The position numbers were made by a program, and so were the translations under genes. Under the pieces are notes generated by a model. That model was not told the DNA's origin. It searched no databases and saw only the letters and a list, made by a program, of their open reading frames with translations. Positions 1-64,000 of a stretch of 64,000 bases of DNA are shown piece after piece. Location: positions 1 to 64,000 of the forward strand of contig JAOAPY010000013.1 in assembly GCA_025463135.1 (NCBI GenBank). The letters run 5' to 3'. The DNA is from Acidobacteriota bacterium. GTDB lineage: Bacteria > Acidobacteriota > Blastocatellia > Pyrinomonadales > Pyrinomonadaceae. Each line of letters begins with the position of its first letter. The stretch's first letter is position 1.

Positions 1-700
1 CCCGCGTGGTGGTGCTGACCTCATTACCTTCGAAGAGGTGCGAGTTGAGTAATGAGGTCAGTACCGGGAGCGGTAAGCGACCGGGTCTCGTGAGCGATCT
101 GTGACCGTCGGCAGTATGAAGTCAGTACCACCTCGCGGTAGCGGGTGGGTAAGTGATGGAGCAGCTATAACGCCGAGAGGATCTAGTTGTGCCCAGCGAT
201 CTTGTTGGGAGCAGACCCACCCGCTACCGCGTGGTGGTACTGACCTCATACTGCCAATCCGACGGACTCCTCACGACCCGCGTGGTGGTGCTGACCTCAT
301 TACCTTCGAAGAGGTGCGAGTTGAGTATTGAGGTCAGTACCGGGAGCGGTAGCGACCGGGTCTCGTGAGCGATCTGTGACCGTCGGCAGTATGAAGTCAG
401 TACCACCTCGCGGTAACGGGTGGGTCTCGTAAGCGATCTGTGACCGTCGGCAGTATGAAGTCAGTACCACCTCGCGGTAGCGGGTGGGTCAGAGATGGAG
501 CAGCTATAACGCCGAGAGGATCTGGTTGTGCCCAGCGATCTTGTTGGGAGCAGACCCACCCGCTACCGCGTGGTGGTACTGACCTCATACTGCCGATCCG
601 ACCTCACGACCCGCGTGGTGGTGCTGACCTCGTTACCTTCGAAGAGGTGCGAGTTGAGTAATGAGGTCAGTACCGGGAGCCGTACCGCTCCGGGTTCTGT
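1..700. repeat. Long imperfect inverted/tandem repeat array
   Basis: A unit starting with CCCGCGTGGTGGTGCTGACC begins at 1, again near 277, and a third, partial copy begins near 610, so the spacings are about 276 and 333 bases. The second unit is longer because a segment of about 65 bases (about 358-424) is duplicated in tandem. Within each unit, arms of about 40 bases (about 111-151 and 215-255) are nearly perfect reverse complements, and a shorter perfect 11-bp palindrome (16-26 with 50-60) contains TGACCTCATTA. Open frames run through the array in several phases, but they are fragmentary and change phase between copies, so I read them as shadows. The array continues off the left edge. No transposase is nearby. 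Confidence 0.85.
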
Positions 701-705
701 AGCAG

Positions 706-1083
706 TCACATAGGCTGCACGCCTTCTGAATTACAGGTCATTTCTATTACGTGATACCGTCGCCGCAGCTTTTCCAATTCCTTTGCTTGTTGTCCGAGTA
801 TCTCCTGATAGTCGGCCGGGGGATTACCCCAGCAACCCTGCAAATGGTAGAAGTGGATTTCCTTCCCTTTCGCATCAACCAGCTTTCCTTTGCGACAGCG
901 CGCCTTAAGGTCCCTCAGCGTCTGCTCCACCGTGATTTTCTTTCCGACGCGACCGGGACGGATTATTGTGGCCGAAACAACATCCGTCCGTTGAATGTCT
1001 TTGGGTAGACAGGCGCAGGGATCATTCGCAGGAGTTAGCGTGCCAATGAAGAAGGTGGCCACCAGAATAATTGTCGATAACAT
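706..1083 (-). CDS. Small secreted hypothetical protein
   Basis: This encodes 125 residues with a typical Sec signal peptide (about residues 1-19, a hydrophobic run ending at TLTPA). The mature part has a CACLP motif near the N-terminus and two further cysteines (GCWGN and MTCNS), which suggests disulfides outside the cytoplasm. The middle is basic and the C-terminal third is probably helical (QQAKELEKLRRRY). The ATG is preceded by a good ribosome binding site (AGGGGGA on the minus strand). The 3' end lies against the repeat array. I do not recognise the family, and no function can be given. Confidence 0.6.
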   Translation of the reverse strand: MLSTIILVATFFIGTLTPANDPCACLPKDIQRTDVVSATIIRPGRVGKKITVEQTLRDLKARCRKGKLVDAKGKEIHFYHLQGCWGNPPADYQEILGQQAKELEKLRRRYHVIEMTCNSEGVQPM

Positions 1084-1553
1084 GAGTTCCCCCTTTCATA
1101 CCATCCTGATCGATGAGACTACGCGTCGTAGCGTTGGCAGGGCAAATTCAACGGCTTAACTTGTATCCCAGGATCGCGCGCCTCGAGTCGGTTTCGTTAC
1201 ATCGATTCGCGCACTTGACAGTGGTTAGCTATCGGCACTAAATTGCCTCTGTTACTAAGTCTTTGAGTCCTTACCGGAACGAAGCCGAGTTGATACGTTA
1301 AGGGTTTTAGTTAGCGGGCGTCCGACAACTCAGGCTCAGGTACTGGTAATCCCGCCCCAGTAAATTCAAAATCAAAAAGTGCGTCGACGACGCTTCAGAT
1401 AAGCCCGGGCCGCCGCGCTCAATAAACTTACAAGATTCAAACCGTCGTTCCGGTAATTTATGGAGCTCCTCTGATCATTTAGTGTCGATCTGGGGTTAAG
1501 AACACCGACAACTCTTCTCCCATCCAGAATGTTTCCAAAAGGAAGGCCTGCTA
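1084..1553. other. Intergenic region between divergent secreted-protein genes
   Basis: This is a 470-base divergent spacer. A possible promoter for the rightward gene is TTGACA at 1215-1220 with TAAATT at about 1239-1244 (18-base spacing). That match is only moderate. No riboswitch-like fold or convincing small gene was seen. The bases just before 1554 contain AAAAGGAAGG, a plausible ribosome binding site. Confidence 0.4.
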
Positions 1554-4500
1554 ATGAAGAAATCTTATGCGCTGACATTGTTCACCGCCATCGCCATCTT
1601 TGTCTCATCTATCCTTACACCCCCTGCAGCCGCAGACAAAACCAAAACCGGACAAGACAAGGATGCTAAGGCCACTGCCAGAAAGCCACAGGAAAAATCG
1701 GAAAAAGCCAAGAGCCAATCGGGAGTGAGTGACAGGGCTGCGAATGCACTGGTGGTCATTGAAGATGGAGTTGATGGTGAGGACCCGGATCTTCCAGCCG
1801 GCCTCGGCGGTCGTATCGATAAAGAAGCCTTTCTTCAGAAGCGTTCCGAAGCGATCGCGCGGCTGCGAGGAGTAGAGCCGGGCAGGCCCTTCGATGCTTC
1901 GGCCCGCGGTCGAGCTATCGCGCAGATGGACCAGCGTCAGGCCCAGTTACTGCGCCAGTCCAAAGGCTCACTGAGACCCGAAGCCATCGCCGCAAGCTGG
2001 ACTGAACTCGGGCCCAATCCGATACCGAACGGTCAAACCTCGCCGCCAAATCCCGTCAGCGGGCGAGTAACTGCAATCGAGATACACCCGACCAATCCTA
2101 ACTTGCTTTATGTTGGCACTGCGCAGGGCGGGGTCTTTCGCTCGTCGGATGGCGGCGCCAACTGGGTCGCAATATTCGACAATGCACAGTCGCTGGCGAT
2201 CGGCGCCCTGGCTCTCGCTCCTTCGAACCCTTCGATTCTTTACGTCGGGACGGGCGAACCAAATGGATCTGTTGACAGTTTTGCGGGCGTCGGTCTTTAT
2301 CGGATTGATAACGCAGACACCACCACCGGCGCTCTCGCTGATCTCAAAGGTCCGATCAATCCCACCATCAACGCCAATGCAGCGGGTGGCGGTTCGCTGA
2401 TCTACCAGGCTTTTAACGGTCGCACTATCACAAAAATTCTGGTACTGCCAAACGATGCGTCGACAATTTTCGTGGGCGTAGCCAGCGGAGTAATCGGCAT
2501 CGGCGGCGACATTCCGCTGGGCAATTCCATTCCTCCTCTGGGGTTGCGCGGATTGTATAGACTGACCAATGCGACGGCTGCGAATCCGGCATCTGTGGTC
2601 GCCACGAGGATTGGTGTCTCAACTTCAAATGCCTGTTTTGATAGTCCCTGTACCGGCAATCGGAATGTGAACGACATGGTTTTCGATCCGGCGGATGCCA
2701 GTGGCAACACAATTATTCTATGGCTGAATGGCATTAGCACAGCTGGCGACGGCGGTATCTATCGCACGACTAGTGCTATGGCGGCTACGCCAGGTTGGAC
2801 TCAGGTCTTTCAAACCACGACGGCAAGCACCTCGACGGGTCGTGGAACCTTAGCGATCTACAAACCGGCAGCGGGTTCTTCAATTGTCTACGCAGCCAGC
2901 GGTGAATCTTCCAGCGGTACGAGTTGCGCCAATAGCGCACAATCGGGGGCACTCCGCAAATCAATCGATGGCGGCGTGACCTGGTCGGCAAAGTTAACCG
3001 GCGGTGGCGGGTTTTGCGGCACTCAGTGTTTCTATAATCTTGGTTTAGCGGTGCAGCCCGGCGCCACCACGGCTACTGATAAGGTGCTTATCGGCGGCAA
3101 TGTTTCGAGTGCGAGTTGCCAGCGGCTGGAAGCAACTTCGACCGATGGTGGAACGACCTTTATTAACGCGGCGGGCGGTTTGCACGCGGACACTCACGTC
3201 ATCAGGTTTGCGCCGTCGGATGGGAGCATCGTCTATCGTGGCGATGACGGCGGCATCTGGAAGTCGAGCGACGGCGGCGCGACCTGGACCAGCCTTAATA
3301 ATTCGGGATTCAAAGCTACTCAGTTCATGGGCATCGCTTTGCATCCAACTAATCGAGACTTCACTTTGGGTGGTACTCAGGACAACGGAACCAATCAGAT
3401 GCAGACCGGTCCCGCCTGGCTGCACGTAGACAATGGTGATGGCGGTTTCACACTGATTGATCAGAATGCCAGCGACACTACTAACGTGATTATGTATCAC
3501 ACGTACTTCAACGCGAGTGATACGTTGGTTGGTTTCGCGGAAACCGATGTGGCGGGCGGTGGGTTTGTTTTCCGTGGTTGCCAGGGAACGACTCCTGGCA
3601 ACGGGATAACTTGTAGCGACGCTGTTAACTTTTACGCGCCGCTGGCCCAGGGGCCGGGCAATCCCAACACCGTCTACTACGGTACCGACCGCCTCTACCG
3701 TTCGCCGGACAAGGGGTTGAACAACGGCATCGTCAGTCAGGTCCCCATCGTATCCGGCGTGCCTATTAGTTCAATCGCCGTTTCACCTCAGGATGACAAT
3801 TACAGGATTGTGGGTCTTGATAATGGTGCGGTGGTCTTTACCACCAGCGGATCTTCTACGCTCGCCGTTCTCGATGCTGTGGGCGGCGGCAGCACGATTC
3901 CCGACAAATACATCGGACGCGCTCTGTTTGATCCTTCGAATAAGAACACTGCTTACATAGGGCTGGGAGGTTATATGGGCAGTGCGGCGGCGGCTAATTC
4001 CCACCTTTGGAGGGTCACGAATCTGAATAGTAGTCCGGCTATTGTTGCTATTAATGGTTCGGGTGCTACGGGTTTGCCGGACATCCCTATCAACGCTCTG
4101 GCAGTGGACCCTCTTAACTCGAATGCTCTTTACGTGGGAACTGATATCGGAGTTTATTTCTCCGCCGATGGCGGGACTACCTGGAATCCGTTTGGATTCG
4201 GCCTGCCACGCGTCGCGGTGTTTGGAATGGGAATTCAAAACACGAGTCGCGTGCTGCGTATCGCCACGCACGGTCGCGGCATGTGGGAAATCCCCGTCGC
4301 CCAAACTAATACCCAAATCCAATTCACAGCGTCGAGCTATGCCGTCGGCGAAGGCGATGGCAAAGTAATTATTACGGCCACTCGTACCGGCGATATTTCC
4401 GGCACGTCCTCTGCCGATTTCGCGACCGGCAATGGCACGGCATCTCAGCGCACTGATTATCTGGTACGCAACGGCACCATGACCTTTACCGCCGGCGTCA

Positions 4501-5852
4501 CTTCCAAATCGTTTTCGGTTCCCATCATCGACGATGTTTATGTTGAGCCCACAGAGACCATCAATCTCACGCTAAGCAGCCCAGTCGGGGCGGTTCTGGG
4601 TAGTCAGAATACTGCCTTCATCAACATCACCGATAACGATGCTGCTGGTCCATCAATCGCGCAGAAACGCTTTGGCGCTTCGTTCGGCGGCGCCGAGGAG
4701 ACCCCGCCCAACGCATCCGTGGCCAGTGGCCAGGGCTATGTCTTGTTGAACGGCGCGGAGACTTCCGCGAATGTCAGTTTGCAGTTTAGTAATCTCAGCA
4801 GCGCGGAAACCGGGGCCCACATTCATGCGGCTCCCTCGGCAACACCGGGGCCGATCATCTTCCCATTGCCCACTACAAATCCCGTAACTGATTTTCAGAT
4901 AGCTCCGACGCCGCAGCAGGTGGCAGATCTGAAAGCGGGTTTGCATTACATGAACATTCACAGCGCTAATTTTCCCAACGGAGAAATTCGCGGACAACTG
5001 CTATGGAACCCGACGATGGAAGACGCCTTCTTTGTGCGACAACAGTTTTTGGATTTTCTCGGTCGCGAACCGGATGCGGGCGGTCTTAGCTTCTGGGTGA
5101 ATCGTTTCAATGAGAATTGTGTATCGGGCGTCCAGTGCTTCCACAACAACACCATCGGCGTCTCAGACGCTTTCTTCTTTGAACCGGAGTTCCATCAGAC
5201 AGCGGGGTTTGTTTTTCTTGTCTATCGTGCTGCCTATGGCAACTCACAACCGTTCCACAATCCGGACGGCTCGAATCCGGCTGAGGCTAATAAGTTGCCG
5301 GACTACGCCACGTTTACGGCTGACCGAGCACGAGTCGTCGGCGGCGCCAACCTGACCGCATCACAACAGGCATTCGCCAATCTCCTCGTGACGCGTTCGG
5401 AATTCACCAACAAATATGGCGCAGGCTTGAATACCGGCGCCCTGTTTGTGGACGCCGTGCTGGCAAACATCCAAGCCGCCGATGGAGTGGATTTGACAGC
5501 GCAACGCCAGGCGCTCATTGACCAGTACAACTCAGCCGGCGGTGGCAACGCCGGAAGGGCGCAGGTGATGTACTTACTGGGACTCGATGATGCGACAAAC
5601 AATCCCATCAACAACCGGGCCTTCGTCAATGCCGAGTACAATCGACAGTTTGCGTTGACTTTGTACTTTGGTTATCTGCGCCGCAATCCGGACATCGGCG
5701 GGTTCCTCTTCTGGCAGAGCCAGATCAACTCCGCCGCCGTAGGTGACGTGCCTAAGCAGCAGGCGTTAGTCTGTTCCTTTGTTACGGCACCCGAATATCA
5801 GTTGCGGTTCGGACCGAACACGCCGCGTAATAATCGCGAATGCCCGCAGTAA
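1554..5852 (+). CDS. Giant secreted protein: BNR/VPS10-like propeller, Calx-beta, CHRD, DUF4214
   Basis: This encodes 1432 residues. A signal peptide (about 1-27) is followed by a Lys/Gln-rich spacer. Residues about 145-915 carry sortilin/BNR-type beta-propeller repeats, seen as recurring DGG..W motifs (SSDGGANW, SIDGGVTW, SSDGGATW, SADGGTTW), ending in HGRGMWEIP. A Calx-beta domain follows at about 920-1030 (YAVGEGDG, VEPTETINL, ITDND), then a CHRD domain at about 1038-1155 (AHIHA, MNIHSANFPNGEIRGQL). The C-terminus (about 1157-1430) holds two DUF4214-type segments (FLGREPDAGGLSFW; LRRNPDIGGFLFW). Such architectures are cell-surface or secreted and probably bind calcium and carbohydrate or protein partners. 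The precise role is unknown. It appears to be monocistronic. Confidence 0.85.
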   Translation: MKKSYALTLFTAIAIFVSSILTPPAAADKTKTGQDKDAKATARKPQEKSEKAKSQSGVSDRAANALVVIEDGVDGEDPDLPAGLGGRIDKEAFLQKRSEAIARLRGVEPGRPFDASARGRAIAQMDQRQAQLLRQSKGSLRPEAIAASWTELGPNPIPNGQTSPPNPVSGRVTAIEIHPTNPNLLYVGTAQGGVFRSSDGGANWVAIFDNAQSLAIGALALAPSNPSILYVGTGEPNGSVDSFAGVGLYRIDNADTTTGALADLKGPINPTINANAAGGGSLIYQAFNGRTITKILVLPNDASTIFVGVASGVIGIGGDIPLGNSIPPLGLRGLYRLTNATAANPASVVATRIGVSTSNACFDSPCTGNRNVNDMVFDPADASGNTIILWLNGISTAGDGGIYRTTSAMAATPGWTQVFQTTTASTSTGRGTLAIYKPAAGSSIVYAASGESSSGTSCANSAQSGALRKSIDGGVTWSAKLTGGGGFCGTQCFYNLGLAVQPGATTATDKVLIGGNVSSASCQRLEATSTDGGTTFINAAGGLHADTHVIRFAPSDGSIVYRGDDGGIWKSSDGGATWTSLNNSGFKATQFMGIALHPTNRDFTLGGTQDNGTNQMQTGPAWLHVDNGDGGFTLIDQNASDTTNVIMYHTYFNASDTLVGFAETDVAGGGFVFRGCQGTTPGNGITCSDAVNFYAPLAQGPGNPNTVYYGTDRLYRSPDKGLNNGIVSQVPIVSGVPISSIAVSPQDDNYRIVGLDNGAVVFTTSGSSTLAVLDAVGGGSTIPDKYIGRALFDPSNKNTAYIGLGGYMGSAAAANSHLWRVTNLNSSPAIVAINGSGATGLPDIPINALAVDPLNSNALYVGTDIGVYFSADGGTTWNPFGFGLPRVAVFGMGIQNTSRVLRIATHGRGMWEIPVAQTNTQIQFTASSYAVGEGDGKVIITATRTGDISGTSSADFATGNGTASQRTDYLVRNGTMTFTAGVTSKSFSVPIIDDVYVEPTETINLTLSSPVGAVLGSQNTAFINITDNDAAGPSIAQKRFGASFGGAEETPPNASVASGQGYVLLNGAETSANVSLQFSNLSSAETGAHIHAAPSATPGPIIFPLPTTNPVTDFQIAPTPQQVADLKAGLHYMNIHSANFPNGEIRGQLLWNPTMEDAFFVRQQFLDFLGREPDAGGLSFWVNRFNENCVSGVQCFHNNTIGVSDAFFFEPEFHQTAGFVFLVYRAAYGNSQPFHNPDGSNPAEANKLPDYATFTADRARVVGGANLTASQQAFANLLVTRSEFTNKYGAGLNTGALFVDAVLANIQAADGVDLTAQRQALIDQYNSAGGGNAGRAQVMYLLGLDDATNNPINNRAFVNAEYNRQFALTLYFGYLRRNPDIGGFLFWQSQINSAAVGDVPKQQALVCSFVTAPEYQLRFGPNTPRNNRECPQ

Positions 5853-6259
5853 AGAAAGTAGGCAGTAGGCAGACGGCAGTAGGCAGGATGAAAACAAATA
5901 GCCGCGGATGAACGCGGATGCTCGCGGATTTGAACAAAAAGTTCTCAGATCCGTTTCCATCGGCGCTCGTCCGCGGCTGAATTTTCTTCCGCAAGAATCC
6001 GAGGCCTTTTGTTCCCTTTCGGTGAGTGTGGCGAAAGACCGGGCAGGCAGATGCCCGCGGTCCCAGGGTGCCTTATTCGGCGAGTAAACACGCTCAGCCC
6101 GCCTCAGCAGCCAACAGACTTTGTCTCCGAACGACCTAGCTTGACGCTCCTGCTTATCGCATGTTAGGTTCCGACTTCATTCACATTCGTGAATTCGCTT
6201 GATGAATTTCGGCAGGGACCTAAACTGCCTTGTGCCTGATTATCAGCTGGAGAAGTGTA
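5853..6259. repeat. Repeat-filled intergenic region upstream of gcvT
   Basis: Three repeat types are visible. At 5857-5887 there is a period-7 short tandem repeat of AGTAGGC. At 5900-5978 there is an imperfect inverted repeat whose ends read AGCCGCGGATGAACGCGGAT and its complement, also found at 57208-57289. At 6041-6068 there is a hairpin of the GGGCAGGCAGATGCCCGC type followed by GGTCCCAGGG. I looked for the two glycine-riboswitch aptamers often found before gcv operons and did not find their conserved core. Confidence 0.7.
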
Positions 6260-7381
6260 GTGAGCGCACCTGCCCCGCAACTGAAAAGTACGCCGCTGAA
6301 TGCCGCGCACCGTCAGCTGGGTGGTCGCATGGTGGATTTTGGCGGCTGGGACATGCCGGTCCAATATCCCACCGGCACGCTTGAAGAACACATGAGAACG
6401 CGGACCCACTCGGGCCTGTTCGACGTGTCCCATATGGGTGAGATTGAAGTGCGCGGCCAGGACGCGATCACCTTCGTCAATCGCATCACCTCCAACGACG
6501 TGACGAAGCTGGTAGACGGCCAGGCACAATACTCCGCGCTCACGACGCCCCAGGGGACCGTCGTTGATGACCTTCTCGTCTATCGCTTTGCGCAGGACCA
6601 CCTGCTGTTGGTAGTAAACGCAGGCACAACGGAAAAGGATTGGGACTGGATCTCTTCGCATCTGACGGAGCGCGCCGTCCAGTTAAGAAACGCCAGCAGC
6701 GAATACTGCCAGATTGCTATTCAGGGCCCCGACGCTCCGGGGATATTGCAGTCTTTAACGCAGCTATCGCTGGATGAGATCAAGTACTACCACTTTCGCG
6801 AAGGCGCCGTCGACGGTGTACCTGCAATCGTCTCGCGCACGGGCTACACGGGCGAAGACGGCTTTGAAGTTTATGCGGCCGCCGATAAGGCAGAACAGCT
6901 GTGGAACAAACTTCTCGACACGGGAAACTTTGGCACCAGTGCAGGCGTTCTTCCCTGCGGACTTGCAGCGCGCAACACGCTTCGCCTGGAAGCAGGCATG
7001 TCCCTGTATGGGCACGAGATTGACGAAACCACGACCTTGCTGGAAGCTAATCTCGGTTGGATCTGTAAGCTGAATAAAGGTGAGTTTGAAGGCCGCGAGG
7101 CACTTGTCCGGCAAAAAGAAACCGGGGTGAGTCGTCGTCTGGTAGGGTTCGAAGTCATTGCGCGCGGAATTGCTCGAGACGATCAGGATGTGCTGATTAG
7201 CGGTGAACGGCTTGGCAAGGTAACTTCTGGAAGCCCCGCTCCCTTTCTTAAGAAAAATATTGGCTTCGCCTATGTCCCGGTGCAATTCGCTAACGAAGGA
7301 CAGGACATCCAAATTGATGTGCGCGGGCGGGCGGTAGCTGCAAAAGTCGTGAAGACGCCCTTTTATAAGCGCGAGCGCTAA
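6260..7381 (+). CDS. gcvT: Glycine cleavage system T protein (aminomethyltransferase)
   Basis: GcvT transfers the one-carbon unit from aminomethyl-lipoyl GcvH to tetrahydrofolate, releasing ammonia. The 373-residue product has the family features: GGWDMPVQYP near the N-terminus, FDVSHMGEIEV, a central GYTGEDGFEVY, and the C-terminal SPAPFLKKNIGFAYV with a final FYKRER. I place the start at a GTG at 6260, with GGAGA 7 bases upstream. The frame is open back to an ATG at 6230, but that would add ten residues that do not fit the family. It is the first gene of gcvT-gcvH-gcvPA-gcvPB, and about 90 bases containing a small hairpin separate it from gcvH. Confidence 0.95.
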   Translation: MSAPAPQLKSTPLNAAHRQLGGRMVDFGGWDMPVQYPTGTLEEHMRTRTHSGLFDVSHMGEIEVRGQDAITFVNRITSNDVTKLVDGQAQYSALTTPQGTVVDDLLVYRFAQDHLLLVVNAGTTEKDWDWISSHLTERAVQLRNASSEYCQIAIQGPDAPGILQSLTQLSLDEIKYYHFREGAVDGVPAIVSRTGYTGEDGFEVYAAADKAEQLWNKLLDTGNFGTSAGVLPCGLAARNTLRLEAGMSLYGHEIDETTTLLEANLGWICKLNKGEFEGREALVRQKETGVSRRLVGFEVIARGIARDDQDVLISGERLGKVTSGSPAPFLKKNIGFAYVPVQFANEGQDIQIDVRGRAVAAKVVKTPFYKRER

Positions 7382-7400
7382 AGGTGCGGATAGGTCGCGC

Positions 7401-7425
7401 GACATCGGCAGTATGCCGATGCCAC
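7401..7425. repeat. Short hairpin of the GGCAGGATGCC family
   Basis: ATCGGCAGTATGCCGAT followed by GCCAC lies between gcvT and gcvH. It matches the layout of the hairpins at 6041, 11187, 17932 and 45999 (palindrome, then GGTCCC or GCCAC). Confidence 0.6.
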
Positions 7426-7473
7426 AACAGTCAAAGTATTCGACGCAGACCAAAGAGGAGAACAAAACAACTC

Positions 7474-7866
7474 ATGGCAAACATTCCCGAGGATCTTCAC
7501 TACAGCAAGGACCACGAGTGGGTCAGGGTTGCCGGCAACATCGCCACGATCGGCATTACTGACTATGCACAAAACTCTCTCGGTGATGTCGTCTATGTCG
7601 AACTGTCAAAGCCTGGCGATGAACTGGCGGCGAACGAATCTTTCGGCTCAGTCGAATCGGTGAAGGCGGTTTCAGAACTCTTCACGCCCGTGTCAGGTGC
7701 AGTAACCGAACAGAATGACGCGTTGCAGGATGCACCTGAGAAGGTGAACACGGATCCGTACGGCGACGGCTGGATGATCCGCGTCAAGATGTCGAGCGCC
7801 GGCGAAGTTGATAGCCTGCTCACCGCAGCCGAATACGAAGATTTCACGAAAGAAGAGACCGAGTAA
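7474..7866 (+). CDS. gcvH: Glycine cleavage system H protein (lipoyl carrier)
   Basis: This encodes 130 residues, the normal size. GcvH carries the lipoyl arm that shuttles the aminomethyl group between the P, T and L proteins. The lipoylated lysine is in ESVKAVSEL. The N-terminal HYSKDHEWVRV and C-terminal YGDGWMIRVKM are diagnostic. The start at 7474 (MANIPEDLHYS) follows AGAGGAG at 7454-7460. The open frame continues upstream to 7384, but those codons run through the hairpin and are not conserved-looking. The stop is followed after two bases by the TTG start of gcvPA, so the two are probably translationally coupled. Confidence 0.97.
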   Translation: MANIPEDLHYSKDHEWVRVAGNIATIGITDYAQNSLGDVVYVELSKPGDELAANESFGSVESVKAVSELFTPVSGAVTEQNDALQDAPEKVNTDPYGDGWMIRVKMSSAGEVDSLLTAAEYEDFTKEETE

Positions 7867-7868
7867 AC

Positions 7869-9212
7869 TTGCGCTACATTCCCAACTCGTCAGCAGAACA
7901 GGCCGAGATGCTGAAGCAGATCGGCCTTAACTCCGTCGCAGAACTATTCCACTCAATTCCCGAGGAATTGCGTTTGCAAAGACAGCTGGAGACTCCGGCT
8001 GCGCTTTCAGAGATAGAACTGATCGCGGGCTTCGAGCGAATGGCCGCTCGCAACAGTGCCGCTTACAGATCCAGTTTCCTGGGGGCCGGCGTCTACTCGC
8101 ATTACATACCCACGATTGTCGATCACCTGATTTCGCGGTCAGAATTCTTTACCGCCTATACACCCTATCAGCCGGAGATTTCGCAGGGCACGCTGCAGGT
8201 GATCTTCGAGTTTCAGACACTCGTCTGCCAATTGACCGGCATGGAAGTCGCCAACGCCTCGATGTACGACGGCTCAACCGCTCTGGCCGAGGCAGTGTTA
8301 ATGGCTGAGCGTGTCACGAACCGCTCGAAGGTCATTGCCTGCGGCGCTATTCATCCGGAATACCTGGAAGTGGTTCGCACCTATGTCCAGCACGCCGGTA
8401 TAGACTTTGAGCAGCTTGATTTCGATTCGACCACGGGTCAGGCCTCAACCAGCCTCGCGGCAATACTCGATGACAAGACAGCTGCGATCGTGGTGCAGTC
8501 GCCAAACTTCTTTGGCTGTGTTGAAGATGTTTCGGCACTGGCGGAAAAGGCACACGCAGCCGGCGCCTTGCTGATTGTCGCTGTGACTGAAGCAGCTTCA
8601 CTCGCGCTGCTAAAATCACCGGGCGCGTGTGGCGCCGACATCGTTATCGCCGAAGGACAGTCTTTCGGTGTGCCGCTTTCTTTTGGTGGACCATACGTGG
8701 GGTTGTTTGCCACCCGCGAAAAGTTCGCGCGCCAGATTCCGGGGCGGCTGGTGGGCCAAGCCTATGACAAGCAGGGCCGGCGCGGCTTTGTGCTGACGCT
8801 CGCCACTCGCGAGCAACACATCAAGCGCGAGAAGGCCACGTCGAACATTTGCACGAATGAAGGTTTAATCGCGCTGGCCGCGACAGTCTATCTGGAGACC
8901 ATGGGCCGGCGGGGCTTACAGGAAGTGGCCGAGCAGTGTGCGCAAAAAGCTGCCTACGCGGCGCGACGAATTGCAGGAATCGAAGGCTTTTCGCTTCCCT
9001 TCTCTGCGCCGCGCTTTAATGAGTTCGTAGTGCGAGGCCCAGGTCCGGCTCGGAAACTGCTAGATCGCCTGGCTAAGGGAAACGAGATCAACGGCGGGCT
9101 GGCCTTGTCGCGTTACTTCAGCGACCGCCCGAATGATTTCCTGGTTTGCGTGACGGAACTTAATTCCCGCACTGAGATTGATGCGCTGATCGAAGCGCTA
9201 ACAGTTGGCTAA
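7869..9212 (+). CDS. gcvPA: Glycine dehydrogenase (decarboxylating) subunit 1
   Basis: This encodes 447 residues and is the N-terminal half of the split P-protein. It decarboxylates glycine together with GcvPB and PLP. Family motifs are RYIPNSSAEQAEML at the start, FLGAGVYSHYIPTIVDHL, TPYQPEISQGTLQ, NASMYDGSTALAEA, and GGPYVGLFATRE with PGRLVGQ. The only reasonable start is a TTG two bases after the gcvH stop, where the conserved N-terminus begins at once. Expression probably depends on coupling to gcvH. Confidence 0.95.
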   Translation: MRYIPNSSAEQAEMLKQIGLNSVAELFHSIPEELRLQRQLETPAALSEIELIAGFERMAARNSAAYRSSFLGAGVYSHYIPTIVDHLISRSEFFTAYTPYQPEISQGTLQVIFEFQTLVCQLTGMEVANASMYDGSTALAEAVLMAERVTNRSKVIACGAIHPEYLEVVRTYVQHAGIDFEQLDFDSTTGQASTSLAAILDDKTAAIVVQSPNFFGCVEDVSALAEKAHAAGALLIVAVTEAASLALLKSPGACGADIVIAEGQSFGVPLSFGGPYVGLFATREKFARQIPGRLVGQAYDKQGRRGFVLTLATREQHIKREKATSNICTNEGLIALAATVYLETMGRRGLQEVAEQCAQKAAYAARRIAGIEGFSLPFSAPRFNEFVVRGPGPARKLLDRLAKGNEINGGLALSRYFSDRPNDFLVCVTELNSRTEIDALIEALTVG

Positions 9213-9489
9213 CTGGTGCGAAGCCTTTTCGACAGGAAAGAGTTTTACAGTTTTCCTTGATCTATTCGGTCCCAGAGGGACCAAATGTTTATAGCATTAG
9301 GAATCAAAGAAGGGTTTAGAGCTCCTGAGGATCGAAACACCAGAATTCGTGGAGAAGTATGTTGCGCTCCTTCAGAGCTGGTAAGCCTTTTTTGTAGTCC
9401 AAGCTACAAACATTTTGCTGCTCTGCAGCCAGAGCGCGGTTTCCAAACATAACTTGGCGATCGGTTTCAAAGATCTCGCCGAATTCCAA

Positions 9490-11037
9490 ATGAGTTCACC
9501 CAACATCACAAAAGTTACATCGCATATTAGCCACAATGAGTCCCTCATCTTCGAGCGCTCGCAGCCGGGCCGGATCGGTTACCGCCTGCCGCCCCTTGAT
9601 GTGGAAGCACAGCCGCTCGCAGAGATCATCCCGCCTGAATTTCAACGGGACGATGATTTGGAAGGCGTGCCGGAAGTAAGCGAAGTGGATGTCATTCGCC
9701 ACTTCACACGCATGTCCACCTGGAACTATTCAATCGATCTGGGGATGTATCCGCTCGGCTCATGCACGATGAAGTACAACTCGCGCTTGAATGAAAAGGT
9801 GGCGCGCATTGCCGGCTTCGCGAACCTTCATCCACTGGCGAACGAGGAAGATGCTCAGGGCGCGTTGCAGGTCATTTACGAACTACAGCAACATCTGGCC
9901 GAGATTACGGGGTTGCCCGGTGTCTCGTTACAGCCCGCCGCGGGTGCTCATGGCGAAATGACCGGTGTCATGATCATTCGCGCTTTCATCGATGCGCGTG
10001 ATGGCGAGGGCGCCTCGGCTAATCGCCGCACCATGCTGATTCCGGATTCGGCGCACGGAACCAACCCGGCTTCGGCTCACTTGTCAGGGTTTTCCGTAAA
10101 GACCATTCGCTCAACTGCCGAAGGATTTACGGATCTCGATCACCTGCGTGAACTCTGCGGCAAAGGCAACGTGGCGGGATTGATGTTGACGAATCCCAAC
10201 ACGCTCGGCTTGTTCGAAAAGAACATTAAAGAAATTTGCCGGATTGTTCACGATGCGGGCGGCCTCGTGTACATGGATGGCGCCAACATGAACGCGCTGG
10301 TCGGAGTAGCGCGACCGGGCGATATGGGCGTCGACGTAATTCATCTCAATCTGCACAAGACGTTTTCCACGCCGCACGGCGGCGGCGGGCCTGGTTGCGG
10401 ACCATGCTGTTGCACGAAAGAGCTTGAGCCGTTCCTGCCGGTTCCCCGAGTAGTGAAAGTTGAAAGTGGCACGGGTGACGGCTCTCTCTTCAAACTCGAT
10501 TCCAATCACCCGCAATCCATCGGCCGCGTCAAAGCGTTCTATGGAAACTACGGAATGATGTTGCGAGCGCTCGCCTACATTCAGACGCACGGCCACGACG
10601 GGTTGCGAGAAGCGACGGAAGCGGCCGTGCTCAATGCGCGCTACATCGCCCATGCTCTGGTGAGCGATTACGACAAGCCATTCGCCGCGCCGCCCATGCA
10701 TGAAGTCGTTTTCACCGACAAGCGGCAATCGCGCAAGGGCGCGCACACTCTCGACATCGCCAAACGCCTGATCGACTATGGCTTTCATCCCATGACGATT
10801 TATTTCCCGCTCATCGTTTCCGGAGCGATGTTGATTGAGCCGACTGAGTCAGTGGGCCATCAGGAATTGGACCAGTTCATCGAAGCAATGAGATCGATTG
10901 CGCGTGAGGCGATAGAAAATCCGGAACTGGTTCTGAATGCCCCGCACTCGACCCGCATCGGTCGTCTGGATGAAGCTGCCGCTGCCCGCAAGCCCGTCCT
11001 GCGCTGGAAACCAAAGGCCAAAGCCGACGCCGCCTAA
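9490..11037 (+). CDS. gcvPB: Glycine dehydrogenase (decarboxylating) subunit 2
   Basis: This is the C-terminal, PLP-binding half of the split P-protein, 515 residues long. The PLP lysine is in the HLNLHKTFSTPHGGGGPG block. Other family motifs are GSCTMKYN, EDAQGALQVIYEL, PAAGAHGEMTG, DSAHGTNPASA and the C-terminal LIEPTES. I use the ATG at 9490 (MSSPNITK). The frame opens 75 bases earlier at a TTG, but that part reads through intergenic sequence. The gap of about 277 bases after gcvPA holds no gene and no clear terminator, so it may still be one operon. GcvL is not in the window. Confidence 0.95.
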   Translation: MSSPNITKVTSHISHNESLIFERSQPGRIGYRLPPLDVEAQPLAEIIPPEFQRDDDLEGVPEVSEVDVIRHFTRMSTWNYSIDLGMYPLGSCTMKYNSRLNEKVARIAGFANLHPLANEEDAQGALQVIYELQQHLAEITGLPGVSLQPAAGAHGEMTGVMIIRAFIDARDGEGASANRRTMLIPDSAHGTNPASAHLSGFSVKTIRSTAEGFTDLDHLRELCGKGNVAGLMLTNPNTLGLFEKNIKEICRIVHDAGGLVYMDGANMNALVGVARPGDMGVDVIHLNLHKTFSTPHGGGGPGCGPCCCTKELEPFLPVPRVVKVESGTGDGSLFKLDSNHPQSIGRVKAFYGNYGMMLRALAYIQTHGHDGLREATEAAVLNARYIAHALVSDYDKPFAAPPMHEVVFTDKRQSRKGAHTLDIAKRLIDYGFHPMTIYFPLIVSGAMLIEPTESVGHQELDQFIEAMRSIAREAIENPELVLNAPHSTRIGRLDEAAAARKPVLRWKPKAKADAA

Positions 11038-11041
11038 GCAG

Positions 11042-11122
11042 GTCCGACGAGCTTCAGCTTGTCGTCAAGTTTCCCTAAAATATTTTCTGGTGAGGACAAC
11101 GACAAACTGAAGTTTGTCGGAC
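11042..11122. repeat. REPIN-like doublet of GACAAACTTCAGTTTGTC hairpins
   Basis: A near-palindrome (GTCCGACGAGCTTCAGC...) at 11042-11064 and its reverse-oriented partner (GACAAACTGAAGTTTGTC plus GGAC) at 11100-11122 face each other across 35 bases. The same arrangement recurs at 19126-19332 and 31617-31702. It lies between gcvPB and the convergent ferredoxin gene. Confidence 0.75.
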
Positions 11123-11184
11123 CTTCGAGCGAACTGCGTAGTCGGTACGCAATTCGTTTGGGCGTGACGATAATCCTGGGCGAG

Positions 11185-11610
11185 TCAGGCAGGCAGGATG
11201 CCTGCGGTCCCAGGGTCGGCCCCGGAAACAGTCATCAGGGCCAGACGCTCGACTACGCGCCCGTTGATGATGTGTTCGGCGACGATTTCCGCAACGTCTG
11301 AGGCGCGTACCTGCGCGTACCAAATTCCATCCGGATAGATCAGCACAGCAGCGCCAATGGCGCAGAACCCGACCGAAGCGCATTCGGTCAATATCACGCT
11401 TCCCTGTGGATTCTTACCTTTCTTTTCTTTGCCGAAGAGTATTCCGCGGGCTTTCAACTCACTTTCGAAGGCTTCTTTGACCGCCGCGCTGCCAACAGCC
11501 GAACACGACTTGCCAGTGCACACGAAAACATGGCAGCGAATGGGTGCTGCCGCGACTGGCGCTAATTCGCAAAGCTCTTCGCGATCCTCGATAAAAGAAT
11601 CTTCTGCCAT
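11185..11610 (-). CDS. Thioredoxin-like [2Fe-2S] ferredoxin domain protein
   Basis: This encodes 141 residues from the ATG at 11610. The core FVCTGKSCSAVGS ... ILTECASVGFCAIGAAVLIYPDGIWYAQV matches the thioredoxin-fold [2Fe-2S] ferredoxin family (NuoE-C-terminal-like). The four cluster cysteines are visible as CTGKSC and C...C, and an electron-transfer role is likely. A longer frame (to 11724) exists, but it would begin inside a repeat. The last dozen residues (GADPGTAGILPA) and the stop are encoded by a copy of the GCAGGATGCCTGC hairpin at 11187-11215, so the repeat has supplied the C-terminus. Partner unknown. Confidence 0.8.
   Translation of the reverse strand: MAEDSFIEDREELCELAPVAAAPIRCHVFVCTGKSCSAVGSAAVKEAFESELKARGILFGKEKKGKNPQGSVILTECASVGFCAIGAAVLIYPDGIWYAQVRASDVAEIVAEHIINGRVVERLALMTVSGADPGTAGILPA
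11187..11215. repeat. GGCAGGATGCCTGCGGTCCC hairpin repeat overlapping a gene end
   Basis: GCAGGCAGGATGCCTGC followed by GGTCCCAGGG. Related copies are at 6041-6068, 17932-17954 and 45999-46023. Confidence 0.75.
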
Positions 11611-11664
11611 CGTAATAACCAACCACAAACATCCTAGCACGAATAGCACAGTGGATTGACAGGC

Positions 11665-11738
11665 TGTAGGAACGGACCTTGTGTGTCCGCCCAGTGACCG
11701 TCTTTGACACGGGGGTGGACACATAGTCCGCTCCTTCA
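11665..11738. repeat. Inverted repeat of the TGTAGGGGCGGACC family (degenerate)
   Basis: The left arm begins TGTAGGAACGGACC and the right arm (11711-11738) is its diverged complement. A better preserved copy is at 55171-55245. It lies upstream of the ferredoxin gene, in a 294-base spacer. Confidence 0.6.
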
Positions 11739-11904
11739 GGTCGCAAATGAAAGCAACCTGTTGTACTCGCGTTCTTTTGCTAGCCTCGGGATTACACTGT
11801 AGAATACGAACTCGACGGGCGACTGCTCAGATGACCGCAGCTGGATTTGAGCGGTCTTAAGCGGGCGCCCAAATTGATATTCGCGTTACTTGTATTTGCA
11901 GTAT

Positions 11905-13521
11905 ATGGCAACCGGCCTCGTAATCCACATCTCCTCAGGCGAAGACAAGCACACGGAAGTGCTAACCGATGAGCGCATCCGCATCGGCAATAGCGATGAT
12001 TGCGATCTGCGCCTGCGCACTTCTGATCTACCCAAAAGATCCGACTCCAACGGCGTCGTGCTGGCTCTGGCCCGCTCCAATGGCCATTACCGCGTAGCCG
12101 ATTTCGACCAATCGCTTGAGCTGGTCCATAACGGAAGCCCCTTACTGGCGGATGCGTTGATTGCTGATGGCGATGAAGTCCGCATCCAGCCTTCGGGCCT
12201 GTCGCTGCAATTCTTTCCTATACGCTCACTGCCGGCCATCGTTCCCGCCTCGGCCCATGAAACACACGTCGCTCCATTTATTGAACAGGCCGCTATTGAA
12301 TCCGCCGCCACCGCGAGGCGCGACGATGCCAAAGTCTTTTTGCGCGAGTTCACCCGAGAGCTGGTGCGCGAAATCAAGACCACAACCAAGCTGGTCACGC
12401 TGGCCATAGCGCTGATCCTGGTGGGCGGAACGCTCTATATCGGCTTCGCACTTTTCAAAGAGATCCAAACCAACCGTCGCGTGATCGATGATCAGCGCGC
12501 GCAAATGGGTCAAATGAAGAAGGAGGTCGACAAGACCAACAAACAATTGACGGATATCGACGCCTCGAACAAGAGTATTCGCGATACTTTGTCACCGGCA
12601 GTAAAATTTTTTAGCGAGTATGGCAAGGGTGTTTGCCTGATCTCGGGTGCGTTCTATTACGTTGAAGCCGGCACCGGGCGACCGCTGCGATATCCGGAAA
12701 CTCAGCTAAATGAAAGTGGCGCCGCCGTGCCCGCAAGCGGTGAGCAGGCATCGTTAACGCCTGAAGGACGGGGTCCGGTGGCCGAGTTCGGATTTGTCGG
12801 CAGCGCTTTTTACGTCGGGAATGGTTATGTAGTGACTAATCGTCATATCGCCCAGCCATGGCTGGCCGACGATCACGCTCAGAGCTTAAGTACCGGCGTG
12901 CATGGCCAGCCCCGCCTCAAAAAGTTGAGCGCCTATTTCCCTGATCACGCACAGCCCATGCCCCTCAAAGTAAAACAGGTGGACCAGCGCGATGACCTGG
13001 CCGTTTGCACGCTCGATGTCAAAGAAATTCCCACGGATATTCCGGTGCTCCCGTTGGAAACCGATATGGAATCAGTGGCCGTCGGCAAAATTGTCGTCAT
13101 GATGGGTTATCCCAACGGACCCGATCGATTGCTCGCGCTGCTCGACGACAACGAGTCGCGTGGAATTCAACAACGCTACAGTTCCCTGGATTCACTGCTT
13201 GGTTTTCTTTCAGAGACAAAGCGCATCCGGCCGTTGACGACCCAGGGAAACATCACCGACCTCGAAGTGCGCCGTATCGCTTACGACGCGCGTACCGCCG
13301 AAGGCGGTTCAGGAGCGCCGTTGTTTGGTCCATCGGGACGCGTCATTGGCGTAAACTTCGCTGTTTTCACAGAAAACCAGGCTTCAAATTTTGCCGTGCC
13401 GATTCGCTTCGGTCTTGGTCTCCTCGAACGGGCTGGTTGGCAACCACCAGCTGAAAACGCATTGCAACCCGAGAATGCCAGTGCCGTCGTTCCTCGGCCA
13501 AATACCTCATCCGCGAAATAG
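11905..13521 (+). CDS. FHA-like / transmembrane / trypsin-like serine protease
   Basis: This encodes 538 residues from the ATG at 11905 (a TTG at 11890 is possible). Residues about 5-105 form an FHA-like sandwich (RIRIGNSDDCDLRL, VHNGSPLLADALIADGDEVRI). One membrane span lies at about 165-190 (VTLAIALILVGGTLYIGFALF), followed by a short coiled coil at about 195-240. The C-terminal half is a trypsin/HtrA-like protease: His in VVTNRHIAQ (about 311), Asp in RDDLAVCTLDV (about 363), Ser in GGSGAPLFGPSG (about 467). No PDZ domain follows. A cytoplasmic FHA-like sensor linked to an extracytoplasmic protease suggests signalling across the membrane, which is inference. Confidence 0.85.
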   Translation: MATGLVIHISSGEDKHTEVLTDERIRIGNSDDCDLRLRTSDLPKRSDSNGVVLALARSNGHYRVADFDQSLELVHNGSPLLADALIADGDEVRIQPSGLSLQFFPIRSLPAIVPASAHETHVAPFIEQAAIESAATARRDDAKVFLREFTRELVREIKTTTKLVTLAIALILVGGTLYIGFALFKEIQTNRRVIDDQRAQMGQMKKEVDKTNKQLTDIDASNKSIRDTLSPAVKFFSEYGKGVCLISGAFYYVEAGTGRPLRYPETQLNESGAAVPASGEQASLTPEGRGPVAEFGFVGSAFYVGNGYVVTNRHIAQPWLADDHAQSLSTGVHGQPRLKKLSAYFPDHAQPMPLKVKQVDQRDDLAVCTLDVKEIPTDIPVLPLETDMESVAVGKIVVMMGYPNGPDRLLALLDDNESRGIQQRYSSLDSLLGFLSETKRIRPLTTQGNITDLEVRRIAYDARTAEGGSGAPLFGPSGRVIGVNFAVFTENQASNFAVPIRFGLGLLERAGWQPPAENALQPENASAVVPRPNTSSAK

Positions 13522-13972
13522 GCCCGGCCTCTTTCCCTACCCCATCAAGACCCGCGACGTTTTTAGACAGGTAAAACATCCGAAGCTGGACACAGCTTTT
13601 TTGTGTAACGCCCTGGTCCCGCAAGGTCCGATCGTCGACGAGCCTGACGACGGCTTGAGTTTTGTACCGACCCTGTTGGCATTAACCGGAAAGTTGGGCG
13701 ATGATAGGGTGCCCGTACCCGCATTGCGAGGAAAAGGATTCAGCCGTTTCTCCGGCAGAGTGATTAAAGAACTGGTCGGTGGTTTGGTAGTTAGTTGTTA
13801 CTTACCAGCTCTTTGCTCTTTGCTCTTTGCTTCTTTGCTCTTCTCTCATTCTCGTTGCTCGCTTGAACATAGCACCGGAAAGTAAAGTAATAGAACTAAG
13901 AACAAAGTACCAAGTACCAAGAACTCAACATTACAAGGCCGCAACTGACTACTGACCACTGACTACTACATC
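13522..13972. other. Intergenic region with period-7 short tandem repeats
   Basis: The first 270 bases show nothing certain. Open frames continue through them but without a start or family. At about 13808-13843 GCTCTTT is repeated with period seven. At 13900-13926 (AAGTACC) and 13943-13968 (ACTGACT) there are two more period-7 repeats. The last of these ends directly before the permease ATG, leaving that start without a normal ribosome binding site. Confidence 0.6.
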
Positions 13973-15073
13973 ATGGACAACCTCGTTCTATCAAATCTCA
14001 CTCATCGACCGGTGCGCACCATTGTCAGCATCATGGGCACGGCGGTGGGCGTGCTTCTAATTATTTTCACCGTTGGACTGGCTCACGGCATGCTGCATGA
14101 GCACGGCAAGCGCGACGCCAATATCCAGGCGGAAATTATCGTTCGTGCTTCCGGTTCTATCGGCCTGGGCGGCTCGGATCCCTGGGTCCTTCCCGTTTCG
14201 CATGCGCGAGAGTTGGCCGCCATCGACGGCGTGCGCGGCGCGGTGGCCCTGGGCCAGGCGCTGGATAAGAGCGATGGCGCCTTTGGAAGTCGTTTCCTTG
14301 ACGGCATTTCCTATGATGAATATGCCGATCTGGTTGGAATAAAAATCCGCGAAGGATCAAAACTCACGGGCGGCCTGCAAGCGATTGTCGATCCTGTCTG
14401 GGTTAAGGAACACAAGGGAAAAGGCATCGGTTCCACGATCCAACTATTCGAACGGAACTTCACCATCGTGGGCATCTACGAACCACCAGGAGGCGCGCGG
14501 GTGAAGATCCCGCTCGCTACCATGCAGGAACAATTCGGAACTGCGAATCGCGCCACGGCGATTTTTGTCGGCTGTAAGGATCCGGCGCAGCAGGACGCGG
14601 TGGCGGCTCGCATCAAACAGCGCTTTCCCGATGAGCAGTTGATCTTCACGCGTGACTTGCCTGAGCTTTACGCATCCGGCTTACCCGCACTGAATGTATT
14701 TCTCAGAGTGGTAATAGGTGTAGCGGCTTCAATCAGCATGCTGGTGATCCTGTTGGCGATGTATACGACGGTAACTGAGCGCACTCGGCAGATTGGCGTC
14801 CTTAAGTCGCTGGGAATGTCCAAATCAAAAATTGCCTGGGTGATTGAACAAGAGGCGATCGTGGTGAGTTTGCTGGGTGTAATTACCGGCGTCCTGATCA
14901 CTTTGGGTGCGCGCTTTGTAATCATGCGGCTGACCACTCTGCGAATTGAAATCGAACCGCGTTGGATTCTCATTTCTCTTTTGGTGGGTCTCATGGGCGG
15001 AACTCTGGGGGCGCTTTATCCAGCCGTGCGCGCCGCGCGTCAGGATGCAGTGGAAGCGCTGAGTTACGAATAG
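13973..15073 (+). CDS. FtsX/MacB-type ABC transporter permease
   Basis: This encodes 366 residues in the usual layout of the family: an N-terminal membrane helix (about 15-40, VRTIVSIMGTAVGVLLIIFTVGL), a large periplasmic domain (about 45-235), then three C-terminal helices (about 245-270, 290-320, 325-350), with the conserved TERTRQIGVLKSLGMSKSKI loop and YPAVRAARQDAVEAL end. It probably acts with an ATPase in exporting lipids, lipoproteins or small molecules. No ATPase gene is adjacent, so the partner must be encoded elsewhere. The next gene encodes an exported protein. Confidence 0.85.
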   Translation: MDNLVLSNLTHRPVRTIVSIMGTAVGVLLIIFTVGLAHGMLHEHGKRDANIQAEIIVRASGSIGLGGSDPWVLPVSHARELAAIDGVRGAVALGQALDKSDGAFGSRFLDGISYDEYADLVGIKIREGSKLTGGLQAIVDPVWVKEHKGKGIGSTIQLFERNFTIVGIYEPPGGARVKIPLATMQEQFGTANRATAIFVGCKDPAQQDAVAARIKQRFPDEQLIFTRDLPELYASGLPALNVFLRVVIGVAASISMLVILLAMYTTVTERTRQIGVLKSLGMSKSKIAWVIEQEAIVVSLLGVITGVLITLGARFVIMRLTTLRIEIEPRWILISLLVGLMGGTLGALYPAVRAARQDAVEALSYE

Positions 15074-15143
15074 GCGACGGAACGACGCTGATTTCTCAGC
15101 GGTCACCAACAATCAACAAGCTCGAGAAGGAACGTTAGTTGGT

Positions 15144-15635
15144 ATGCGACTAATCAAATCAATCCTGCTCATCGTGGCCTTGTCGCTGGGCGCCAATCTT
15201 TTCGCCGCGCCGCACAATAGTCCCACTGCCGCGGCAAAACGGATCAGCCCGCGCGTCCTGGTGTTGGATCTTTACCGGCAACATGCGAAGCAGCGCGGCC
15301 CGTTTTTTCAAACTCGCAGCCGAGCGTTGTTGACCAGATATTTTACAAAAGACCTCGCCGATCTTATTTGGAAGGACCGAGTAACGGCCAAAGGCGAGGT
15401 AGGTGCGCTCGATGGTGATCCTCTGTACAACGCTCAGGACATGGAGATTAAGAATCTTAAGGTGCACGAACCCCAGCTCGCCGAGGGCGTGACCCGCGTG
15501 CTCGTCTCTTTTTCAAACTTCGGAAAGCAGCAGGAGATAAAATTTGTGGTCGTGTCCAAAGCGGCCGGATGGAAGATCGCCAACATCGAATACCAGGAGG
15601 GGACAACTCTGCTCGGTATCCTGAAGGGTAACTAA
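15144..15635 (+). CDS. Exported DUF3828-like protein
   Basis: This encodes 163 residues with a signal peptide (about 1-22, IKSILLIVALSLGANLFA). The mature domain (LVLDLYRQH, SRALLTRYFTKDLADLIWKD, DPLYNAQDMEI, GWKIANIEY) resembles DUF3828-type NTF2-like exported proteins of unknown function. The ATG follows GAAGGAA. It lies 70 bases after the permease gene and 8 bases before the acetyltransferase gene, so the three may be co-transcribed. Confidence 0.65.
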   Translation: MRLIKSILLIVALSLGANLFAAPHNSPTAAAKRISPRVLVLDLYRQHAKQRGPFFQTRSRALLTRYFTKDLADLIWKDRVTAKGEVGALDGDPLYNAQDMEIKNLKVHEPQLAEGVTRVLVSFSNFGKQQEIKFVVVSKAAGWKIANIEYQEGTTLLGILKGN

Positions 15636-15643
15636 CCTCTGGT

Positions 15644-16189
15644 ATGGCTCAACCAAAAATCAACGTTCGCGATGGTATCTATCTCAGCGGAGTATCAATG
15701 GCCGACAAGCCGGCCTTGCTCGAACACCTGAGCACGAAGGCGATTTACGACACGACGATGAATATTCCTTTCCCATATTCCGGCGCCGACGCTGATTGGT
15801 GGCTAACGAAACGAATTGAACACACCCGCCGACAGCGAAAGGAAGTTACCTTCGCCATTCGTGACGAGGGAAACCTGATTGGAGTTGTCAGCGCCGACAG
15901 TTTCGAGCCCGGAACCACGCATCGCGCGGAAATCGGTTACTGGCTGGCCCAGGGATACTGGGGTCAGGGCGTAATGACGGATGCGGTGCGGGCCTTTGTG
16001 CGCTACGCATTTGCTGAACTGGAAGTGTTGCGTCTGACTGCTCATGTCCTCGCTTCTAACGTTGCCTCGGCCCGAGTGCTGGAAAAGAACGGTTTCACTG
16101 CTGAAGGTTACTTAAGAAAACATTTCCTCAAAGACGGTCAACTAATCGATGCGCGCTACTATGGCGTGTTGAAAGATGAATTGGCCTGA
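15644..16189 (+). CDS. GNAT family N-acetyltransferase (RimJ/RimL type)
   Basis: This encodes 181 residues. The acetyl-CoA binding region is seen in AEIGYWLAQGYWGQGVMTDAVRAFVRYAF, followed by LRLTAHVLASNVASARVLEKNGFTAEGYLRKHF and YYGVLKDE, all typical of the RimJ-like subgroup that acetylates N-termini or small amines. The substrate cannot be told from sequence. The start is 8 bases after the preceding stop, with only a weak ribosome binding site, so translation may be coupled. Confidence 0.85.
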   Translation: MAQPKINVRDGIYLSGVSMADKPALLEHLSTKAIYDTTMNIPFPYSGADADWWLTKRIEHTRRQRKEVTFAIRDEGNLIGVVSADSFEPGTTHRAEIGYWLAQGYWGQGVMTDAVRAFVRYAFAELEVLRLTAHVLASNVASARVLEKNGFTAEGYLRKHFLKDGQLIDARYYGVLKDELA

Positions 16190-16199
16190 CCGCTGCGGC

Positions 16200-16280
16200 T
16201 GTACAACAGGCTGCCGGCCTGTTGCTGCTAACCAAATAGATTTGCGACGTCGAAGATGCAGGCCGGCAGCCTGCAGTACA
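16200..16280. repeat. Hairpin doublet, CAGGCTGCCGGCC family
   Basis: The left arm at 16200-16219 (TGTACAACAGGCTGCCGGCC) and the right arm at 16261-16280 are reverse complements with three mismatches, and each arm is itself palindromic. A single relative (GCAGGCTGGCAGCCTGC) is at 21201-21217, and a partial one is near 31651. Confidence 0.7.
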
Positions 16281-16304
16281 CCTGTTGAAACGGAGAATCC
16301 CCCA

Positions 16305-17840
16305 ATGCGCATTCCATCGTTCAAAAATATCTTAGGCGCCCTGGTAATTGGTTTTCTTCTGCTTCCAACGGTGCAGGCACAGGAGAGCAGTCTCGGCACT
16401 CCAGAGCAACGGACCGCGCACTATCTGGAAACGATTCGTAAATCTCCGCCCCAGCAACTCGCATTCTTTTTGCAAATGCCCAAGGGCGGCGATCTCCATA
16501 ATCATCTGTCAGGTTCGATTTACGCAGAGTCTTATATCCAATGGGCCGCCGAGAAAGGCGCATGTGTAAACATAAAGAACTTCGCCCTGGTCCAGGCGCC
16601 CTGCGACACAAAACCGGACCAGGTGCCGGTGCAAACGGCGCTGACCAATTCCCTGCTCTACCGGCAAATGATTGATGCGTGGTCCATGCGAAATTGGAAA
16701 TTCTCCGGACAGAATGGTCACGATCAGTTTTTTGACGCCTTCGGCAAATTCGGTGTCGCCACCTACGATCAGACCGGCCGCATGGTCGCCGATGCCGCAT
16801 CGCGCGCGGCGCGCGGGCGCGTGCTCTATTTGGAACTGATGTTGACGCCGGACAACGGCCTGTCCAGCCAAATTGGTCAGCAAGTAGTTTGGGATAGCGA
16901 TCTTAATAGCATGCTGGGCAAGCTGAAAGCCGCCAACATTGATAAGGCGGTTGAGGTCAGCATCTTGAACCTGCGAGACGTCGAGGCGCAAAAAGTCAAA
17001 TTGCTGCAATGCGGCACGACCCAGGCCGACCCTGGTTGCTCTGTCACCATTCGTTATATTGCGCAAGTCTCTCGAGCGGCGCCGCTGTCAACAGTCTTTG
17101 CGCAGATGATCACTGGCTTCGCTTTAGCTAACGATCCGGGATCAAAGATAGTGGCTTTGAACTTGGTGCAAGGCGAAGACAGTTTGCTTTCGATGCAGAA
17201 CTTCTCATTGCATATGCAGATGTTAAAGTTCCTGCGGCCCCAGTATCCACGCGCGCGACTAAGCCTGCACGCCGGTGAATTGTCGCTTGGTCTGGTACCA
17301 CCCGAAGGATTGTCGTTTCATATTCGCGACTCGATCCAAATCGCCGGCGCGGAGAGAATCGGCCACGGCGTCGACATAATGCACGAGACCGAACCGTACG
17401 CACTGTTGAAGGACATGGTCCGACGCAATGTACTGGTGGAAGTTTGTCTCTCCAGCAACGACCTGATATTGGGTGTCAGTGGCAGGAGCCATCCGCTGCT
17501 CACGTATCTTCAGTATGGCGTGCCGGTGGCCCTGGCTACCGATGACGAGGGTGTTTCGCGTTCAGAGATCTCGCGCGAGTTCCTGAAGGCGGCTGAGGAG
17601 CAGGGCTTGGATTATCTACAGCTGAAGACACTGGCTCGCAACAGTCTGACTTACTCATTTATCGATGGTCAAAGTTTGTGGAGCGATGGGCGGAAGTTTT
17701 CCCCCGTGCCACAGTGTGCGCGGTATGTTGACGCCAGGCAGACGGGCTCGACCTGCCGGCAATTTTTGGCCGGCAGTGAAAAGGCTCGTCTGCAGTGGCA
17801 GCTTGAAGAGCAGTTCAAAGCCTTTGAGAGTCAGTATTAG
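16305..17840 (+). CDS. Exported adenosine deaminase-like amidohydrolase
   Basis: This encodes 511 residues with a signal peptide (about 1-27, ending VQAQ). The metal and catalytic motifs of adenosine/AMP deaminases are present in order: GGDLHNHLSGS (about 61-70), LHAGE (about 321), IGHGVDIMHE (about 351-360), EVCLSSND and ATDDEGVSRSE (about 411-421). The length and export resemble the secreted adenosine deaminase (ADGF-like) group rather than the cytosolic enzyme of about 340 residues. The expected reaction is deamination of adenosine or a related purine outside the cytoplasm. The start is ATG 16305 behind CGGAGAA. The frame is open back to 16176, but that crosses the repeat doublet. Confidence 0.85.
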   Translation: MRIPSFKNILGALVIGFLLLPTVQAQESSLGTPEQRTAHYLETIRKSPPQQLAFFLQMPKGGDLHNHLSGSIYAESYIQWAAEKGACVNIKNFALVQAPCDTKPDQVPVQTALTNSLLYRQMIDAWSMRNWKFSGQNGHDQFFDAFGKFGVATYDQTGRMVADAASRAARGRVLYLELMLTPDNGLSSQIGQQVVWDSDLNSMLGKLKAANIDKAVEVSILNLRDVEAQKVKLLQCGTTQADPGCSVTIRYIAQVSRAAPLSTVFAQMITGFALANDPGSKIVALNLVQGEDSLLSMQNFSLHMQMLKFLRPQYPRARLSLHAGELSLGLVPPEGLSFHIRDSIQIAGAERIGHGVDIMHETEPYALLKDMVRRNVLVEVCLSSNDLILGVSGRSHPLLTYLQYGVPVALATDDEGVSRSEISREFLKAAEEQGLDYLQLKTLARNSLTYSFIDGQSLWSDGRKFSPVPQCARYVDARQTGSTCRQFLAGSEKARLQWQLEEQFKAFESQY

Positions 17841-17864
17841 ATTTTTCGTCAGCTGCCGGCGAAA

Positions 17865-17954
17865 CGGGCGTGCAGCCCGTGTACGTGCGTCAGTATTCGA
17901 GTGAAATAAGTATGAGTCTTCCGTAACTAGTCATGGGCAGGATGCCCATGCCAC
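17865..17954. repeat. Two short hairpins after the deaminase gene
   Basis: CGGGCGTGCAGCCCG at 17865-17879 also occurs inside a gene at 21654-21668. TGGGCAGGATGCCCA with GCCAC at 17932-17954 belongs to the GGCAGGATGCC family. Confidence 0.65.
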
Positions 17955-18051
17955 TCCTCCCTCGCGCTTCCGCATTTCGCTTCCTGCGGATTTTGTTTCT
18001 GCGCTAGAATAGACGCCCTGTTCGATACAGGAGCAGAAAGGAGGGATCATC

Positions 18052-18759
18052 ATGATTAGATCCTTGGGCGGCTGTCTCACCCTCGTCTTTTTCTTATGCC
18101 CTGTACACTCCGCACAGGCCAGCCAATCGCCGACTGTCAGCAACATCATCGCGGAGCTCACCCGGACAGTAGAAGTGAAATCAGCGAGCGCCGGGGATGA
18201 ACTAATTCTCAAAGCCCTTAGCGACGTCATTGTGGACGGCCAGGTCGTCATCCCCAAAGGCTCTAAACTGACTGGGAAAATTTCCGAAGTAGCCACCAGA
18301 GGGAAAGATCAGCCCCAGACTTTGTTGGCCTTTGTGGTCGATAAGGCCGTGAGGAAAGACGGTTCGCAGATTCCGTTGCAGGCCATCGTGGCGGCGATCG
18401 CGGCGCCGGCGAAGGATTCTTTTGTGGAGGACCCCACTTACGGGATGATGCATTCCAACGAACCGAAGATGATCGGATCGGGCACAACGGGGACTGCGAG
18501 TTCCGGCGCCTTGCCGCCAAGCAGCAAGGCCAGTTCGAACGCAGCCGTGGCCACGGCTAACATGAAAGGTACGATGGACCAGCCGTCGGTGCTAAACGAG
18601 GATTCTCAGGGGGCATATGGTTACGAGGGGATTTCCATAACCTGGCGCTTGCTGTCACCGCCACCTGTCACCGTCCTGGCCACCAAGGGCAAAGGTCTCA
18701 AACTCGAGGCGGGCACACAGATGTTGTTGCGAATGGCGCCACCGCGCATGCCTCGTTGA
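18052..18759 (+). CDS. Secreted hypothetical protein, Ala/Ser-rich
   Basis: This encodes 235 residues. A signal peptide (about 1-23) is followed by a beta-rich segment (ELILKALSDVIVDGQVVIPKGSKLTGKI) resembling the VirB10/TrbI-type barrel pattern in which a property is set by 'pkGs.l.G.i'. A low-complexity Ala/Ser/Gly stretch (about 145-185) and a final AGTQMLLRMAPP follow. The start has an excellent ribosome binding site (AAAGGAGG). The family is common in acidobacteria but I know of no characterised function. Confidence 0.65.
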   Translation: MIRSLGGCLTLVFFLCPVHSAQASQSPTVSNIIAELTRTVEVKSASAGDELILKALSDVIVDGQVVIPKGSKLTGKISEVATRGKDQPQTLLAFVVDKAVRKDGSQIPLQAIVAAIAAPAKDSFVEDPTYGMMHSNEPKMIGSGTTGTASSGALPPSSKASSNAAVATANMKGTMDQPSVLNEDSQGAYGYEGISITWRLLSPPPVTVLATKGKGLKLEAGTQMLLRMAPPRMPR

Positions 18760-18800
18760 ATTAAAACTTAAGTAAAGGTCGCGACAGGAGAACAGCATCA

Positions 18801-19124
18801 ATGGAATACACATTCGAACAACTCAAGCACAAGACCATTATTGAGTTGCGTGAGATCGCCAAGGGGATCGAGCAACACGACGCCGTCCAGGGCTACACGC
18901 AACTGAACAAGGAACACTTGCTGGTGGCGATTTCCAGGGCCCTCGGCATACAACACGAGCATCATGACGTGGTAGGCGTCGACAAAGCGGCCATCAAATC
19001 ACGCATCAAAGACTTGAAGAAGAAACGCGAAGAAGCGATCGCTGCCCACGATCATACGCAGCTCAAGACTGTGCGGCGAACACTCCATCGGCTGAAGCGG
19101 CAGATCCACAAGGCGACGGTGTAA
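18801..19124 (+). CDS. Small Rho-N/SAP-like helical protein
   Basis: This encodes 107 residues. The N-terminal 45 residues (FEQLKHKTIIELREIAKGI ... LNKEHLLVAISRALGI) match the helix-turn-helix pattern of the Rho termination factor N-terminal (SAP-like) domain. The C-terminal half is a highly charged helix (IKSRIKDLKKKREEAIAAH, LKTVRRTLHRLKRQI). It is probably a nucleic-acid-binding protein, function unknown. AGGAG lies 13 bases before the ATG. The stop is within two bases of a hairpin repeat at 19126. Confidence 0.7.
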   Translation: MEYTFEQLKHKTIIELREIAKGIEQHDAVQGYTQLNKEHLLVAISRALGIQHEHHDVVGVDKAAIKSRIKDLKKKREEAIAAHDHTQLKTVRRTLHRLKRQIHKATV

Positions 19125-19125
19125 G

Positions 19126-19332
19126 GTCCGACGAACTTCAGTTTGTCGATGTCGTGGAACGCAATCCCTTTGGGTGCGCCGTCAGGGCTTGATCAAACGC
19201 GGCTGAACCCCAACCTGTTCCCGTCGAGTTCGGCTAAGGGAGGCCGCGACGAGTCGCGACCGGCAAGGGCCAAAATTTACCGTCGCGAATATTTCATTCC
19301 GCACGTTAGCGACAAACTGAAGTTTGTCGGAC
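19126..19332. repeat. REPIN-like doublet, wider spacing
   Basis: GTCCGACGAACTTCAGTTTG (19126-19145, plus TCG) and the reverse-oriented GACAAACTGAAGTTTGTC (plus GGAC, to 19332) flank 160 bases of unrecognised sequence between two convergent genes. Confidence 0.7.
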
Positions 19333-19362
19333 CAATATATCGGACCAATATGAAGGAATGGG

Positions 19363-21141
19363 TTAGCTCTTGATCATTTCGCGGGCATGACGTCGGGCAT
19401 TGTCGGTGATCTCGGCGCCGGTGAGCATGCGAGCGATCTCTTCGACGCGACCGCGGCGATCAAGGCCGGCGATGGTGATCGCGGTGTGGCCGCCGGCCAC
19501 TTTCTTTTGGACCAGCAGGTGGGTGTCGGCAAAACGCGCGATCTGCGGCTGGTGCGTTACGCAAAGGACCTGGTTCGATTGCGCCAGCTTCCTGAGTTTT
19601 AGGCCCACCGCTTCACTGACGCGACCGCCGATACCGGTGTCTATCTCGTCAAAGACGATCGTGCGCGGAAACTCTGAAGCGTTCGCTACCGTTTTGAGGA
19701 CCAGCATCAGGCGTGAAGCCTCGCCACCCGACGCAATCCTGGCCAGCGGTTTGACCGCTTCACCGATGTTTGCGGAAAAATGAAACTCAACGCGGTCGAA
19801 GCCACGCGGGGTAAAGGTCGTCGCTGTAAACACATCCGAGCGCGGTGAGGGTTCGTCCTTATCCAGAGTTTCATCTTTGGGCACGGCCTTCAACTCCCCG
19901 GCCGAAGGCGAGGAAATCTGAATTACGAACCTGGCATTTTCCATCGCTACTTCCGTGAGTCCGCGCTCCACTTCCTGCTCGAATTTTTTTGCGGCCCGCT
20001 CGCGTTCGCGATGTAGTTTGGCGGCGCGCCCAACATAGTCGTCACGCGCGGCGGCAAGCTCTGTTGCCAGTTCATTGGCCCGCTCGTCGGCGTGCTCGAT
20101 CTGTCGCAAGCGATCCTGCGCCCGGGCCAGATGCTCGAGGCAGGTCTCGATCGAGCCGCCATACTTGCGCTTTAGTTGCGAGAGTTCCGCCAGCCGGTTT
20201 TCTATTTCTGCCAGCCGGGCCGGCGAGAATTCGAGCTTCTCGGAATATTCGCGCAGCGAAAATGCGAGGTCTTCGAGCGTCGCCCGCGCCGATTCAAGTC
20301 CTTCGAGATATGCCCGAAAGCTGGACTCATACTCGCCCAATTCTTCGATCTGTTTTGCTGCCTGACGCACGCGAGCGAGCGCCGCATCGTCATCTTCATA
20401 AATCAGCGCATAGCTTTCAGAACACAGCGTCGTCAACTGTTCGACGTTGTGCAACCGCCGTCGCTCTTCCGCGAGCGAGACGTCTTCGTCGATGGCGAGC
20501 TGACCGCGTTCCAGCTCTTCAATCTGAAATCGCAAAACATCAACCAGCTGAAACTTCTCAGCCTCGTCCCGTTGCAGGGCGGCCAACTCCCGCTTGAGAG
20601 CGCTCCAGGTTTGGTAGGTATCACCGACTTCTCGACGCAAGGGCGCAACACCCGCAAAAGCATCCAGAAGTTCCAGATGCTTGTCGATGCTAAATAACGT
20701 CTGCTGATCGCCCTGTCCGTGAATGTCCACCAGAAATGGACGCAGCTCGCGCAACAGCGTCTGGGTGGCCAGCTGGTTGTTGACAAAGATCTTGTTTCTG
20801 CCTGAGGTGGACAGCTCGCGGCGGATAATGACCTCGTTTGTGGCTGTCTTGTCAGCTTCCGCACCGGTGTTGAAGGTACTGAGGCTGATTCCCGCGGCAT
20901 CCAGGATTGCTCCCAATTCGCTACTCGCCTTTACTGAAAACAAGCCTTCAATGAACGCGCGTTCTGTTCCCGACTTTAGTAAATCCGTGGTGAAGCGGCC
21001 GCCGATCAGTACTCCGAGAGCGTCGACAATGATCGACTTACCTGAACCGGTTTCGCCGGTAAGCAGGTTGAGCCCAACGTCGAACTCCACGCGCAGCTCG
21101 TCAATCAAGGCGATATTCGAGATGTTGAGCAGCGTAAGCAT
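19363..21141 (-). CDS. recN: DNA repair protein RecN
   Basis: This encodes 592 residues, an SMC-like ATPase in double-strand-break repair. Walker A is GETGSGKS (about 31-38), the Q-loop region contains VDIHGQGDQQTLF, long coiled coils fill about 165-370, and the C-terminal head has the ABC signature ASGGEASRLML, Walker B TIVFDEIDTGIGG and the switch CVTHQPQIARFAD. An insert of about 30 acidic residues (DETLDKDEPSPRSD) before the signature is longer than I expect. No strong ribosome binding site precedes ATG 21141. It is followed 87 bases downstream of the aminopeptidase gene on the same strand. Confidence 0.95.
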   Translation of the reverse strand: MLTLLNISNIALIDELRVEFDVGLNLLTGETGSGKSIIVDALGVLIGGRFTTDLLKSGTERAFIEGLFSVKASSELGAILDAAGISLSTFNTGAEADKTATNEVIIRRELSTSGRNKIFVNNQLATQTLLRELRPFLVDIHGQGDQQTLFSIDKHLELLDAFAGVAPLRREVGDTYQTWSALKRELAALQRDEAEKFQLVDVLRFQIEELERGQLAIDEDVSLAEERRRLHNVEQLTTLCSESYALIYEDDDAALARVRQAAKQIEELGEYESSFRAYLEGLESARATLEDLAFSLREYSEKLEFSPARLAEIENRLAELSQLKRKYGGSIETCLEHLARAQDRLRQIEHADERANELATELAAARDDYVGRAAKLHRERERAAKKFEQEVERGLTEVAMENARFVIQISSPSAGELKAVPKDETLDKDEPSPRSDVFTATTFTPRGFDRVEFHFSANIGEAVKPLARIASGGEASRLMLVLKTVANASEFPRTIVFDEIDTGIGGRVSEAVGLKLRKLAQSNQVLCVTHQPQIARFADTHLLVQKKVAGGHTAITIAGLDRRGRVEEIARMLTGAEITDNARRHAREMIKS

Positions 21142-21227
21142 AGTGTACAGACGACTGCCACCCTGCTGAGTTACACCGAGAAGACGTGTCGGGAACAGTT
21201 GCAGGCTGGCAGCCTGCAGTACCTGGC

Positions 21228-22796
21228 TTAGCGTCGTGCCCGGGCAATAAATGCTTCAATGTCGGAAATCTTTCGCGGCAGGGCTTCGGTCAGCCAGCGA
21301 ACACCGTCCGAGGTTATTACCATGTCGTCTTCAATGCGCACGCCGATGCTCTTGTACTTTTCGAAGGCCGGCCTGATGGCGGCGATAAATTTTTCGTTCT
21401 CGGGAGTATTCGGCAGGTTATCAAGAGCATCTGGTCGAACATAGATGCCGGGCTCGTTTGTGAAGACAGCGCCGGGCACAAACTTTGAGCTGCCGCCTAC
21501 ATCGTGCACGTTCATTCCCAGCCAATGCGAAGTGCCATGCATGAACCACACGCGATACTGCATTGAATTGCGATCGGTAATCAGCCCCAGCTTTAGCAGG
21601 CCATCTTTTATCACTTCGGTGCCGGCCTGGTTAACATCCGCGAGTGACGCTCCCGGGCGTGCAGCCCGCGCCACCGCTTCCTGCGCGTCATAAACGATCT
21701 GATAAATTTCTGCCTGGGCCGGTGAGAATTTGCCGTTAACCGGAAAGGTGCGAGTTACGTCAGCACTATAGTGTTCGTACTCAGCACCCACATCCATCAA
21801 CAACAACTGTCCCGATTTCACTGGCCCCTGCGACTCTTCGTAATGAAGGGTGGTTGCGTTGGGACCGCAGCCGACGATATCCGGATAGCCCCAATTGTCG
21901 GCGTTGCGCAACTTGAAAGTGTAGGCGACCTCTGCATCCACCTCATACTCCCATTTCGTTTTTGCGGCGTTCGCCCAGGCCCGTTCATGGGCCTCGATGC
22001 TGATGTCGATGGCGTGCTGAAGCAGTTGCAGCTCTAACGGTGATTTGCTCAGACGCATTTCTGAGAAGACTGGACCAACGCGGCGCACGTTAAATCCGTT
22101 CGGTGCTTTGCCCCACTCTTCGGCAAAACGTTGTTCGCGCCGATACTCCTTGCTCTCGCTTCCCGCCGTTGCCAATAAATAAAGTTCCGCTTCATTTTTT
22201 TCCGCCGCCGCCCACAGGTCAGCCCAGCCCGCAGTAGTGTGCGCGGCTGAGAGCAATATCCTTTCGCCTTTCGGGCGATATGATTTGTGGCTTTTTACCG
22301 CATCAATGAACGGCGTGAATTCAGTGGCGTCCCAGATCTCTCTCACCCCTGAGAGTTCGGCGGCCTCTTCCGGACTGTACATATGTCCCGTCCATGTTTC
22401 CGCGGTCGGACTGCGACGAGGCAGAAACAGTACTGGCCAGTTTCCCGGCAGCAGTACCAGGGTAGAGCCTGTCTGTTTGAGATTGGTGAGATAGTAAAAA
22501 TTATTCTCTGAACGAAAAGGATAATCGACGTCATTGGCATAGACGCGCGGTTCACCGCTGAACAGCACCAACACACCTTTAGCGCCCATCGCCTGGGACA
22601 CGCGCGCGCGACGGCCAGCCAATTCAGCTAGCCGATCACTGCCGGCTATTTTAGGCGCCGGCGGCGTAATCCTGATAACTGGAGGATTGGCAGGCTCTTT
22701 GGTTGCGGCGTAAGGGCTAAAGCGCGACTGCGTGCCCAGTAACAGAGCGAAAAGAACAACCGGAATCACTTTCCTTATTGACCTTGATGAAAACAT
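21228..22796 (-). CDS. Exported aminopeptidase P (Xaa-Pro aminopeptidase, M24)
   Basis: This encodes 522 residues from ATG 22796, which has GAGGAGAG just upstream. The longer frame to 22910 reads through repeats. An N-terminal signal or anchor (VIPVVLFALLLG) suggests a periplasmic enzyme. The aminopeptidase-P N-terminal domain (about 50-190: FRSENNFYYLTNLKQTGSTLVLLPG) precedes the pita-bread catalytic domain, with the metal ligands in LLMDVGAEYEHYSADVTRTF, HGTSHWLGMNVHD, FTNEPGIY and RIEDDMVIT. It removes N-terminal residues before proline. The hairpin CGGGCGTGCAGCCCG (21654-21668) lies within the coding region (RAARPGAS). Confidence 0.9.
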   Translation of the reverse strand: MFSSRSIRKVIPVVLFALLLGTQSRFSPYAATKEPANPPVIRITPPAPKIAGSDRLAELAGRRARVSQAMGAKGVLVLFSGEPRVYANDVDYPFRSENNFYYLTNLKQTGSTLVLLPGNWPVLFLPRRSPTAETWTGHMYSPEEAAELSGVREIWDATEFTPFIDAVKSHKSYRPKGERILLSAAHTTAGWADLWAAAEKNEAELYLLATAGSESKEYRREQRFAEEWGKAPNGFNVRRVGPVFSEMRLSKSPLELQLLQHAIDISIEAHERAWANAAKTKWEYEVDAEVAYTFKLRNADNWGYPDIVGCGPNATTLHYEESQGPVKSGQLLLMDVGAEYEHYSADVTRTFPVNGKFSPAQAEIYQIVYDAQEAVARAARPGASLADVNQAGTEVIKDGLLKLGLITDRNSMQYRVWFMHGTSHWLGMNVHDVGGSSKFVPGAVFTNEPGIYVRPDALDNLPNTPENEKFIAAIRPAFEKYKSIGVRIEDDMVITSDGVRWLTEALPRKISDIEAFIARARR

Positions 22797-23001
22797 TTCT
22801 CTCCTCGTGACGGGTTTTGAACTAGCGACCTCAGTTGGGTTTCTGCGCTGGCATTGCGCTACGAATGTTGAGGTCGCGAGCGGTGGGGATTGCACCGACC
22901 CCCCTCCCAACCGCTCCCCACTTTCGTGGAGAGGGGAGCAGTACCTCTAACCAGGACACCTGCTGACGCAGATGGAACTGACAGGAAGAAGAACTGAGGC
23001 T

Positions 23002-24624
23002 TCAAGGTCGTTCCCTTCTTCTTTGTCGGGGCCCGCCTCTTTGGCCCGGCGGGAAGACTCGGGTTGAGCCATCCGGCATTGTGACGATGCGCGTACCGTT
23101 TGGAGTGACCATTATTCTGGTTCCATCGGGCAGGGTTTTGTTGGTGACAGTAGGTATGCGGCGACGGCCGCGACCGTTCGGCCCTGGCACTTCAATATAA
23201 CCCGGAACGTCCGGCACGTCGGAAGCTTCTGCCGAACGCTTGTCTTTCTCTTTCTGTTTCGCCGCCTGGGCTTCGCGTTCGGCATCTTCGGCCGTCCGCC
23301 GTTCCTCTTCTTTTTGTTTTTGCCTGTCAGCTTCTTCCCGGGCGGCTTCCTGCTTTGAGTTGTCTGGTTTCTTCTTACTTTCTGTAGCCGCGGGTGCGTT
23401 CTTTGCCTTCTCGCTGGTCGAGGGGTGTGCGCCAACTGAATTTTGTCCCCCGCCGGAGGGAGAAGGATCGCCGACCGAGGCGCTGAACACCTGGGCAGGG
23501 GTTGGCGTTGCCGCGGGAGTTATTGTTGTCGCATTTTTCCCGCGCTCGAACGCGTAAAAGACACCAGCGCCAATCAGGCCCAGCAGCAGAACGCCGGCGG
23601 CGATCGTCCACGGCGCGGTTCGCTTCCGCGGAACCGCCGGTGCCGCCTTGACCACCGTAGTCTCACCGCTGTGGGCCCCCGATACCGGCACGGTCGGGTT
23701 GGCAACACCCAGATTCGTGTTCGCCGATGCGGAGGTCGCCGACGGGAATAGCACCGTCGCTGCTTCCTCGCGGCCGCTCACTGTCGTCTCATTACTGCTC
23801 TGCAATGCATTACGCATCGCTGCCGCGGTCGGATAGCGTTGTTCGCGGTTCTGGGCCATCGCTCGCTGCAGGACCGCCGATACCTGTGGTCCCACGGCCG
23901 GGTTGACTTCGGCGGCGAGTTGCAGCGGATCCGGCTGGCCGTTCACCAGTGCCGCGGCGCGCGTGAGCGCATCGGGAGGTTTGGTACCTGTAAGCAAATG
24001 ATAAAGAGTCGCCGCCAGCGCATAGATGTCGCTGCGTGGATCAGTGCCTAGACCCTGAACCTGCTCCAGAGGCGCATAATTTGGCGTGTAGCCAAAGATG
24101 CTGGCAGAGGTTGTCACACGCGAGACGTCGCCAAGCTGACCTTTGGCCAAACCGAAGTCCAGCAGGATGATCTGTCCGCGCGACGACAACTTAAGATTTT
24201 GCGGCTTGATGTCGCGGTGAATGATTTGCGGATCCTGCGTGTGCAAATAATCAAGAGCGTCCAGCAATTGATCGGCCCACAAAAGCACCTGTTCAAGGGG
24301 AAACGACCCTCGTCGCCGGGCTATCATCTCCGCCAGGTCATCACCGGCAATATACTGCATGACCAGGAATGCGCCCTCAGCCTCAGCAAAGTGATCGCTG
24401 ACACGCGGCAAGGCCGGATGATGCAGTCGAGCCAGCAAGCGGGCCTCACGCTCAAATTGCTTGCGCAGTTTTTCTTCGACGAAGAGCGTTTCCTTCAAGG
24501 CAACGGTAGTATCCAGCCGTTGATCGACGGCTTCATACACGGCACCCATGCCACCCTGGCCAAGTTGCCGAAGGATTCGATAGCGATCCTGCAATATTGT
24601 TTCTGGCGCGAGCATTTGGCTCAT
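23002..24624 (-). CDS. Transmembrane serine/threonine protein kinase
   Basis: This encodes 540 residues from ATG 24624. The kinase domain lies at about 14-275: [11 protein letters not shown] (P-loop), VALKE (Lys about 42), [10 protein letters not shown] (catalytic loop), LLDFGLAKG (DFG) and a threonine-rich activation segment ([20 protein letters not shown]), with APLE in place of the usual APE. One membrane span follows ([21 protein letters not shown], about 345-367). The outside part is Pro/Ala-rich, then a charged E/K/R/A stretch likely to be helical, then an arginine-rich tail with repeated PDGTR/PNGTR motifs. PASTA repeats are absent. The trigger is unknown. Confidence 0.92.
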
Positions 24625-24688
24625 TATACATGTCCGGTTGCTTGATGATAAAACAAAAGCCATCGAGCCTGTCGGGGCGATTGCAATT

Positions 24689-24860
24689 CATCTCATCCAC
24701 ACCCGGTTTTCAACCGGGTGACTTGAAGGGTCTTCGAAGATGGAGCCGTTTCACGGTTTTCGATTTACCTCGGCTACAGGTAAACCGTTGAAACTTTTTG
24801 AGGAAATCCGTGAGTGTTCCTGATCACCCGGTTGAAACCGGGTGTGAATGAGATGACGAA
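24689..24860. repeat. Hairpin doublet, CACCCGGTTTCAACCGGGTG family
   Basis: Two palindromes (ACCCGGTTTTCAACCGGGTG near 24700 and CACCCGGTTGAAACCGGGTG near 24827) with outer arms ATCTCATCCACA and TGTGAATGAGAT form a nested inverted repeat between the divergent kinase and UPF0182 genes. A simpler relative is at 55126-55160. Confidence 0.7.
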
Positions 24861-24877
24861 TCTTTGAAGACTTCGCG

Positions 24878-27787
24878 ATGTCCGGAAAGTGGCCTGTCAG
24901 TTGGATCGAGCGTATGCTAAGCTACATGAGCAAATCACTGCGGCCGACGAATGGCGAAATCATCGATGTTGGACCAAGCAAAAAACGGCATTGGCGACGC
25001 TGGCTATTGGCGCTGATCGCGGTGTTGTTCCTGGCGGGCTCGCGCAGCCTGTCCATCTACATCTCTGCTTTGTGGTTCGGGTCGCTGGGTTATTCCTCAG
25101 TCTACTGGTACATGTTCAAGTTAAAGGTGCTGCTCTTTGTGGTCTTTGCCCTGCTGACAGTGCTAATCCTGCGCGGCGCCTTCTCTCTGCTAAGCCGCAC
25201 CTGTGCCCCGCAGGCATTGGGGCGGCGCACGGTTACACTGAACAATCAGCCATTTGAATTTTCGCCGGCCAAATTCGTCAGCCCGCTAATGTGGATCATT
25301 TCTATAGTGGTTGGGTTGGTCTTTGGCTTTTCGATGAAAGCAGGCTGGCAGAAATTCGCTCTCTATCACAATCAGGTCGCCACCAAAACCGCTGACCCAA
25401 TATTTGGGAAGCCCCTGGGATTTTATCTCTTCTCGCTGCCGGTGTATGAACTGTTGAGCGGATGGCTAACCGCAATGGCAGTGATTGTTTTTCTGGCTGC
25501 GCTGGCTTGCACGTTACTGGCGATTCCGCAACAGGCACTTGATAAGACGGCCACGCGAACATCTAAGGGAATTTCGTTTGCTGCTGTGTCCTGGGCTCTG
25601 GCAGTTGTGCTGCTGGCCCTGGCGGGCAACACTTATCTCTCTCGCTTTCCATACCTGTGGGATGACCATCAAACATTTTCCGGCGTTACCTTCACCGAAG
25701 CCAATTACCTGCTGCCGGCGCTTTCTCTGGTTTCAATCGGTTTGCTGATCGCGGCGGTTATCGCCGCCCTGAATGCTCTGACACAGAAACGTCTGCGATT
25801 GCTCATTGCAGCGGTCGCCCTACCCATCGCCCTGTACGTTGTGGGGGTAGTGATCGTGCCCGCCTATGTCAACAGTTTTATCGTCAAACCAAACGAGCTG
25901 GGCCGCGAGGCGCCCTACATCGAACACAACATCGTCTGGACGCGCGGTGCCTTTGGCCTTGACGGTATCGAGCAACGCGAGTTTGATGCGGAAAATTCTG
26001 TAGAGGCTTTGCACCTGGAAGCTAATCGTCCCACGCTCGACAACATCAGGCTCTGGGACTGGAAAGCGCTGCAGGACACCTTGCGTCAAATACAGGAAAT
26101 TCGCACTTACTACGACTTCCCCGACGTGGACGTCGATCGTTATCGCATTACCGGCCAAGAGCGACAGATGATGGTGGCCGCCCGGGAGATGGATGTTGAG
26201 AAATTGCCCGAGTCATCTCGCAACTGGATTAACGAGAAATTGATTTACACGCACGGGTATGGCCTGACCATGAACACGGCAAACGGCTTTGACTCAGAAG
26301 GCATGCCGCAGTTCGTCCTGTCGAATATGCCCAGCGAATCCAAGGCGGCTGAAGTAAAAGTCACCCGGCCGGAAATCTACTACGGGCAAAAGACGGATAC
26401 CGATGTTTATGTACGGACCAGGCAGAAAGAGTTCGACTATCCCCAGGGCGAGACGAACAGCTACACCAGCTATGAAGGTTCCGGCGGCATAAGAATTGGC
26501 GGCGGCCTGCGCCGCATGTTGCTGGCGTACGCACTCGGTGATCTTACGAAACTGCCTTTTTCGGACGACATCACCGCGGAAAGCCGGGTATTGATTCACC
26601 GTAACATCAAAGAGATCGTCAACAGCGTGGCGCCGTTTTTGATCTATGACAACGATCCCTACATCGTGGTAGCCAATGACGGCCATCTCTACTGGATGAT
26701 TGATGCTTTCACGGAAACTTCAAGTTATCCGTACTCGCGGCACTACCCGGTCGGCGGCAACAACGTCAATTATCTTCGCAATAGCGTCAAATGCGTGATC
26801 GATGCCTATAACGGCACCGTAAAATTCTACGTATTCGACGCACAGGATCCATTGATCGCCACCTACCGCGCCACTTTTCCCGTGCTGTTTCAGGATGCGT
26901 CGCAAATGCCCGCGGATCTGCGGGCACACGTGCGCTATCCCGAAAGCCTAATCAGAACCCAGGGCGAAGTCTTTGGCCTTTACCACACTCAGAACGCCAA
27001 GGTGTTCTTTCAAAGAGAAGATCTCTGGAGCATCGCCACGCAAGTCGGCCTTGACGACCAGGGAAAGAAACAAACGCAGCACATCGATCCATATTTCGTG
27101 CTCATGCAATTGCCCGGCGAGAATATCGCCAACGAGTTCGCTATCATTCTGCCCTTCACCCCCTCAAACCGGAATAACATGATCGGCTGGATGGCCGGGC
27201 GCTGTGACGGCGAAAATTACGGCAAATTACTGGTCTACAATTTTCCCAAGTCTCGGCTGATTGATGGTCCGCTGCAGATCGAAGCGCGCATCGATCAAAA
27301 CGCACAACTATCCTCGCAATTCACGCTCTGGAATCAACAGGGGTCGCGCGTATTGCGCGGGCACCTGCTGGTTATTCCGATCGGCCGTTCGCTGCTCTAC
27401 GTTGAACCCGTTTACCTCAGGGCGGAAAGCAGTCCCATGCCGGAATTGCGACTCGTGGTGCTGGCCTTACAGGATCGCATCGGCTATGGAAAGAGTTTCG
27501 AAGAAGCAATGACCAATCTATTCGGCGAGGCGCCTAAACCAGGTGTGGAACAACCGGGGCCTGGCGAGGAACAGAAAGGCAAACCGGCGGAAGCCGCGCC
27601 AAAGCCGGGGCCGTCACCAGCGGCCATGCCCCAGGATGTGCAACAGCTAATCATTCGCGCGATACAGGAGTTCGATGATTATCAACGACTGACTGCGGCC
27701 GGGAAACTTGCAGAGGCAGGACAGAAACTCGAACAACATAAACGGACGCTGGAAGAATTGAAACGCGTCGGCGGCAAGCAGAAATAA
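24878..27787 (+). CDS. UPF0182 family membrane protein
   Basis: This encodes 969 residues. The first third has about seven membrane segments (from about residue 40 to 335). The long soluble part carries the hallmark motifs of the UPF0182 (COG1615) family: RGAFGLDGIEQREF, NIRLWDWKALQDTLRQIQEIRTYYDFPDVDVDRY, YTHGYGLTMN, RPEIYYGQ, DYPQGE, DGHLYWMIDAFT, NYLRNSVKCVIDAYNG and YVEPVYL. The C-terminus has a Pro/Glu/Gly spacer and a helical tail. The function is unknown. The start is uncertain: ATG 24878 gives the longest form, and ATGs at 24914 and 24926 also precede the basic pre-membrane segment. Confidence 0.92.
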   Translation: MSGKWPVSWIERMLSYMSKSLRPTNGEIIDVGPSKKRHWRRWLLALIAVLFLAGSRSLSIYISALWFGSLGYSSVYWYMFKLKVLLFVVFALLTVLILRGAFSLLSRTCAPQALGRRTVTLNNQPFEFSPAKFVSPLMWIISIVVGLVFGFSMKAGWQKFALYHNQVATKTADPIFGKPLGFYLFSLPVYELLSGWLTAMAVIVFLAALACTLLAIPQQALDKTATRTSKGISFAAVSWALAVVLLALAGNTYLSRFPYLWDDHQTFSGVTFTEANYLLPALSLVSIGLLIAAVIAALNALTQKRLRLLIAAVALPIALYVVGVVIVPAYVNSFIVKPNELGREAPYIEHNIVWTRGAFGLDGIEQREFDAENSVEALHLEANRPTLDNIRLWDWKALQDTLRQIQEIRTYYDFPDVDVDRYRITGQERQMMVAAREMDVEKLPESSRNWINEKLIYTHGYGLTMNTANGFDSEGMPQFVLSNMPSESKAAEVKVTRPEIYYGQKTDTDVYVRTRQKEFDYPQGETNSYTSYEGSGGIRIGGGLRRMLLAYALGDLTKLPFSDDITAESRVLIHRNIKEIVNSVAPFLIYDNDPYIVVANDGHLYWMIDAFTETSSYPYSRHYPVGGNNVNYLRNSVKCVIDAYNGTVKFYVFDAQDPLIATYRATFPVLFQDASQMPADLRAHVRYPESLIRTQGEVFGLYHTQNAKVFFQREDLWSIATQVGLDDQGKKQTQHIDPYFVLMQLPGENIANEFAIILPFTPSNRNNMIGWMAGRCDGENYGKLLVYNFPKSRLIDGPLQIEARIDQNAQLSSQFTLWNQQGSRVLRGHLLVIPIGRSLLYVEPVYLRAESSPMPELRLVVLALQDRIGYGKSFEEAMTNLFGEAPKPGVEQPGPGEEQKGKPAEAAPKPGPSPAAMPQDVQQLIIRAIQEFDDYQRLTAAGKLAEAGQKLEQHKRTLEELKRVGGKQK

Positions 27788-27795
27788 AAGCGAGC

Positions 27796-28182
27796 ATGAA
27801 GCGAATTTTAATCGTCGAAGACGATGAAAGGCGGCGGTCCTGGTTTGACTTGAGATTCGCCGATTGCGACCGAGACACCACTGACGATGTCTCGGTGGCG
27901 GTCCAACTGCTCCTGGAACGTGAGTATGAACTTATCTTTCTGGATCACGATCTCGCGTTGGAACACTACGCGCTGGAGGTGGCTGACGATGGACTTACGG
28001 GTTATGTGGTCGCTGCCTGGCTGGCCGAACATCCCGAGCGACAACCTGATGCCCAAATCATAATTCACTCGCTGAACTATGCCGGCTCAGATCGTATGCT
28101 CCATTGTTTGCAAAGCGCCGGTCGAAATGCCGAGCATGTCCCCTTCCCTTACCTGCCGTCACTATTCTCTGAACTGACTTAA
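27796..28182 (+). CDS. Cyclic-phosphate-processing receiver-like domain protein
   Basis: This encodes 128 residues with a response-regulator-like fold: ILIVEDDERRRSWFD (acidic pocket), LIFLDHDLAL (putative phospho-acceptor position within an FLDHDL motif), and IIHSLNYAGSDRM. The FLDHDL and IHS.N..G...M patterns are those of the cyclic-phosphate processing receiver family associated with RNA or nucleotide repair rather than two-component signalling. No output domain and no histidine kinase are near. It starts 8 bases after the UPF0182 stop and is likely co-transcribed. Confidence 0.75.
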   Translation: MKRILIVEDDERRRSWFDLRFADCDRDTTDDVSVAVQLLLEREYELIFLDHDLALEHYALEVADDGLTGYVVAAWLAEHPERQPDAQIIIHSLNYAGSDRMLHCLQSAGRNAEHVPFPYLPSLFSELT

Positions 28183-28221
28183 TCGCATTGCAACCTTGGT
28201 CTTCGTTTCGCTTTAGTTTCG

Positions 28222-29073
28222 TCAGCGATCTTTCAAATCAGCAAGTAATTTCTGTCCCGCTGTCACCGCCTCTTTGTATTCGGGCTGATAGTCAGGATCG
28301 AGTTTGATGGACGAGAGCTTATCAATTTCTCTGCGAGCATCACGATCTCGATTTGCGGCGTGGTAGGCCTTGGCCAGGTTCATCCGCAACAACGCATTGT
28401 TCTCACCAAACTTCAAACCCTTTTCCAGATACGCAATTGCTTTCTGATGATCGCCACCCAACATGCGGGGTGCTTCGAGATAAAGTTGGCCCAGCACCAT
28501 GTAGGCGCTCCCCGACTGAAAGCCCTCGTCGAGCTTCAGGACCGCATCCATCTCCTTACGGATATCCTCTATGCTCGAGAGGCCCGCGAGCGTACTGTCC
28601 TTAGCTGCGCCCCCATAGTTTGCCCCCAACCAAAAATGACCTTCAGGCTTTCCAGCCTGAAGGCTCACTGCGGCTTTGCCCGCCTCTACTCCTTCGCGAA
28701 AAGCTTCACCTCGTTCATGCTGGTCGGTGCTGTGTGAGCCAAGATAATAAGCATCCCGGGAAAGTTTCCACGCCGCCTCAAAACTCCCATAGTCTTCGAT
28801 TCGTGCCTGGCGTAAGAGAGCGACCGCTTGTCGCAGTTTCCCCAGGTCTTCTCGTCCCGCATACTGCCTATCAGCTTCGGCCACTTTCTCAGCGGCCGCC
28901 TTTGCGTCTCCCACATCCACGCCTCGCGAGGTTTCGGCCGGCGGTTGACTACATCCCGTCAGCGACAAGAGAACGCCAAGAGCGATAAGAAGGGAAGCCA
29001 GATCGAAGAAATTAGGCGCATTTTGCGATGTTCGCTTATTTCTTTGAGCGAATTGTATGGCTGTTCTATACAC
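28222..29073 (-). CDS. TatT-like (TRAP T-component) helical-repeat lipoprotein
   Basis: This encodes 283 residues from a GTG start. The lipobox LSLTGC (Cys about 41) marks an outer- or inner-membrane lipoprotein. The rest is TPR-like alpha-helical (AWKLSRDAYYLGSHSTDQHERGEAFREGVEAGKAA, HFWLGANYG, MVLGQLYLEAPRMLGGDHQKAIAYLEKGL) and resembles the TRAP transporter T-component family, which binds ligands in a pore through the fold. No TRAP permease is nearby. A perfect palindrome (CCTTCAGGCT, four bases, AGCCTGAAGG at 28640-28663) lies in the coding region, encoding part of SLQAGKPEG. Confidence 0.8.
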   Translation of the reverse strand: MYRTAIQFAQRNKRTSQNAPNFFDLASLLIALGVLLSLTGCSQPPAETSRGVDVGDAKAAAEKVAEADRQYAGREDLGKLRQAVALLRQARIEDYGSFEAAWKLSRDAYYLGSHSTDQHERGEAFREGVEAGKAAVSLQAGKPEGHFWLGANYGGAAKDSTLAGLSSIEDIRKEMDAVLKLDEGFQSGSAYMVLGQLYLEAPRMLGGDHQKAIAYLEKGLKFGENNALLRMNLAKAYHAANRDRDARREIDKLSSIKLDPDYQPEYKEAVTAGQKLLADLKDR

Positions 29074-29197
29074 AAGTTTTTTCCATTACCCTAAACTGGG
29101 CTGAATACGGTATATTGAGGGCTGTCCACTTTAGCTCGAACAGGTTCCTGACAGAAACAGGGCCTGAAAATCTCGTTAGCCGAACCTGGGAGGCAGC

Positions 29198-29860
29198 GTG
29201 GCAGCGGCGGCATTTTACGATCTCGAAGGCACTCTGGTCAGCACAAATCTTGTTCACACGCTCGCCTTCTATGCGAAGAACCAGCCGGGCCTGTTGAGCA
29301 GTTTGCGCAAAAGCGCGACTACCCTCCTGAGTCTGCCTGTCTTTGCCGTGACGGACCAGTATAGCCGAAAGGTTTTCAATGACCTCTTCTTCCAAAGCTA
29401 TAAAGGGCAAACCGAGGATCGCATGCGATTCTTTGCCCATGAACTGTTCGAGACCATTCTGAAGCCGGCGGTTTTTCCCGGCGCCTACGAGCTGATTGAA
29501 AAATCGCGCAGCCTGGGTTTGCGTCAGGTAGTGGTCACCGGGGCGCTGGATCTATCGGTAAAGCCCCTGATGGACCACCTGGGGATAGCCGACTATGTCG
29601 CTAATCATCTCGAGTTCGTAAATGGCGTGGCCACCGGGCGCTTGCTACCGCCGGTGCTGGCAGCGGCGACCAAGGCGTCATGGATTCGCCAGTTTGCCGA
29701 ACGCGAAGGGATCAATCTCAGCGACTCGTATGCATATTCCGACAGCATGAGCGATTTGCCGATGCTTTCCGTGGTCGGCCATCCGGCGGCTATAAACCCG
29801 GACATGCGTTTGCGGCAGACAGCCCTGCATCACGACTGGCCGATTTTGAATTTAAAGTAG
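29198..29860 (+). CDS. HAD-IB family phosphatase-like protein (elb-type cluster)
   Basis: This encodes 220 residues from GTG 29198, which sits just after GGGAGG. The HAD motifs are FYDLEGTLV (I, with the usual second Asp replaced by Glu at residue 10), VVVTGALDL (II), a lysine in AAATKASWIRQF and SYAYSDSMSDLPML (IV). This fits the HAD-IB (SerB/CicA-like) group, which dephosphorylates phospho-monoesters such as phosphoserine or lysophosphatidate. It is the first gene of a four-gene co-directional set with a LarA-like protein, a multidomain acyl enzyme and an SDR, so a lipid phosphate substrate is a reasonable inference. Confidence 0.85.
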   Translation: MAAAAFYDLEGTLVSTNLVHTLAFYAKNQPGLLSSLRKSATTLLSLPVFAVTDQYSRKVFNDLFFQSYKGQTEDRMRFFAHELFETILKPAVFPGAYELIEKSRSLGLRQVVVTGALDLSVKPLMDHLGIADYVANHLEFVNGVATGRLLPPVLAAATKASWIRQFAEREGINLSDSYAYSDSMSDLPMLSVVGHPAAINPDMRLRQTALHHDWPILNLK

Positions 29861-30015
29861 CACTCTGGCGTCGGCGACCAGTCGCCGCTTTCATCTGCGG
29901 CGGCTTGAGGCCGCTCTGAGTGGATTCAAGTAGATCGTGGCCGCGACTAGTCGCCGCCGAACAAAGCGCTGACAGGTCAGCGCACTCCAAGGCGTTGTCG
30001 CTTTACATCAAACCT

Positions 30016-31614
30016 ATGGCACTTCAACTGAGACGCAAAACACACGAATCGGTTATCTACATTGACCGCGACAGCGCGCCGCGCATCATGCCGTCGGGCG
30101 AAGACTTCATTCTTGAAGACTTGCCTATCGGCACGCGCGTGCTATATCCGAATCCACCGCTCAAAGGGTTGCCCAATCGCGAAGCCGCCATTCGTTACGC
30201 GTTGAATCACCCGCATGGCTGCGATCCACTTTTCGCGCAGCTCGAGCCGGGGATGAAGGTGACGATTGCCGTCGATGACATCAGCCTGCCTTTGCCGCCG
30301 ATGGCCACGCCGGACATTCGCCAGACCATTCTCGAGATTGTTTTGGATATGTTGGCCGGCCATGGCGTCGACGACGTGCATATCATCATCGCCAATTCCC
30401 TGCACCGGAAGATGACGCCCTGGGAAATGAAGCGCATGGTCGGTTCGAGAATTTACGACGAGTATTATCCCGACCGCTATTACAACCATGACGCCGAGTG
30501 GAACGAGGGGATGATCAAGATCGGCGAAACCAGGCACAAGGAGCCGCTGAATCTCAATCGACGCGCCGCCGAAAGCGATCTGCTTATCTATGCCAACATC
30601 AACCTGGTGCCGATGGATGGCGGTCACAAGTCCGTCGCAGTCGGCCTTTGTGATTACGTCTCGCTGCGAGCCCATCACGAGCCGCAAACGATTCGCGACT
30701 CGGACAGCTATATGGACCCGGCGCGTTCTGAGCTGAACAACAAGTGCGTGCGGCTGGGTAAGCTGGTGGACGAACACGTCAACGTCTTTCACATCGAAAC
30801 GGCGATCAACAACCGGATGTACAAAGGCGACATGGATTTCCTGCTCAAGAACGAGGATGACTTTACCGCTTTTGACCGCATGAAATTCGAAGCCATGCGC
30901 TATGCCATGAGCAAGTTGCCCCGGCAGGCGCGGCGCAAGTTGCTGCATTCACGTCCCGCTCAATACGAGATGACCGCGTGCCATGCGGGCAAGACCGAAC
31001 CGGTACACGAAAAAATCATCGCCAAGGGATTTGAGCAGTACGCGATTCCCGTGCGCGGGCAATGCGACATTCTCATCACAGGGATTCCCGACATTTCGCC
31101 CTACAACGTGTATTCGATTCTAAACCCGCTGCTGGTGCAGGTGATGGCGCTGGGCTATCACTTCAATTTTTACCGCAACAAGCCGCTGTTGAAAAAGGGC
31201 GGCGTGTTGATAGTGCAACACCCCTGTTACGACGAGTTCGATCACAAGTTTCATCCCAGCTACATCGAGTTTTTCAACCGACTGCTGCCGGAAACGCGCG
31301 ACGCTTTCGTGCTGCGTGAAAAGTATGAAGAGGAGTTTGCCAACAATCCCAGCTATGTCGAGATGTACCGTCGCGGTAATGCCTATCACGGCGCGCATCC
31401 GTTCTTTATGTGGTATTGGGGAGAAAACGGACGCCAACATGTAGGTAAAGTCATCGTGGCCGGCGCTGAGAATGCCCATGTTCCAGCCATGCTCGGTTGG
31501 GAGCGCGCCGATAATCTTACGGAAGCGATTGCCATGGCGCGCAGTTATATGGGCAGCTCCGCTGAGATAACGATGCTGCATCAACCGATGATCGGCATCG
31601 CGGACATGGAGTAA
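30016..31614 (+). CDS. LarA/DUF2088-like protein (lactate racemase domain)
   Basis: This encodes 532 residues from ATG 30016 (MALQLRRKT). The N-terminal half follows the nickel-pincer lactate racemase fold: [14 protein letters not shown] stands where LarA has DDxTRP, then [18 protein letters not shown] (His motif), RYYNHDAEW, and [11 protein letters not shown] (the lysine position). The TR to SL change and an extra-long C-terminal half ([43 protein letters not shown]) argue against simple lactate racemization. The gene lies 155 bases after the HAD gene and 95 before the multidomain enzyme, so it probably works in the same pathway. Its reaction is unknown to me. Confidence 0.75.
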
Positions 31615-31616
31615 AA

Positions 31617-31702
31617 GTCCGACAAACTTCAGTTTGTCGTTGACTCTACTACAGGCCGGCAGCCCGGTGCTGCTCAAAACGACAAACTGAAGTTTGTCGG
31701 AC
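31617..31702. repeat. REPIN-like doublet between the LarA-like and multidomain genes
   Basis: GACAAACTTCAGTTTGTC (31621-31638, with GTCC before it) and GACAAACTGAAGTTTGTC (31681-31698, followed by GGAC) are arranged as an inverted pair. Between them is a partial CAGGCCGGCAGCC hairpin. Confidence 0.8.
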
Positions 31703-31709
31703 ACCACTT

Positions 31710-34700
31710 ATGAAGTTATCGCCCACTGAAATATTCAACGATCGAAAGATTTTCATGATCGGCAGCACCGGCTTTCTCGGCAAAGTTACGCTGAGCATGT
31801 TGCTGCATCGTTTTCCCAACGTTGGTCGCGTCTATGTCACCGTGCGCGCGCGCTCGCAGGAGGAATCAGAAACACGCTTCTGGAATAGCGTGATCACTGC
31901 TCCGCCGTTCAATCCTGTCCGCGAACGTTATGGCGACGCCTTCGAAGGGTTTATCCGCGACAAGGTCGCAGTGTTGGGCGGAGACATTGGTGAAACCAAT
32001 CTGGGGTACACGGAAGAAGAGGCGCAAAAGCTCGCCGACGAAGTCGACATCGTAATTAATACCGCCGGTAACGTAACCTTCAATCCGACACTCGAAAGTG
32101 CATTGCGCACCAACGTCGTGGGCACCCAGAACGTAATTGCTTTTGCGCGGCGCATGAAGCGGCCCGCACTCGTTCACGTTTCCACCTGTTTCGTCGCCGG
32201 TAATCGCTCTGGTCCGGTTTGGGAAAGCGATCCGGTCATCGGTTATTTTCCGCGCCACGCTGAGATGCCCGGCGTGGAGTTCTCAGTCGAGCAGGAGATC
32301 AAAGACTGCGCCAAGCTTTCCGAACGTGTTCGCGAAGCGGCCCGCGATGCCATGATGACCGCGCGTTTCCGCGACCTGGCCCGCAAACGATTGAATGAAG
32401 AAGGGCGCGACGCGGACGATCCCGATGCGCTGGGTTTGGCGGTTGCGCGTGAACGAAAAGTCTGGACACGCACGCGTCTGACTGATCTCGGTGTCGAACG
32501 TGCTGCGTGGTGGGGTTGGCCCAACATCTACACCTACACGAAATCGCTCGGCGAACAACTGGTCGCCGCCGAAACCGGAATGGTCCGCAGCATCCTGCGG
32601 CCGAGCATAGTCGAGTCAGCGCTCTCGTATCCCTTCCCCGGCTGGAACGAAGGGTTTACCACCACGGCACCTATCATCTTCATGGTCTTGAAGGGGCAGA
32701 CGCAGATACCGGCAAACGAAAAGCTGATCCTGGATATCACCCCGGTCGATCAGATCGCCTCGGCGATGCTGGCGATTTCGGCGGTTGCCTGCGTCGAAGA
32801 ACCTCGGCTGGTTTACCAGGCAGCTACCGGCGATTCCAATCCCGCCAACATGGAAAGAATTGTTGGTCTGGTCGGGCTCTACAAACGAAAACACTTTTTG
32901 GAAAAAGATACCGGGCTGCGCTTTGTGAACGAGGTCGCAGCGCGCATGGAACCCCGGCCGGTAACTACCCGAAGATTTGAAACAACTTCGGCGCCGATGA
33001 TGAACGCGGCGGCCAAAAAAGTTTCCTCGCTGCTGGATCGCGCGCGACCACGGTGGGGCGGTGGCCGGGTCGTGGATGTGATCGATTTCGTAAAAGGCAA
33101 TGTGGATCGCCTGGAAGAGATTACTCACGAAACAACCGAAGCATTCGATATCTTCAAGCCCTTTACGAACGAGAACGCATACATTTTTCGCTCAGACAAT
33201 TTGCGCTCGCTATTCGGCCGGATAGGAAAAGATGAGGAGTCACTGCTCGTTTGGAACCCGGAACGCTTTGACTGGTATGACTACTGGCTGAACGTTCACC
33301 TGCCTGGCTTGAAAGAATGGGTGTTCCCGACGCTGGAAGAGGAAATGCGGGCACAGCCAAAACGAATCTACACCTATCGCGATCTTATTGAGCTGTTCGA
33401 AACTTCAACCAAGCGACATGCGACCAGAGTGGCTATGCGCATCGAACGTGACGGCCGCAAAGAGCAGTATACCTACGCCGACGTGCGCGAGTTGGCCTTG
33501 CGAGCCGCCGGTTTTTTCGCCAGCCAGGGTATTAAGGCTGGCGATCGGGTAATGCTGATCAGTCAGAACGCACCCGAGTGGGGCATGACTTATTTTGGCG
33601 TGCTGAAAGCCGGCGCCACCTGCATTCCCGTTGATCCAGAGAGTTCGATCGACGAATTGATTAATTTCGCGCGTGCCGGAGATGCGGCCGCTCTGGTTTT
33701 GAGTGTCAAGCTGGCCCAGGACCATGCGGATCTTCTCGAACGTTTGGCCGCAGCGGGGTTGACGCCGCAGCTTTGGACCTTTGACGACGTGTTCGCGATG
33801 CCGGACCAGCAGACAGAGGACCAAAGACTCGCACTCCTGCCGCAGCGGGTCCACACACAGTCGGTGGCCTCGCTCATTTTCACCTCTGGGACAACCGGCA
33901 GTCCCAAAGGCGTCATGCTCTCGCATCGAAATCTTACCAGCATGGTCTCGATGCTCTCATCAGTCTTTGACATGTCGACCAAGGATGGTGTGCTTTCGGT
34001 TCTGCCGCTTCATCATACGTTTGAATTTTCGACTGGATTTCTGACGCCCTTGAGCCGTGGCGCACAGATAACCTATCTTCCGGATCTGACCAGCGATGCC
34101 CTGGCCAAGGCGATCAAGAATGGTTACGTGACCGGGATGGTAGGCGTACCGGCTCTTTGGGAGTTGCTGCATCGGCGCATCAAGAACAGGCTCTATGAGC
34201 GCAGCGACTGGATTGGCAAATCCGCGGACCTGATGATCCAGGGGAACGCCTGGCTGCGCGACACGACCGCTGTCAATCTGGGTCAGATTCTTTTTTATCC
34301 GATTCACGAAGGCCTGGGTGGCCGTATTCGCTATTTCATTAGCGGCGGCTCGGCGCTCAGTGAAAAAATACAAAACGATTTTCGCGGTCTGGGCTTCACT
34401 ATTCTGGAAGGCTACGGGTTGACTGAAGCGGCGCCCGTGCTCACCGTAACGCGCCCCGAGAATCGCCTGTTGGTTGGCAGCGTGGGCCGTTCTCTGCCGG
34501 GCGTGGAAGTGCGCATTGCCAATCCCGATGCAAGCGGCGTCGGCGAGGTAATCGCGCGTGGTCCCAACGTCATGCTGGGCTACTTTGAAAATGAAGCCGC
34601 CACGCGCAATGCCCTGGTCGATCGCTGGTTGTATACCGGCGACCTGGGGCGGCTCGACGATGACGGCAACCTCTTTCTGGTCGGTCGATCCAAGGAAATT

Positions 34701-36134
34701 ATCGTCGATACGAATGGCAAGAATGTCTACCCTGACGAACTTGAAGAAACATATTTGGACTCGCCTTATGTTAAGGAACTCAGCATTGTCGGCCTACCGG
34801 ACGGTATCGGTGAAAAAGTCGCTTGCCTGGTGGTGCCGGACGATGAATATGACATTGCCTTGTCGCGAGACGAGCTGAAGCGACGGGTCGAAGAACATTT
34901 CCGCGAGGTTTCAGCGGGCCTGCCCTACTACAAGCGTGTCAAGCTGCTTCATTTCACCGACATCGAGTTGCCGAGGACCGCGACGCGAAAGGTTAAGCGC
35001 AGCGAAGTGGTTGCCATTCTTCAGACTTTGGAGCAGAGCCAGAAGTCCGGCCGCACAGGTGTGACGAACGAAGCGAAGGGACCGGATTCACTCTGGCTGC
35101 GCTCAGTCGTTTCTTCAGTAAGCAATCGCCCCGTAGCGGAAATTGCGCTCGACACCAGGTTGAGTGACCTGGGATTCGACAGCTTGATGTTTGTTGAGTT
35201 GGCTACTGCCATTGAAAACGCCGGTGGTTCGATCTCTGCCCCCGAGCGCTTTAATGAAGTTCAGGATGTGCGCGAACTGATTGGCGTGATCAGCCGGCAA
35301 ATGTCAGCGAAAGAACGGCGGGAGAGCGGCGTTGCACGGGCCGAGGCTGAACAGCGAAAAGTCGAAGACGAAATTCACATTCCCTCGTTTGTGCGCACGG
35401 TGGGCAACAAGGGCGTGGACATGGTGCAGAAACTTTTCTACGAGAGGTTTCTCAAGACGCGTTACGAAGGTCGCACCAACATTCCGCCCCACACTAATTT
35501 TATCGTCGCGGCAAACCATTCCTCGCACCTCGACATGGGCTTGACCAAGGCGGCGCTCGGCGACGCTGGCAATGACATGGTAGCGCTGGCAGCTGCCGAC
35601 TATTTCTTTGACAACAAGTACAAGCGCGCTTACATGGAGAACTTTACCAACCTGGTGCCGATGGAGCGCACCGGTTCGTTGCGGCAATCGCTGCGTCATG
35701 CTCGCTCGTTTCTGGATCGTGGCTATAACGCCCTGATCTTTCCTGAAGGAACGCGTTCCATGACCGGCCAGATGGCTGACTTTAAGCCCGTGATTGGGTA
35801 TCTGGCGCTGCACTCGCGCATCGGCATCCTTCCCGTTTATCTGCACGGCACTTATGAGGCGTTTCCAAAAGGATCGAGCATCATCAAGAGCCGAGAAGTG
35901 GGCGCGCGTATCGGTCGCTATCTCCCCATCGAGGAACTGGAAGAGCTGACCAGCGGCATGGCTCGGGCTGAGGCTTATCGATTAATTGCGGCCCTGGTAA
36001 AACATCAGGTCGAGAATTTGCGCGATCGACAAAACACACCCTTCGACGCCAGGGGGTTACGCAAGCGCTGGAAAAGTGAACGACGCGCCAACCTCGTGGA
36101 AAAGGAAATCACAATCGAAGAGCTCGTCGGCTAG
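31710..36134 (+). CDS. Multidomain acyl reductase / acyl ligase / ACP / PlsC enzyme (ElbD-like)
   Basis: This encodes 1474 residues with four domains. (1) About 10-400: an NAD(P)-binding acyl reductase of the fatty-acyl-CoA-reductase type (MIGSTGFLGKVTLSML; VHVSTCFVAG; YTYTKSLGEQL with the Y..xK pair; ILRPSIVES). (2) About 555-1100: an AMP-forming ligase (LIFTSGTTGSPKGVMLSH about 722-739; EGYGLTEAAP; YTGDLG; GRSKEIIVDTNGKNVYPDELE; a C-terminal RTATRKVKR lysine). (3) About 1120-1200: a carrier protein with LGFDSLMFVEL. (4) About 1260-1450: a PlsC-type acyltransferase (ANHSSHLDMG about 1267; FPEGTRS about 1344). The order fits loading, reduction and transfer of a fatty chain. I recall this composition from myxobacterial ElbD, which makes ether lipids. 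Confidence 0.9.
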   Translation: MKLSPTEIFNDRKIFMIGSTGFLGKVTLSMLLHRFPNVGRVYVTVRARSQEESETRFWNSVITAPPFNPVRERYGDAFEGFIRDKVAVLGGDIGETNLGYTEEEAQKLADEVDIVINTAGNVTFNPTLESALRTNVVGTQNVIAFARRMKRPALVHVSTCFVAGNRSGPVWESDPVIGYFPRHAEMPGVEFSVEQEIKDCAKLSERVREAARDAMMTARFRDLARKRLNEEGRDADDPDALGLAVARERKVWTRTRLTDLGVERAAWWGWPNIYTYTKSLGEQLVAAETGMVRSILRPSIVESALSYPFPGWNEGFTTTAPIIFMVLKGQTQIPANEKLILDITPVDQIASAMLAISAVACVEEPRLVYQAATGDSNPANMERIVGLVGLYKRKHFLEKDTGLRFVNEVAARMEPRPVTTRRFETTSAPMMNAAAKKVSSLLDRARPRWGGGRVVDVIDFVKGNVDRLEEITHETTEAFDIFKPFTNENAYIFRSDNLRSLFGRIGKDEESLLVWNPERFDWYDYWLNVHLPGLKEWVFPTLEEEMRAQPKRIYTYRDLIELFETSTKRHATRVAMRIERDGRKEQYTYADVRELALRAAGFFASQGIKAGDRVMLISQNAPEWGMTYFGVLKAGATCIPVDPESSIDELINFARAGDAAALVLSVKLAQDHADLLERLAAAGLTPQLWTFDDVFAMPDQQTEDQRLALLPQRVHTQSVASLIFTSGTTGSPKGVMLSHRNLTSMVSMLSSVFDMSTKDGVLSVLPLHHTFEFSTGFLTPLSRGAQITYLPDLTSDALAKAIKNGYVTGMVGVPALWELLHRRIKNRLYERSDWIGKSADLMIQGNAWLRDTTAVNLGQILFYPIHEGLGGRIRYFISGGSALSEKIQNDFRGLGFTILEGYGLTEAAPVLTVTRPENRLLVGSVGRSLPGVEVRIANPDASGVGEVIARGPNVMLGYFENEAATRNALVDRWLYTGDLGRLDDDGNLFLVGRSKEIIVDTNGKNVYPDELEETYLDSPYVKELSIVGLPDGIGEKVACLVVPDDEYDIALSRDELKRRVEEHFREVSAGLPYYKRVKLLHFTDIELPRTATRKVKRSEVVAILQTLEQSQKSGRTGVTNEAKGPDSLWLRSVVSSVSNRPVAEIALDTRLSDLGFDSLMFVELATAIENAGGSISAPERFNEVQDVRELIGVISRQMSAKERRESGVARAEAEQRKVEDEIHIPSFVRTVGNKGVDMVQKLFYERFLKTRYEGRTNIPPHTNFIVAANHSSHLDMGLTKAALGDAGNDMVALAAADYFFDNKYKRAYMENFTNLVPMERTGSLRQSLRHARSFLDRGYNALIFPEGTRSMTGQMADFKPVIGYLALHSRIGILPVYLHGTYEAFPKGSSIIKSREVGARIGRYLPIEELEELTSGMARAEAYRLIAALVKHQVENLRDRQNTPFDARGLRKRWKSERRANLVEKEITIEELVG

Positions 36135-36137
36135 CAC

Positions 36138-36191
36138 CACAGACTTCAGTCTGTGGCCCTGCGCAACGAGAATCACAGACTGAAGTCTGTG
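36138..36191. repeat. Hairpin doublet CACAGACTTCAGTCTGTG
   Basis: CACAGACTTCAGTCTGTG (36138-36155) and its reverse-oriented partner CACAGACTGAAGTCTGTG (36174-36191) flank 18 bases between the multidomain gene and the SDR gene. It has the same layout as the GACAAACTTCAGTTTGTC doublets but a different sequence. Confidence 0.75.
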
Positions 36192-36201
36192 CTACTCATC
36201 T

Positions 36202-37296
36202 ATGGCAACTACCAAACAGAAACGCACCGCGCGGATGACGCCGGTCAAGCCGGGCTCAAGACGCCGCGCCGCAATTGAAAAGCGCCCACGCGCAATCACC
36301 CTGATCACGGGCGGCACGGGTTTCCTCGGCTCGCATCTGGTGCGCCAACTGGTCGCCGGCGGGACCAGGGACATTCGGGTGATGGCCACTTCGATTCCTG
36401 ACTGGCTTGTGGATCTTGGTGTCGAACCTTTTGCGGGCTCAATCACCAAATCCGAAGACGTCAAGAGAGCTGTCGAAGGAATCAAGGAAATTTATCACCT
36501 GGCCGGAAAGGTCTCGCGCGAGCGTGACGATGCGCGCGAAATGTATGCCGTCCATGTCGAAGGCACGCGCCTGCTTTGCGATGCGGCGCGCGAGGCCGGG
36601 ACCAAAACGATTGTGCTGGCGTCAACCAGCGGTACGATTGCCGTCACGGAAAAGGGCGATGTAATTCCTGACGAGACCTTTCCCCCGCCGCTGGACATTA
36701 TTTCGCGCTGGCCCTATTACGCCAGCAAGACCTACCAGGAAATGGCGGCCCTCGAACGATTCAACGGCAAGGGTCTTCGGCTGGTGATCATGAATCCGAG
36801 TCTGCTGCTTGGTCCAGGCGATGACCGGTTGAGTTCAACCAAAGTAATCCTCGACTTCATGGCGCGCAAGATCGGTGCGGTACCCGGCGGCGGACTGAGC
36901 TTTGTAGACGCGCGCGATGCGGCCGGCGCTTTTCAGACGGCCATGAAGAAAGGCCGCCATGGTGAACGTTATTTGCTTGGTGCAGCCAACTGGACCTTCA
37001 CCAAATTTTTCGGTCGTCTGGAACGCTTGACTAAGATTGCGGCGCCCAAACTTGCCTTGCCGTCAAAGCTGATGATTGCGGGTTCGCAAGTGGTGGACGC
37101 CCTTTTCAAACAATGGAATTTCGCTTCGCCGGTAGAGCCGGGCGCGATCGAGATGGCGCAGCATTTTTGGTACGTCAACTGTAACAAAGCCACGCGCGAA
37201 ATTGGCTTCAAGCCACGCGACCCGGGTGAGACTCTGCACGACACCGTCAGTTACCTGAGAGAAAACTTTCTCGGCGGCAATGCCTTTCGAAAGTAG
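36202..37296 (+). CDS. NAD-dependent epimerase/dehydratase-type SDR
   Basis: This encodes 364 residues. A basic N-terminal tail of about 30 residues precedes an extended-SDR Rossmann fold: LITGGTGFLGSHLVRQL (about 35-50), YHLAGKVSRERDD, VHVEGTRLLCDAA, VLASTSGTIAV, the catalytic YYASKTYQEMAA (YxxxK) and MNPSLLLGPGD. It resembles dihydroflavonol-reductase/3-beta-hydroxysteroid-type SDRs. It is last in the four-gene set, 67 bases after the multidomain enzyme, with a REPIN-like hairpin pair between. A role in reducing or oxidising the acyl or alkyl intermediate is inferred from context only. Confidence 0.85.
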   Translation: MATTKQKRTARMTPVKPGSRRRAAIEKRPRAITLITGGTGFLGSHLVRQLVAGGTRDIRVMATSIPDWLVDLGVEPFAGSITKSEDVKRAVEGIKEIYHLAGKVSRERDDAREMYAVHVEGTRLLCDAAREAGTKTIVLASTSGTIAVTEKGDVIPDETFPPPLDIISRWPYYASKTYQEMAALERFNGKGLRLVIMNPSLLLGPGDDRLSSTKVILDFMARKIGAVPGGGLSFVDARDAAGAFQTAMKKGRHGERYLLGAANWTFTKFFGRLERLTKIAAPKLALPSKLMIAGSQVVDALFKQWNFASPVEPGAIEMAQHFWYVNCNKATREIGFKPRDPGETLHDTVSYLRENFLGGNAFRK

Positions 37297-37482
37297 CGCC
37301 GCACGAGTGAAACTCTCAGTCACGGCCCCCATCCTCCTGAGCTTGGGCTCTCTCGAAAAATTACTCACGCGCGGCTGGACAACCTTCAAGGCCAAAGGTT
37401 CCCCTAAGTCACAGCAGCCTTTACAATAAGCGTCCAGGTCCCTCGGTCCATAACAGTTCCGGCTTTCCTAAGGAGATCCTCC

Positions 37483-39615
37483 ATGCGTCTATCCAGAGCC
37501 ATCATTCTCACTTGCATTATTGCCTGCCTGTCGCCGATCGCCTTAGCCCAGGCTGAACGAAGTCCCAGCGCACTCCAGACGGGCGTGCCCATCGAACGTA
37601 CGATTGCGAAAGGGCAAATGCATACCTTCACCATAACCATGGAACAGGATCAGTTCCTGCAACTCGTCGTTGACCAGCGCGGCGTGGATGTAGTCGTCCG
37701 CGTGTTCGCTCCGGGCGGTAAGAGCCTCGGAGAATTCGATACTCCTAACGGCGATCAGGGTCCCGAAAACGTCTCCCTGATTTCGCTTACGCCTGGTGTT
37801 TATCGAATCGATGTCACGCCGCTCGATCAGCCCGAGAATTCGCGTCCCGGCCGTTATGAAATAAAAGTCATCGAACTGCGCCATGCCAGCGAGCAGGAAT
37901 TACAAACCGGAAAAGCTCAAGAGATCTTGAAGGCCCGGGGTATCGCGCTGTTGCTCGAAGCCGCGGACACCATCTCGCAGATACATGTTCCCCAGACGCG
38001 CGCCGGCGCCCAACTACAAGCGGCGCAGCTACTCTGGAGCCTGGACGAAAAACGAGCCCAGTCTTTCGCCGCGGACGCCATGGAGAGCGTCAGGGAATAC
38101 CTGGCAAGCGTTGATGTGGACGATCAGGACTACTATCAAAGCTACCGGGTAGCAACGCAGTTGCGCCGGCAAGTGGTTCAGGCTTTGGCTCCTCACGATC
38201 CTGAGCGAGCCCTTACCTTTCTTCGTTCGACGCGGCTGCCAATCAATCCTGATGGCGGAAGATATTCCGAGCAACAGGATCAGGAACTTCAACTGGAACT
38301 GTCACTCGCCACCCAGATCATCGCGGCCGATCCCAAGCGCGCTTTTCAGATCGCTGAAGAGACCCTGAAGAAGGGATACGCGAGCAGCATGATGGAAACC
38401 GTCAGCCGCCTGCAAGCCAGCGATCCGGAACTGGCGGCACGCTTGGCAGGAGACATCGCCGCGAAACTCCAAACAGAAAAACTGCTCGACAATATGGAGG
38501 CTGCGAATCTCGCCCTGAACCTGCTGCGGGTCGCGCATGCGCCTTCCAGAAACTCATCGGCTCCTGACGCCGTCGCGAAAGCGCCGCTCTTGTCCGACCA
38601 GGAATACCGTGACCTGTTTCAAAAGACGCTCAACGAAGGACTCTCGTACTCGGCGTCCGGCAATAACTTTTATACAAACGAAAGAAATTCGGCCATCAAC
38701 ATTCTGGCTTCCCTGAAATCGATGACCTCGGAAATGACCGGCTACGCGCCCGCGAGTATCGCGGCTGTTGATAAGAAGACCGCCGAACTAAATACCCCTC
38801 CTGATTCGCAAGCTGCACTCTCGCAGACATACCAGCACAAAATAAACAACGACACCATGGAAGCCGCGCTCGAAGCGGTCCAGCATGCGCCGCGCGAGAT
38901 GCGCGAATCACTTTATCAACAGATAGCCGGCAAAGCTGCGGCGTCGGGAGACTTTGTCACGGCAAAACAGATTCTGGGAGATCACGTTTCGAATCCCTTT
39001 CAGCGCCGCCAGGCATTGAAGTACCTGGAAAATCAAACGATCTATGACGCGATCAGGAAGGGCAAAGTCGAGGAGGCAATGCACCTTGTCGCCAATCTTC
39101 GGTCAGCCAGGGAGCGCGCCCAAATGCTCAGCCAGATAGTTAACCAAATCGGCCCAGGCCAAAAGAGAGAGGCGGCCTTGAATCTTCTCGAGTTGGCTCG
39201 GAACATTTTGGGGACGTCGGTCCAGGCCGAAAACCAGGAACACATGAACGCCCTGCTGGAAATTTCCAGGGCCTTTGCCCGGTTCGATGCCAAGCGTGGC
39301 TTCGAAGTCCTCGAGCCTTTGCTCGATCAGTTCAATGACATGAGCGCAGCCGCGGTTGTGTTGGATGGGTTCGGGCAAAAATTCTATCGGGATGGCGAGT
39401 TGGATATGCAGAATGGCAACAGCGTGGTGAACACCGCAAACCAACTGATAGTCGCCCTGGCCAGTTTGGCTACGGAAAATTTTGAGCGGGCCAAGGCCGG
39501 AGCAAGTCGCGTGCATCCTCCCGAAGTACGTATCGCTGCCTATCTCGCTATTGCCCAACAGGCGATCAACGGCGACAAGGCGGCGCCATTCAATCAACGA
39601 GTAATTCGCAATTAA
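37483..39615 (+). CDS. Large exported protein: PPC-like domain plus helical repeats
   Basis: This encodes 710 residues. A signal peptide (about 1-22, ending ALAQA) is followed by a beta-sandwich like the bacterial pre-peptidase C-terminal (PPC) domain (about 30-128: MHTFTITMEQDQFLQLVVDQRGVDVVVRVFAPGG ... TPGVYRIDVTPLD ... GRYEIKV). The rest is alpha-helical and repeat-like, without a recognisable catalytic motif. The start has an unusually strong ribosome binding site (AAGGAGATCCTCC), which suggests high expression. I do not recognise the function of the helical part. Confidence 0.75.
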   Translation: MRLSRAIILTCIIACLSPIALAQAERSPSALQTGVPIERTIAKGQMHTFTITMEQDQFLQLVVDQRGVDVVVRVFAPGGKSLGEFDTPNGDQGPENVSLISLTPGVYRIDVTPLDQPENSRPGRYEIKVIELRHASEQELQTGKAQEILKARGIALLLEAADTISQIHVPQTRAGAQLQAAQLLWSLDEKRAQSFAADAMESVREYLASVDVDDQDYYQSYRVATQLRRQVVQALAPHDPERALTFLRSTRLPINPDGGRYSEQQDQELQLELSLATQIIAADPKRAFQIAEETLKKGYASSMMETVSRLQASDPELAARLAGDIAAKLQTEKLLDNMEAANLALNLLRVAHAPSRNSSAPDAVAKAPLLSDQEYRDLFQKTLNEGLSYSASGNNFYTNERNSAINILASLKSMTSEMTGYAPASIAAVDKKTAELNTPPDSQAALSQTYQHKINNDTMEAALEAVQHAPREMRESLYQQIAGKAAASGDFVTAKQILGDHVSNPFQRRQALKYLENQTIYDAIRKGKVEEAMHLVANLRSARERAQMLSQIVNQIGPGQKREAALNLLELARNILGTSVQAENQEHMNALLEISRAFARFDAKRGFEVLEPLLDQFNDMSAAAVVLDGFGQKFYRDGELDMQNGNSVVNTANQLIVALASLATENFERAKAGASRVHPPEVRIAAYLAIAQQAINGDKAAPFNQRVIRN

Positions 39616-39689
39616 TGCAGAGCAGTGGTGGCTTTAGTAGCAGCGAGATCAATCGGATACACAAACTCGTGAAAGACAATAAAGAAGAA

Positions 39690-40292
39690 TTATTGAGGAG
39701 CTGGAATGAGTACTTTGACAGCTGATGCAAAGCGCAGAACGTTATAATCACTGGTGTTGGCCAGGGCGTCCTCCAACTTGCCGTAGTCGACCTTAGGCTT
39801 GCCCGCACAGGTTAAGGTCACGTCGATGGGTTTGGCGGGTGGGAGAGGAGTAACTGTCACACCCTGTTCCGATATCGGCGTCTTCTCTTCACCGTTGTAG
39901 TTGTCAAAGACTACATATTCGAAGTCGTCGTTCTTGAAAGTGATCTCTGTGAGATCAACCTGGTACCGGAAATAATGGGAGTAGCGAAACTGCTGCTGCG
40001 TGGCTTTTCGATCTTTGGGGAATTTAAGTTCGATCTTTCCAGGCAAGCCGAAGCGGTATTGTAAATAGCCGCTGTCTTTGGCGAAATCTTTTGAGCTGCA
40101 AAGTGAGACTATCTTCGCGGAACGTTTGAGCGAGCAACTGAAGATGACTTGCTCGTCAGCGGTGCAGAGAGAGTTTGCATGCAACGAACTCGTGGTGCGT
40201 TGGGTGGTCGAGCCTGGAAAAAGCAATGCAGCACTTGCCGCCACGTAGCCACTCACCAACAAGAATAGCGACAGTGATATTTTACGTCTCAT
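39690..40292 (-). CDS. Secreted hypothetical protein with Cys-rich conserved core
   Basis: This encodes 200 residues. The signal peptide (about 1-22) is followed by CTADEQVIFSCSLKRSAKIVSLCSS and GYLQYRFG, a pattern I recall from a widespread family of uncharacterised bacterial exported proteins. FRYQVDLTEITFKNDDFEYVVFDNYNGEE suggests a beta-sandwich. The C-terminus has TLTCAGKPKVDYGKLEDAL. The start has GAGGG upstream. It converges with the preceding gene. Confidence 0.65.
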   Translation of the reverse strand: MRRKISLSLFLLVSGYVAASAALLFPGSTTQRTTSSLHANSLCTADEQVIFSCSLKRSAKIVSLCSSKDFAKDSGYLQYRFGLPGKIELKFPKDRKATQQQFRYSHYFRYQVDLTEITFKNDDFEYVVFDNYNGEEKTPISEQGVTVTPLPPAKPIDVTLTCAGKPKVDYGKLEDALANTSDYNVLRFASAVKVLIPAPQ

Positions 40293-40364
40293 ATTACCCT
40301 CGAGACTGGACCTCTCAGTAATAACCCCGTGCGGCAGCTGGGGGTATTACAGCAACTCGCCAAA

Positions 40365-41486
40365 TCAAAAGCCTATGATGCCTTTGTCCAACAGCGTCTT
40401 GATCATGCGCAGGCTATCGGCCTCGCGAAACGGGCAGATCGAGAGGATCGATTCGATGTCCCATTCGCCGTTTATGCGTGACAGCACGAATCCTTCCTGG
40501 GATCCAATCCCATCGAGTGTCAGGTTTTCGGGTGCGATCAGTAGTTTCGGCACCGCCTGTCGCGAAAAGGTCGACTCATAAACCTGCCGGACAAAATCGC
40601 CCTCCGCCAACAGTAACAAACCCTGCGCCTCGGTATTCTTAGGCTCCTGTTCCAGAATCTTTTGAATCAACGGTAAAGCACGGTCCGCTTTTCCGTCATC
40701 CAGTTCCGAGCGCGCCGCCCACATCAGTTCAGAAACCGTCTGGACCAGATCTGCCACTTCATTAGTCGGCGGCGCCGTCTCGGGCGCTTCATCCGCAACC
40801 CGCGCCACGCCGTCGCGCACCAACTCATATAAATGTCCGTACACATGGAATGCCGAGGCGTGCATGTTGTAGCAGACCTCTGCCACTGTCATGCCCTTCT
40901 CTACAAAGTAAAGGACCTGGCGCACTTCTTTGCCAAAGCTAAGTGAAGCTGTCCAGCCGGCACTCAACTCCAGTATGCAGCGGTCCGAAGGGATCAAACT
41001 GCGATAGCGGCCCCACTCATCGATCCGATAGGCCCCATCCATGATCACCGACGTGGGCTGAACGCTGATGCGAATCAAATCGTCCGGGAAGGGTTCGTTG
41101 TCAAAGAACTCAAACTGGGCCTCTTCCCAAAGGAAAAGGTCGTAAATGATTTCCAGCGTGCGAGTGCGCAGGATCTCGTGCACGTCAGCTTCGGTCAACA
41201 GTCCCTGGGCAATTAGAATCTCGCCGAGTCGACCGCCGGATTGCCTTTGCGATTCCATGGCAACCTGTAGCCGCGCCTCGTCCAATTTCCCATAATGAAT
41301 CAACACCTGTCCCAGGTATTCCTTGGGATCATTGGAATAGGAACCAACAATCAAGCCCTTTTCAAAGTAGATCTGTTTGATTATTTTGCCCCGGGCGAAC
41401 TTAAGGCTCCCGGTTTTCCGGCCAGACTCCAGAAACTGAAGCAGGTCGGGAACACTCATTGTCGTTAGAGTGCCATGGATGGCCAT
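40365..41486 (-). CDS. DUF4388 (PatA-like) regulatory protein
   Basis: This encodes 373 residues. The N-terminal domain (MAIHGTLTTMSVPDLLQFLESGRKTGSLKFARG...IYFEKGLIVGSYSNDP) is the DUF4388/PatA-type domain found in signalling proteins of bacteria with complex lifestyles. A second segment (about 75-110, GRLGEILIAQGLLTEADVHEIL) has the pattern seen in the GspE N-terminal-like/MshEN region. Between about 245 and 285 a TPR-like pair is visible. It is probably a scaffold or regulator without enzymatic activity. It sits alone, with the next rightward gene about 165 bases away. Confidence 0.75.
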   Translation of the reverse strand: MAIHGTLTTMSVPDLLQFLESGRKTGSLKFARGKIIKQIYFEKGLIVGSYSNDPKEYLGQVLIHYGKLDEARLQVAMESQRQSGGRLGEILIAQGLLTEADVHEILRTRTLEIIYDLFLWEEAQFEFFDNEPFPDDLIRISVQPTSVIMDGAYRIDEWGRYRSLIPSDRCILELSAGWTASLSFGKEVRQVLYFVEKGMTVAEVCYNMHASAFHVYGHLYELVRDGVARVADEAPETAPPTNEVADLVQTVSELMWAARSELDDGKADRALPLIQKILEQEPKNTEAQGLLLLAEGDFVRQVYESTFSRQAVPKLLIAPENLTLDGIGSQEGFVLSRINGEWDIESILSICPFREADSLRMIKTLLDKGIIGF

Positions 41487-41652
41487 CGTTTATGGTCCTA
41501 TTTCACCGAAAAGGAGTCGCAGTGGGCGGGACAAGCTGAAACGGGCCGAAACACTTCATGCACGAGTCAAGAGTACATGCTATTTCAACCGACTTTCAAG
41601 CACTATTAATTTGATTCTCGCAGGGTTGGACCACAGGGCCTTACCGGTCGAG

Positions 41653-42069
41653 CTAAATAGCCCCAAGCTGTTTGTACATGGTCATGAAATCGAAGTTGTT
41701 CCAGGCTTCAACGATTTTGCCGTTTTCAATGCGCACAATGGCAATGCCGGTTATCTCAATGGGCGCCTGGGTCGCGGCAAAACCCAGGGAATCCCCCTGG
41801 TGTTTGCCGCGCACCGTGCAACGCGCGGCAATCTTGTCTCCTTCGGCAATCGTGTCCTCAACGGTAACCACGATATCAGGAAACGCTTCGACAAACTTTC
41901 CGTGAAACTCTTTGAAGGCGGCCGGACCACGCAACGGAGAGCCCGCATCGTCCGACAGGCCATGGGCGATGCCGTTTTCCGCGAACATCTCGTCGACAGC
42001 ATCTGCCCGGCCTTTGTTCCACACTTCCTCAAACCAGCGCCGCGCCAGCGCCTCGTTGGCTTGTGTCAT
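41653..42069 (-). CDS. SnoaL-like polyketide-cyclase-fold protein (ester cyclase family)
   Basis: This encodes 138 residues from ATG 42069, with GGAGGG just upstream. The NTF2-like fold is visible in ARRWFEEVWNKGRADAVDEMFAENGIAHG, FKEFHGKFVEAFPDIVVTVEDTIAEGDKIAARCTVRG and VRIENGKIVEAWNNFDFMTMYKQLG, typical of SnoaL-like ester cyclases. Most members have unknown substrates. It follows the peroxiredoxin gene by 32 bases on the same strand, so it is likely co-transcribed. The longer open frame up to 42336 overlaps the peroxiredoxin and is a shadow. Confidence 0.85.
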   Translation of the reverse strand: MTQANEALARRWFEEVWNKGRADAVDEMFAENGIAHGLSDDAGSPLRGPAAFKEFHGKFVEAFPDIVVTVEDTIAEGDKIAARCTVRGKHQGDSLGFAATQAPIEITGIAIVRIENGKIVEAWNNFDFMTMYKQLGAI

Positions 42070-42101
42070 GCGACCCTCCACGCGTGCCTCGCCGTAAGGA
42101 G

Positions 42102-42650
42102 TTAGTTCGTTGCTGACTCTTTTTGCAGAGTCTCCAACGCCGCCAGGACCTCTGCGCTGTGGCCGGAAGGTTTGACGCCCATAAAGACCTTGGCGACTTT
42201 GCCCTGAGGATCGATGATGAAGGTATTGCGCGCCGAATACTTGGCGCCTTCGTGTTCCATCACCGAGCCGTAGGTGTCGGAAATCTTTCCACCCGGATCC
42301 GATAGAAGTTTGAACGTCAAACCTTCCTTGGCGCAAAAGCTTTTATGCGACTCGGAGGTGTCAACACTTACGCCGAGGATAACGGTCTTCATCGCTTTGT
42401 ACTTGTCCAGATCGGCTTGAAAGTTATGCGCTTCCAGCGTGCAACCGGGGGTCGCGTCCTTCGGATAGAAGTACAACACGACCCACTGGCCGCGAAAGTC
42501 CTTGAGACCGGCATTATTGCCCTCGTTCGTGGTGAGCGAAAATTCCGGGGCGTCCGCGCCGACCGCCGGCGCGTCGGCAAACGCACCCGCCGAATTAGCA
42601 GCAACAGCTCCGATAATCAGAAATGCAGACAGTAGCAAAAGTTTTTTCAT
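42102..42650 (-). CDS. Exported peroxiredoxin (Bcp/PrxQ type)
   Basis: This encodes 182 residues from ATG 42650, behind AAGGAG. A signal peptide (about 1-24, KKLLLLSAFLIIGAVAANSAGAFA) makes it periplasmic, unlike the cytosolic Bcp. The peroxidatic site is FYPKDATPGCTLEAHNF (Cys about 73). A second cysteine in SFCAKEGL (about 107) could be the resolving residue. GVSVDTSESHKSF and LLSDPGGKISDTYGS also match. It reduces peroxides with thiols. It probably forms an operon with the downstream SnoaL-like gene. Confidence 0.92.
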   Translation of the reverse strand: MKKLLLLSAFLIIGAVAANSAGAFADAPAVGADAPEFSLTTNEGNNAGLKDFRGQWVVLYFYPKDATPGCTLEAHNFQADLDKYKAMKTVILGVSVDTSESHKSFCAKEGLTFKLLSDPGGKISDTYGSVMEHEGAKYSARNTFIIDPQGKVAKVFMGVKPSGHSAEVLAALETLQKESATN

Positions 42651-42686
42651 AGCTGACTCCTTAAGAATTTGAAAGTAAGGTTTCAT

Positions 42687-43117
42687 GGATAATATACACC
42701 GCTCTGGTCTTGAAGCGAAAAGGCTATGAGGGTACTGGTTCGTTTTGGCGGGAAGTTCAATTCGTATAGGCAGGAACCAATCTCATTCCCACGCGGTCTC
42801 AACGGTAATGACATACTTTTCAGTTTGTCGATGACTGAGGCCCGAAGGGCCGGCATTCAGTAGCCACGTCCGTAAGGGCGTGGAATGATGTTATAAAGAA
42901 TTTGTGAGCGCCGTAGGTGCGAAACAGAAGGATAAATCAGCAAAGAGTGTCGGCCCTTCAGGCCTCAACGTCCCAAGGCATTCTTATCCACGCCCTCACG
43001 GGACGTGGCTATTGAACGCCGGCCCTTCGGGCCTCAGACCACATAACACCTTGCTCTCTTGCTAACTGTCGACGAGATCAAACTTAATCAGTGCTTCCCT
43101 GGCAAGTTCTGTGCTAT
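42687..43117. repeat. Long imperfect inverted repeat in intergenic region
   Basis: Arms at 42837-42884 and 42987-43035 are near-perfect reverse complements. The outer part reads GAGGCCCGAAGGGCCGGC and the inner part CCACGTCCGTAAGGGCGTGG, so each arm contains two small hairpins. The inner 100 bases (GAATTTGTGAGCGCCGTAGG...) contain no gene. No convincing target duplication was found at the ends. Confidence 0.75.
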
Positions 43118-43909
43118 TCAAAATCGCAGCGAGAGACAACTCAGCCCGCCATCCATCTTCTGAAACTCCGTCATGTCCAGCGCGATTGTTTTGTACCCTT
43201 GTTCCCGCAACATGCATTCAAGGATTGGATAGCCGGCGGCAATCAGCACCCGATCATTCACGCGCACACAGTTAGCGGCGTACTCTTCGCCGCGCGCAAC
43301 TGAAACTAGATCGTGGCCCTTGAAATCATCCAGGTCGCGCAGAGCCTCGATAACCACCAGGCGTTGTTCGCCGAGCCAGGCAAGCCCGCTCTTCAAATGC
43401 AAAATTCCGCTAACACCGCGAATATCAACAAAGCTCCAGGTGTAATCGCATGCTGTGAGTAGGCGAGCGAGTTCCTGTGCGCCGGCTTCGTTCGTGCGCT
43501 CGGAGAGACCAATGAAAAAATGACTTCCTGCCTCGCAGATATCGCCACCATCAAGCGTGCCCGGCGCGACAATCGATCGCGCTTCAGGATAAAACTCCGC
43601 GATGACAGGTCTAAGGGCGTCGACCTCTTCCAGGCGGCTGGGAGCGCCGGGCCGGGTAATGACCGCGCAACGTTCAGTTAACACCGCGGCGTCCTCTACA
43701 AAGGTGGCGTCGGGATATCGAGCGTCAGGTTCCAGGTGCAGGACGTCGAGCCCACACTGCTCGAGAGCCACGCAGTAGGCAGCGTGTTGTTCAAGCGCTC
43801 GATCATAATCAGGAGCACCAAAGTCGACGGTAGTCAGGCCTTCAGCAAAATTCGCGCTCGGAGCGCGCACGATGGCGCGTCGAAACAGCTGTGGTTGCGG
43901 ACTGTTCAT
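43118..43909 (-). CDS. Dimethylargininase (DDAH)-type amidinohydrolase
   Basis: This encodes 263 residues from ATG 43909 (MNSPQPQLFRRAIVRAPSANF). The pentein-fold motifs of dimethylarginine dimethylaminohydrolase are present: DATFVEDAAVL, RPGAPSRLEEVD, GTLDGGDI, GLSERTNEAGAQEL, the catalytic His in GVSGILHLKSG and the catalytic Cys in GGLSCLSLRF near the C-terminus. It is expected to hydrolyse methylated arginine to citrulline and an amine. The frame is open upstream through a 15-base tandem repeat (43955-43999) that would encode SDGTT repeats. I exclude it because the family begins at FRRAIVR. Confidence 0.88.
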   Translation of the reverse strand: MNSPQPQLFRRAIVRAPSANFAEGLTTVDFGAPDYDRALEQHAAYCVALEQCGLDVLHLEPDARYPDATFVEDAAVLTERCAVITRPGAPSRLEEVDALRPVIAEFYPEARSIVAPGTLDGGDICEAGSHFFIGLSERTNEAGAQELARLLTACDYTWSFVDIRGVSGILHLKSGLAWLGEQRLVVIEALRDLDDFKGHDLVSVARGEEYAANCVRVNDRVLIAAGYPILECMLREQGYKTIALDMTEFQKMDGGLSCLSLRF

Positions 43910-44083
43910 GTTGATGCTGATTACAAAGCTGCTCGCCGTTCCACTATCGTTCGCCGTTCCATCGCTCGTCGTTCCATCGCTCGTCGTTCCATCGCTCGGC
44001 CTCCGTTTAGAGAGCGGACTTGTGCGCCGTGGGTTCGTTAGAGACAACTCGGGAATTGAATGATAACCACGCGCGGCGCTCAA

Positions 44084-44157
44084 GTGCGTTTTCTAAACGG
44101 AGATCGGGTGGGGGGCTGCCTTCTGCCTTCTGCCTTCCGCCTTCCGCCTTCACTGAC
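44084..44157. repeat. Period-7 short tandem repeat (CTGCCTT)
   Basis: At 44116-44152 CTGCCTT occurs three times and CCGCCTT twice, directly in tandem, just after the ankyrin gene stop (on the minus strand). One of several period-7 repeats in the window. Confidence 0.8.
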
Positions 44158-46089
44158 TTATTCCTTCGCTCCGGCCTTGCGCAGCAGCCTGACAATCTCA
44201 GTGCGCGCTTCGGGATACGACCGCTTTGATTCCTGCGCCAACTTCAAGGCAGTAAGACCATCTTTGTTCCTGGCATTCAAATCAACGCCGCCCGCAATCA
44301 AAGACTCGATCACCATGAACCCTCCCGCGCGCGCCGCCAACATCAAAGCCGTGTTCCCCTGGTTATCAACTGCCTTAATGTCGGCGCCCTTCGCCAACAA
44401 GAGTTGTACGAGCTCATCCTGCGCGCCGTCTTGATCGCACGCCACCAACAAAGCAGTTTGCCCCTCGCCATCACGGGCACGATGTTCGGCGCCACTGGCG
44501 AGCAACAATTCGGCAACCTGCGTGTGACCACCCTGAGCGGCGAGGAGCAACGCCGTCTTCCCTTCCTTGTTCACGTTGTTCGTCTGGGCCTTATGATCGA
44601 GCAACAGTTTGACCGCTTCGCGATTATTTCCCCGCGAAGCGAACATCAGCGCCGTGTTGCTTTGATCGTCCAGGGCATTAACATCAGCGGACTTGCTGAG
44701 CAGCAGTTCAACGAGATCATTTTGAAAGCCTTCGCTGGCCGACATCAATGCCGTGCCGCCATTTCGGTTTTTTGCGTTGATGTCGGCGCCACGCTCCAGA
44801 AGTTGTCTGGCATCGGCGATGCGGCCATAACTCACCGCTTTCAGGAACGCGAAGTTGTGTAACGCGGTTTTCAACTCGGCCTCAGTCTTGTAACTTGTCA
44901 GCGAAAGATCCGCACCCTTGTTCGCCAACAGAACAACAACGTCTGCCTCTCCCGATTCGGTTCCATGAACGATCGCCGTACGACCAAGCTTGTCTTTTGC
45001 GTTGATGGGTGCCCCTCGATCAAGTAACAGTTGCGCCAAATCACTTCTACCTTTATCGGCGGCCGCCATTAGCGCGGTCACACCTTCCTCGTTCGAGAGA
45101 TTGACGTCAGCACCTTTCTCCAAAAGCAGTCTCGGTATCTCCAGAGTGCCTTTATAGATCTGCGCCGTATCCATCAAGGCAGTGTTACCTCGTTTGTCCT
45201 GAGCGTTGACGTCGGCGCCGTTTTCGAGCAACAGCCTCACGATCTCGGCATGCGCGCGAAAGCCGCCGCCTTCGGACATAATCTGCTCGACAGAGTAATG
45301 CAAAGCTGTGCGGCCGGCGTTGTCTCGGAAGCGAACGTCGGAGCCATGGGCCAGGAGCAGTTTCAGTAAGGGAACTCGCGTCGCGACGTCACTCCGATAA
45401 TCAGCCCGGGCTGCATTCATCAGAACCGTCATTCCACGATCGTCGATTGCCTTTGTGTCGGCGCCAGCGTCCAGCAGCATCTGCACCGCCTCTATGCGAT
45501 CCGAGCGCACCACTTCCATCAACACGCCGTCGCCGTTCTCATCTTTGCCGTTGACCGGAGCGCCGCGTTCCAACAGCAGCCGCAAGACTTCGAGATTGCC
45601 GGCTCTGGCGGCATCTCTTAAGGCGGCAGCGCCGCCGACGGTCAGATCGGCGCGGCGATTATTTCCCTGGGCCGCTGCTTGCTTGTCCAAATAGCTCAGC
45701 AGCAGCTTCACAAGCGTAGTTGCCTTTTCGTTATCCCCCTGCGATCCGCGCGCGGCGTCGGCCAGATCGCCCGGTTCAATTTTAGCGCCTTTCGCTAACA
45801 ATAATCTGGCTATCTCCACTTGCTGGTAAGAAAGCGCAGTGTTCAGTGCCGTATCGTTGACGCCCTTCGTGTTTACACTCGCCCCTTGATTCAAAAGCGC
45901 CGTCACTTTTTGCAGGTCGCCGTTTTCGATAGCATCAAGCAGCGCTTTCTCCAACTTGGCTTGTAGTGAATTGAGAGAGGAATGATAGCTGAGGCTTAGC
46001 ACGCAGGATGCGTGCGGTCCCGGATTGGCAGGATCGGTCCCGGCAATAGCCACCATGAAAACGACGCTTAGGATAATTGAAAGACTCAT
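44158..46089 (-). CDS. Exported ankyrin-repeat protein
   Basis: This encodes 643 residues. A signal peptide (about 1-17, MSLSIILSVVFMVAIAG) is followed by about 14 ankyrin repeats from about residue 45 to the C-terminus, seen as recurrent G.TALM.AA...(H/D)..V..LLL..GAD.N consensus. Consecutive units such as NALDDQSNTALMFASRGNNREAVKLLLDHKA are easy to align. It should be a periplasmic or surface protein-binding solenoid, partner unknown. Residues about 18-32 (TDPANPGPHASCVLS) are encoded by a copy of the GCAGGATGC hairpin repeat (45999-46023), placed directly after the signal peptide. Confidence 0.88.
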   Translation of the reverse strand: MSLSIILSVVFMVAIAGTDPANPGPHASCVLSLSYHSSLNSLQAKLEKALLDAIENGDLQKVTALLNQGASVNTKGVNDTALNTALSYQQVEIARLLLAKGAKIEPGDLADAARGSQGDNEKATTLVKLLLSYLDKQAAAQGNNRRADLTVGGAAALRDAARAGNLEVLRLLLERGAPVNGKDENGDGVLMEVVRSDRIEAVQMLLDAGADTKAIDDRGMTVLMNAARADYRSDVATRVPLLKLLLAHGSDVRFRDNAGRTALHYSVEQIMSEGGGFRAHAEIVRLLLENGADVNAQDKRGNTALMDTAQIYKGTLEIPRLLLEKGADVNLSNEEGVTALMAAADKGRSDLAQLLLDRGAPINAKDKLGRTAIVHGTESGEADVVVLLANKGADLSLTSYKTEAELKTALHNFAFLKAVSYGRIADARQLLERGADINAKNRNGGTALMSASEGFQNDLVELLLSKSADVNALDDQSNTALMFASRGNNREAVKLLLDHKAQTNNVNKEGKTALLLAAQGGHTQVAELLLASGAEHRARDGEGQTALLVACDQDGAQDELVQLLLAKGADIKAVDNQGNTALMLAARAGGFMVIESLIAGGVDLNARNKDGLTALKLAQESKRSYPEARTEIVRLLRKAGAKE

Positions 46090-46405
46090 GGCTGACTATT
46101 CTAAGTTACCGCCTCGGCTACGGGCGAATTTATTTGATAGCTAAAAGCGCTCTAATATGCGTACTATGCCACTCGGTCAGCAATTAAATCGATTTCAACC
46201 ACCACCGGCATTTAGACAGGCTTGAAGTCCATTCATTCTGCACCGTCTTACCGTCCCTGGGAACATAACCCGACAGGAACTCCCAAGCGCTAGCCCAGCG
46301 TACACCGGCGGCAGCGATCTGATCTGCATGCTGAGGTTTTCAACCACTGTTCGCGGCTTCCTTTAACCAGGTCGTCCGTGAACCACCACAGAGGGAGGAA
46401 GTCGC
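46090..46405. other. Divergent intergenic region, nothing recognised
   Basis: This is a 316-base spacer between the ankyrin gene and the endonuclease gene. I see no hairpin repeat, no convincing promoter and no small frame. The last bases contain GAGGGAGGAAG, a good ribosome binding site for the gene at 46406. Confidence 0.5.
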
Positions 46406-47737
46406 ATGAAAGTATCGAAGGGCACTAGTGTGACCGCGAGGTTACTCGTTTTTGGATGCGTGCTGTTGGCTATGACTTTCGCGCTGAGGACGGCTTCGAC
46501 GCAGTCACTCAGCGAAGGATTCGAGGCGGGGGGAAAGACTTCCTATGCGGCCGCCAATGTCACTTTGGGAACCGGCTCGTGGTATCTGGACGATGCCTTA
46601 ACCGGCAATCTTTCCACCGATCACAAGACCGGCTCGTATGCGGCGCGCGTGCGCGAAGTGGGACGCGTGCGCATGAACTTTGACAAGACCGGCGCCGGCA
46701 CGGTTTCAATTCAACATGCTGAATTCGGGACCGATGGGTCCAGCACCTGGCAGTTATGGTACTCGACCAATAGTGGCAGCACCTGGACGCAGGTGGCGGG
46801 AACGATCACTACCAGTTCCACCACGTTGCAGACAGCCAACTTCAACGTCAACAACGCGAACGCCATACGTTTTGAGATTCGGAAAATCTCAGGCGGCGCC
46901 AATCGGATCAATCTCGACAACATTCTAATCGGCGACTACGGGCCGCCGCCGACGCCCACACCGACCCCGACTCCTACACCATCACCGACTCCGACTCCGT
47001 CACCGACTCCGGTTCCCAGCGAACACTTGACGATGGGGAACCCCAGCAACGCGACGACGAGTGTGGGGCAACCACTCAACTACCTGATGGAAAAGCCGCA
47101 ATACTCGATGTCCTACAATCGCGATCACGGCGAAAGTAACTGGGTCAGTTGGCACCTTGATACTTCCTGGCTGGGCAGTGCGGCCCGTCAGAATGATTTT
47201 CGCGCTGATACCAGTTTGCCTGCGGGTTGGTATCAGGTGCAGGCGACAGACTACTCCGGCTCGGGCTTTGATCGCGGCCACATGTGTCCGTCAGCCGATC
47301 GCACCATCACGGTGACAGCGAACTCCGCGACATTTTTGATGAGCAATATGATTCCCCAAATGCCGGCAAACAATCAGGGCGTGTGGGCGAATCTGGAAAG
47401 CTATTGCCGCACTTTGGTGTCACAGGGTAACGAGCTTTACATTGTTTCCGGTGGTCAGGGATTGCAGTACTTCATTGCCAACGGACACGTCGCTGTACCG
47501 GCCCAAACATGGAAAGTAATAATCGTGCTGACGAACGGAACCAATGATGTCTCGCGCGTAACCACCGTGACACGCACCATTGCCGTCGTCATGCCCAATT
47601 CCGGATCGATTGGTACCGACTGGCGCGCCTATCGCGTGAGTGTCGATCAGGTCGAGGCTATTACCGGCTACGATTTCTTTTCCAATGTACCGTCGAGCAT
47701 ACAAGCAGTGATCGAAGGGCGGGTCGACAATCAGTAG
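46406..47737 (+). CDS. Secreted DNA/RNA non-specific endonuclease
   Basis: This encodes 443 residues. A signal peptide (about 1-33) is followed by an N-terminal jelly-roll-like domain (about 35-180) and a Pro-Thr-Ser linker (about 182-208, PTPTPTPSPTPTPSPTP). The nuclease domain (about 210-443) has the catalytic DRGHMCPSADRT motif with His about 290 and the metal-binding Asn in QMPANNQGVWANLE (about 322), then LYIVSGGQG and a C-terminal GYDFF motif. It is of the serratial/NucA type and would degrade DNA and RNA outside the cell, for nutrient or phosphate gain. It is probably monocistronic. Confidence 0.92.
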   Translation: MKVSKGTSVTARLLVFGCVLLAMTFALRTASTQSLSEGFEAGGKTSYAAANVTLGTGSWYLDDALTGNLSTDHKTGSYAARVREVGRVRMNFDKTGAGTVSIQHAEFGTDGSSTWQLWYSTNSGSTWTQVAGTITTSSTTLQTANFNVNNANAIRFEIRKISGGANRINLDNILIGDYGPPPTPTPTPTPTPSPTPTPSPTPVPSEHLTMGNPSNATTSVGQPLNYLMEKPQYSMSYNRDHGESNWVSWHLDTSWLGSAARQNDFRADTSLPAGWYQVQATDYSGSGFDRGHMCPSADRTITVTANSATFLMSNMIPQMPANNQGVWANLESYCRTLVSQGNELYIVSGGQGLQYFIANGHVAVPAQTWKVIIVLTNGTNDVSRVTTVTRTIAVVMPNSGSIGTDWRAYRVSVDQVEAITGYDFFSNVPSSIQAVIEGRVDNQ

Positions 47738-48136
47738 TGACCTTGCGGCAGATGGGACGCTGCACCGGGGCGTCCCGCCAATACGGAATCCGGAGCGGTA
47801 GCGACGGGACGTGATGCTCGAGTTTGAGTTCATGACCCGCCGAGGCTACGCCTCTGAAATTGGAGCGAAGCCTCCAGGAAATTCAAATCAGCCTTGCCGG
47901 AAAGGCAGGGCCTTTCCGCACTGTTCGTCGGCATAGCCGCAACCCGGTAGTGGGTCAGTTTCGCGGAAAATGTCCGACAAACTTTAGTTTGTCGCGGCGT
48001 TACGACAAGCTATTAAGCTTATCGGACATCAAACTGACCCACTACCCTGAACCCATTGGCTGCTTGGGCTTTGTGCGGAAGGAGCTATAAGGAGGACACG
48101 AACAAGAACCCGGTTGCGGCGCTGGTGAAAAATTTA
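47738..48136. other. Intergenic region holding a MITE-like element
   Basis: Apart from the element at 47946-48046, the first 200 bases show only weak hairpins (GGCCTTTCC type) and no gene. An open frame at 47860-48090 runs through the element and is rejected. Confidence 0.5.
47946..48046. mobile_element. MITE-like element, copy 1
   Basis: 101 bases bounded by GGTAGTGGGTCAGTTT and its complement AAACTGACCCACTACC, with an inner palindrome GACAAACTTTAGTTTGTC and an inner inverted pair ATGTCCGA/TCGGACAT. It differs from the copy at 54986-55086 by only a few bases, mainly in the loop. The flanking 8 bases (CGCAACCC left, CTGAACCC right) match at six positions, consistent with a decayed 8-bp target duplication. 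No coding capacity. Confidence 0.85.
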
Positions 48137-48310
48137 CTAGGGCAGGAGATCCACGAGCTTGAGCAATAGAGTCATTCCCAGCACGATCATCAGCGCCAAA
48201 GTGATAAGCCAGCTTAACGCGGGAATAAGTCTTTGGCAGCGAGGACAATGAACGCTGGACCATCGCAAACGTTCTTCACAATTACGGCAATGCCTTCTGT
48301 ACTTGGGCAT
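48137..48310 (-). CDS. Small zinc-ribbon single-span membrane protein
   Basis: This encodes 57 residues from ATG 48310 (MPKYRRHCRNC). Two CxxC pairs (HCRNCEER, HCPRCQR) form a zinc ribbon, followed by one membrane span (LSWLITLALMIVLGMTLLLKLV). Function unknown. It stands 123 bases downstream of a second zinc-ribbon membrane protein on the same strand. The small size lowers certainty, but the paired CxxC motifs make it a probable real gene. Confidence 0.55.
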   Translation of the reverse strand: MPKYRRHCRNCEERLRWSSVHCPRCQRLIPALSWLITLALMIVLGMTLLLKLVDLLP

Positions 48311-48432
48311 GAGGTCACATGAATACACCCCTCATGGCCATTTGTCAGTTAGGATAAACCTAGTTAGAGATCAGGAATTACCTTAGTTTCCGGAAAACGT
48401 TCAGGCTTTTGCTGTTGTCTCAGAAATTGGCG

Positions 48433-48870
48433 CTACGATCCGATGGCCGACAGCGCTATGACTGCGAACTGCAGCAAGCCGGCGGGCAACCATAAGGCAA
48501 TTGCGATTAGTCGATCTCGTTTCGCCCTTTTGAAATCAGGATCCGCTGTTTCCAATCGCCCGTACTTAATCTGCCAAAGTATTAAAGAAGCAGGGACGAT
48601 AAAAAAGAAGGCCATGACGGCGATTGTTCCGGCACTGAAGATTAAGCCCACCCCGAACAACACCCACATCGCGGTCGCCATATGCCGGATCATTTTTGCC
48701 TGATTGCACGCATTGTTTACCTGCGCCTGTAAATTGGCGCCCTCCACCGCTGCCTTCGGATCGATGGCCGCCGAACAGAACCGGCACTGGGCGGCGTCGC
48801 TATAGATCATCTGTCCGCAACTCGGACAAGGAAGCGTACTGGCTTGCGCTGACAAAAGTGACTGGCTCAT
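48433..48870 (-). CDS. Zinc-ribbon membrane protein
   Basis: This encodes 145 residues. The N-terminal zinc ribbon (LPCPSCGQMIYSDAAQCRFCSAAI) has four cysteines. Two or three membrane helices follow (about 68-100 and 120-140), joined by a basic loop (DFKRAKRDR). It resembles the zinc-ribbon plus TM proteins common in acidobacteria. No function is known. The frame is closed by its own stop, and the upstream spacing to the DAG-kinase-like gene is 62 bases on the same strand. Confidence 0.7.
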   Translation of the reverse strand: MSQSLLSAQASTLPCPSCGQMIYSDAAQCRFCSAAIDPKAAVEGANLQAQVNNACNQAKMIRHMATAMWVLFGVGLIFSAGTIAVMAFFFIVPASLILWQIKYGRLETADPDFKRAKRDRLIAIALWLPAGLLQFAVIALSAIGS

Positions 48871-48932
48871 CAGTAGGTCCTTTCGCGATCAAAAATAACT
48901 TGCTTCGGTGAATTGTTACTATTGGCGAGTCA

Positions 48933-49883
48933 TTACGCCGGGCAGCGCACTCTGAGCGCCGCCGGCAAAATTTGGAAGGTGGCCGGCAAGCGCCCCGCTA
49001 GCTCGCCATCGATTTCCACGGTGATCTCCTCGTCGTTCGATGCGGGACGGGCCTGCACCTTTTTCGCCAACGCGTGATGCACCTGGTCCATACTTAAGTG
49101 CGAGCCAAGATAAATCCTGGGGGCGTTGATGAGAATCTTGCGCGCGCCCAGATCCCCAATACAAACCACATCAAGGCGCCCATCGGTCAGTTTCGCTTCC
49201 GGGGCGATCTTCATCCCGCCGCCAAAATACCGCGCGTTGGCGACGGCGAAGTTGGCGACAGTCAAGTGACGCTCATGTTCGTCGTCAAGTTGTACTACGA
49301 CTCTAGTGGCGGGCGATTCCATCGCAGTTTGGAGCATCGAGGCCCCAAACGAAAGACGACCGGTCAGCCACTTTGGTGCTTTTGCGGGTAGCCATTCGGG
49401 GCCGCTCTCTTTCACCCGCTCAATCACGTCGGCGCTCATGCCAAAGGAAGCGACGCCGAGAAAATACCTCGTGTCTTCAACTCCGGCAGCATTGATGTAC
49501 GTTACTCGTCCCACATCCAGCAAACGAGTTTGTCCGGTGCGCAATATTTCAGCGGCATCGCGCGTGCGCGTGGGAATTTCGAGAGTGCGGCGAAAGTCTC
49601 CGCCGGTGCCACTGGGCAAGATGCCAAGCTCGGCAGTGGTGGCGGATTGCAGAATGCCATTTGCGACTTCCGAAATCGTTCCATCACCACCACAGGCGAT
49701 AATGAATTTGGTTCCCTTTCTGGCTGCCGCGGAGGCGAGCTCAACGCCTTGTCCGGGCTTCTCTGTAAAGGCGAGCGCAAACGGCCCGAAGTGAGAGCGC
49801 AGGTCGCTGGCAATGCCCGGCCAGGCCTTGCCCGTGGCGCCGCCCGCGGATACAGGATTTACAATTATTAAGGGAAGCGGCAT
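48933..49883 (-). CDS. Diacylglycerol/sphingosine kinase-like lipid kinase (YegS family)
   Basis: This encodes 316 residues. The N-terminal catalytic domain has LIIVNPVSAGG, the nucleotide-binding IIACGGDGTISEVANGIL and LPSGTGGDFRRTL. The C-terminal beta-sandwich has NARYFGGGMKIAPEAKLTDGRLDV and VEIDGELAGRLP. The family phosphorylates diacylglycerol or related lipids with ATP at the membrane. The neighbouring PlsC-like gene, 139 bases away on the same strand, makes a glycerolipid role likely. Confidence 0.9.
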   Translation of the reverse strand: MPLPLIIVNPVSAGGATGKAWPGIASDLRSHFGPFALAFTEKPGQGVELASAAARKGTKFIIACGGDGTISEVANGILQSATTAELGILPSGTGGDFRRTLEIPTRTRDAAEILRTGQTRLLDVGRVTYINAAGVEDTRYFLGVASFGMSADVIERVKESGPEWLPAKAPKWLTGRLSFGASMLQTAMESPATRVVVQLDDEHERHLTVANFAVANARYFGGGMKIAPEAKLTDGRLDVVCIGDLGARKILINAPRIYLGSHLSMDQVHHALAKKVQARPASNDEEITVEIDGELAGRLPATFQILPAALRVRCPA

Positions 49884-50022
49884 TTATCTTCTAAATCCAA
49901 CTATTCCACTTCCAATTTTCCGTTGGAAAGCGGACTTGCCCGGCTGCGATACGATGCAGTCAACGCTCGCTTTTTAACTATCGAGCAAGCCGGCGCACCT
50001 TGCTTTCTGAACGAGATAGATT

Positions 50023-50943
50023 CTAGCTGGTGGTGGACTCCTTCATTTTCCGATCGGCTTCACCCAATTCCGCGATCTTGCTCATAACGAAATCAGCGAT
50101 CTCTTTATGAGTCCTCAGGCGATCTTTCTTCGCCAGATGTTCCGTCAGATCTATCCGCGGCCCAAAGTGGATGCGGATCTGCTCGCCGCCAGTCCAATTT
50201 CCCAGCACTTGCTTTGCCAGTTTGTTTCCCAGACCCGTGATGAAAACAGGAATCACTTGGGGAGCGGCATCCTTGATCAACTTGCCCACACCTGGTTGGG
50301 CGCGCAAGAACGAGTATGGGTCGCCGCTCTTGTTGCGCGTGCCTTCGGGATGAAATCCAATCACATTTCCGGATCCGTTGCGACAAAGCTCGCTCAGGAG
50401 TCTCATTGAAAACTGATCGAAGGCCCGCTTTTCGGGAAAAGGTTTGTCGGCGGTAGCAAAGAACGGCGGGTACATGGACCACCAACCCATGATCAGGTTT
50501 ACCAACAGACCGAGCGGCGATTGATAAAAGAACCGCCCGCGCACAGGAAAGAAGAGTTGCTTGCGCCAGGTCGTGTGACGAAAGAGCGTTGTCGACACCA
50601 CGTACATATCAAAGAACGAACGATGATTGGCCACCAGCAGAATAGGTCGATCGCGGGATGCGGCCTCGACATGTTCGAGGCCATAGACGTTCATGATGTT
50701 GTAGGTCGCAAGATGTATCCAACCGGCGCCAAAAACCTTCTGGCACCAGGTCCAGAAGCGCTTCCAGCGGCCCCGGTTCATGCGGGTGACAAGACGAAAA
50801 GAAAAGCGCTCGAAGCGAGAAAGGACCGAAAATTCTTCCGCAGTAGGATCGATTGTTTCGGTTTTTGGAATTTGGTCTTTGATCTTTGGTCCTTCGGCTG
50901 GCTGTCCCGGAAGGCCCTCAAGATCTTTGACTGGTGCGATCAT
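50023..50943 (-). CDS. PlsC-type 1-acylglycerol-3-phosphate acyltransferase
   Basis: This encodes 306 residues from ATG 50943. The acyltransferase motifs are VANHRSFFDMY (HX4D, about 105-115) and GFHPEGTRNKSGD (about 202-214), with VPVRGRFFYQSPLG and IPVFITGLGN in the expected places. It should acylate lysophosphatidic acid. The first 45 residues (EGPKIKDQIPKTETIDPT) are encoded by a period-7 repeat (50855-50896) and resemble no family, so the true conserved protein begins near SRFERFSFRL. A second period-7 repeat lies just upstream. Confidence 0.88.
   Translation of the reverse strand: MIAPVKDLEGLPGQPAEGPKIKDQIPKTETIDPTAEEFSVLSRFERFSFRLVTRMNRGRWKRFWTWCQKVFGAGWIHLATYNIMNVYGLEHVEAASRDRPILLVANHRSFFDMYVVSTTLFRHTTWRKQLFFPVRGRFFYQSPLGLLVNLIMGWWSMYPPFFATADKPFPEKRAFDQFSMRLLSELCRNGSGNVIGFHPEGTRNKSGDPYSFLRAQPGVGKLIKDAAPQVIPVFITGLGNKLAKQVLGNWTGGEQIRIHFGPRIDLTEHLAKKDRLRTHKEIADFVMSKIAELGEADRKMKESTTS
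50855..50896. repeat. Period-7 tandem repeat inside the PlsC gene
   Basis: TTTTTGG, AATTTGG, TCTTTGA and TCTTTGG units follow one another with period seven. They encode part of the N-terminal extension of the acyltransferase. A related stretch at 50977-51002 (AAAGTCC, AAAGACC, CAAGACC) lies in the spacer before metH. Confidence 0.75.
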
Positions 50944-51012
50944 CAAGGAACCATTTTCAACCGAAGACTAAGAAAAACAAAGTCCAAAGACCCAAGACCA
51001 ACAACCACTCTG

Positions 51013-54000
51013 TCAGTCGATCGCAAAATACTTCGCTTCCGGATGATGCACGATGATCGCCGAGGTCGATTGCTCAGGCTCGAGCTGAAACTCTTCCGAC
51101 AATTCCACGCCGATGCGCGCGGGATCGAGAAGTTCAAATAACTTTGCCTGGTCTTCGAGATTGGGACAGGCCGGGTAACCGAAACTAAAACGCGATCCCT
51201 GATAGAACTGGCGGAACAGCTTTGTAACCTCGGCGGCATCCTGATCGGCTATGCCCAACTCTTCGCGAATGCGTTTGTGCCACAACTCGGCCAGTGCCTC
51301 GGCACTTTCCACGCTGAGACCGTGAAAATACAAATAGTCAGCGTAGTTGTCCGATTTGAAAAGCTCCTGGGCATACTCACTGGCGCGCCGGCCCATCGTC
51401 ACCAAATGGAAAGCAACAACATCAATCCTGCCCGCCTCTCGAGGGGCGAAGAAATCAGCGAGACAAAGGTGTTTACCCGCGGGCTGACGCGGAAAAGTAA
51501 AACGCATTCGCTCGGTCTTTTCATCATCCTGATAGATGATCAAATCATTGCCCGACGAGTGGCAGGGGAAGTAGCCATACACGACTCGCGGCGTTAACAG
51601 TTGCTCACGTCTCGAGCGCTCCTTTAATTCTTCATAAACGGGGCGCACCGTGTCCCGCACCATCGCCTGGTACTGTTCCGGCGGTGTTCTTCCCTGCTTG
51701 AACTGCCATTGCCCTTTGAATAAAGCAGTTTCGTTTACGAACGCGAAGACGCCGGCAAGTGGAATATCTTCCACTACTCGTGAGCCGTAGAAAGGCATTT
51801 TGGGAATTGCCACGTCAGTGCGGACACTCGAACGTGTTGTGTGTGTTGTGTCGGCGGAGATCGCGCCGCGCGGTTTCGTAGACTTGCGAATTCCGAGCTT
51901 CGCTTCCTCCCCTACCAGGTCCTCAACGTCCTCTTCGGTCTCAACCTCGGGCCGCTCAGCGGCTGAAGTCGGTGCTACCGCGCCGCTCATCAAGGTATCC
52001 ATCGTATGCAAACCTGCAAAAGCATCCTTCGCATAAAAGAGCCGGCCCCGATACAGTGATTTCAGATCCTCATCAACGTAGCGCCGGGTAAGCGCAGCGC
52101 CACCCAGCACGACCGGTACCTTGATTCCCCGCTCGTTCATGAGTTCGAGATTCTCTTTCATGATCAGCGTGGATTTGACCAGCAATCCGCTCATGCCGAC
52201 AGCATCGGCCTGGTGTTCTTCCTGGGCTTTCAAAATATTATCAATCGTCTGTTTGATACCCAGGTTGATGACTTTATAACCGTTGTTGGTCAGGATGATG
52301 TCCACCAGATTCTTGCCGATATCGTGCACATCGCCTTTGACGGTCGCCAGGACCATTGTCCCTTTTGCGGTGGCGCCGCCTTTCTTTTCCATGAAGGGTT
52401 CCAGAAAGCGCACGGCAGCCTTCATGGCTTCGGCCGACTGCAACACAAAGGGCAACTGCATCTGACCGCTGCCAAACAAATCCCCCACCACCTTCATGCC
52501 CTCGAGCAGAATGTTATTGATGATGTCGAGCGCCGGATGACTCTGCAGAGCGGTTTTCAGCTCGTCTTCCAGACCAATCTTTTCGCCATCGATGATGTGG
52601 TTCTTCAAGCGCTCTTCCACTGTTTCGCCCTTGCTGGCTTTCTTGGCGCTTTTGGCTTTGACGCCTTCGAACAGCGTGGTGAACCTGGTCAGCGGATCGT
52701 AAGTGCAGACATCGCCATCGAACTGCCGCTGGTCATAGATCAGTTCGCGTGCGACTTTCAATTCCTGTTCGCCAATACGATTGAGCGGTTCGATCTTACT
52801 GGCGTTCACGATGGCCGCATCCAGACCGGCCTCGACCGCGTCATGGAGAAATACGGAATTGAGCACGACGCGCGAAGCGGGATTCAAACCAAATGAAATA
52901 TTCGAGACGCCCAGGATTGTGAAGCAGCCCGGCAACTCAGTCTTGATGCGCTTGATGGCTTTCAAAGTCTCGAGCGCGTTGGCTCTGTCTTCTTCAATTC
53001 CAGTCGAAATTGGCAACGCCAGTGGATCGAAGAAAATGTCAGAGGCCGGCAATCCTAACTCTCCGGTCGCGTGCTCGTAGGCGCGCTTTGCAATTTGAAA
53101 CTTTGCGTCAGCGGCGCGAGCCATTCCCTCTTCGTCGATCGTGCCAATGACGACACTGGCGCCATAACGCTGGGCCAGGTCGATTACTTTGGCAAAGCGC
53201 GGCTCGCCGTCTTCGTAGTTTGTCGAATTGAGGATGCTCTTGCCGCCGGCATGTTGCAGACCTGCTTCCATCTTCTGCCACTCGGTCGAGTCGAACATCA
53301 GCGGCAGCTTGATGTTCGTCACCAGACGCGATGCCAGTTCATGCATATCGGCCTCGCCATCGCGGCCGACAAAGTCGACGTTAACATCCAGAATGTGCGC
53401 GCCTTCGCGCTCCTGATCTTTCGCCAGAGCTACCAAACCGTCCCAGTTTTCAGCGTTCAGCAGATCGCGCATTTTCTTTGAACCGCTGGCGTTGACCCGC
53501 TCTCCGACGATCAGGAAAGAACTGTCCTGAACGTAGGGCTGCTGAAAGTAGATTGATGAAGCCGAAGGCACCAACCTGGCGCTGCGCTGCTTTGGCGAGA
53601 TGCGCTGCATGGCTTCGACTACAAGTTTCAAGTGCGCGGGCGTGGTGCCGCAACAACCGCCTACGACGTTCACACCAAAGTCACCGGCAAAGTGCACGAC
53701 CTGCGCCGTAAATGTTTCCGGCGTTTCGTCATAGTGCATCTTGCCCTCCTTAACAGAAGGCAAACCGGCGTTGGGCAGCACAGAGACCGGCAAGGGAGCA
53801 TTCTCGCAAAGATAACGGATGCTCTCAGTCATATGCCGCGGCCCGGTACCGCAGTTCATCCCGATAATATCGATAGGAAACGGCGCGAGCGCTGTGAGTG
53901 CGGCGCCGATCTCAGTTCCGTTGAGCATGGTGCCGAATACTTCAATGGTCACCTGGGCGATGACAGGCACGCGCCGCCGTTGCTCGCGAAAATTTTCAAA

Positions 54001-54522
54001 GATTGCTGCCAACGCTGCCTTGGTCTGGAGCAAATCCTGACAGGTTTCGACAATCAACAGATCGGCGCCGCCATCAAGCAGACCACGGACCTGTTCTCCG
54101 TATGCGGATTTCAGATCCAGGAAACCGATGTGACCGAGCGTCGGCAATTTGCGCCCGGGACCCATTGAGCCGGCCACCCAGCGCGGCTTTTCTTTGGTTG
54201 AGTAGTCGGAAGCGATCCGTTTGGCCAGACGTGCGGCACGAACATTCATGTCATACGCCTGATCCGCCATGTCGTACTCTGCAAAATCGACTGGAGTGCC
54301 ATTGAAAGAATTCGTCTCAATAACATCACAGCCGACGTCGAGAAACGCGGCATGGACATTTTCGACGGCGTCGGGTCTGGTGATCAGAAGATGCTCATTG
54401 CAGCCCTCAAACCGCAGGCCGCCAAAATCTTCCAGTGTCAGATTCTGCACTTGCAGATTCGTGCCCATCGCGCCATCAAAGACGACGATGCGGTCTTTTA
54501 ATGTATCGAGAAAACTGCTCAT
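51013..54522 (-). CDS. metH: Cobalamin-dependent methionine synthase
   Basis: This encodes 1169 residues, slightly short of the usual 1200-1230. Domains in order: homocysteine-binding (about 1-325; FDGAMGTNLQ, zinc cysteines in MNCGTG and VGGCCGTTP), pterin-binding (about 335-610; GERVNASGSKKMRD, DVNVD), cobalamin cap (about 640-730), B12-binding (about 735-880; DVHDIGKNLVDIIL, GLLVKSTLIM) and activation domain (about 960-1169; SRFSFGYPACPNLEDQ). It transfers a methyl group from methyltetrahydrofolate to homocysteine. An acidic linker with TTHTTRSSVRT precedes the activation domain. No cobalamin or SAM riboswitch was seen upstream. Confidence 0.97.
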   Translation of the reverse strand: MSSFLDTLKDRIVVFDGAMGTNLQVQNLTLEDFGGLRFEGCNEHLLITRPDAVENVHAAFLDVGCDVIETNSFNGTPVDFAEYDMADQAYDMNVRAARLAKRIASDYSTKEKPRWVAGSMGPGRKLPTLGHIGFLDLKSAYGEQVRGLLDGGADLLIVETCQDLLQTKAALAAIFENFREQRRRVPVIAQVTIEVFGTMLNGTEIGAALTALAPFPIDIIGMNCGTGPRHMTESIRYLCENAPLPVSVLPNAGLPSVKEGKMHYDETPETFTAQVVHFAGDFGVNVVGGCCGTTPAHLKLVVEAMQRISPKQRSARLVPSASSIYFQQPYVQDSSFLIVGERVNASGSKKMRDLLNAENWDGLVALAKDQEREGAHILDVNVDFVGRDGEADMHELASRLVTNIKLPLMFDSTEWQKMEAGLQHAGGKSILNSTNYEDGEPRFAKVIDLAQRYGASVVIGTIDEEGMARAADAKFQIAKRAYEHATGELGLPASDIFFDPLALPISTGIEEDRANALETLKAIKRIKTELPGCFTILGVSNISFGLNPASRVVLNSVFLHDAVEAGLDAAIVNASKIEPLNRIGEQELKVARELIYDQRQFDGDVCTYDPLTRFTTLFEGVKAKSAKKASKGETVEERLKNHIIDGEKIGLEDELKTALQSHPALDIINNILLEGMKVVGDLFGSGQMQLPFVLQSAEAMKAAVRFLEPFMEKKGGATAKGTMVLATVKGDVHDIGKNLVDIILTNNGYKVINLGIKQTIDNILKAQEEHQADAVGMSGLLVKSTLIMKENLELMNERGIKVPVVLGGAALTRRYVDEDLKSLYRGRLFYAKDAFAGLHTMDTLMSGAVAPTSAAERPEVETEEDVEDLVGEEAKLGIRKSTKPRGAISADTTHTTRSSVRTDVAIPKMPFYGSRVVEDIPLAGVFAFVNETALFKGQWQFKQGRTPPEQYQAMVRDTVRPVYEELKERSRREQLLTPRVVYGYFPCHSSGNDLIIYQDDEKTERMRFTFPRQPAGKHLCLADFFAPREAGRIDVVAFHLVTMGRRASEYAQELFKSDNYADYLYFHGLSVESAEALAELWHKRIREELGIADQDAAEVTKLFRQFYQGSRFSFGYPACPNLEDQAKLFELLDPARIGVELSEEFQLEPEQSTSAIIVHHPEAKYFAID

Positions 54523-54985
54523 TGTTCTCTACTGTTCCTTAGCATTGGGAGATTACCAGGACCACGTCGGATTTTCCGTCACCGCTCAGATCTACTTCGC
54601 TTAAGGTCCCAGTTTCAGCGCGCCAACCTGGGGGGCGCCAGTTGCAAAGCGGTGTCCGCTGTTTCGGGAACCCGCAGTGGCGGCCGCTTAATATTCTCCT
54701 GGGGTTCTCCTGAAGAAATCAGACCGGCCAGTAACAGCGCGCCGACCACGCAACTTTCAACTGTCTGTCCAGGTCGATGATTCATACTTTCAAAACAAAA
54801 ATCGAAGGCCCCGCGCTGAAACAACGCAGGGCCATTCTTCAAACCTGAATTCGGATAGCGGTTGAAAGACTCGCCGAGCTGTTTAGCGGATTCTTTTACG
54901 TGGCCGCAAGTCGCTTTAACTCACCACGTTTGTCGAAGTTATTGAAGCATCGCCGAGGCTTATGTGTCAAGAAGGTCGGTGTCGA

Positions 54986-55086
54986 GGGTAGTGGGTCAGT
55001 TTCGCGGCAAATGTCCGACAAACTTTAGTTTGTCGCGGCGTTACGAAGCTAAAAAAGCTTATCGGACATCAAACTGACCCACTACC
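54986..55086. mobile_element. MITE-like element, copy 2, with 8-bp target duplication
   Basis: 101 bases, ends GGTAGTGGGTCAGTTT and AAACTGACCCACTACC, inner palindrome GACAAACTTTAGTTTGTC, almost identical to 47946-48046. It is flanked by perfect direct repeats of GGTGTCGA (54978-54985 and 55087-55094), the signature of transposase-mediated insertion. No coding capacity, so a transposase elsewhere must act on it. Confidence 0.92.
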
Positions 55087-55125
55087 GGTGTCGAAGAGCC
55101 GTAACCAAATGGTGATAGCGATTGT

Positions 55126-55245
55126 CTCATTCTCACCCGCTTTCAACGGGTGAGAATGAGAAGGATGTCTTGTAGGGGCGGACCTGAGTGTCCGCCCGCG
55201 TTCGTGATCTAGCTGCACGGGCGGACACATAGGTCCGCCCCTACA
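55126..55245. repeat. Two adjacent inverted repeats
   Basis: Perfect 14-bp stem at 55126-55139/55147-55160. A 28-bp stem with two mismatches at 55171-55198/55218-55245, beginning TGTAGGGGCGGACC. A decayed relative of the second is at 11665-11738. Confidence 0.75.
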
Positions 55246-55311
55246 CCGGATGGATGTGACTCCAACGATTTCTATTTACGATTCACCATTTAACCCTTAC
55301 CATTCACTCCC

Positions 55312-55812
55312 ATGCGTCGTGCAATCTATCCCGGCTCGTTCGACCCCGTCACCAATGGTCATCTGGACATCATTACGCGTGGCTGCAGGCTCTTTGACGA
55401 AATCATTATCGCCATCCTGATCAACCCGGAAAAGAAACCATTCTTTAGTGTCGGCGAGCGGCGCGAGATGTTGACCGAAATCCTGCAGCAGATTGATCGC
55501 GGCGCCTGTGCGTTGCGGGTTGATTCGTTTGAAGGCTTGCTGGTCCAATACGCCGTCGCGCAACAAGCTGAAGCCATAGTGCGCGGCATTCGCGCCATCT
55601 CGGATTATGAGTACGAGTTGCAGATGGCGCTGATGAATCGCCGCCTTGAGCCGTCAATCGAAACCGTCTTCATGATGCCGGCCGAAGCCTATTCGTATGT
55701 TAGTTCGCGACTGGTGAAGGAAGTCTTCCTTTTGGGCGGCGCGCTGGACGGGCTGGTGCCGCTACTGGTCGAGGAACGTATGAAGAAGAAGATCGAAGAG
55801 AAGCCGGCATAA
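55312..55812 (+). CDS. coaD: Phosphopantetheine adenylyltransferase
   Basis: This encodes 166 residues, the normal length. It is the penultimate step of coenzyme A synthesis: ATP plus 4'-phosphopantetheine gives dephospho-CoA. Motifs are [18 protein letters not shown] (nucleotidyltransferase with TxGH), [58 protein letters not shown] and the final SRL..VP pattern. The start is ATG 55312. There is no ribosome binding site of the usual kind upstream (ATTCACTCCC), so initiation may be leaderless or weak. Confidence 0.97.
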
Positions 55813-55852
55813 TCTTCTTCCGTAGCTTGTTCTGTACTCACATCAAACCGGT

Positions 55853-55923
55853 GTAACGCAAACTGCTAGCCTGCGAGGCATGGATGGCAGTCAACGCCGA
55901 CGCAGACTAACAGTTTGCGTTAC
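55853..55923. repeat. Inverted repeat GTAACGCAAACTG
   Basis: Perfect 13-bp arms at 55853-55865 and 55911-55923 enclose 45 bases between coaD and the aminotransferase gene. It may act as a transcriptional boundary or be another repeat type. Only one copy is in the window. Confidence 0.65.
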
Positions 55924-55986
55924 AAAACAAGTTAGGACATTACCGGCGTGCTATACTCCGCCCCCAAAAAGAGGATCGACAGTTTG

Positions 55987-57189
55987 ATGATGACCCAAGC
56001 CGCAAGTTCTCCCTTCCCTGTATCCGAAAACGTCTCCCACATGAAACCCTCGTCGACGCTGGCGGCGATGCAGGCTGCGGAAGCACTGCGGGCGACGGGC
56101 GCTAACGTGGTCGATTTTGGCGCCGGCGAACCGGACTTTGATACTCCAGAAAACATTAAGCGGGCCGCCGCTGCAGCCATGCAGGCGGGCAAGACAAAGT
56201 ACACACCAACAGCCGGCACTCGCGAGTTACAACAATCAATCATCGATTTTTATCAGGGACAGTTTGGCACTCTTTACGAACGTTCGGAGGTAATGGCCAC
56301 CTCGGGCGGTAAGCAGGCCCTCTTTAACGCGATCGTCACTCTCATTAATCCGGGTGACGAAGTCATCATCGCCAAGCCCTATTGGGTGACCTTTCCCGAG
56401 ATCGTGGTTTTTGCCGGGGGCATTCCGGTATTCATCGATACGGAAGAAAACGGTTTTGTGGTGACGGCCGCAATGATCGAGCGCGCAATCACACCGCGAA
56501 CCAAAGCAGTGATCCTTAATTCTCCCAGCAATCCCTCGGGTCGCGTAATCCCGCCGGCGGAGTTCCAGGCAATCATGGAATTGCTGGCTGACCGCGCGGT
56601 CTATGCCATCTCTGACGAATGTTACCTGCGTTTTGTTTACCCGCCGGCGGAAGTCTTCAGTGCGGCGGTTCTGCCCGCGAACTTGCGCAAACGGTTGTGC
56701 ATTGCCGGTTCTTTTTCAAAAACTTATGCGATGACCGGATGGCGTCTCGGCTATGCGCTCGCGCCCCCCGAATGGACCAAAGCAATGCTGAAGGTACAGA
56801 GTCACAGCACCAGCAATCCGACCTCGATCGCGCAGTGGGCTGCGACTGAAGCGCTAAGGGGTCCACAGGAATCTGTGGCCGCGATGCTGGCTGAATATAC
56901 GGCCCGACGCGCATGGCTACTCGAGGCGCTCCGCGATATTCCCGGAATTCGTTGCGACGAGCCGGAAGGTGCTTTCTATGCCTTTCCCGATTTGCGCGGC
57001 TGCATGCGAGGGGAGATCAAGACGTCCGGCGAATTTGCGCGGAGGTTGTTGGAAGAAGAACAGACAGTGGTGACCGACGGTGCCGGCTTTGGCGCTGAGG
57101 GCTACGTGCGGATCTCTTATGCGACGTCTATGGCCCAGTTGGAAGAAGGACTAAAGCGGATCAAGCGATTTGTCGAGCGACTGGACTAG
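55987..57189 (+). CDS. Aspartate aminotransferase-like class I/II aminotransferase
   Basis: This encodes 400 residues from ATG 55987. PLP-fold motifs are FGAGEPDFDTP, TKYTPTAGTRELQ, TSGGKQALFNAI, KPYWVTFPEIV, LNSPSNPSGRV, AISDECYLRFVY, the Schiff-base lysine in GSFSKTYAMTGWRLGY and the arginine in VRISYATS. The nearest characterised type is the Thermus-like aspartate/prephenate aminotransferase subgroup (I-gamma). It transfers amino groups from aspartate or glutamate. A GTG start at 55948 is possible and would add 13 residues, and AGAGG lies about 12 bases before ATG 55987. It ends at a strong bidirectional terminator. Confidence 0.92.
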   Translation: MMTQAASSPFPVSENVSHMKPSSTLAAMQAAEALRATGANVVDFGAGEPDFDTPENIKRAAAAAMQAGKTKYTPTAGTRELQQSIIDFYQGQFGTLYERSEVMATSGGKQALFNAIVTLINPGDEVIIAKPYWVTFPEIVVFAGGIPVFIDTEENGFVVTAAMIERAITPRTKAVILNSPSNPSGRVIPPAEFQAIMELLADRAVYAISDECYLRFVYPPAEVFSAAVLPANLRKRLCIAGSFSKTYAMTGWRLGYALAPPEWTKAMLKVQSHSTSNPTSIAQWAATEALRGPQESVAAMLAEYTARRAWLLEALRDIPGIRCDEPEGAFYAFPDLRGCMRGEIKTSGEFARRLLEEEQTVVTDGAGFGAEGYVRISYATSMAQLEEGLKRIKRFVERLD

Positions 57190-57207
57190 CTTTGGATATA
57201 AGATAAT

Positions 57208-57289
57208 TTAGCCGCGGATGAACACGGACAAGACGGATCTGAATTGCGCTTTTGTCTGATCCGCGCTTTCCGCGTTCATCCGCGGCTAA
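57208..57289. repeat. Inverted repeat TTAGCCGCGGATGAAC, copy 2
   Basis: Outer arms TTAGCCGCGGATGAACACGG and the complement of TTCCGCGTTCATCCGCGGCT. Related to the copy at 5900-5978. No gene inside. Confidence 0.75.
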
Positions 57290-57388
57290 TTCTTTATAGC
57301 TTTAGTTATGAACAAAGCGCCGTCGCGCTCCAACACCCAGCGGGGCTACCCCGCCGGGGACCCTGCCTTCGCTCTACCGGAGCACGCT

Positions 57389-57436
57389 AAAAAAAGGGCG
57401 GCGCCGGTTCAGAAACCGGCGCCGCTTTTGTTTTGC
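57389..57436. terminator. Bidirectional Rho-independent terminator
   Basis: A perfect 12-bp stem (GCGGCGCCGGTT at 57398-57409 with its complement at 57414-57425) and a 4-base loop are flanked by an A-run to the left (57389-57395) and TTTTGTTTT to the right. It serves both the aminotransferase gene (plus) and the TonB gene (minus). Confidence 0.92.
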
Positions 57437-57451
57437 TAACTCCGATTACGA

Positions 57452-59206
57452 TTAGTACAGATTGAAGTTGTACTCCAAATGCATGTACATCGACACTGGA
57501 CGACCGTCTTTCATTGCCGGCTCAAACCTGATTTGACGCGCGGCTGCAATTGCCTTTTCCGTTAAGCCGTTCGGCAATCCCCTGACTTCGCGAATCGATG
57601 TTACCTGTCCACTCGCAGTGAATATCGCCTGAAGCACCACGGTCCCGGTGATCTGGTTCTTGCGTGCATCTTCAGTGTATTGCGGCTCAGGCTTAAAAGT
57701 TACGCGCGCCTTGGAAGTGACTTCCTTGCCGCTAAAAACTTTGTTGTAGTCCGTGCCGCCACCGCCGCCGCCGGCGCCACCGCCGCCTCGGTTATAGTCG
57801 CCACCGCCGATGTTGCCGCCGCGACCGGGGCCAATTCCATTCCCCTCTCCGGATCCGACACCCGTACCCGTGCCGCTGCCAATTCCATTTCCCGTACCCG
57901 TCCCAGATGATGGAGTCGTACTACGGGATTTTGGATCGCCATAGGGAAGTACGCGTGCATCGGGTGGTACCAGCAGCGGATCAGCATTCACGGTCGCAGC
58001 CACCGGCAAGGAAGGATTCTTGATGACAGGCGGTTTTGGATCTGGCGGCAGAATCTGCGGCACATCCAATGATGCCTGAGGCAACTTGCCTGCTGAAGCC
58101 GGGGTAGCTTCCTGTCGACCGCCGCCACCGCCGCCGCCGGGTTTTTCCTGCTTCGGCTTGCTGCCTCCGCCGCTGCCCTTATTGAAACCGGCCGTTCCCG
58201 GATCGGGCGTGGGCTGATCCTGAGGAATGTCGATGAGCTGTTGTACTTCCAGGTCGTCCTGCGTCTTTTCCGCGACCAGCTGATTCTGGTGGCGGCGATC
58301 CAGATATAAAAGGCCAGCCAAAATTGCGAAGATAAAAACGAAGGCGCCAACCATTCCAAAGGCAACGGTGCGGGAGTCTGACGGCTGCGCCCCCATGACC
58401 GCGGCGCCGCTCTCTTTGCCAAGCCAGGTCGCGAACATAGCGACAAGCACACAGAAAGCAACTACTGCAAAAGCGATCACGGCGTATCGACCGGTGCCGG
58501 CTGATTTCGATTTATCAAGCAGCCCTACGATCACCGCCACCGCGACCAAAGCGAACACCGCCACGCTCATCGCTATAACCACATTGCGGTTCGCGAGGAA
58601 GCGTTTCACAATCTGGCCATAACCTACAAAAGAACGTTTGATGAACCCCATCGGGTCGCGCTTAAACTCGGGCCAGGTTAGTTCGTATTGGTGGGCGACA
58701 TCCTTGAGTTCCCCACCGAGCCTGCTGGCAAGTCCGGCATCGTTCATGATCGTGAGACGATATTCGCCACGCTGCGCCAGGGCATTCCCAGCAGGGACTG
58801 CTGCCTGAGCAGTCTCACTGGCAAAGGCCGATTCGAACGCCGGTTCGAAGCCCGGTTCCGGCTCGCTATTTAGCAACACTGCGCCGCCGTTAGCGGGCAT
58901 GGCAGTAACGCTCGGCTCTTCGACGCGCGGAGCTGCGGTAAGAGGTGTGGCATCCACGGGACAAAAACTGAACTTGTCCGCGAACTCTTCCTTGCACACA
59001 GAACAAAACTTCATCGTTACTACCTCATTATCCGTTTTCGGAAGGATTGAATCGTTCAAAACTCTTGCCTGGCTAGTCTCGCGGAGATAGCTGGAAGTGA
59101 TTCGCTCTTCTAATGCCCTCGAAGGCTGCGGCGACTGCCATCTTTTCAGCAGCGCATGCAGCTCTTCTTCCGATACGAACTTGTCATCCGGCTCGATAGT
59201 GCTCAT
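57452..59206 (-). CDS. TonB-family protein with N-terminal zinc ribbon
   Basis: This encodes 584 residues from ATG 59206. A short helical N-terminal segment (about 1-62) precedes a zinc ribbon (MKFCSVCKEEFADKFSFCPVD, about 65-85), then three membrane spans (about 205-330), a Pro/Gly-rich linker with long Gly runs (about 350-500) and a C-terminal TonB domain (FKPEPQYTEDARKNQITGTVVLQ, about 505-584). It should transmit energy to outer-membrane receptors or act in signalling. A second start, ATG 59014 at MKFCSVC with GAGG upstream, would give the usual zinc-ribbon form. The gene begins 1 base after the sigma factor stop (59208). Confidence 0.85.
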   Translation of the reverse strand: MSTIEPDDKFVSEEELHALLKRWQSPQPSRALEERITSSYLRETSQARVLNDSILPKTDNEVVTMKFCSVCKEEFADKFSFCPVDATPLTAAPRVEEPSVTAMPANGGAVLLNSEPEPGFEPAFESAFASETAQAAVPAGNALAQRGEYRLTIMNDAGLASRLGGELKDVAHQYELTWPEFKRDPMGFIKRSFVGYGQIVKRFLANRNVVIAMSVAVFALVAVAVIVGLLDKSKSAGTGRYAVIAFAVVAFCVLVAMFATWLGKESGAAVMGAQPSDSRTVAFGMVGAFVFIFAILAGLLYLDRRHQNQLVAEKTQDDLEVQQLIDIPQDQPTPDPGTAGFNKGSGGGSKPKQEKPGGGGGGGRQEATPASAGKLPQASLDVPQILPPDPKPPVIKNPSLPVAATVNADPLLVPPDARVLPYGDPKSRSTTPSSGTGTGNGIGSGTGTGVGSGEGNGIGPGRGGNIGGGDYNRGGGGAGGGGGGTDYNKVFSGKEVTSKARVTFKPEPQYTEDARKNQITGTVVLQAIFTASGQVTSIREVRGLPNGLTEKAIAAARQIRFEPAMKDGRPVSMYMHLEYNFNLY

Positions 59207-59207
59207 G

Positions 59208-59795
59208 TCAAGCCTGCTCCAAAGTAACAATTTCCGGGCTAGTATTCAAATAAGGCGCCAGTGTATTACGCAGTCGCCCGCGGGCTCGGTGAAGCCGGCT
59301 CTTTACCGCACCAACGTCGGTTCCAACTACTTCAGCTATCTCACTCAGCGCCAACCCTTCGTACTCAAACAAGACCAGGGCCTCGCGCTGCAGCGGAGGC
59401 AAATCGGCCACCGCCTCCTTTACCTTGCTCACCAGTTCTTCATCAAGCAGTCTGCGGAGTGGTTCTTCGCGTCGGGGGACCACGGGATGTTCGGATAGAT
59501 CGTCGAGAGCCATTTCTCGTCCCTGGTTGCGGAAATACTTCATCGCCAGGTTCCGCGCGGCCGAATAAAGATAAGTGCGAAGAGCGGCGCGCCCCGGATC
59601 GTAGTTTCCCGGCTGCCTAATCAAACTCAAAAAACAATCGTGCGTGATGTCCTCAGCCGCTTCGATCGAGCCCAGCAGGCGATACGCAAAACCAAAAATC
59701 CGGTTCCGGTGCCTTTCATAAAGGAGAAGGAAAGCTGCCTGGTCACCGCCCCCTGCTCTCGCAAGCAAAAGCTCGTCTGTTATCCTATCTGGCAA
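59208..59795 (-). CDS. ECF (sigma-70 family) RNA polymerase sigma factor
   Basis: This encodes 195 residues. Region 2 is visible as FLLLYERHRNRIFGFAYRLLGSIEAAEDITHDCFLSLIRQP, and region 4 as LPPLQREALVLFEYEGLALSEIAEVVGTDVGAVKSRLHRARGRL, typical of ECF sigma factors. The gene is directly upstream of, and translationally abutted to, the TonB-family gene, whose short N-terminal helical segment may be an anti-sigma-like remnant. Regulation of envelope functions is likely, but the stimulus cannot be inferred. Confidence 0.92.
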   Translation of the reverse strand: MPDRITDELLLARAGGGDQAAFLLLYERHRNRIFGFAYRLLGSIEAAEDITHDCFLSLIRQPGNYDPGRAALRTYLYSAARNLAMKYFRNQGREMALDDLSEHPVVPRREEPLRRLLDEELVSKVKEAVADLPPLQREALVLFEYEGLALSEIAEVVGTDVGAVKSRLHRARGRLRNTLAPYLNTSPEIVTLEQA

Positions 59796-60189
59796 TCAAG
59801 CACTCGATCCTGTAGGAGTCGCTCCTACTTGTATTACCGCCAAACAGTTAAAAGATACGGCCTTCCACTTAACTTTTTTGTAGTCGCAGCCGCCGCAGGC
59901 TTATCAAATACCGCTATGGCCCGGATTATACTACCGATTACTTCAAAGGGTCGGGCAGAATGTCGCCACAGCTTCTTACCCGGGAATCGAACGCTTTGAT
60001 GCGCTTAAGGCGCAAACGGTTGACGGGTTAATTATCGACATCTAAGATGTTTTTGCTTCGCCTTAACTTAACCCAACACCCATCGCGGCAATGAAGTTCC
60101 GGCATGCTGTACTCGAGGTTTAGAAGTGGGACAGTGATTTGTCAGACAAAGCAATAGACATTAACGCGCTTTACTCGGGAAAGAGTCTT
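59796..60189. other. Intergenic region between divergent sigma and M16 genes
   Basis: Contains a perfect small hairpin GTAGGAGTCGCTCCTAC at 59812-59828. No convincing gene or regulatory site otherwise. Several frames cross it in both directions and none has a start with a ribosome binding site. Confidence 0.5.
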
Positions 60190-61659
60190 ATGAAAACGGT
60201 CCAATTGTTCCCTCGCACGCTCTTAATACTCGCCTTAATCGGCTTGATTAACGGTCTGTTACCACAAGTTTCTTTTGCCCAAACGCCCGAGCCCCAACGC
60301 GAGCAACTTCTAAATGGTCTGCGCATTCTGCTGTTGAACCGTCCGGGGGACCCGAATGTTCTCCTGAAACTTCGGATTAACAGTGGCGCCGCCTTTGACC
60401 CGGCGGGCAAGACCGGAACCATGGCCCTGCTCGGAGATATCCTGTTTCCGGACAGCGCCACGCATGACTATTTTAAAGAAGAAATGGGCGGGAGACTGGA
60501 AGTCGAGACCAACTACGACGCCATTAACGTCACCTTGCAGGGACGCGCAGCTGACTATGACCGTATCGTGGACGTGATGCGCGCAGGTCTGGTTACCACT
60601 CTGCTCACGCCCGAAAATGTGACCAAAGTCCGCGAGGTGAGGATCAAAGCGCTGAAGGAGGCAAAGCCTTCGGCGGCGGAAATAGCCAATCGGACCGCAG
60701 CCGAGAGACTATTCGGGAATTTTCCTTATGCGAATGCTCCAAGTGGAACGATCGAGACCGTCTCGCGCATTGAGCGGGCCGATTTGATGCTGGCGCGCGA
60801 TAAGTTTCTCAGCCCCAACAACGCGACGCTGGTAATTATTGGCGGTGTGGATCAACGAAGGGCGATGCGGGCGTTGCGACAGTTGCTGGGAGGCTGGCGC
60901 AAGAGTGATCAATTGATACCGGCGACTTTCCGTCAACCACCGCAAGCCGATCCGCGTACACTGATCGCGAATGTTCCGGGAACGCAAACGACTGAAGTAC
61001 GGCTGGCGACGCGGGGCCTGGCTCGTGCCGACCGGGACTACTTTGCTTCAACCCTGCTGGCCACCATCGCCTCGAATCGTTGGCAAAAACTGTCGCCCGA
61101 TCTGAAAGGCTTATTTGTAAGGCAGGAAGCGCACGTGCTGCCGGGCATGTTTCTAATGGGCGCCGCAGTCGATAATGCTTTGGCCGGAGCAGCGCTGGGG
61201 AGTGCGCGCAAGGTGCTTACGTCCCTGGTGGACTCTCCGGTCTTGGCGCTGGAGCTCGAGACCGCCAGGAACGGCAGCACACCGGCCAGCGTGCTTGCGC
61301 AGAACGATGCGATGGCGAATGCCTGGCTCGATATTCAAGCCTATGCCTTGCCTACCATCAACGAACAAACGAGCGCCTGGAATTCCCTCACGCCCGCAGA
61401 TCTGCAAAGAGTTGCGGCCCGACTCTTTGGCGAAACGGCCATCGCTACCGTCGTCGTCGGCAATGCTGAAGATCTAAAAACCAGGTTGGCGCCCACCATG
61501 AACATTGAAGTCCTGGGTGAAGCCACGCCGAAGTCGGCCGAACCGCAAGCGACAACAACATCCGGGCCAGCCAAAAAGCGACCTTTGCCCATCCTTCCTG
61601 CGCCGAAGAATGTGAATCCGCTCATGAAAAATACCCGGCCGGTTACCAAGCCTGACTAA
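60190..61659 (+). CDS. M16 peptidase-like protein lacking the zinc motif
   Basis: This encodes 489 residues from ATG 60190, with GGGAAAGAG upstream. A signal peptide (about 1-31, TLLILALIGLINGLLPQVSFA) precedes an M16 fold: LRILLLNRPGDPNVLLKLRINSGAAFDPAGKTGTMALLGDILFPDS, RAADYDRIVDVM, LTPENVTKVREV, FPYANAPSGTIETVSRIERADLMLARDKFLSPNNATLVIIGGV. Where active members have HxxEH, this one reads TGTMALLGDIL, so the zinc-binding and catalytic residues are missing. Such inactive partners normally pair with an active M16 protein, but none is in the window. The C-terminus is Pro-rich. Confidence 0.85.
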   Translation: MKTVQLFPRTLLILALIGLINGLLPQVSFAQTPEPQREQLLNGLRILLLNRPGDPNVLLKLRINSGAAFDPAGKTGTMALLGDILFPDSATHDYFKEEMGGRLEVETNYDAINVTLQGRAADYDRIVDVMRAGLVTTLLTPENVTKVREVRIKALKEAKPSAAEIANRTAAERLFGNFPYANAPSGTIETVSRIERADLMLARDKFLSPNNATLVIIGGVDQRRAMRALRQLLGGWRKSDQLIPATFRQPPQADPRTLIANVPGTQTTEVRLATRGLARADRDYFASTLLATIASNRWQKLSPDLKGLFVRQEAHVLPGMFLMGAAVDNALAGAALGSARKVLTSLVDSPVLALELETARNGSTPASVLAQNDAMANAWLDIQAYALPTINEQTSAWNSLTPADLQRVAARLFGETAIATVVVGNAEDLKTRLAPTMNIEVLGEATPKSAEPQATTTSGPAKKRPLPILPAPKNVNPLMKNTRPVTKPD

Positions 61660-61715
61660 TTACAAATGTTTCGCAATCCCACTGCAACCATAATCCAAAG
61701 ATTCTCAGCTTAACT

Positions 61716-62441
61716 GTGTTTACGAATAGAAGCGCAGCCGATAAGGAACATGCGACTCGCGTTCGCGGCATGTTTGCGACTATTTCGGCTCGTTACGATC
61801 TTTTAAATCATCTTCTGTCCGGCAACATGGATAAGCGATGGCGCCACAAAGTCGCCAGGCTGTTGCGAAGTGGTCGGGGTGAGCGTGATCGACTTCTCGA
61901 TGTCGCATGCGGCACAGGGGATCTCGCATTTACATTGTTCGACGCCACCGGCGCTCGCGTGATTGGCACAGACTTCTGCCGACCGATGTTGGCAATCGCT
62001 CGCGGAAAGGCCTTAAGACAGCAGAGCGCCGTACCGTTCGTCGAAGGAGACGCGCTGCAGTTGCCTTTTCCCGATGACGCATTCGATGGAGTCACCATCG
62101 CGTTCGGACTGCGGAATCTTTCAAGTTTTGCCGACGGGTTAAATGAACTGTTAAGGGTTGCCAAACCCGGCGGTAGAGTGGTGGTGCTCGAATTTTCGCA
62201 GCCAGGAGTGCCGGGTTTTCGAGCCCTGTTTCACTTTTACTTTCATCGGGTGCTGCCGCTGCTGGGAGGCGCTTTGAGCGGTTCGAAAAGCGCTTACGAA
62301 TATTTACCGGATTCGGTAACGAGGTTTCCCAACCAGGAGCAACTGGCAAAGTTGATGCGCGACCTGGGATTCAAGGAAGTCGACTATTTGAATTTGACTG
62401 GCGGGATTGCGGCCATTCACTCCGGCAGAAAACCGGAGTAG
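61716..62441 (+). CDS. ubiE: Demethylmenaquinone methyltransferase (UbiE/MenG)
   Basis: This encodes 241 residues from GTG 61716. SAM-dependent motifs are VRGMFATISARYDLLNHLLSGNMDKRWR, LLDVACGTGDLAFTL (motif I), VIGTDFCRPML, EGDALQLPFPDDAFDGVTIAFGLRNL, LLRVAKPGGRVVVLEFSQPG and YLPDSVTRFPNQEQLAKLM, all diagnostic for the quinone methyltransferase. In an organism of this type the product is likely menaquinone. It stands 56 bases after the M16-like gene and may be co-transcribed. Confidence 0.95.
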   Translation: MFTNRSAADKEHATRVRGMFATISARYDLLNHLLSGNMDKRWRHKVARLLRSGRGERDRLLDVACGTGDLAFTLFDATGARVIGTDFCRPMLAIARGKALRQQSAVPFVEGDALQLPFPDDAFDGVTIAFGLRNLSSFADGLNELLRVAKPGGRVVVLEFSQPGVPGFRALFHFYFHRVLPLLGGALSGSKSAYEYLPDSVTRFPNQEQLAKLMRDLGFKEVDYLNLTGGIAAIHSGRKPE

Positions 62442-62488
62442 TTGGCAAGGGATTGGTTGTCGCGGATTCGTCCGTTGCGCAACCAGTA

Positions 62489-62578
62489 AATGTAGCCCGC
62501 GGATTGGTTTTCATGTGGCGGCGTACGGTTGTCGGGGCTGTGCGAAGTCTTAGGGAGCTGATTTCCGCGGGCTACATT
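62489..62578. repeat. Inverted repeat AATGTAGCCCGCGGA
   Basis: Perfect 15-bp arms at 62489-62503 and 62564-62578 enclose 60 bases with no gene. Single copy in the window. Confidence 0.7.
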
Positions 62579-62619
62579 CTTTCATGCCCGGCCCACATTC
62601 TTTTCCGTGGCGCAGACTT

Positions 62620-62708
62620 AAGAGCCACTTGCAAAACTCGGAACGGACCTCGTGACGCCACGGGACCAGCCCGTGGCATCACTAAACCGAGTTTTGCAAG
62701 TGGCTCTT
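62620..62708. repeat. MITE-like inverted repeat AAGAGCCACTTGCAAAACTC
   Basis: Perfect 22-bp arms at 62620-62641 and 62687-62708, with an inner palindrome (CCACGGGACCAGCCCGTGG) in the 45-base loop. It lies just left of the IS1-like element. Target duplications were not found (AATTTG-type flanks differ). Confidence 0.75.
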
Positions 62709-62753
62709 TGGCCTAATTTGAAATCCACAGCTTGAATGGTTGGCATAGCATTG

Positions 62754-62942
62754 TTACCCGCAACTTTGCGTGGCTTCCTTTAACGTGTGGCGAATCCAAG
62801 CAGACAAGGTTTTATGCTCGCTCCGGTCAGCGCATTTCGTCATTGCCTTTAGTTCTTCGTCGTTGAAACGGACGGGAACAATCTTTCCCTTCGCATGCCC
62901 CTTCGGCAGCTTTGGCCTTCCGATCTTCTTAGCTTTCGGCAT
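62754..62942 (-). CDS. Small ribbon-helix-helix-like protein (IS passenger)
   Basis: This encodes 62 residues. A basic start (KAKKIGRPKLPKGHAKGKIVPVRF) is followed by a helical NDEELKAMTKCADRS..TLSAWIRHTLKEA, the pattern of ribbon-helix-helix DNA-binding proteins. Its ATG lies inside the end of the upstream gene (overlap of 14 bases), so the two are translated together. It may regulate the transposase or be an antitoxin-like passenger. Both are inference. Confidence 0.6.
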   Translation of the reverse strand: MPKAKKIGRPKLPKGHAKGKIVPVRFNDEELKAMTKCADRSEHKTLSAWIRHTLKEATQSCG

Positions 62943-63222
62943 TGGCTTGCGCCTCCCTCACATCACTTGCTATTAATACTTGAACAGCCTTACGAGGCGT
63001 TATGGCTGGCGGTCGCTTTGGATGCTCTGGATCGTCCGTGTCGTGCGCCCAAGCGTAGAGGCGGGAGGCGGTCGGATGTTCGTGTAGATCGAACACCTCA
63101 ACCTCGCCTTCCCAAATTGTTTGTCCGTTGAAGGTCTCAACCACTGGCACGGTCTCAACATGGGTTGACTCCGTGCCGTGCAACCGACGGATCACGTCTT
63201 GTAGTTCTTCGATGTAGGTCAT
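62929..63222 (-). CDS. Small hypothetical protein coupled to the transposase
   Basis: This encodes 97 residues from ATG 63222. The ATG overlaps the transposase stop (ATGA), a classic coupling. The sequence (MTYIEELQDVIRRLHG, VPVVETFNGQTIWEGEVEVFDLHEHPTASRLYAWAHDTDD, PPAITPRKAVQVLI) contains a beta-rich core with a conserved-looking VETVPVVETFNG segment. I recall similar proteins next to IS1-type transposases of acidobacteria and planctomycetes but know no function. Confidence 0.65.
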   Translation of the reverse strand: MTYIEELQDVIRRLHGTESTHVETVPVVETFNGQTIWEGEVEVFDLHEHPTASRLYAWAHDTDDPEHPKRPPAITPRKAVQVLIASDVREAQANAES

Positions 63223-64000
63223 GATGCCGCCTCTACTAGGTCGGCAACCGACCAATAGCTACGCTCAACGCCAGCGGCCATCGCAGGGGTGCATCGCATT
63301 GTCGCGTGACGACGAACGAAATTGTAATAAGCGAAGTGAAGCGCAACAGCCGCCTCAAAGTTTTCAATCTTTTTGCTGAATGCGTGAGTGAGGCGAGTTA
63401 AGCGGCGCATGTGCTGGCGAGTGGTCGCGTTCAATCGCTCAACGTAGCTTGTCGAGACCAAGTCCATGTTGGGGCGGCCAACAACGTGGCGCTTTTCACT
63501 GAATACGATTTCAGGCGCACTATAGCGGCGCTCTTGGTGATGCTCGCCTTTATCTGCACCGTAGTTCTTATTAATCATTCCGTAGTCAACGTCCATGCCG
63601 AAAGCGTTCTCTACCGCCTCAACGTAAGCGCGTAGACCATCGGTTGAAACCTGCGGACGATTGCGAAGGCGAGAGGCAACGTCACTAACAAAAGCGTTCG
63701 CGGTTAGGTGGTCGCGCTGGCCGACTTTGAACGCGGGAACAAGCTTTGTTTCGGCATCAATGGCGCAGACCGTCCAAACGTCGCCTTTGGTCGGATCGTC
63801 GTCAAAGGTGACGTGCTTTTGCTTCTTTCCCACGAATCTCCACAGTTCATCGAATTGCAGGAAATTGCAGGTTAAATCGCGCATTTTGGCGTCCAGCACC
63901 CTAGCGCAGCCATTGCCAACGCGAACACCTAGACGGCAGATGGTATCGCGGTGTATACCAGTCATGCGCGAGATTGAGTGCATACTCGAACCCTCAGCCA
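63219..64000 (-). CDS. IS1-family transposase (partial at window edge)
   Basis: At least 260 codons are present, and the frame is still open at 64000, with AEGSS preceding the first internal ATG (63983). The DDE catalytic core is visible: LQFDELWRFVGKKQKH (first Asp), VSTDGLRAYVEAVENAFG (second Asp) and STSYVERLNATTRQHMRR (Glu), with IHRDTICRLGV as the end of the N-terminal helix-turn-helix. It catalyses cut-and-paste or replicative movement of the element. The start lies outside the window, so the length cannot be judged. The reading frame has no internal stops, so the copy may be active. Confidence 0.92.
   Translation of the reverse strand, partial: AEGSSMHSISRMTGIHRDTICRLGVRVGNGCARVLDAKMRDLTCNFLQFDELWRFVGKKQKHVTFDDDPTKGDVWTVCAIDAETKLVPAFKVGQRDHLTANAFVSDVASRLRNRPQVSTDGLRAYVEAVENAFGMDVDYGMINKNYGADKGEHHQERRYSAPEIVFSEKRHVVGRPNMDLVSTSYVERLNATTRQHMRRLTRLTHAFSKKIENFEAAVALHFAYYNFVRRHATMRCTPAMAAGVERSYWSVADLVEAAS

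Follow-up and report, generated by a model that had tools for sequence, protein, structure and literature searches.

Previous work on Myxococcus xanthus shows that the elb operon, and within it elbD, is required for most of the ether lipid of this organism (PMC9131029). The ligase and ACP of ElbD are active in vitro, and activity of its reductase and acyltransferase could not be demonstrated in vitro; ElbC is listed as of 'unknown function' (PMC9131029). Insertion into elbA left the ether lipids of M. xanthus unaffected, and for this reason elbA is not taken here as essential (PMC9131029). Whole elb operons have already been reported in several subdivision-4 Acidobacteria (Sinninghe Damste 2018, as cited in PMC10087280), and a member of that subdivision, Pyrinomonas methylaliphatogenes, contains glyceryl ethers, its ether and membrane-spanning lipids together accounting for more than 40% (PMC4644332). 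The role of elb in Acidobacteria is undemonstrated, and Pontiella has ElbD homologues with no ether lipids detected (PMC11868695); Solibacter usitatus lacks ElbD, according to a published statement.

The window analysed here is a stretch of 64,000 nucleotides from an acidobacterial contig of the family Pyrinomonadaceae (JAOAPY010000013.1). Four intact, co-directional open reading frames occupy positions 29198-37296 of its forward strand. The first, elbB (29198..29860), encodes a HAD-IB family phosphatase of 220 residues, with a TIGR01490 score of 122.7 bits (NCBIfam cut-off 98.3) and the catalytic motifs DLEGT and DSMSD. It is followed by elbC (30016..31614), whose product of 532 residues belongs to the LarA superfamily, with a Lar_N domain (Pfam) and a full-length match to the NCBIfam family NF052592, 'LarAH14/15/16' (819.9 bits, cut-off 740). 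The third gene, elbD (31710..36134), encodes a multidomain fusion of 1474 residues, in which a fatty acyl reductase (residues 1-545), an acyl-AMP ligase (~560-1100), an ACP (~1129-1192) and a PlsC-type acyltransferase (~1250-1378) succeed one another; the corresponding Pfam/NCBIfam matches are NAD_binding_4, Sterile (just under its cut-off), AMP-binding, PP-binding and acyltransferase, and the catalytic motifs are GSTGFLG, YTYTK, TSGTTGSPKG, FDSL, HSSHLD and FPEGT. The last, elbE (36202..37296), encodes an extended SDR of the NAD-dependent epimerase-dehydratase type (364 residues; Epimerase, 99.4 bits) with the motifs GGTGFLG and YYASK; its nearest relatives are HpnA/SdmB, the HpnA-like model TIGR03466 scoring 205 bits, below its cut-off.

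The earlier note had the positions and identity of all four frames right, with the probable exception of the elbC start. Relatives begin at the equivalent of MALQLRRK, and we therefore move the start from 29920, which is probably too early, to the ATG at 30016; the intergenic gaps are then 155, 95 and 67 bp. Palindromic repeats are present in these spacers. Promoter and terminator scans found sites no more numerous than in shuffled sequence.

Comparison with the myxobacterial operon was made against Myxococcus sp. CA023, close Myxococcus species standing in for M. xanthus DK1622, which was absent from the result. When the Myxococcus Elb proteins were searched against the window and the paralog loci of its own genome, the best match of ElbB, ElbC, ElbD and ElbE was in each case the gene from the window, in the same order and over nearly the full length. 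Identities are 47% over 217 residues for ElbB, 62% over 520 residues for ElbC and 48% over 1450 residues for ElbD, in which all domains align (47, 52, 41 and 47%, respectively); the elbD paralogs in the source genome give far weaker matches than Myxococcus ElbD. The SDR of the window shares 46% identity with Myxococcus ElbE and no more than 25% with ElbA. We conclude that it is ElbE and that elbA is absent; no SDR gene lies directly upstream of elbB, the neighbour there encoding a divergent TPR protein. The genes of Myxococcus sp. CA023 run SDR, HAD, LarA-like protein, fusion and SDR, corresponding to elbA-elbB-elbC-elbD-elbE. Common to the present locus and the M. xanthus operon (Lorenzen 2014, as described in PMC9131029) are the elbB-elbC-elbD-elbE order, the layout of the domains and homology over nearly the full length, and the same order is seen in M. 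dinghuensis, Corallococcus and Anaeromyxobacter. The locus differs in having no elbA upstream, and in that its genes are 67-155 bp apart, whereas the myxobacterial genes overlap by 4 bp.

The reading of this locus as an ether-lipid operon, put forward in the earlier note, is thus correct at the level of sequence, and the relation to the Elb proteins extends to all four genes. The LarA-like protein, which the note had set outside known ether-lipid chemistry, is ElbC itself, the product of the gene between elbB and elbD; its orthology and position rule out an extra gene added to elb. The operon itself adds one more case to those already reported, with the phylum and gene set of the subdivision-4 operons as they are cited, and its novelty is low. 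What appears to be new is the placing of ElbC in the LarA superfamily, with single-histidine nickel-pincer enzymes as its closest matches in predicted fold. In the openly accessible literature we found no link between LarA enzymes and ether lipids (including lactate racemase, ether lipid and Myxococcus in combination) and no description of an elbC mutant.

When an alignment of the LarA-like protein was used to scan named bacterial genomes, it recovered loci from Myxococcus, Corallococcus and Anaeromyxobacter together with many from Blastocatellia, across which the gene order is conserved. This order is repeated in many genomes from two phyla, and the four-gene arrangement is therefore not due to chance. 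Among 80 named ElbC loci, ElbD or its reductase part is downstream or linked in 60, the contig ends too early in 14, and the two genes are unlinked in 6, in agreement with the unlinked elb genes reported for some myxobacteria (PMC9131029). ElbC and ElbD occur in all 19 sampled genomes of the family to which the window belongs, and at loci named Pyrinomonadaceae ElbC is 76-79% identical to that of the window. Elsewhere in Acidobacteriota ElbC is patchy, with 27 of 297 genomes of the phylum carrying it at an identity of at least 43%.

Two other cluster layouts are seen in Acidobacteriota. At one group of loci (L136, L147, G095, G131 and G188), the ligase-ACP-acyltransferase part is missing, and ElbC has in its vicinity a free-standing reductase that is homologous to the N-terminal portion of ElbD, in most cases together with ElbB and ElbE; neighbours include PlsY (L136, L147 and G095) and a YegS-type lipid kinase (L136 and G188). 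At another (G218, G148 and partly G242), an ElbC of 35-46% identity is accompanied by ElbD, ElbB and a zinc alcohol dehydrogenase, and in G218 and G242 a lipid kinase precedes them. All three layouts share ElbC and the reductase, usually accompanied by the HAD protein. This association suggests that the central chemistry includes ElbC and that the ligase-ACP-acyltransferase module is replaceable.

Conservation across 124 relatives of ElbC follows the LarA active site in part. His130, which corresponds with the catalytic His108 of LarA, and Lys205, which corresponds with Lys184, the residue that links the nickel-pincer cofactor (NPN), are both invariant (124/124). His220 (123/124) and His221 (124/124) form a pair that aligns with the nickel ligand His200. 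The position of His174, the second catalytic histidine of LarA, is lost, with Met200 found instead in 121 of the 124 sequences, and in pairwise alignment the position of Arg75 is not conserved. In LarA this arginine binds the cofactor phosphate and the substrate carboxylate. With both of these positions lost, ElbC is not favoured as an ordinary hydroxyacid racemase.

Structural comparisons place ElbC in the same superfamily. Its AlphaFold2 model (pLDDT 90.1, pTM 0.90) superimposes best on 9q3k (Z 40.3, rmsd 2.1 over 454 residues) and then on 9q3j (Z 37.2), followed by LarA and Mar2 (Z 28-31) and the gluconate epimerase 4nar (Z 23), with nothing further above 6.0; Foldseek agrees with this ranking. 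The model thus suggests a LarA-superfamily member with the LarA fold. The two closest structures, LarA_Sp and LarA_Bw, are single-histidine enzymes with no known substrate which, like ElbC, keep the fold, the catalytic histidine, the NPN lysine and the nickel histidine and lack the second histidine (PMC12611868). They are 23-24% identical to ElbC, and differ from it in that the lost histidine is replaced by Asn, whereas ElbC has a shortened loop with Met200, and in that their genes adjoin those of sugar metabolism, whereas elbC adjoins lipid genes.

The source genome encodes LarB, LarC and LarE, and also two further LarA homologues, so that ElbC is not the only protein for which the cofactor is made. 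LarC, the one Lar protein searched for in 193 Myxococcota genomes, is present in 133 of the 136 with ElbC against 35 of the 57 without, a contrast inflated by shared ancestry and by small incomplete genomes among those that lack ElbC. It is also present in 45 of 46 genomes of the named ElbC loci. In Acidobacteriota, LarC accompanies ElbC in 23 of 27 genomes and is found in 188 of the 270 without it, an association that is not significant taken alone (P 0.12). LarB, LarC and LarE are all present in 21 of these 27 genomes, and two others (G095 and G218, less complete assemblies) miss only LarE. In the remaining four, G132, G181, G219 and G275, which are 97-98% complete, none of LarB, LarC and LarE was found. 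ElbC is intact in these genomes, with the same key residues, and each also keeps a canonical two-histidine LarA with the H-F-AGFTGG-K motif; in the ElbC tree the four do not group together, the forks being weakly supported. Assembly gaps are an unlikely cause, because the lar genes of relatives lie mostly on different contigs and G275 is assembled in two contigs. We do not accept these genomes as proof of independence from NPN, as the canonical LarA is retained in them as well; they are odd rather than decisive.

The domains and the predicted fold suggest a possible route. The ligase of ElbD would activate a fatty acid, probably iso-branched, and load it on to the ElbD ACP; the reductase domain would convert part of the fatty acid to the aldehyde or alcohol, and ElbD would also acylate glycerol phosphate. 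ElbB would then remove the phosphate, and ElbE would reduce or oxidise a carbonyl of the backbone. The reduction, acylation, dephosphorylation and backbone redox steps are suggested by the domains of the respective proteins. ElbC, with NPN held covalently on Lys205, would transfer a hydride on an intermediate derived from glycerol; with the second catalytic histidine gone, this would not racemise it. ElbC is probably loaded with NPN. That the Elb route includes such a step, in which a single histidine serves to transfer a hydride on a lipid or glycerol intermediate and no racemisation occurs, is a tentative proposal to which we give slightly less than even chances, and C2 of the glycerol backbone is put forward as the substrate position with low confidence. 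Three myxobacteria and one relative, G025, have the CarF desaturase (PF10520), but it is absent from the source genome; a vinyl-ether (plasmalogen) product is therefore set aside here, and alkyl ethers would be expected. The PlsA/Ger glycerol ester reductase route leads to this same class of product with unrelated enzymes, none of which occurs among the operon and neighbouring genes examined. For the source organism an alkyl-ether lipid can be predicted from its genes. We consider it quite likely that the locus, as an elbBCDE operon orthologous to that of the myxobacteria, directs the synthesis of alkyl-ether glycerolipids, and probable that a nickel-pincer enzyme transfers a hydride in one of the steps.

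The most serious alternative accepts the operon as elb but takes ElbC to work without NPN, its LarA fold and conserved lysine and histidines serving another reaction or a scaffold. It would account for the loss of the His174 and Arg75 positions and for the four ElbC genomes that lack LarB, LarC and LarE and that do not fall into a single clade of the ElbC tree, weak as the forks are. Of the groups named in the NCBI family, the Frankia LarAH14 was inactive in all activities tested (PMC7583248), and group 16 was judged probably NPN-free (Desguin 2020). However, the catalytic histidine, the NPN-linking lysine and the nickel-ligand histidine are invariant even in the four exceptional genomes, which also keep a canonical LarA and so may obtain NPN in some other way. 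The nearest fold is moreover that of a holo-NPN single-histidine enzyme (PMC12611868), and LarC accompanies ElbC in nearly every Myxococcota genome that has it. We regard an NPN-free ElbC as rather unlikely, and prefer an ElbC that carries the cofactor.

Doubt about the product rather than the cofactor leads to a different possibility, that in Acidobacteria the elb-derived cluster makes another fatty-alcohol product, such as a wax ester, an alkyl glycoside or a free fatty alcohol. A reductase, a ligase and an acyltransferase could in principle serve such a product, other acidobacterial ElbC clades have different partners, and the presence of ElbD is no guarantee of ether lipids (PMC11868695). 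Those different partners are nevertheless glycerolipid enzymes, PlsY and a lipid kinase; subdivision-4 isolates are rich in glyceryl ethers (PMC4644332; PMC10087280), and the nearly full-length orthology and conserved order of all four genes also speak against this explanation, which we hold to be quite improbable. It is more improbable still, very nearly to the point of dismissal, that the LarA-like gene has nothing to do with the genes around it and sits in the operon by accident, encoding, for example, a hydroxyacid racemase. The name of the NCBIfam family, 'hydroxyacid isomerase', and the separation of elbC from elbD in 6 of the 66 loci that can be judged are consistent with it. Against this, none of the other three Elb proteins is as well conserved between the phyla as ElbC (62%, compared with 46-48% for the others). 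ElbC is also accompanied by an acyl reductase, and mostly by a HAD protein, in each of three cluster layouts, and its catalytic residues differ from those of the racemases.

The main value of these observations lies in ElbC, a member of a studied lipid pathway that is here placed in the nickel-pincer superfamily. Its membership of the LarA family and its conserved cofactor residues provide a concrete handle on the ether-forming chemistry of the Elb route, and join two questions, the role of the single-histidine LarA enzymes and the way in which aerobic bacteria build ether lipids, of a kind related to the lipids of the soil palaeothermometer. If the proposed step is real, it would be a type of LarA reaction that is not yet known, and myxobacteria and many Acidobacteria would depend for their ether lipids on nickel and on LarB, LarC and LarE.

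Whereas the genes of the Myxococcus elb operon overlap by 4 bp, those of the window are separated by palindrome-bearing gaps. An inverted palindrome pair (31617-31702) occupies the elbC-elbD gap and another (36133-36196) the elbD-elbE gap, the palindromes being CGACAAACTTCAGTTTGTCG and CACAGACTTCAGTCTGTG, respectively, and both pairs are REPIN-like. CGACAAACTTCAGTTTGTCG is found again elsewhere within the 64-kb window, where the expected number is 0; further palindrome sites lie at 11100-11119, 19130-19329, 47975-47994 and 55016-55035. In a single genus within the family (L158-L164), unrelated genes are inserted among elbB, elbC, elbD and elbE, leaving the four genes themselves unbroken; judged by eye, the inserts are ORF6N-like genes, toxin-antitoxin-like genes and peptidases. 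In one genome (G275), a Y1 transposase gene (PF01797; L161:13230-13769) separates elbB from elbC.

The operon is flanked by a divergent TPR/TAtT lipoprotein-like gene on the minus strand (28222-29073), which adjoins elbB and retains this position in most close relatives; its likeness to the sterol carrier BstC is weak (58 bits, far under the cut-off). Downstream of elbE, on the plus strand (37483-39615), lies a gene whose 710-aa product starts with a signal-like segment; Pfam and NCBIfam searches gave no matches for this protein. Homologues follow elbE in only two relatives, L074 and L115 (42-44%).

Comparison with two loci from Myxococcota/Proteobacteria MAGs (L096 and L107) gives identities to the window of 68% for ElbB and 74% for ElbC. 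Since these are well above the Myxococcus values, they suggest either that elb has been exchanged between phyla or that the two contigs are misbinned.

LarB, LarC and LarE are absent from four near-complete genomes of one genus (G132, G181, G219 and G275; L150-L153 and L158-L161). Each retains two LarA homologues, one with the canonical catalytic motif; either the nickel-pincer nucleotide is imported, or LarA works without it.

An elb-bearing acidobacterium of the same family as the window (G025) encodes a CarF/PEDS1-like desaturase (contig C23, L181:1696-2523), with 41% identity to Corallococcus CarF over 175 aa and histidine motifs in common. According to a review, true CarF outside the myxobacteria is recorded only in Leptospira (PMC9131029). 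The G025 organism might produce plasmalogens.
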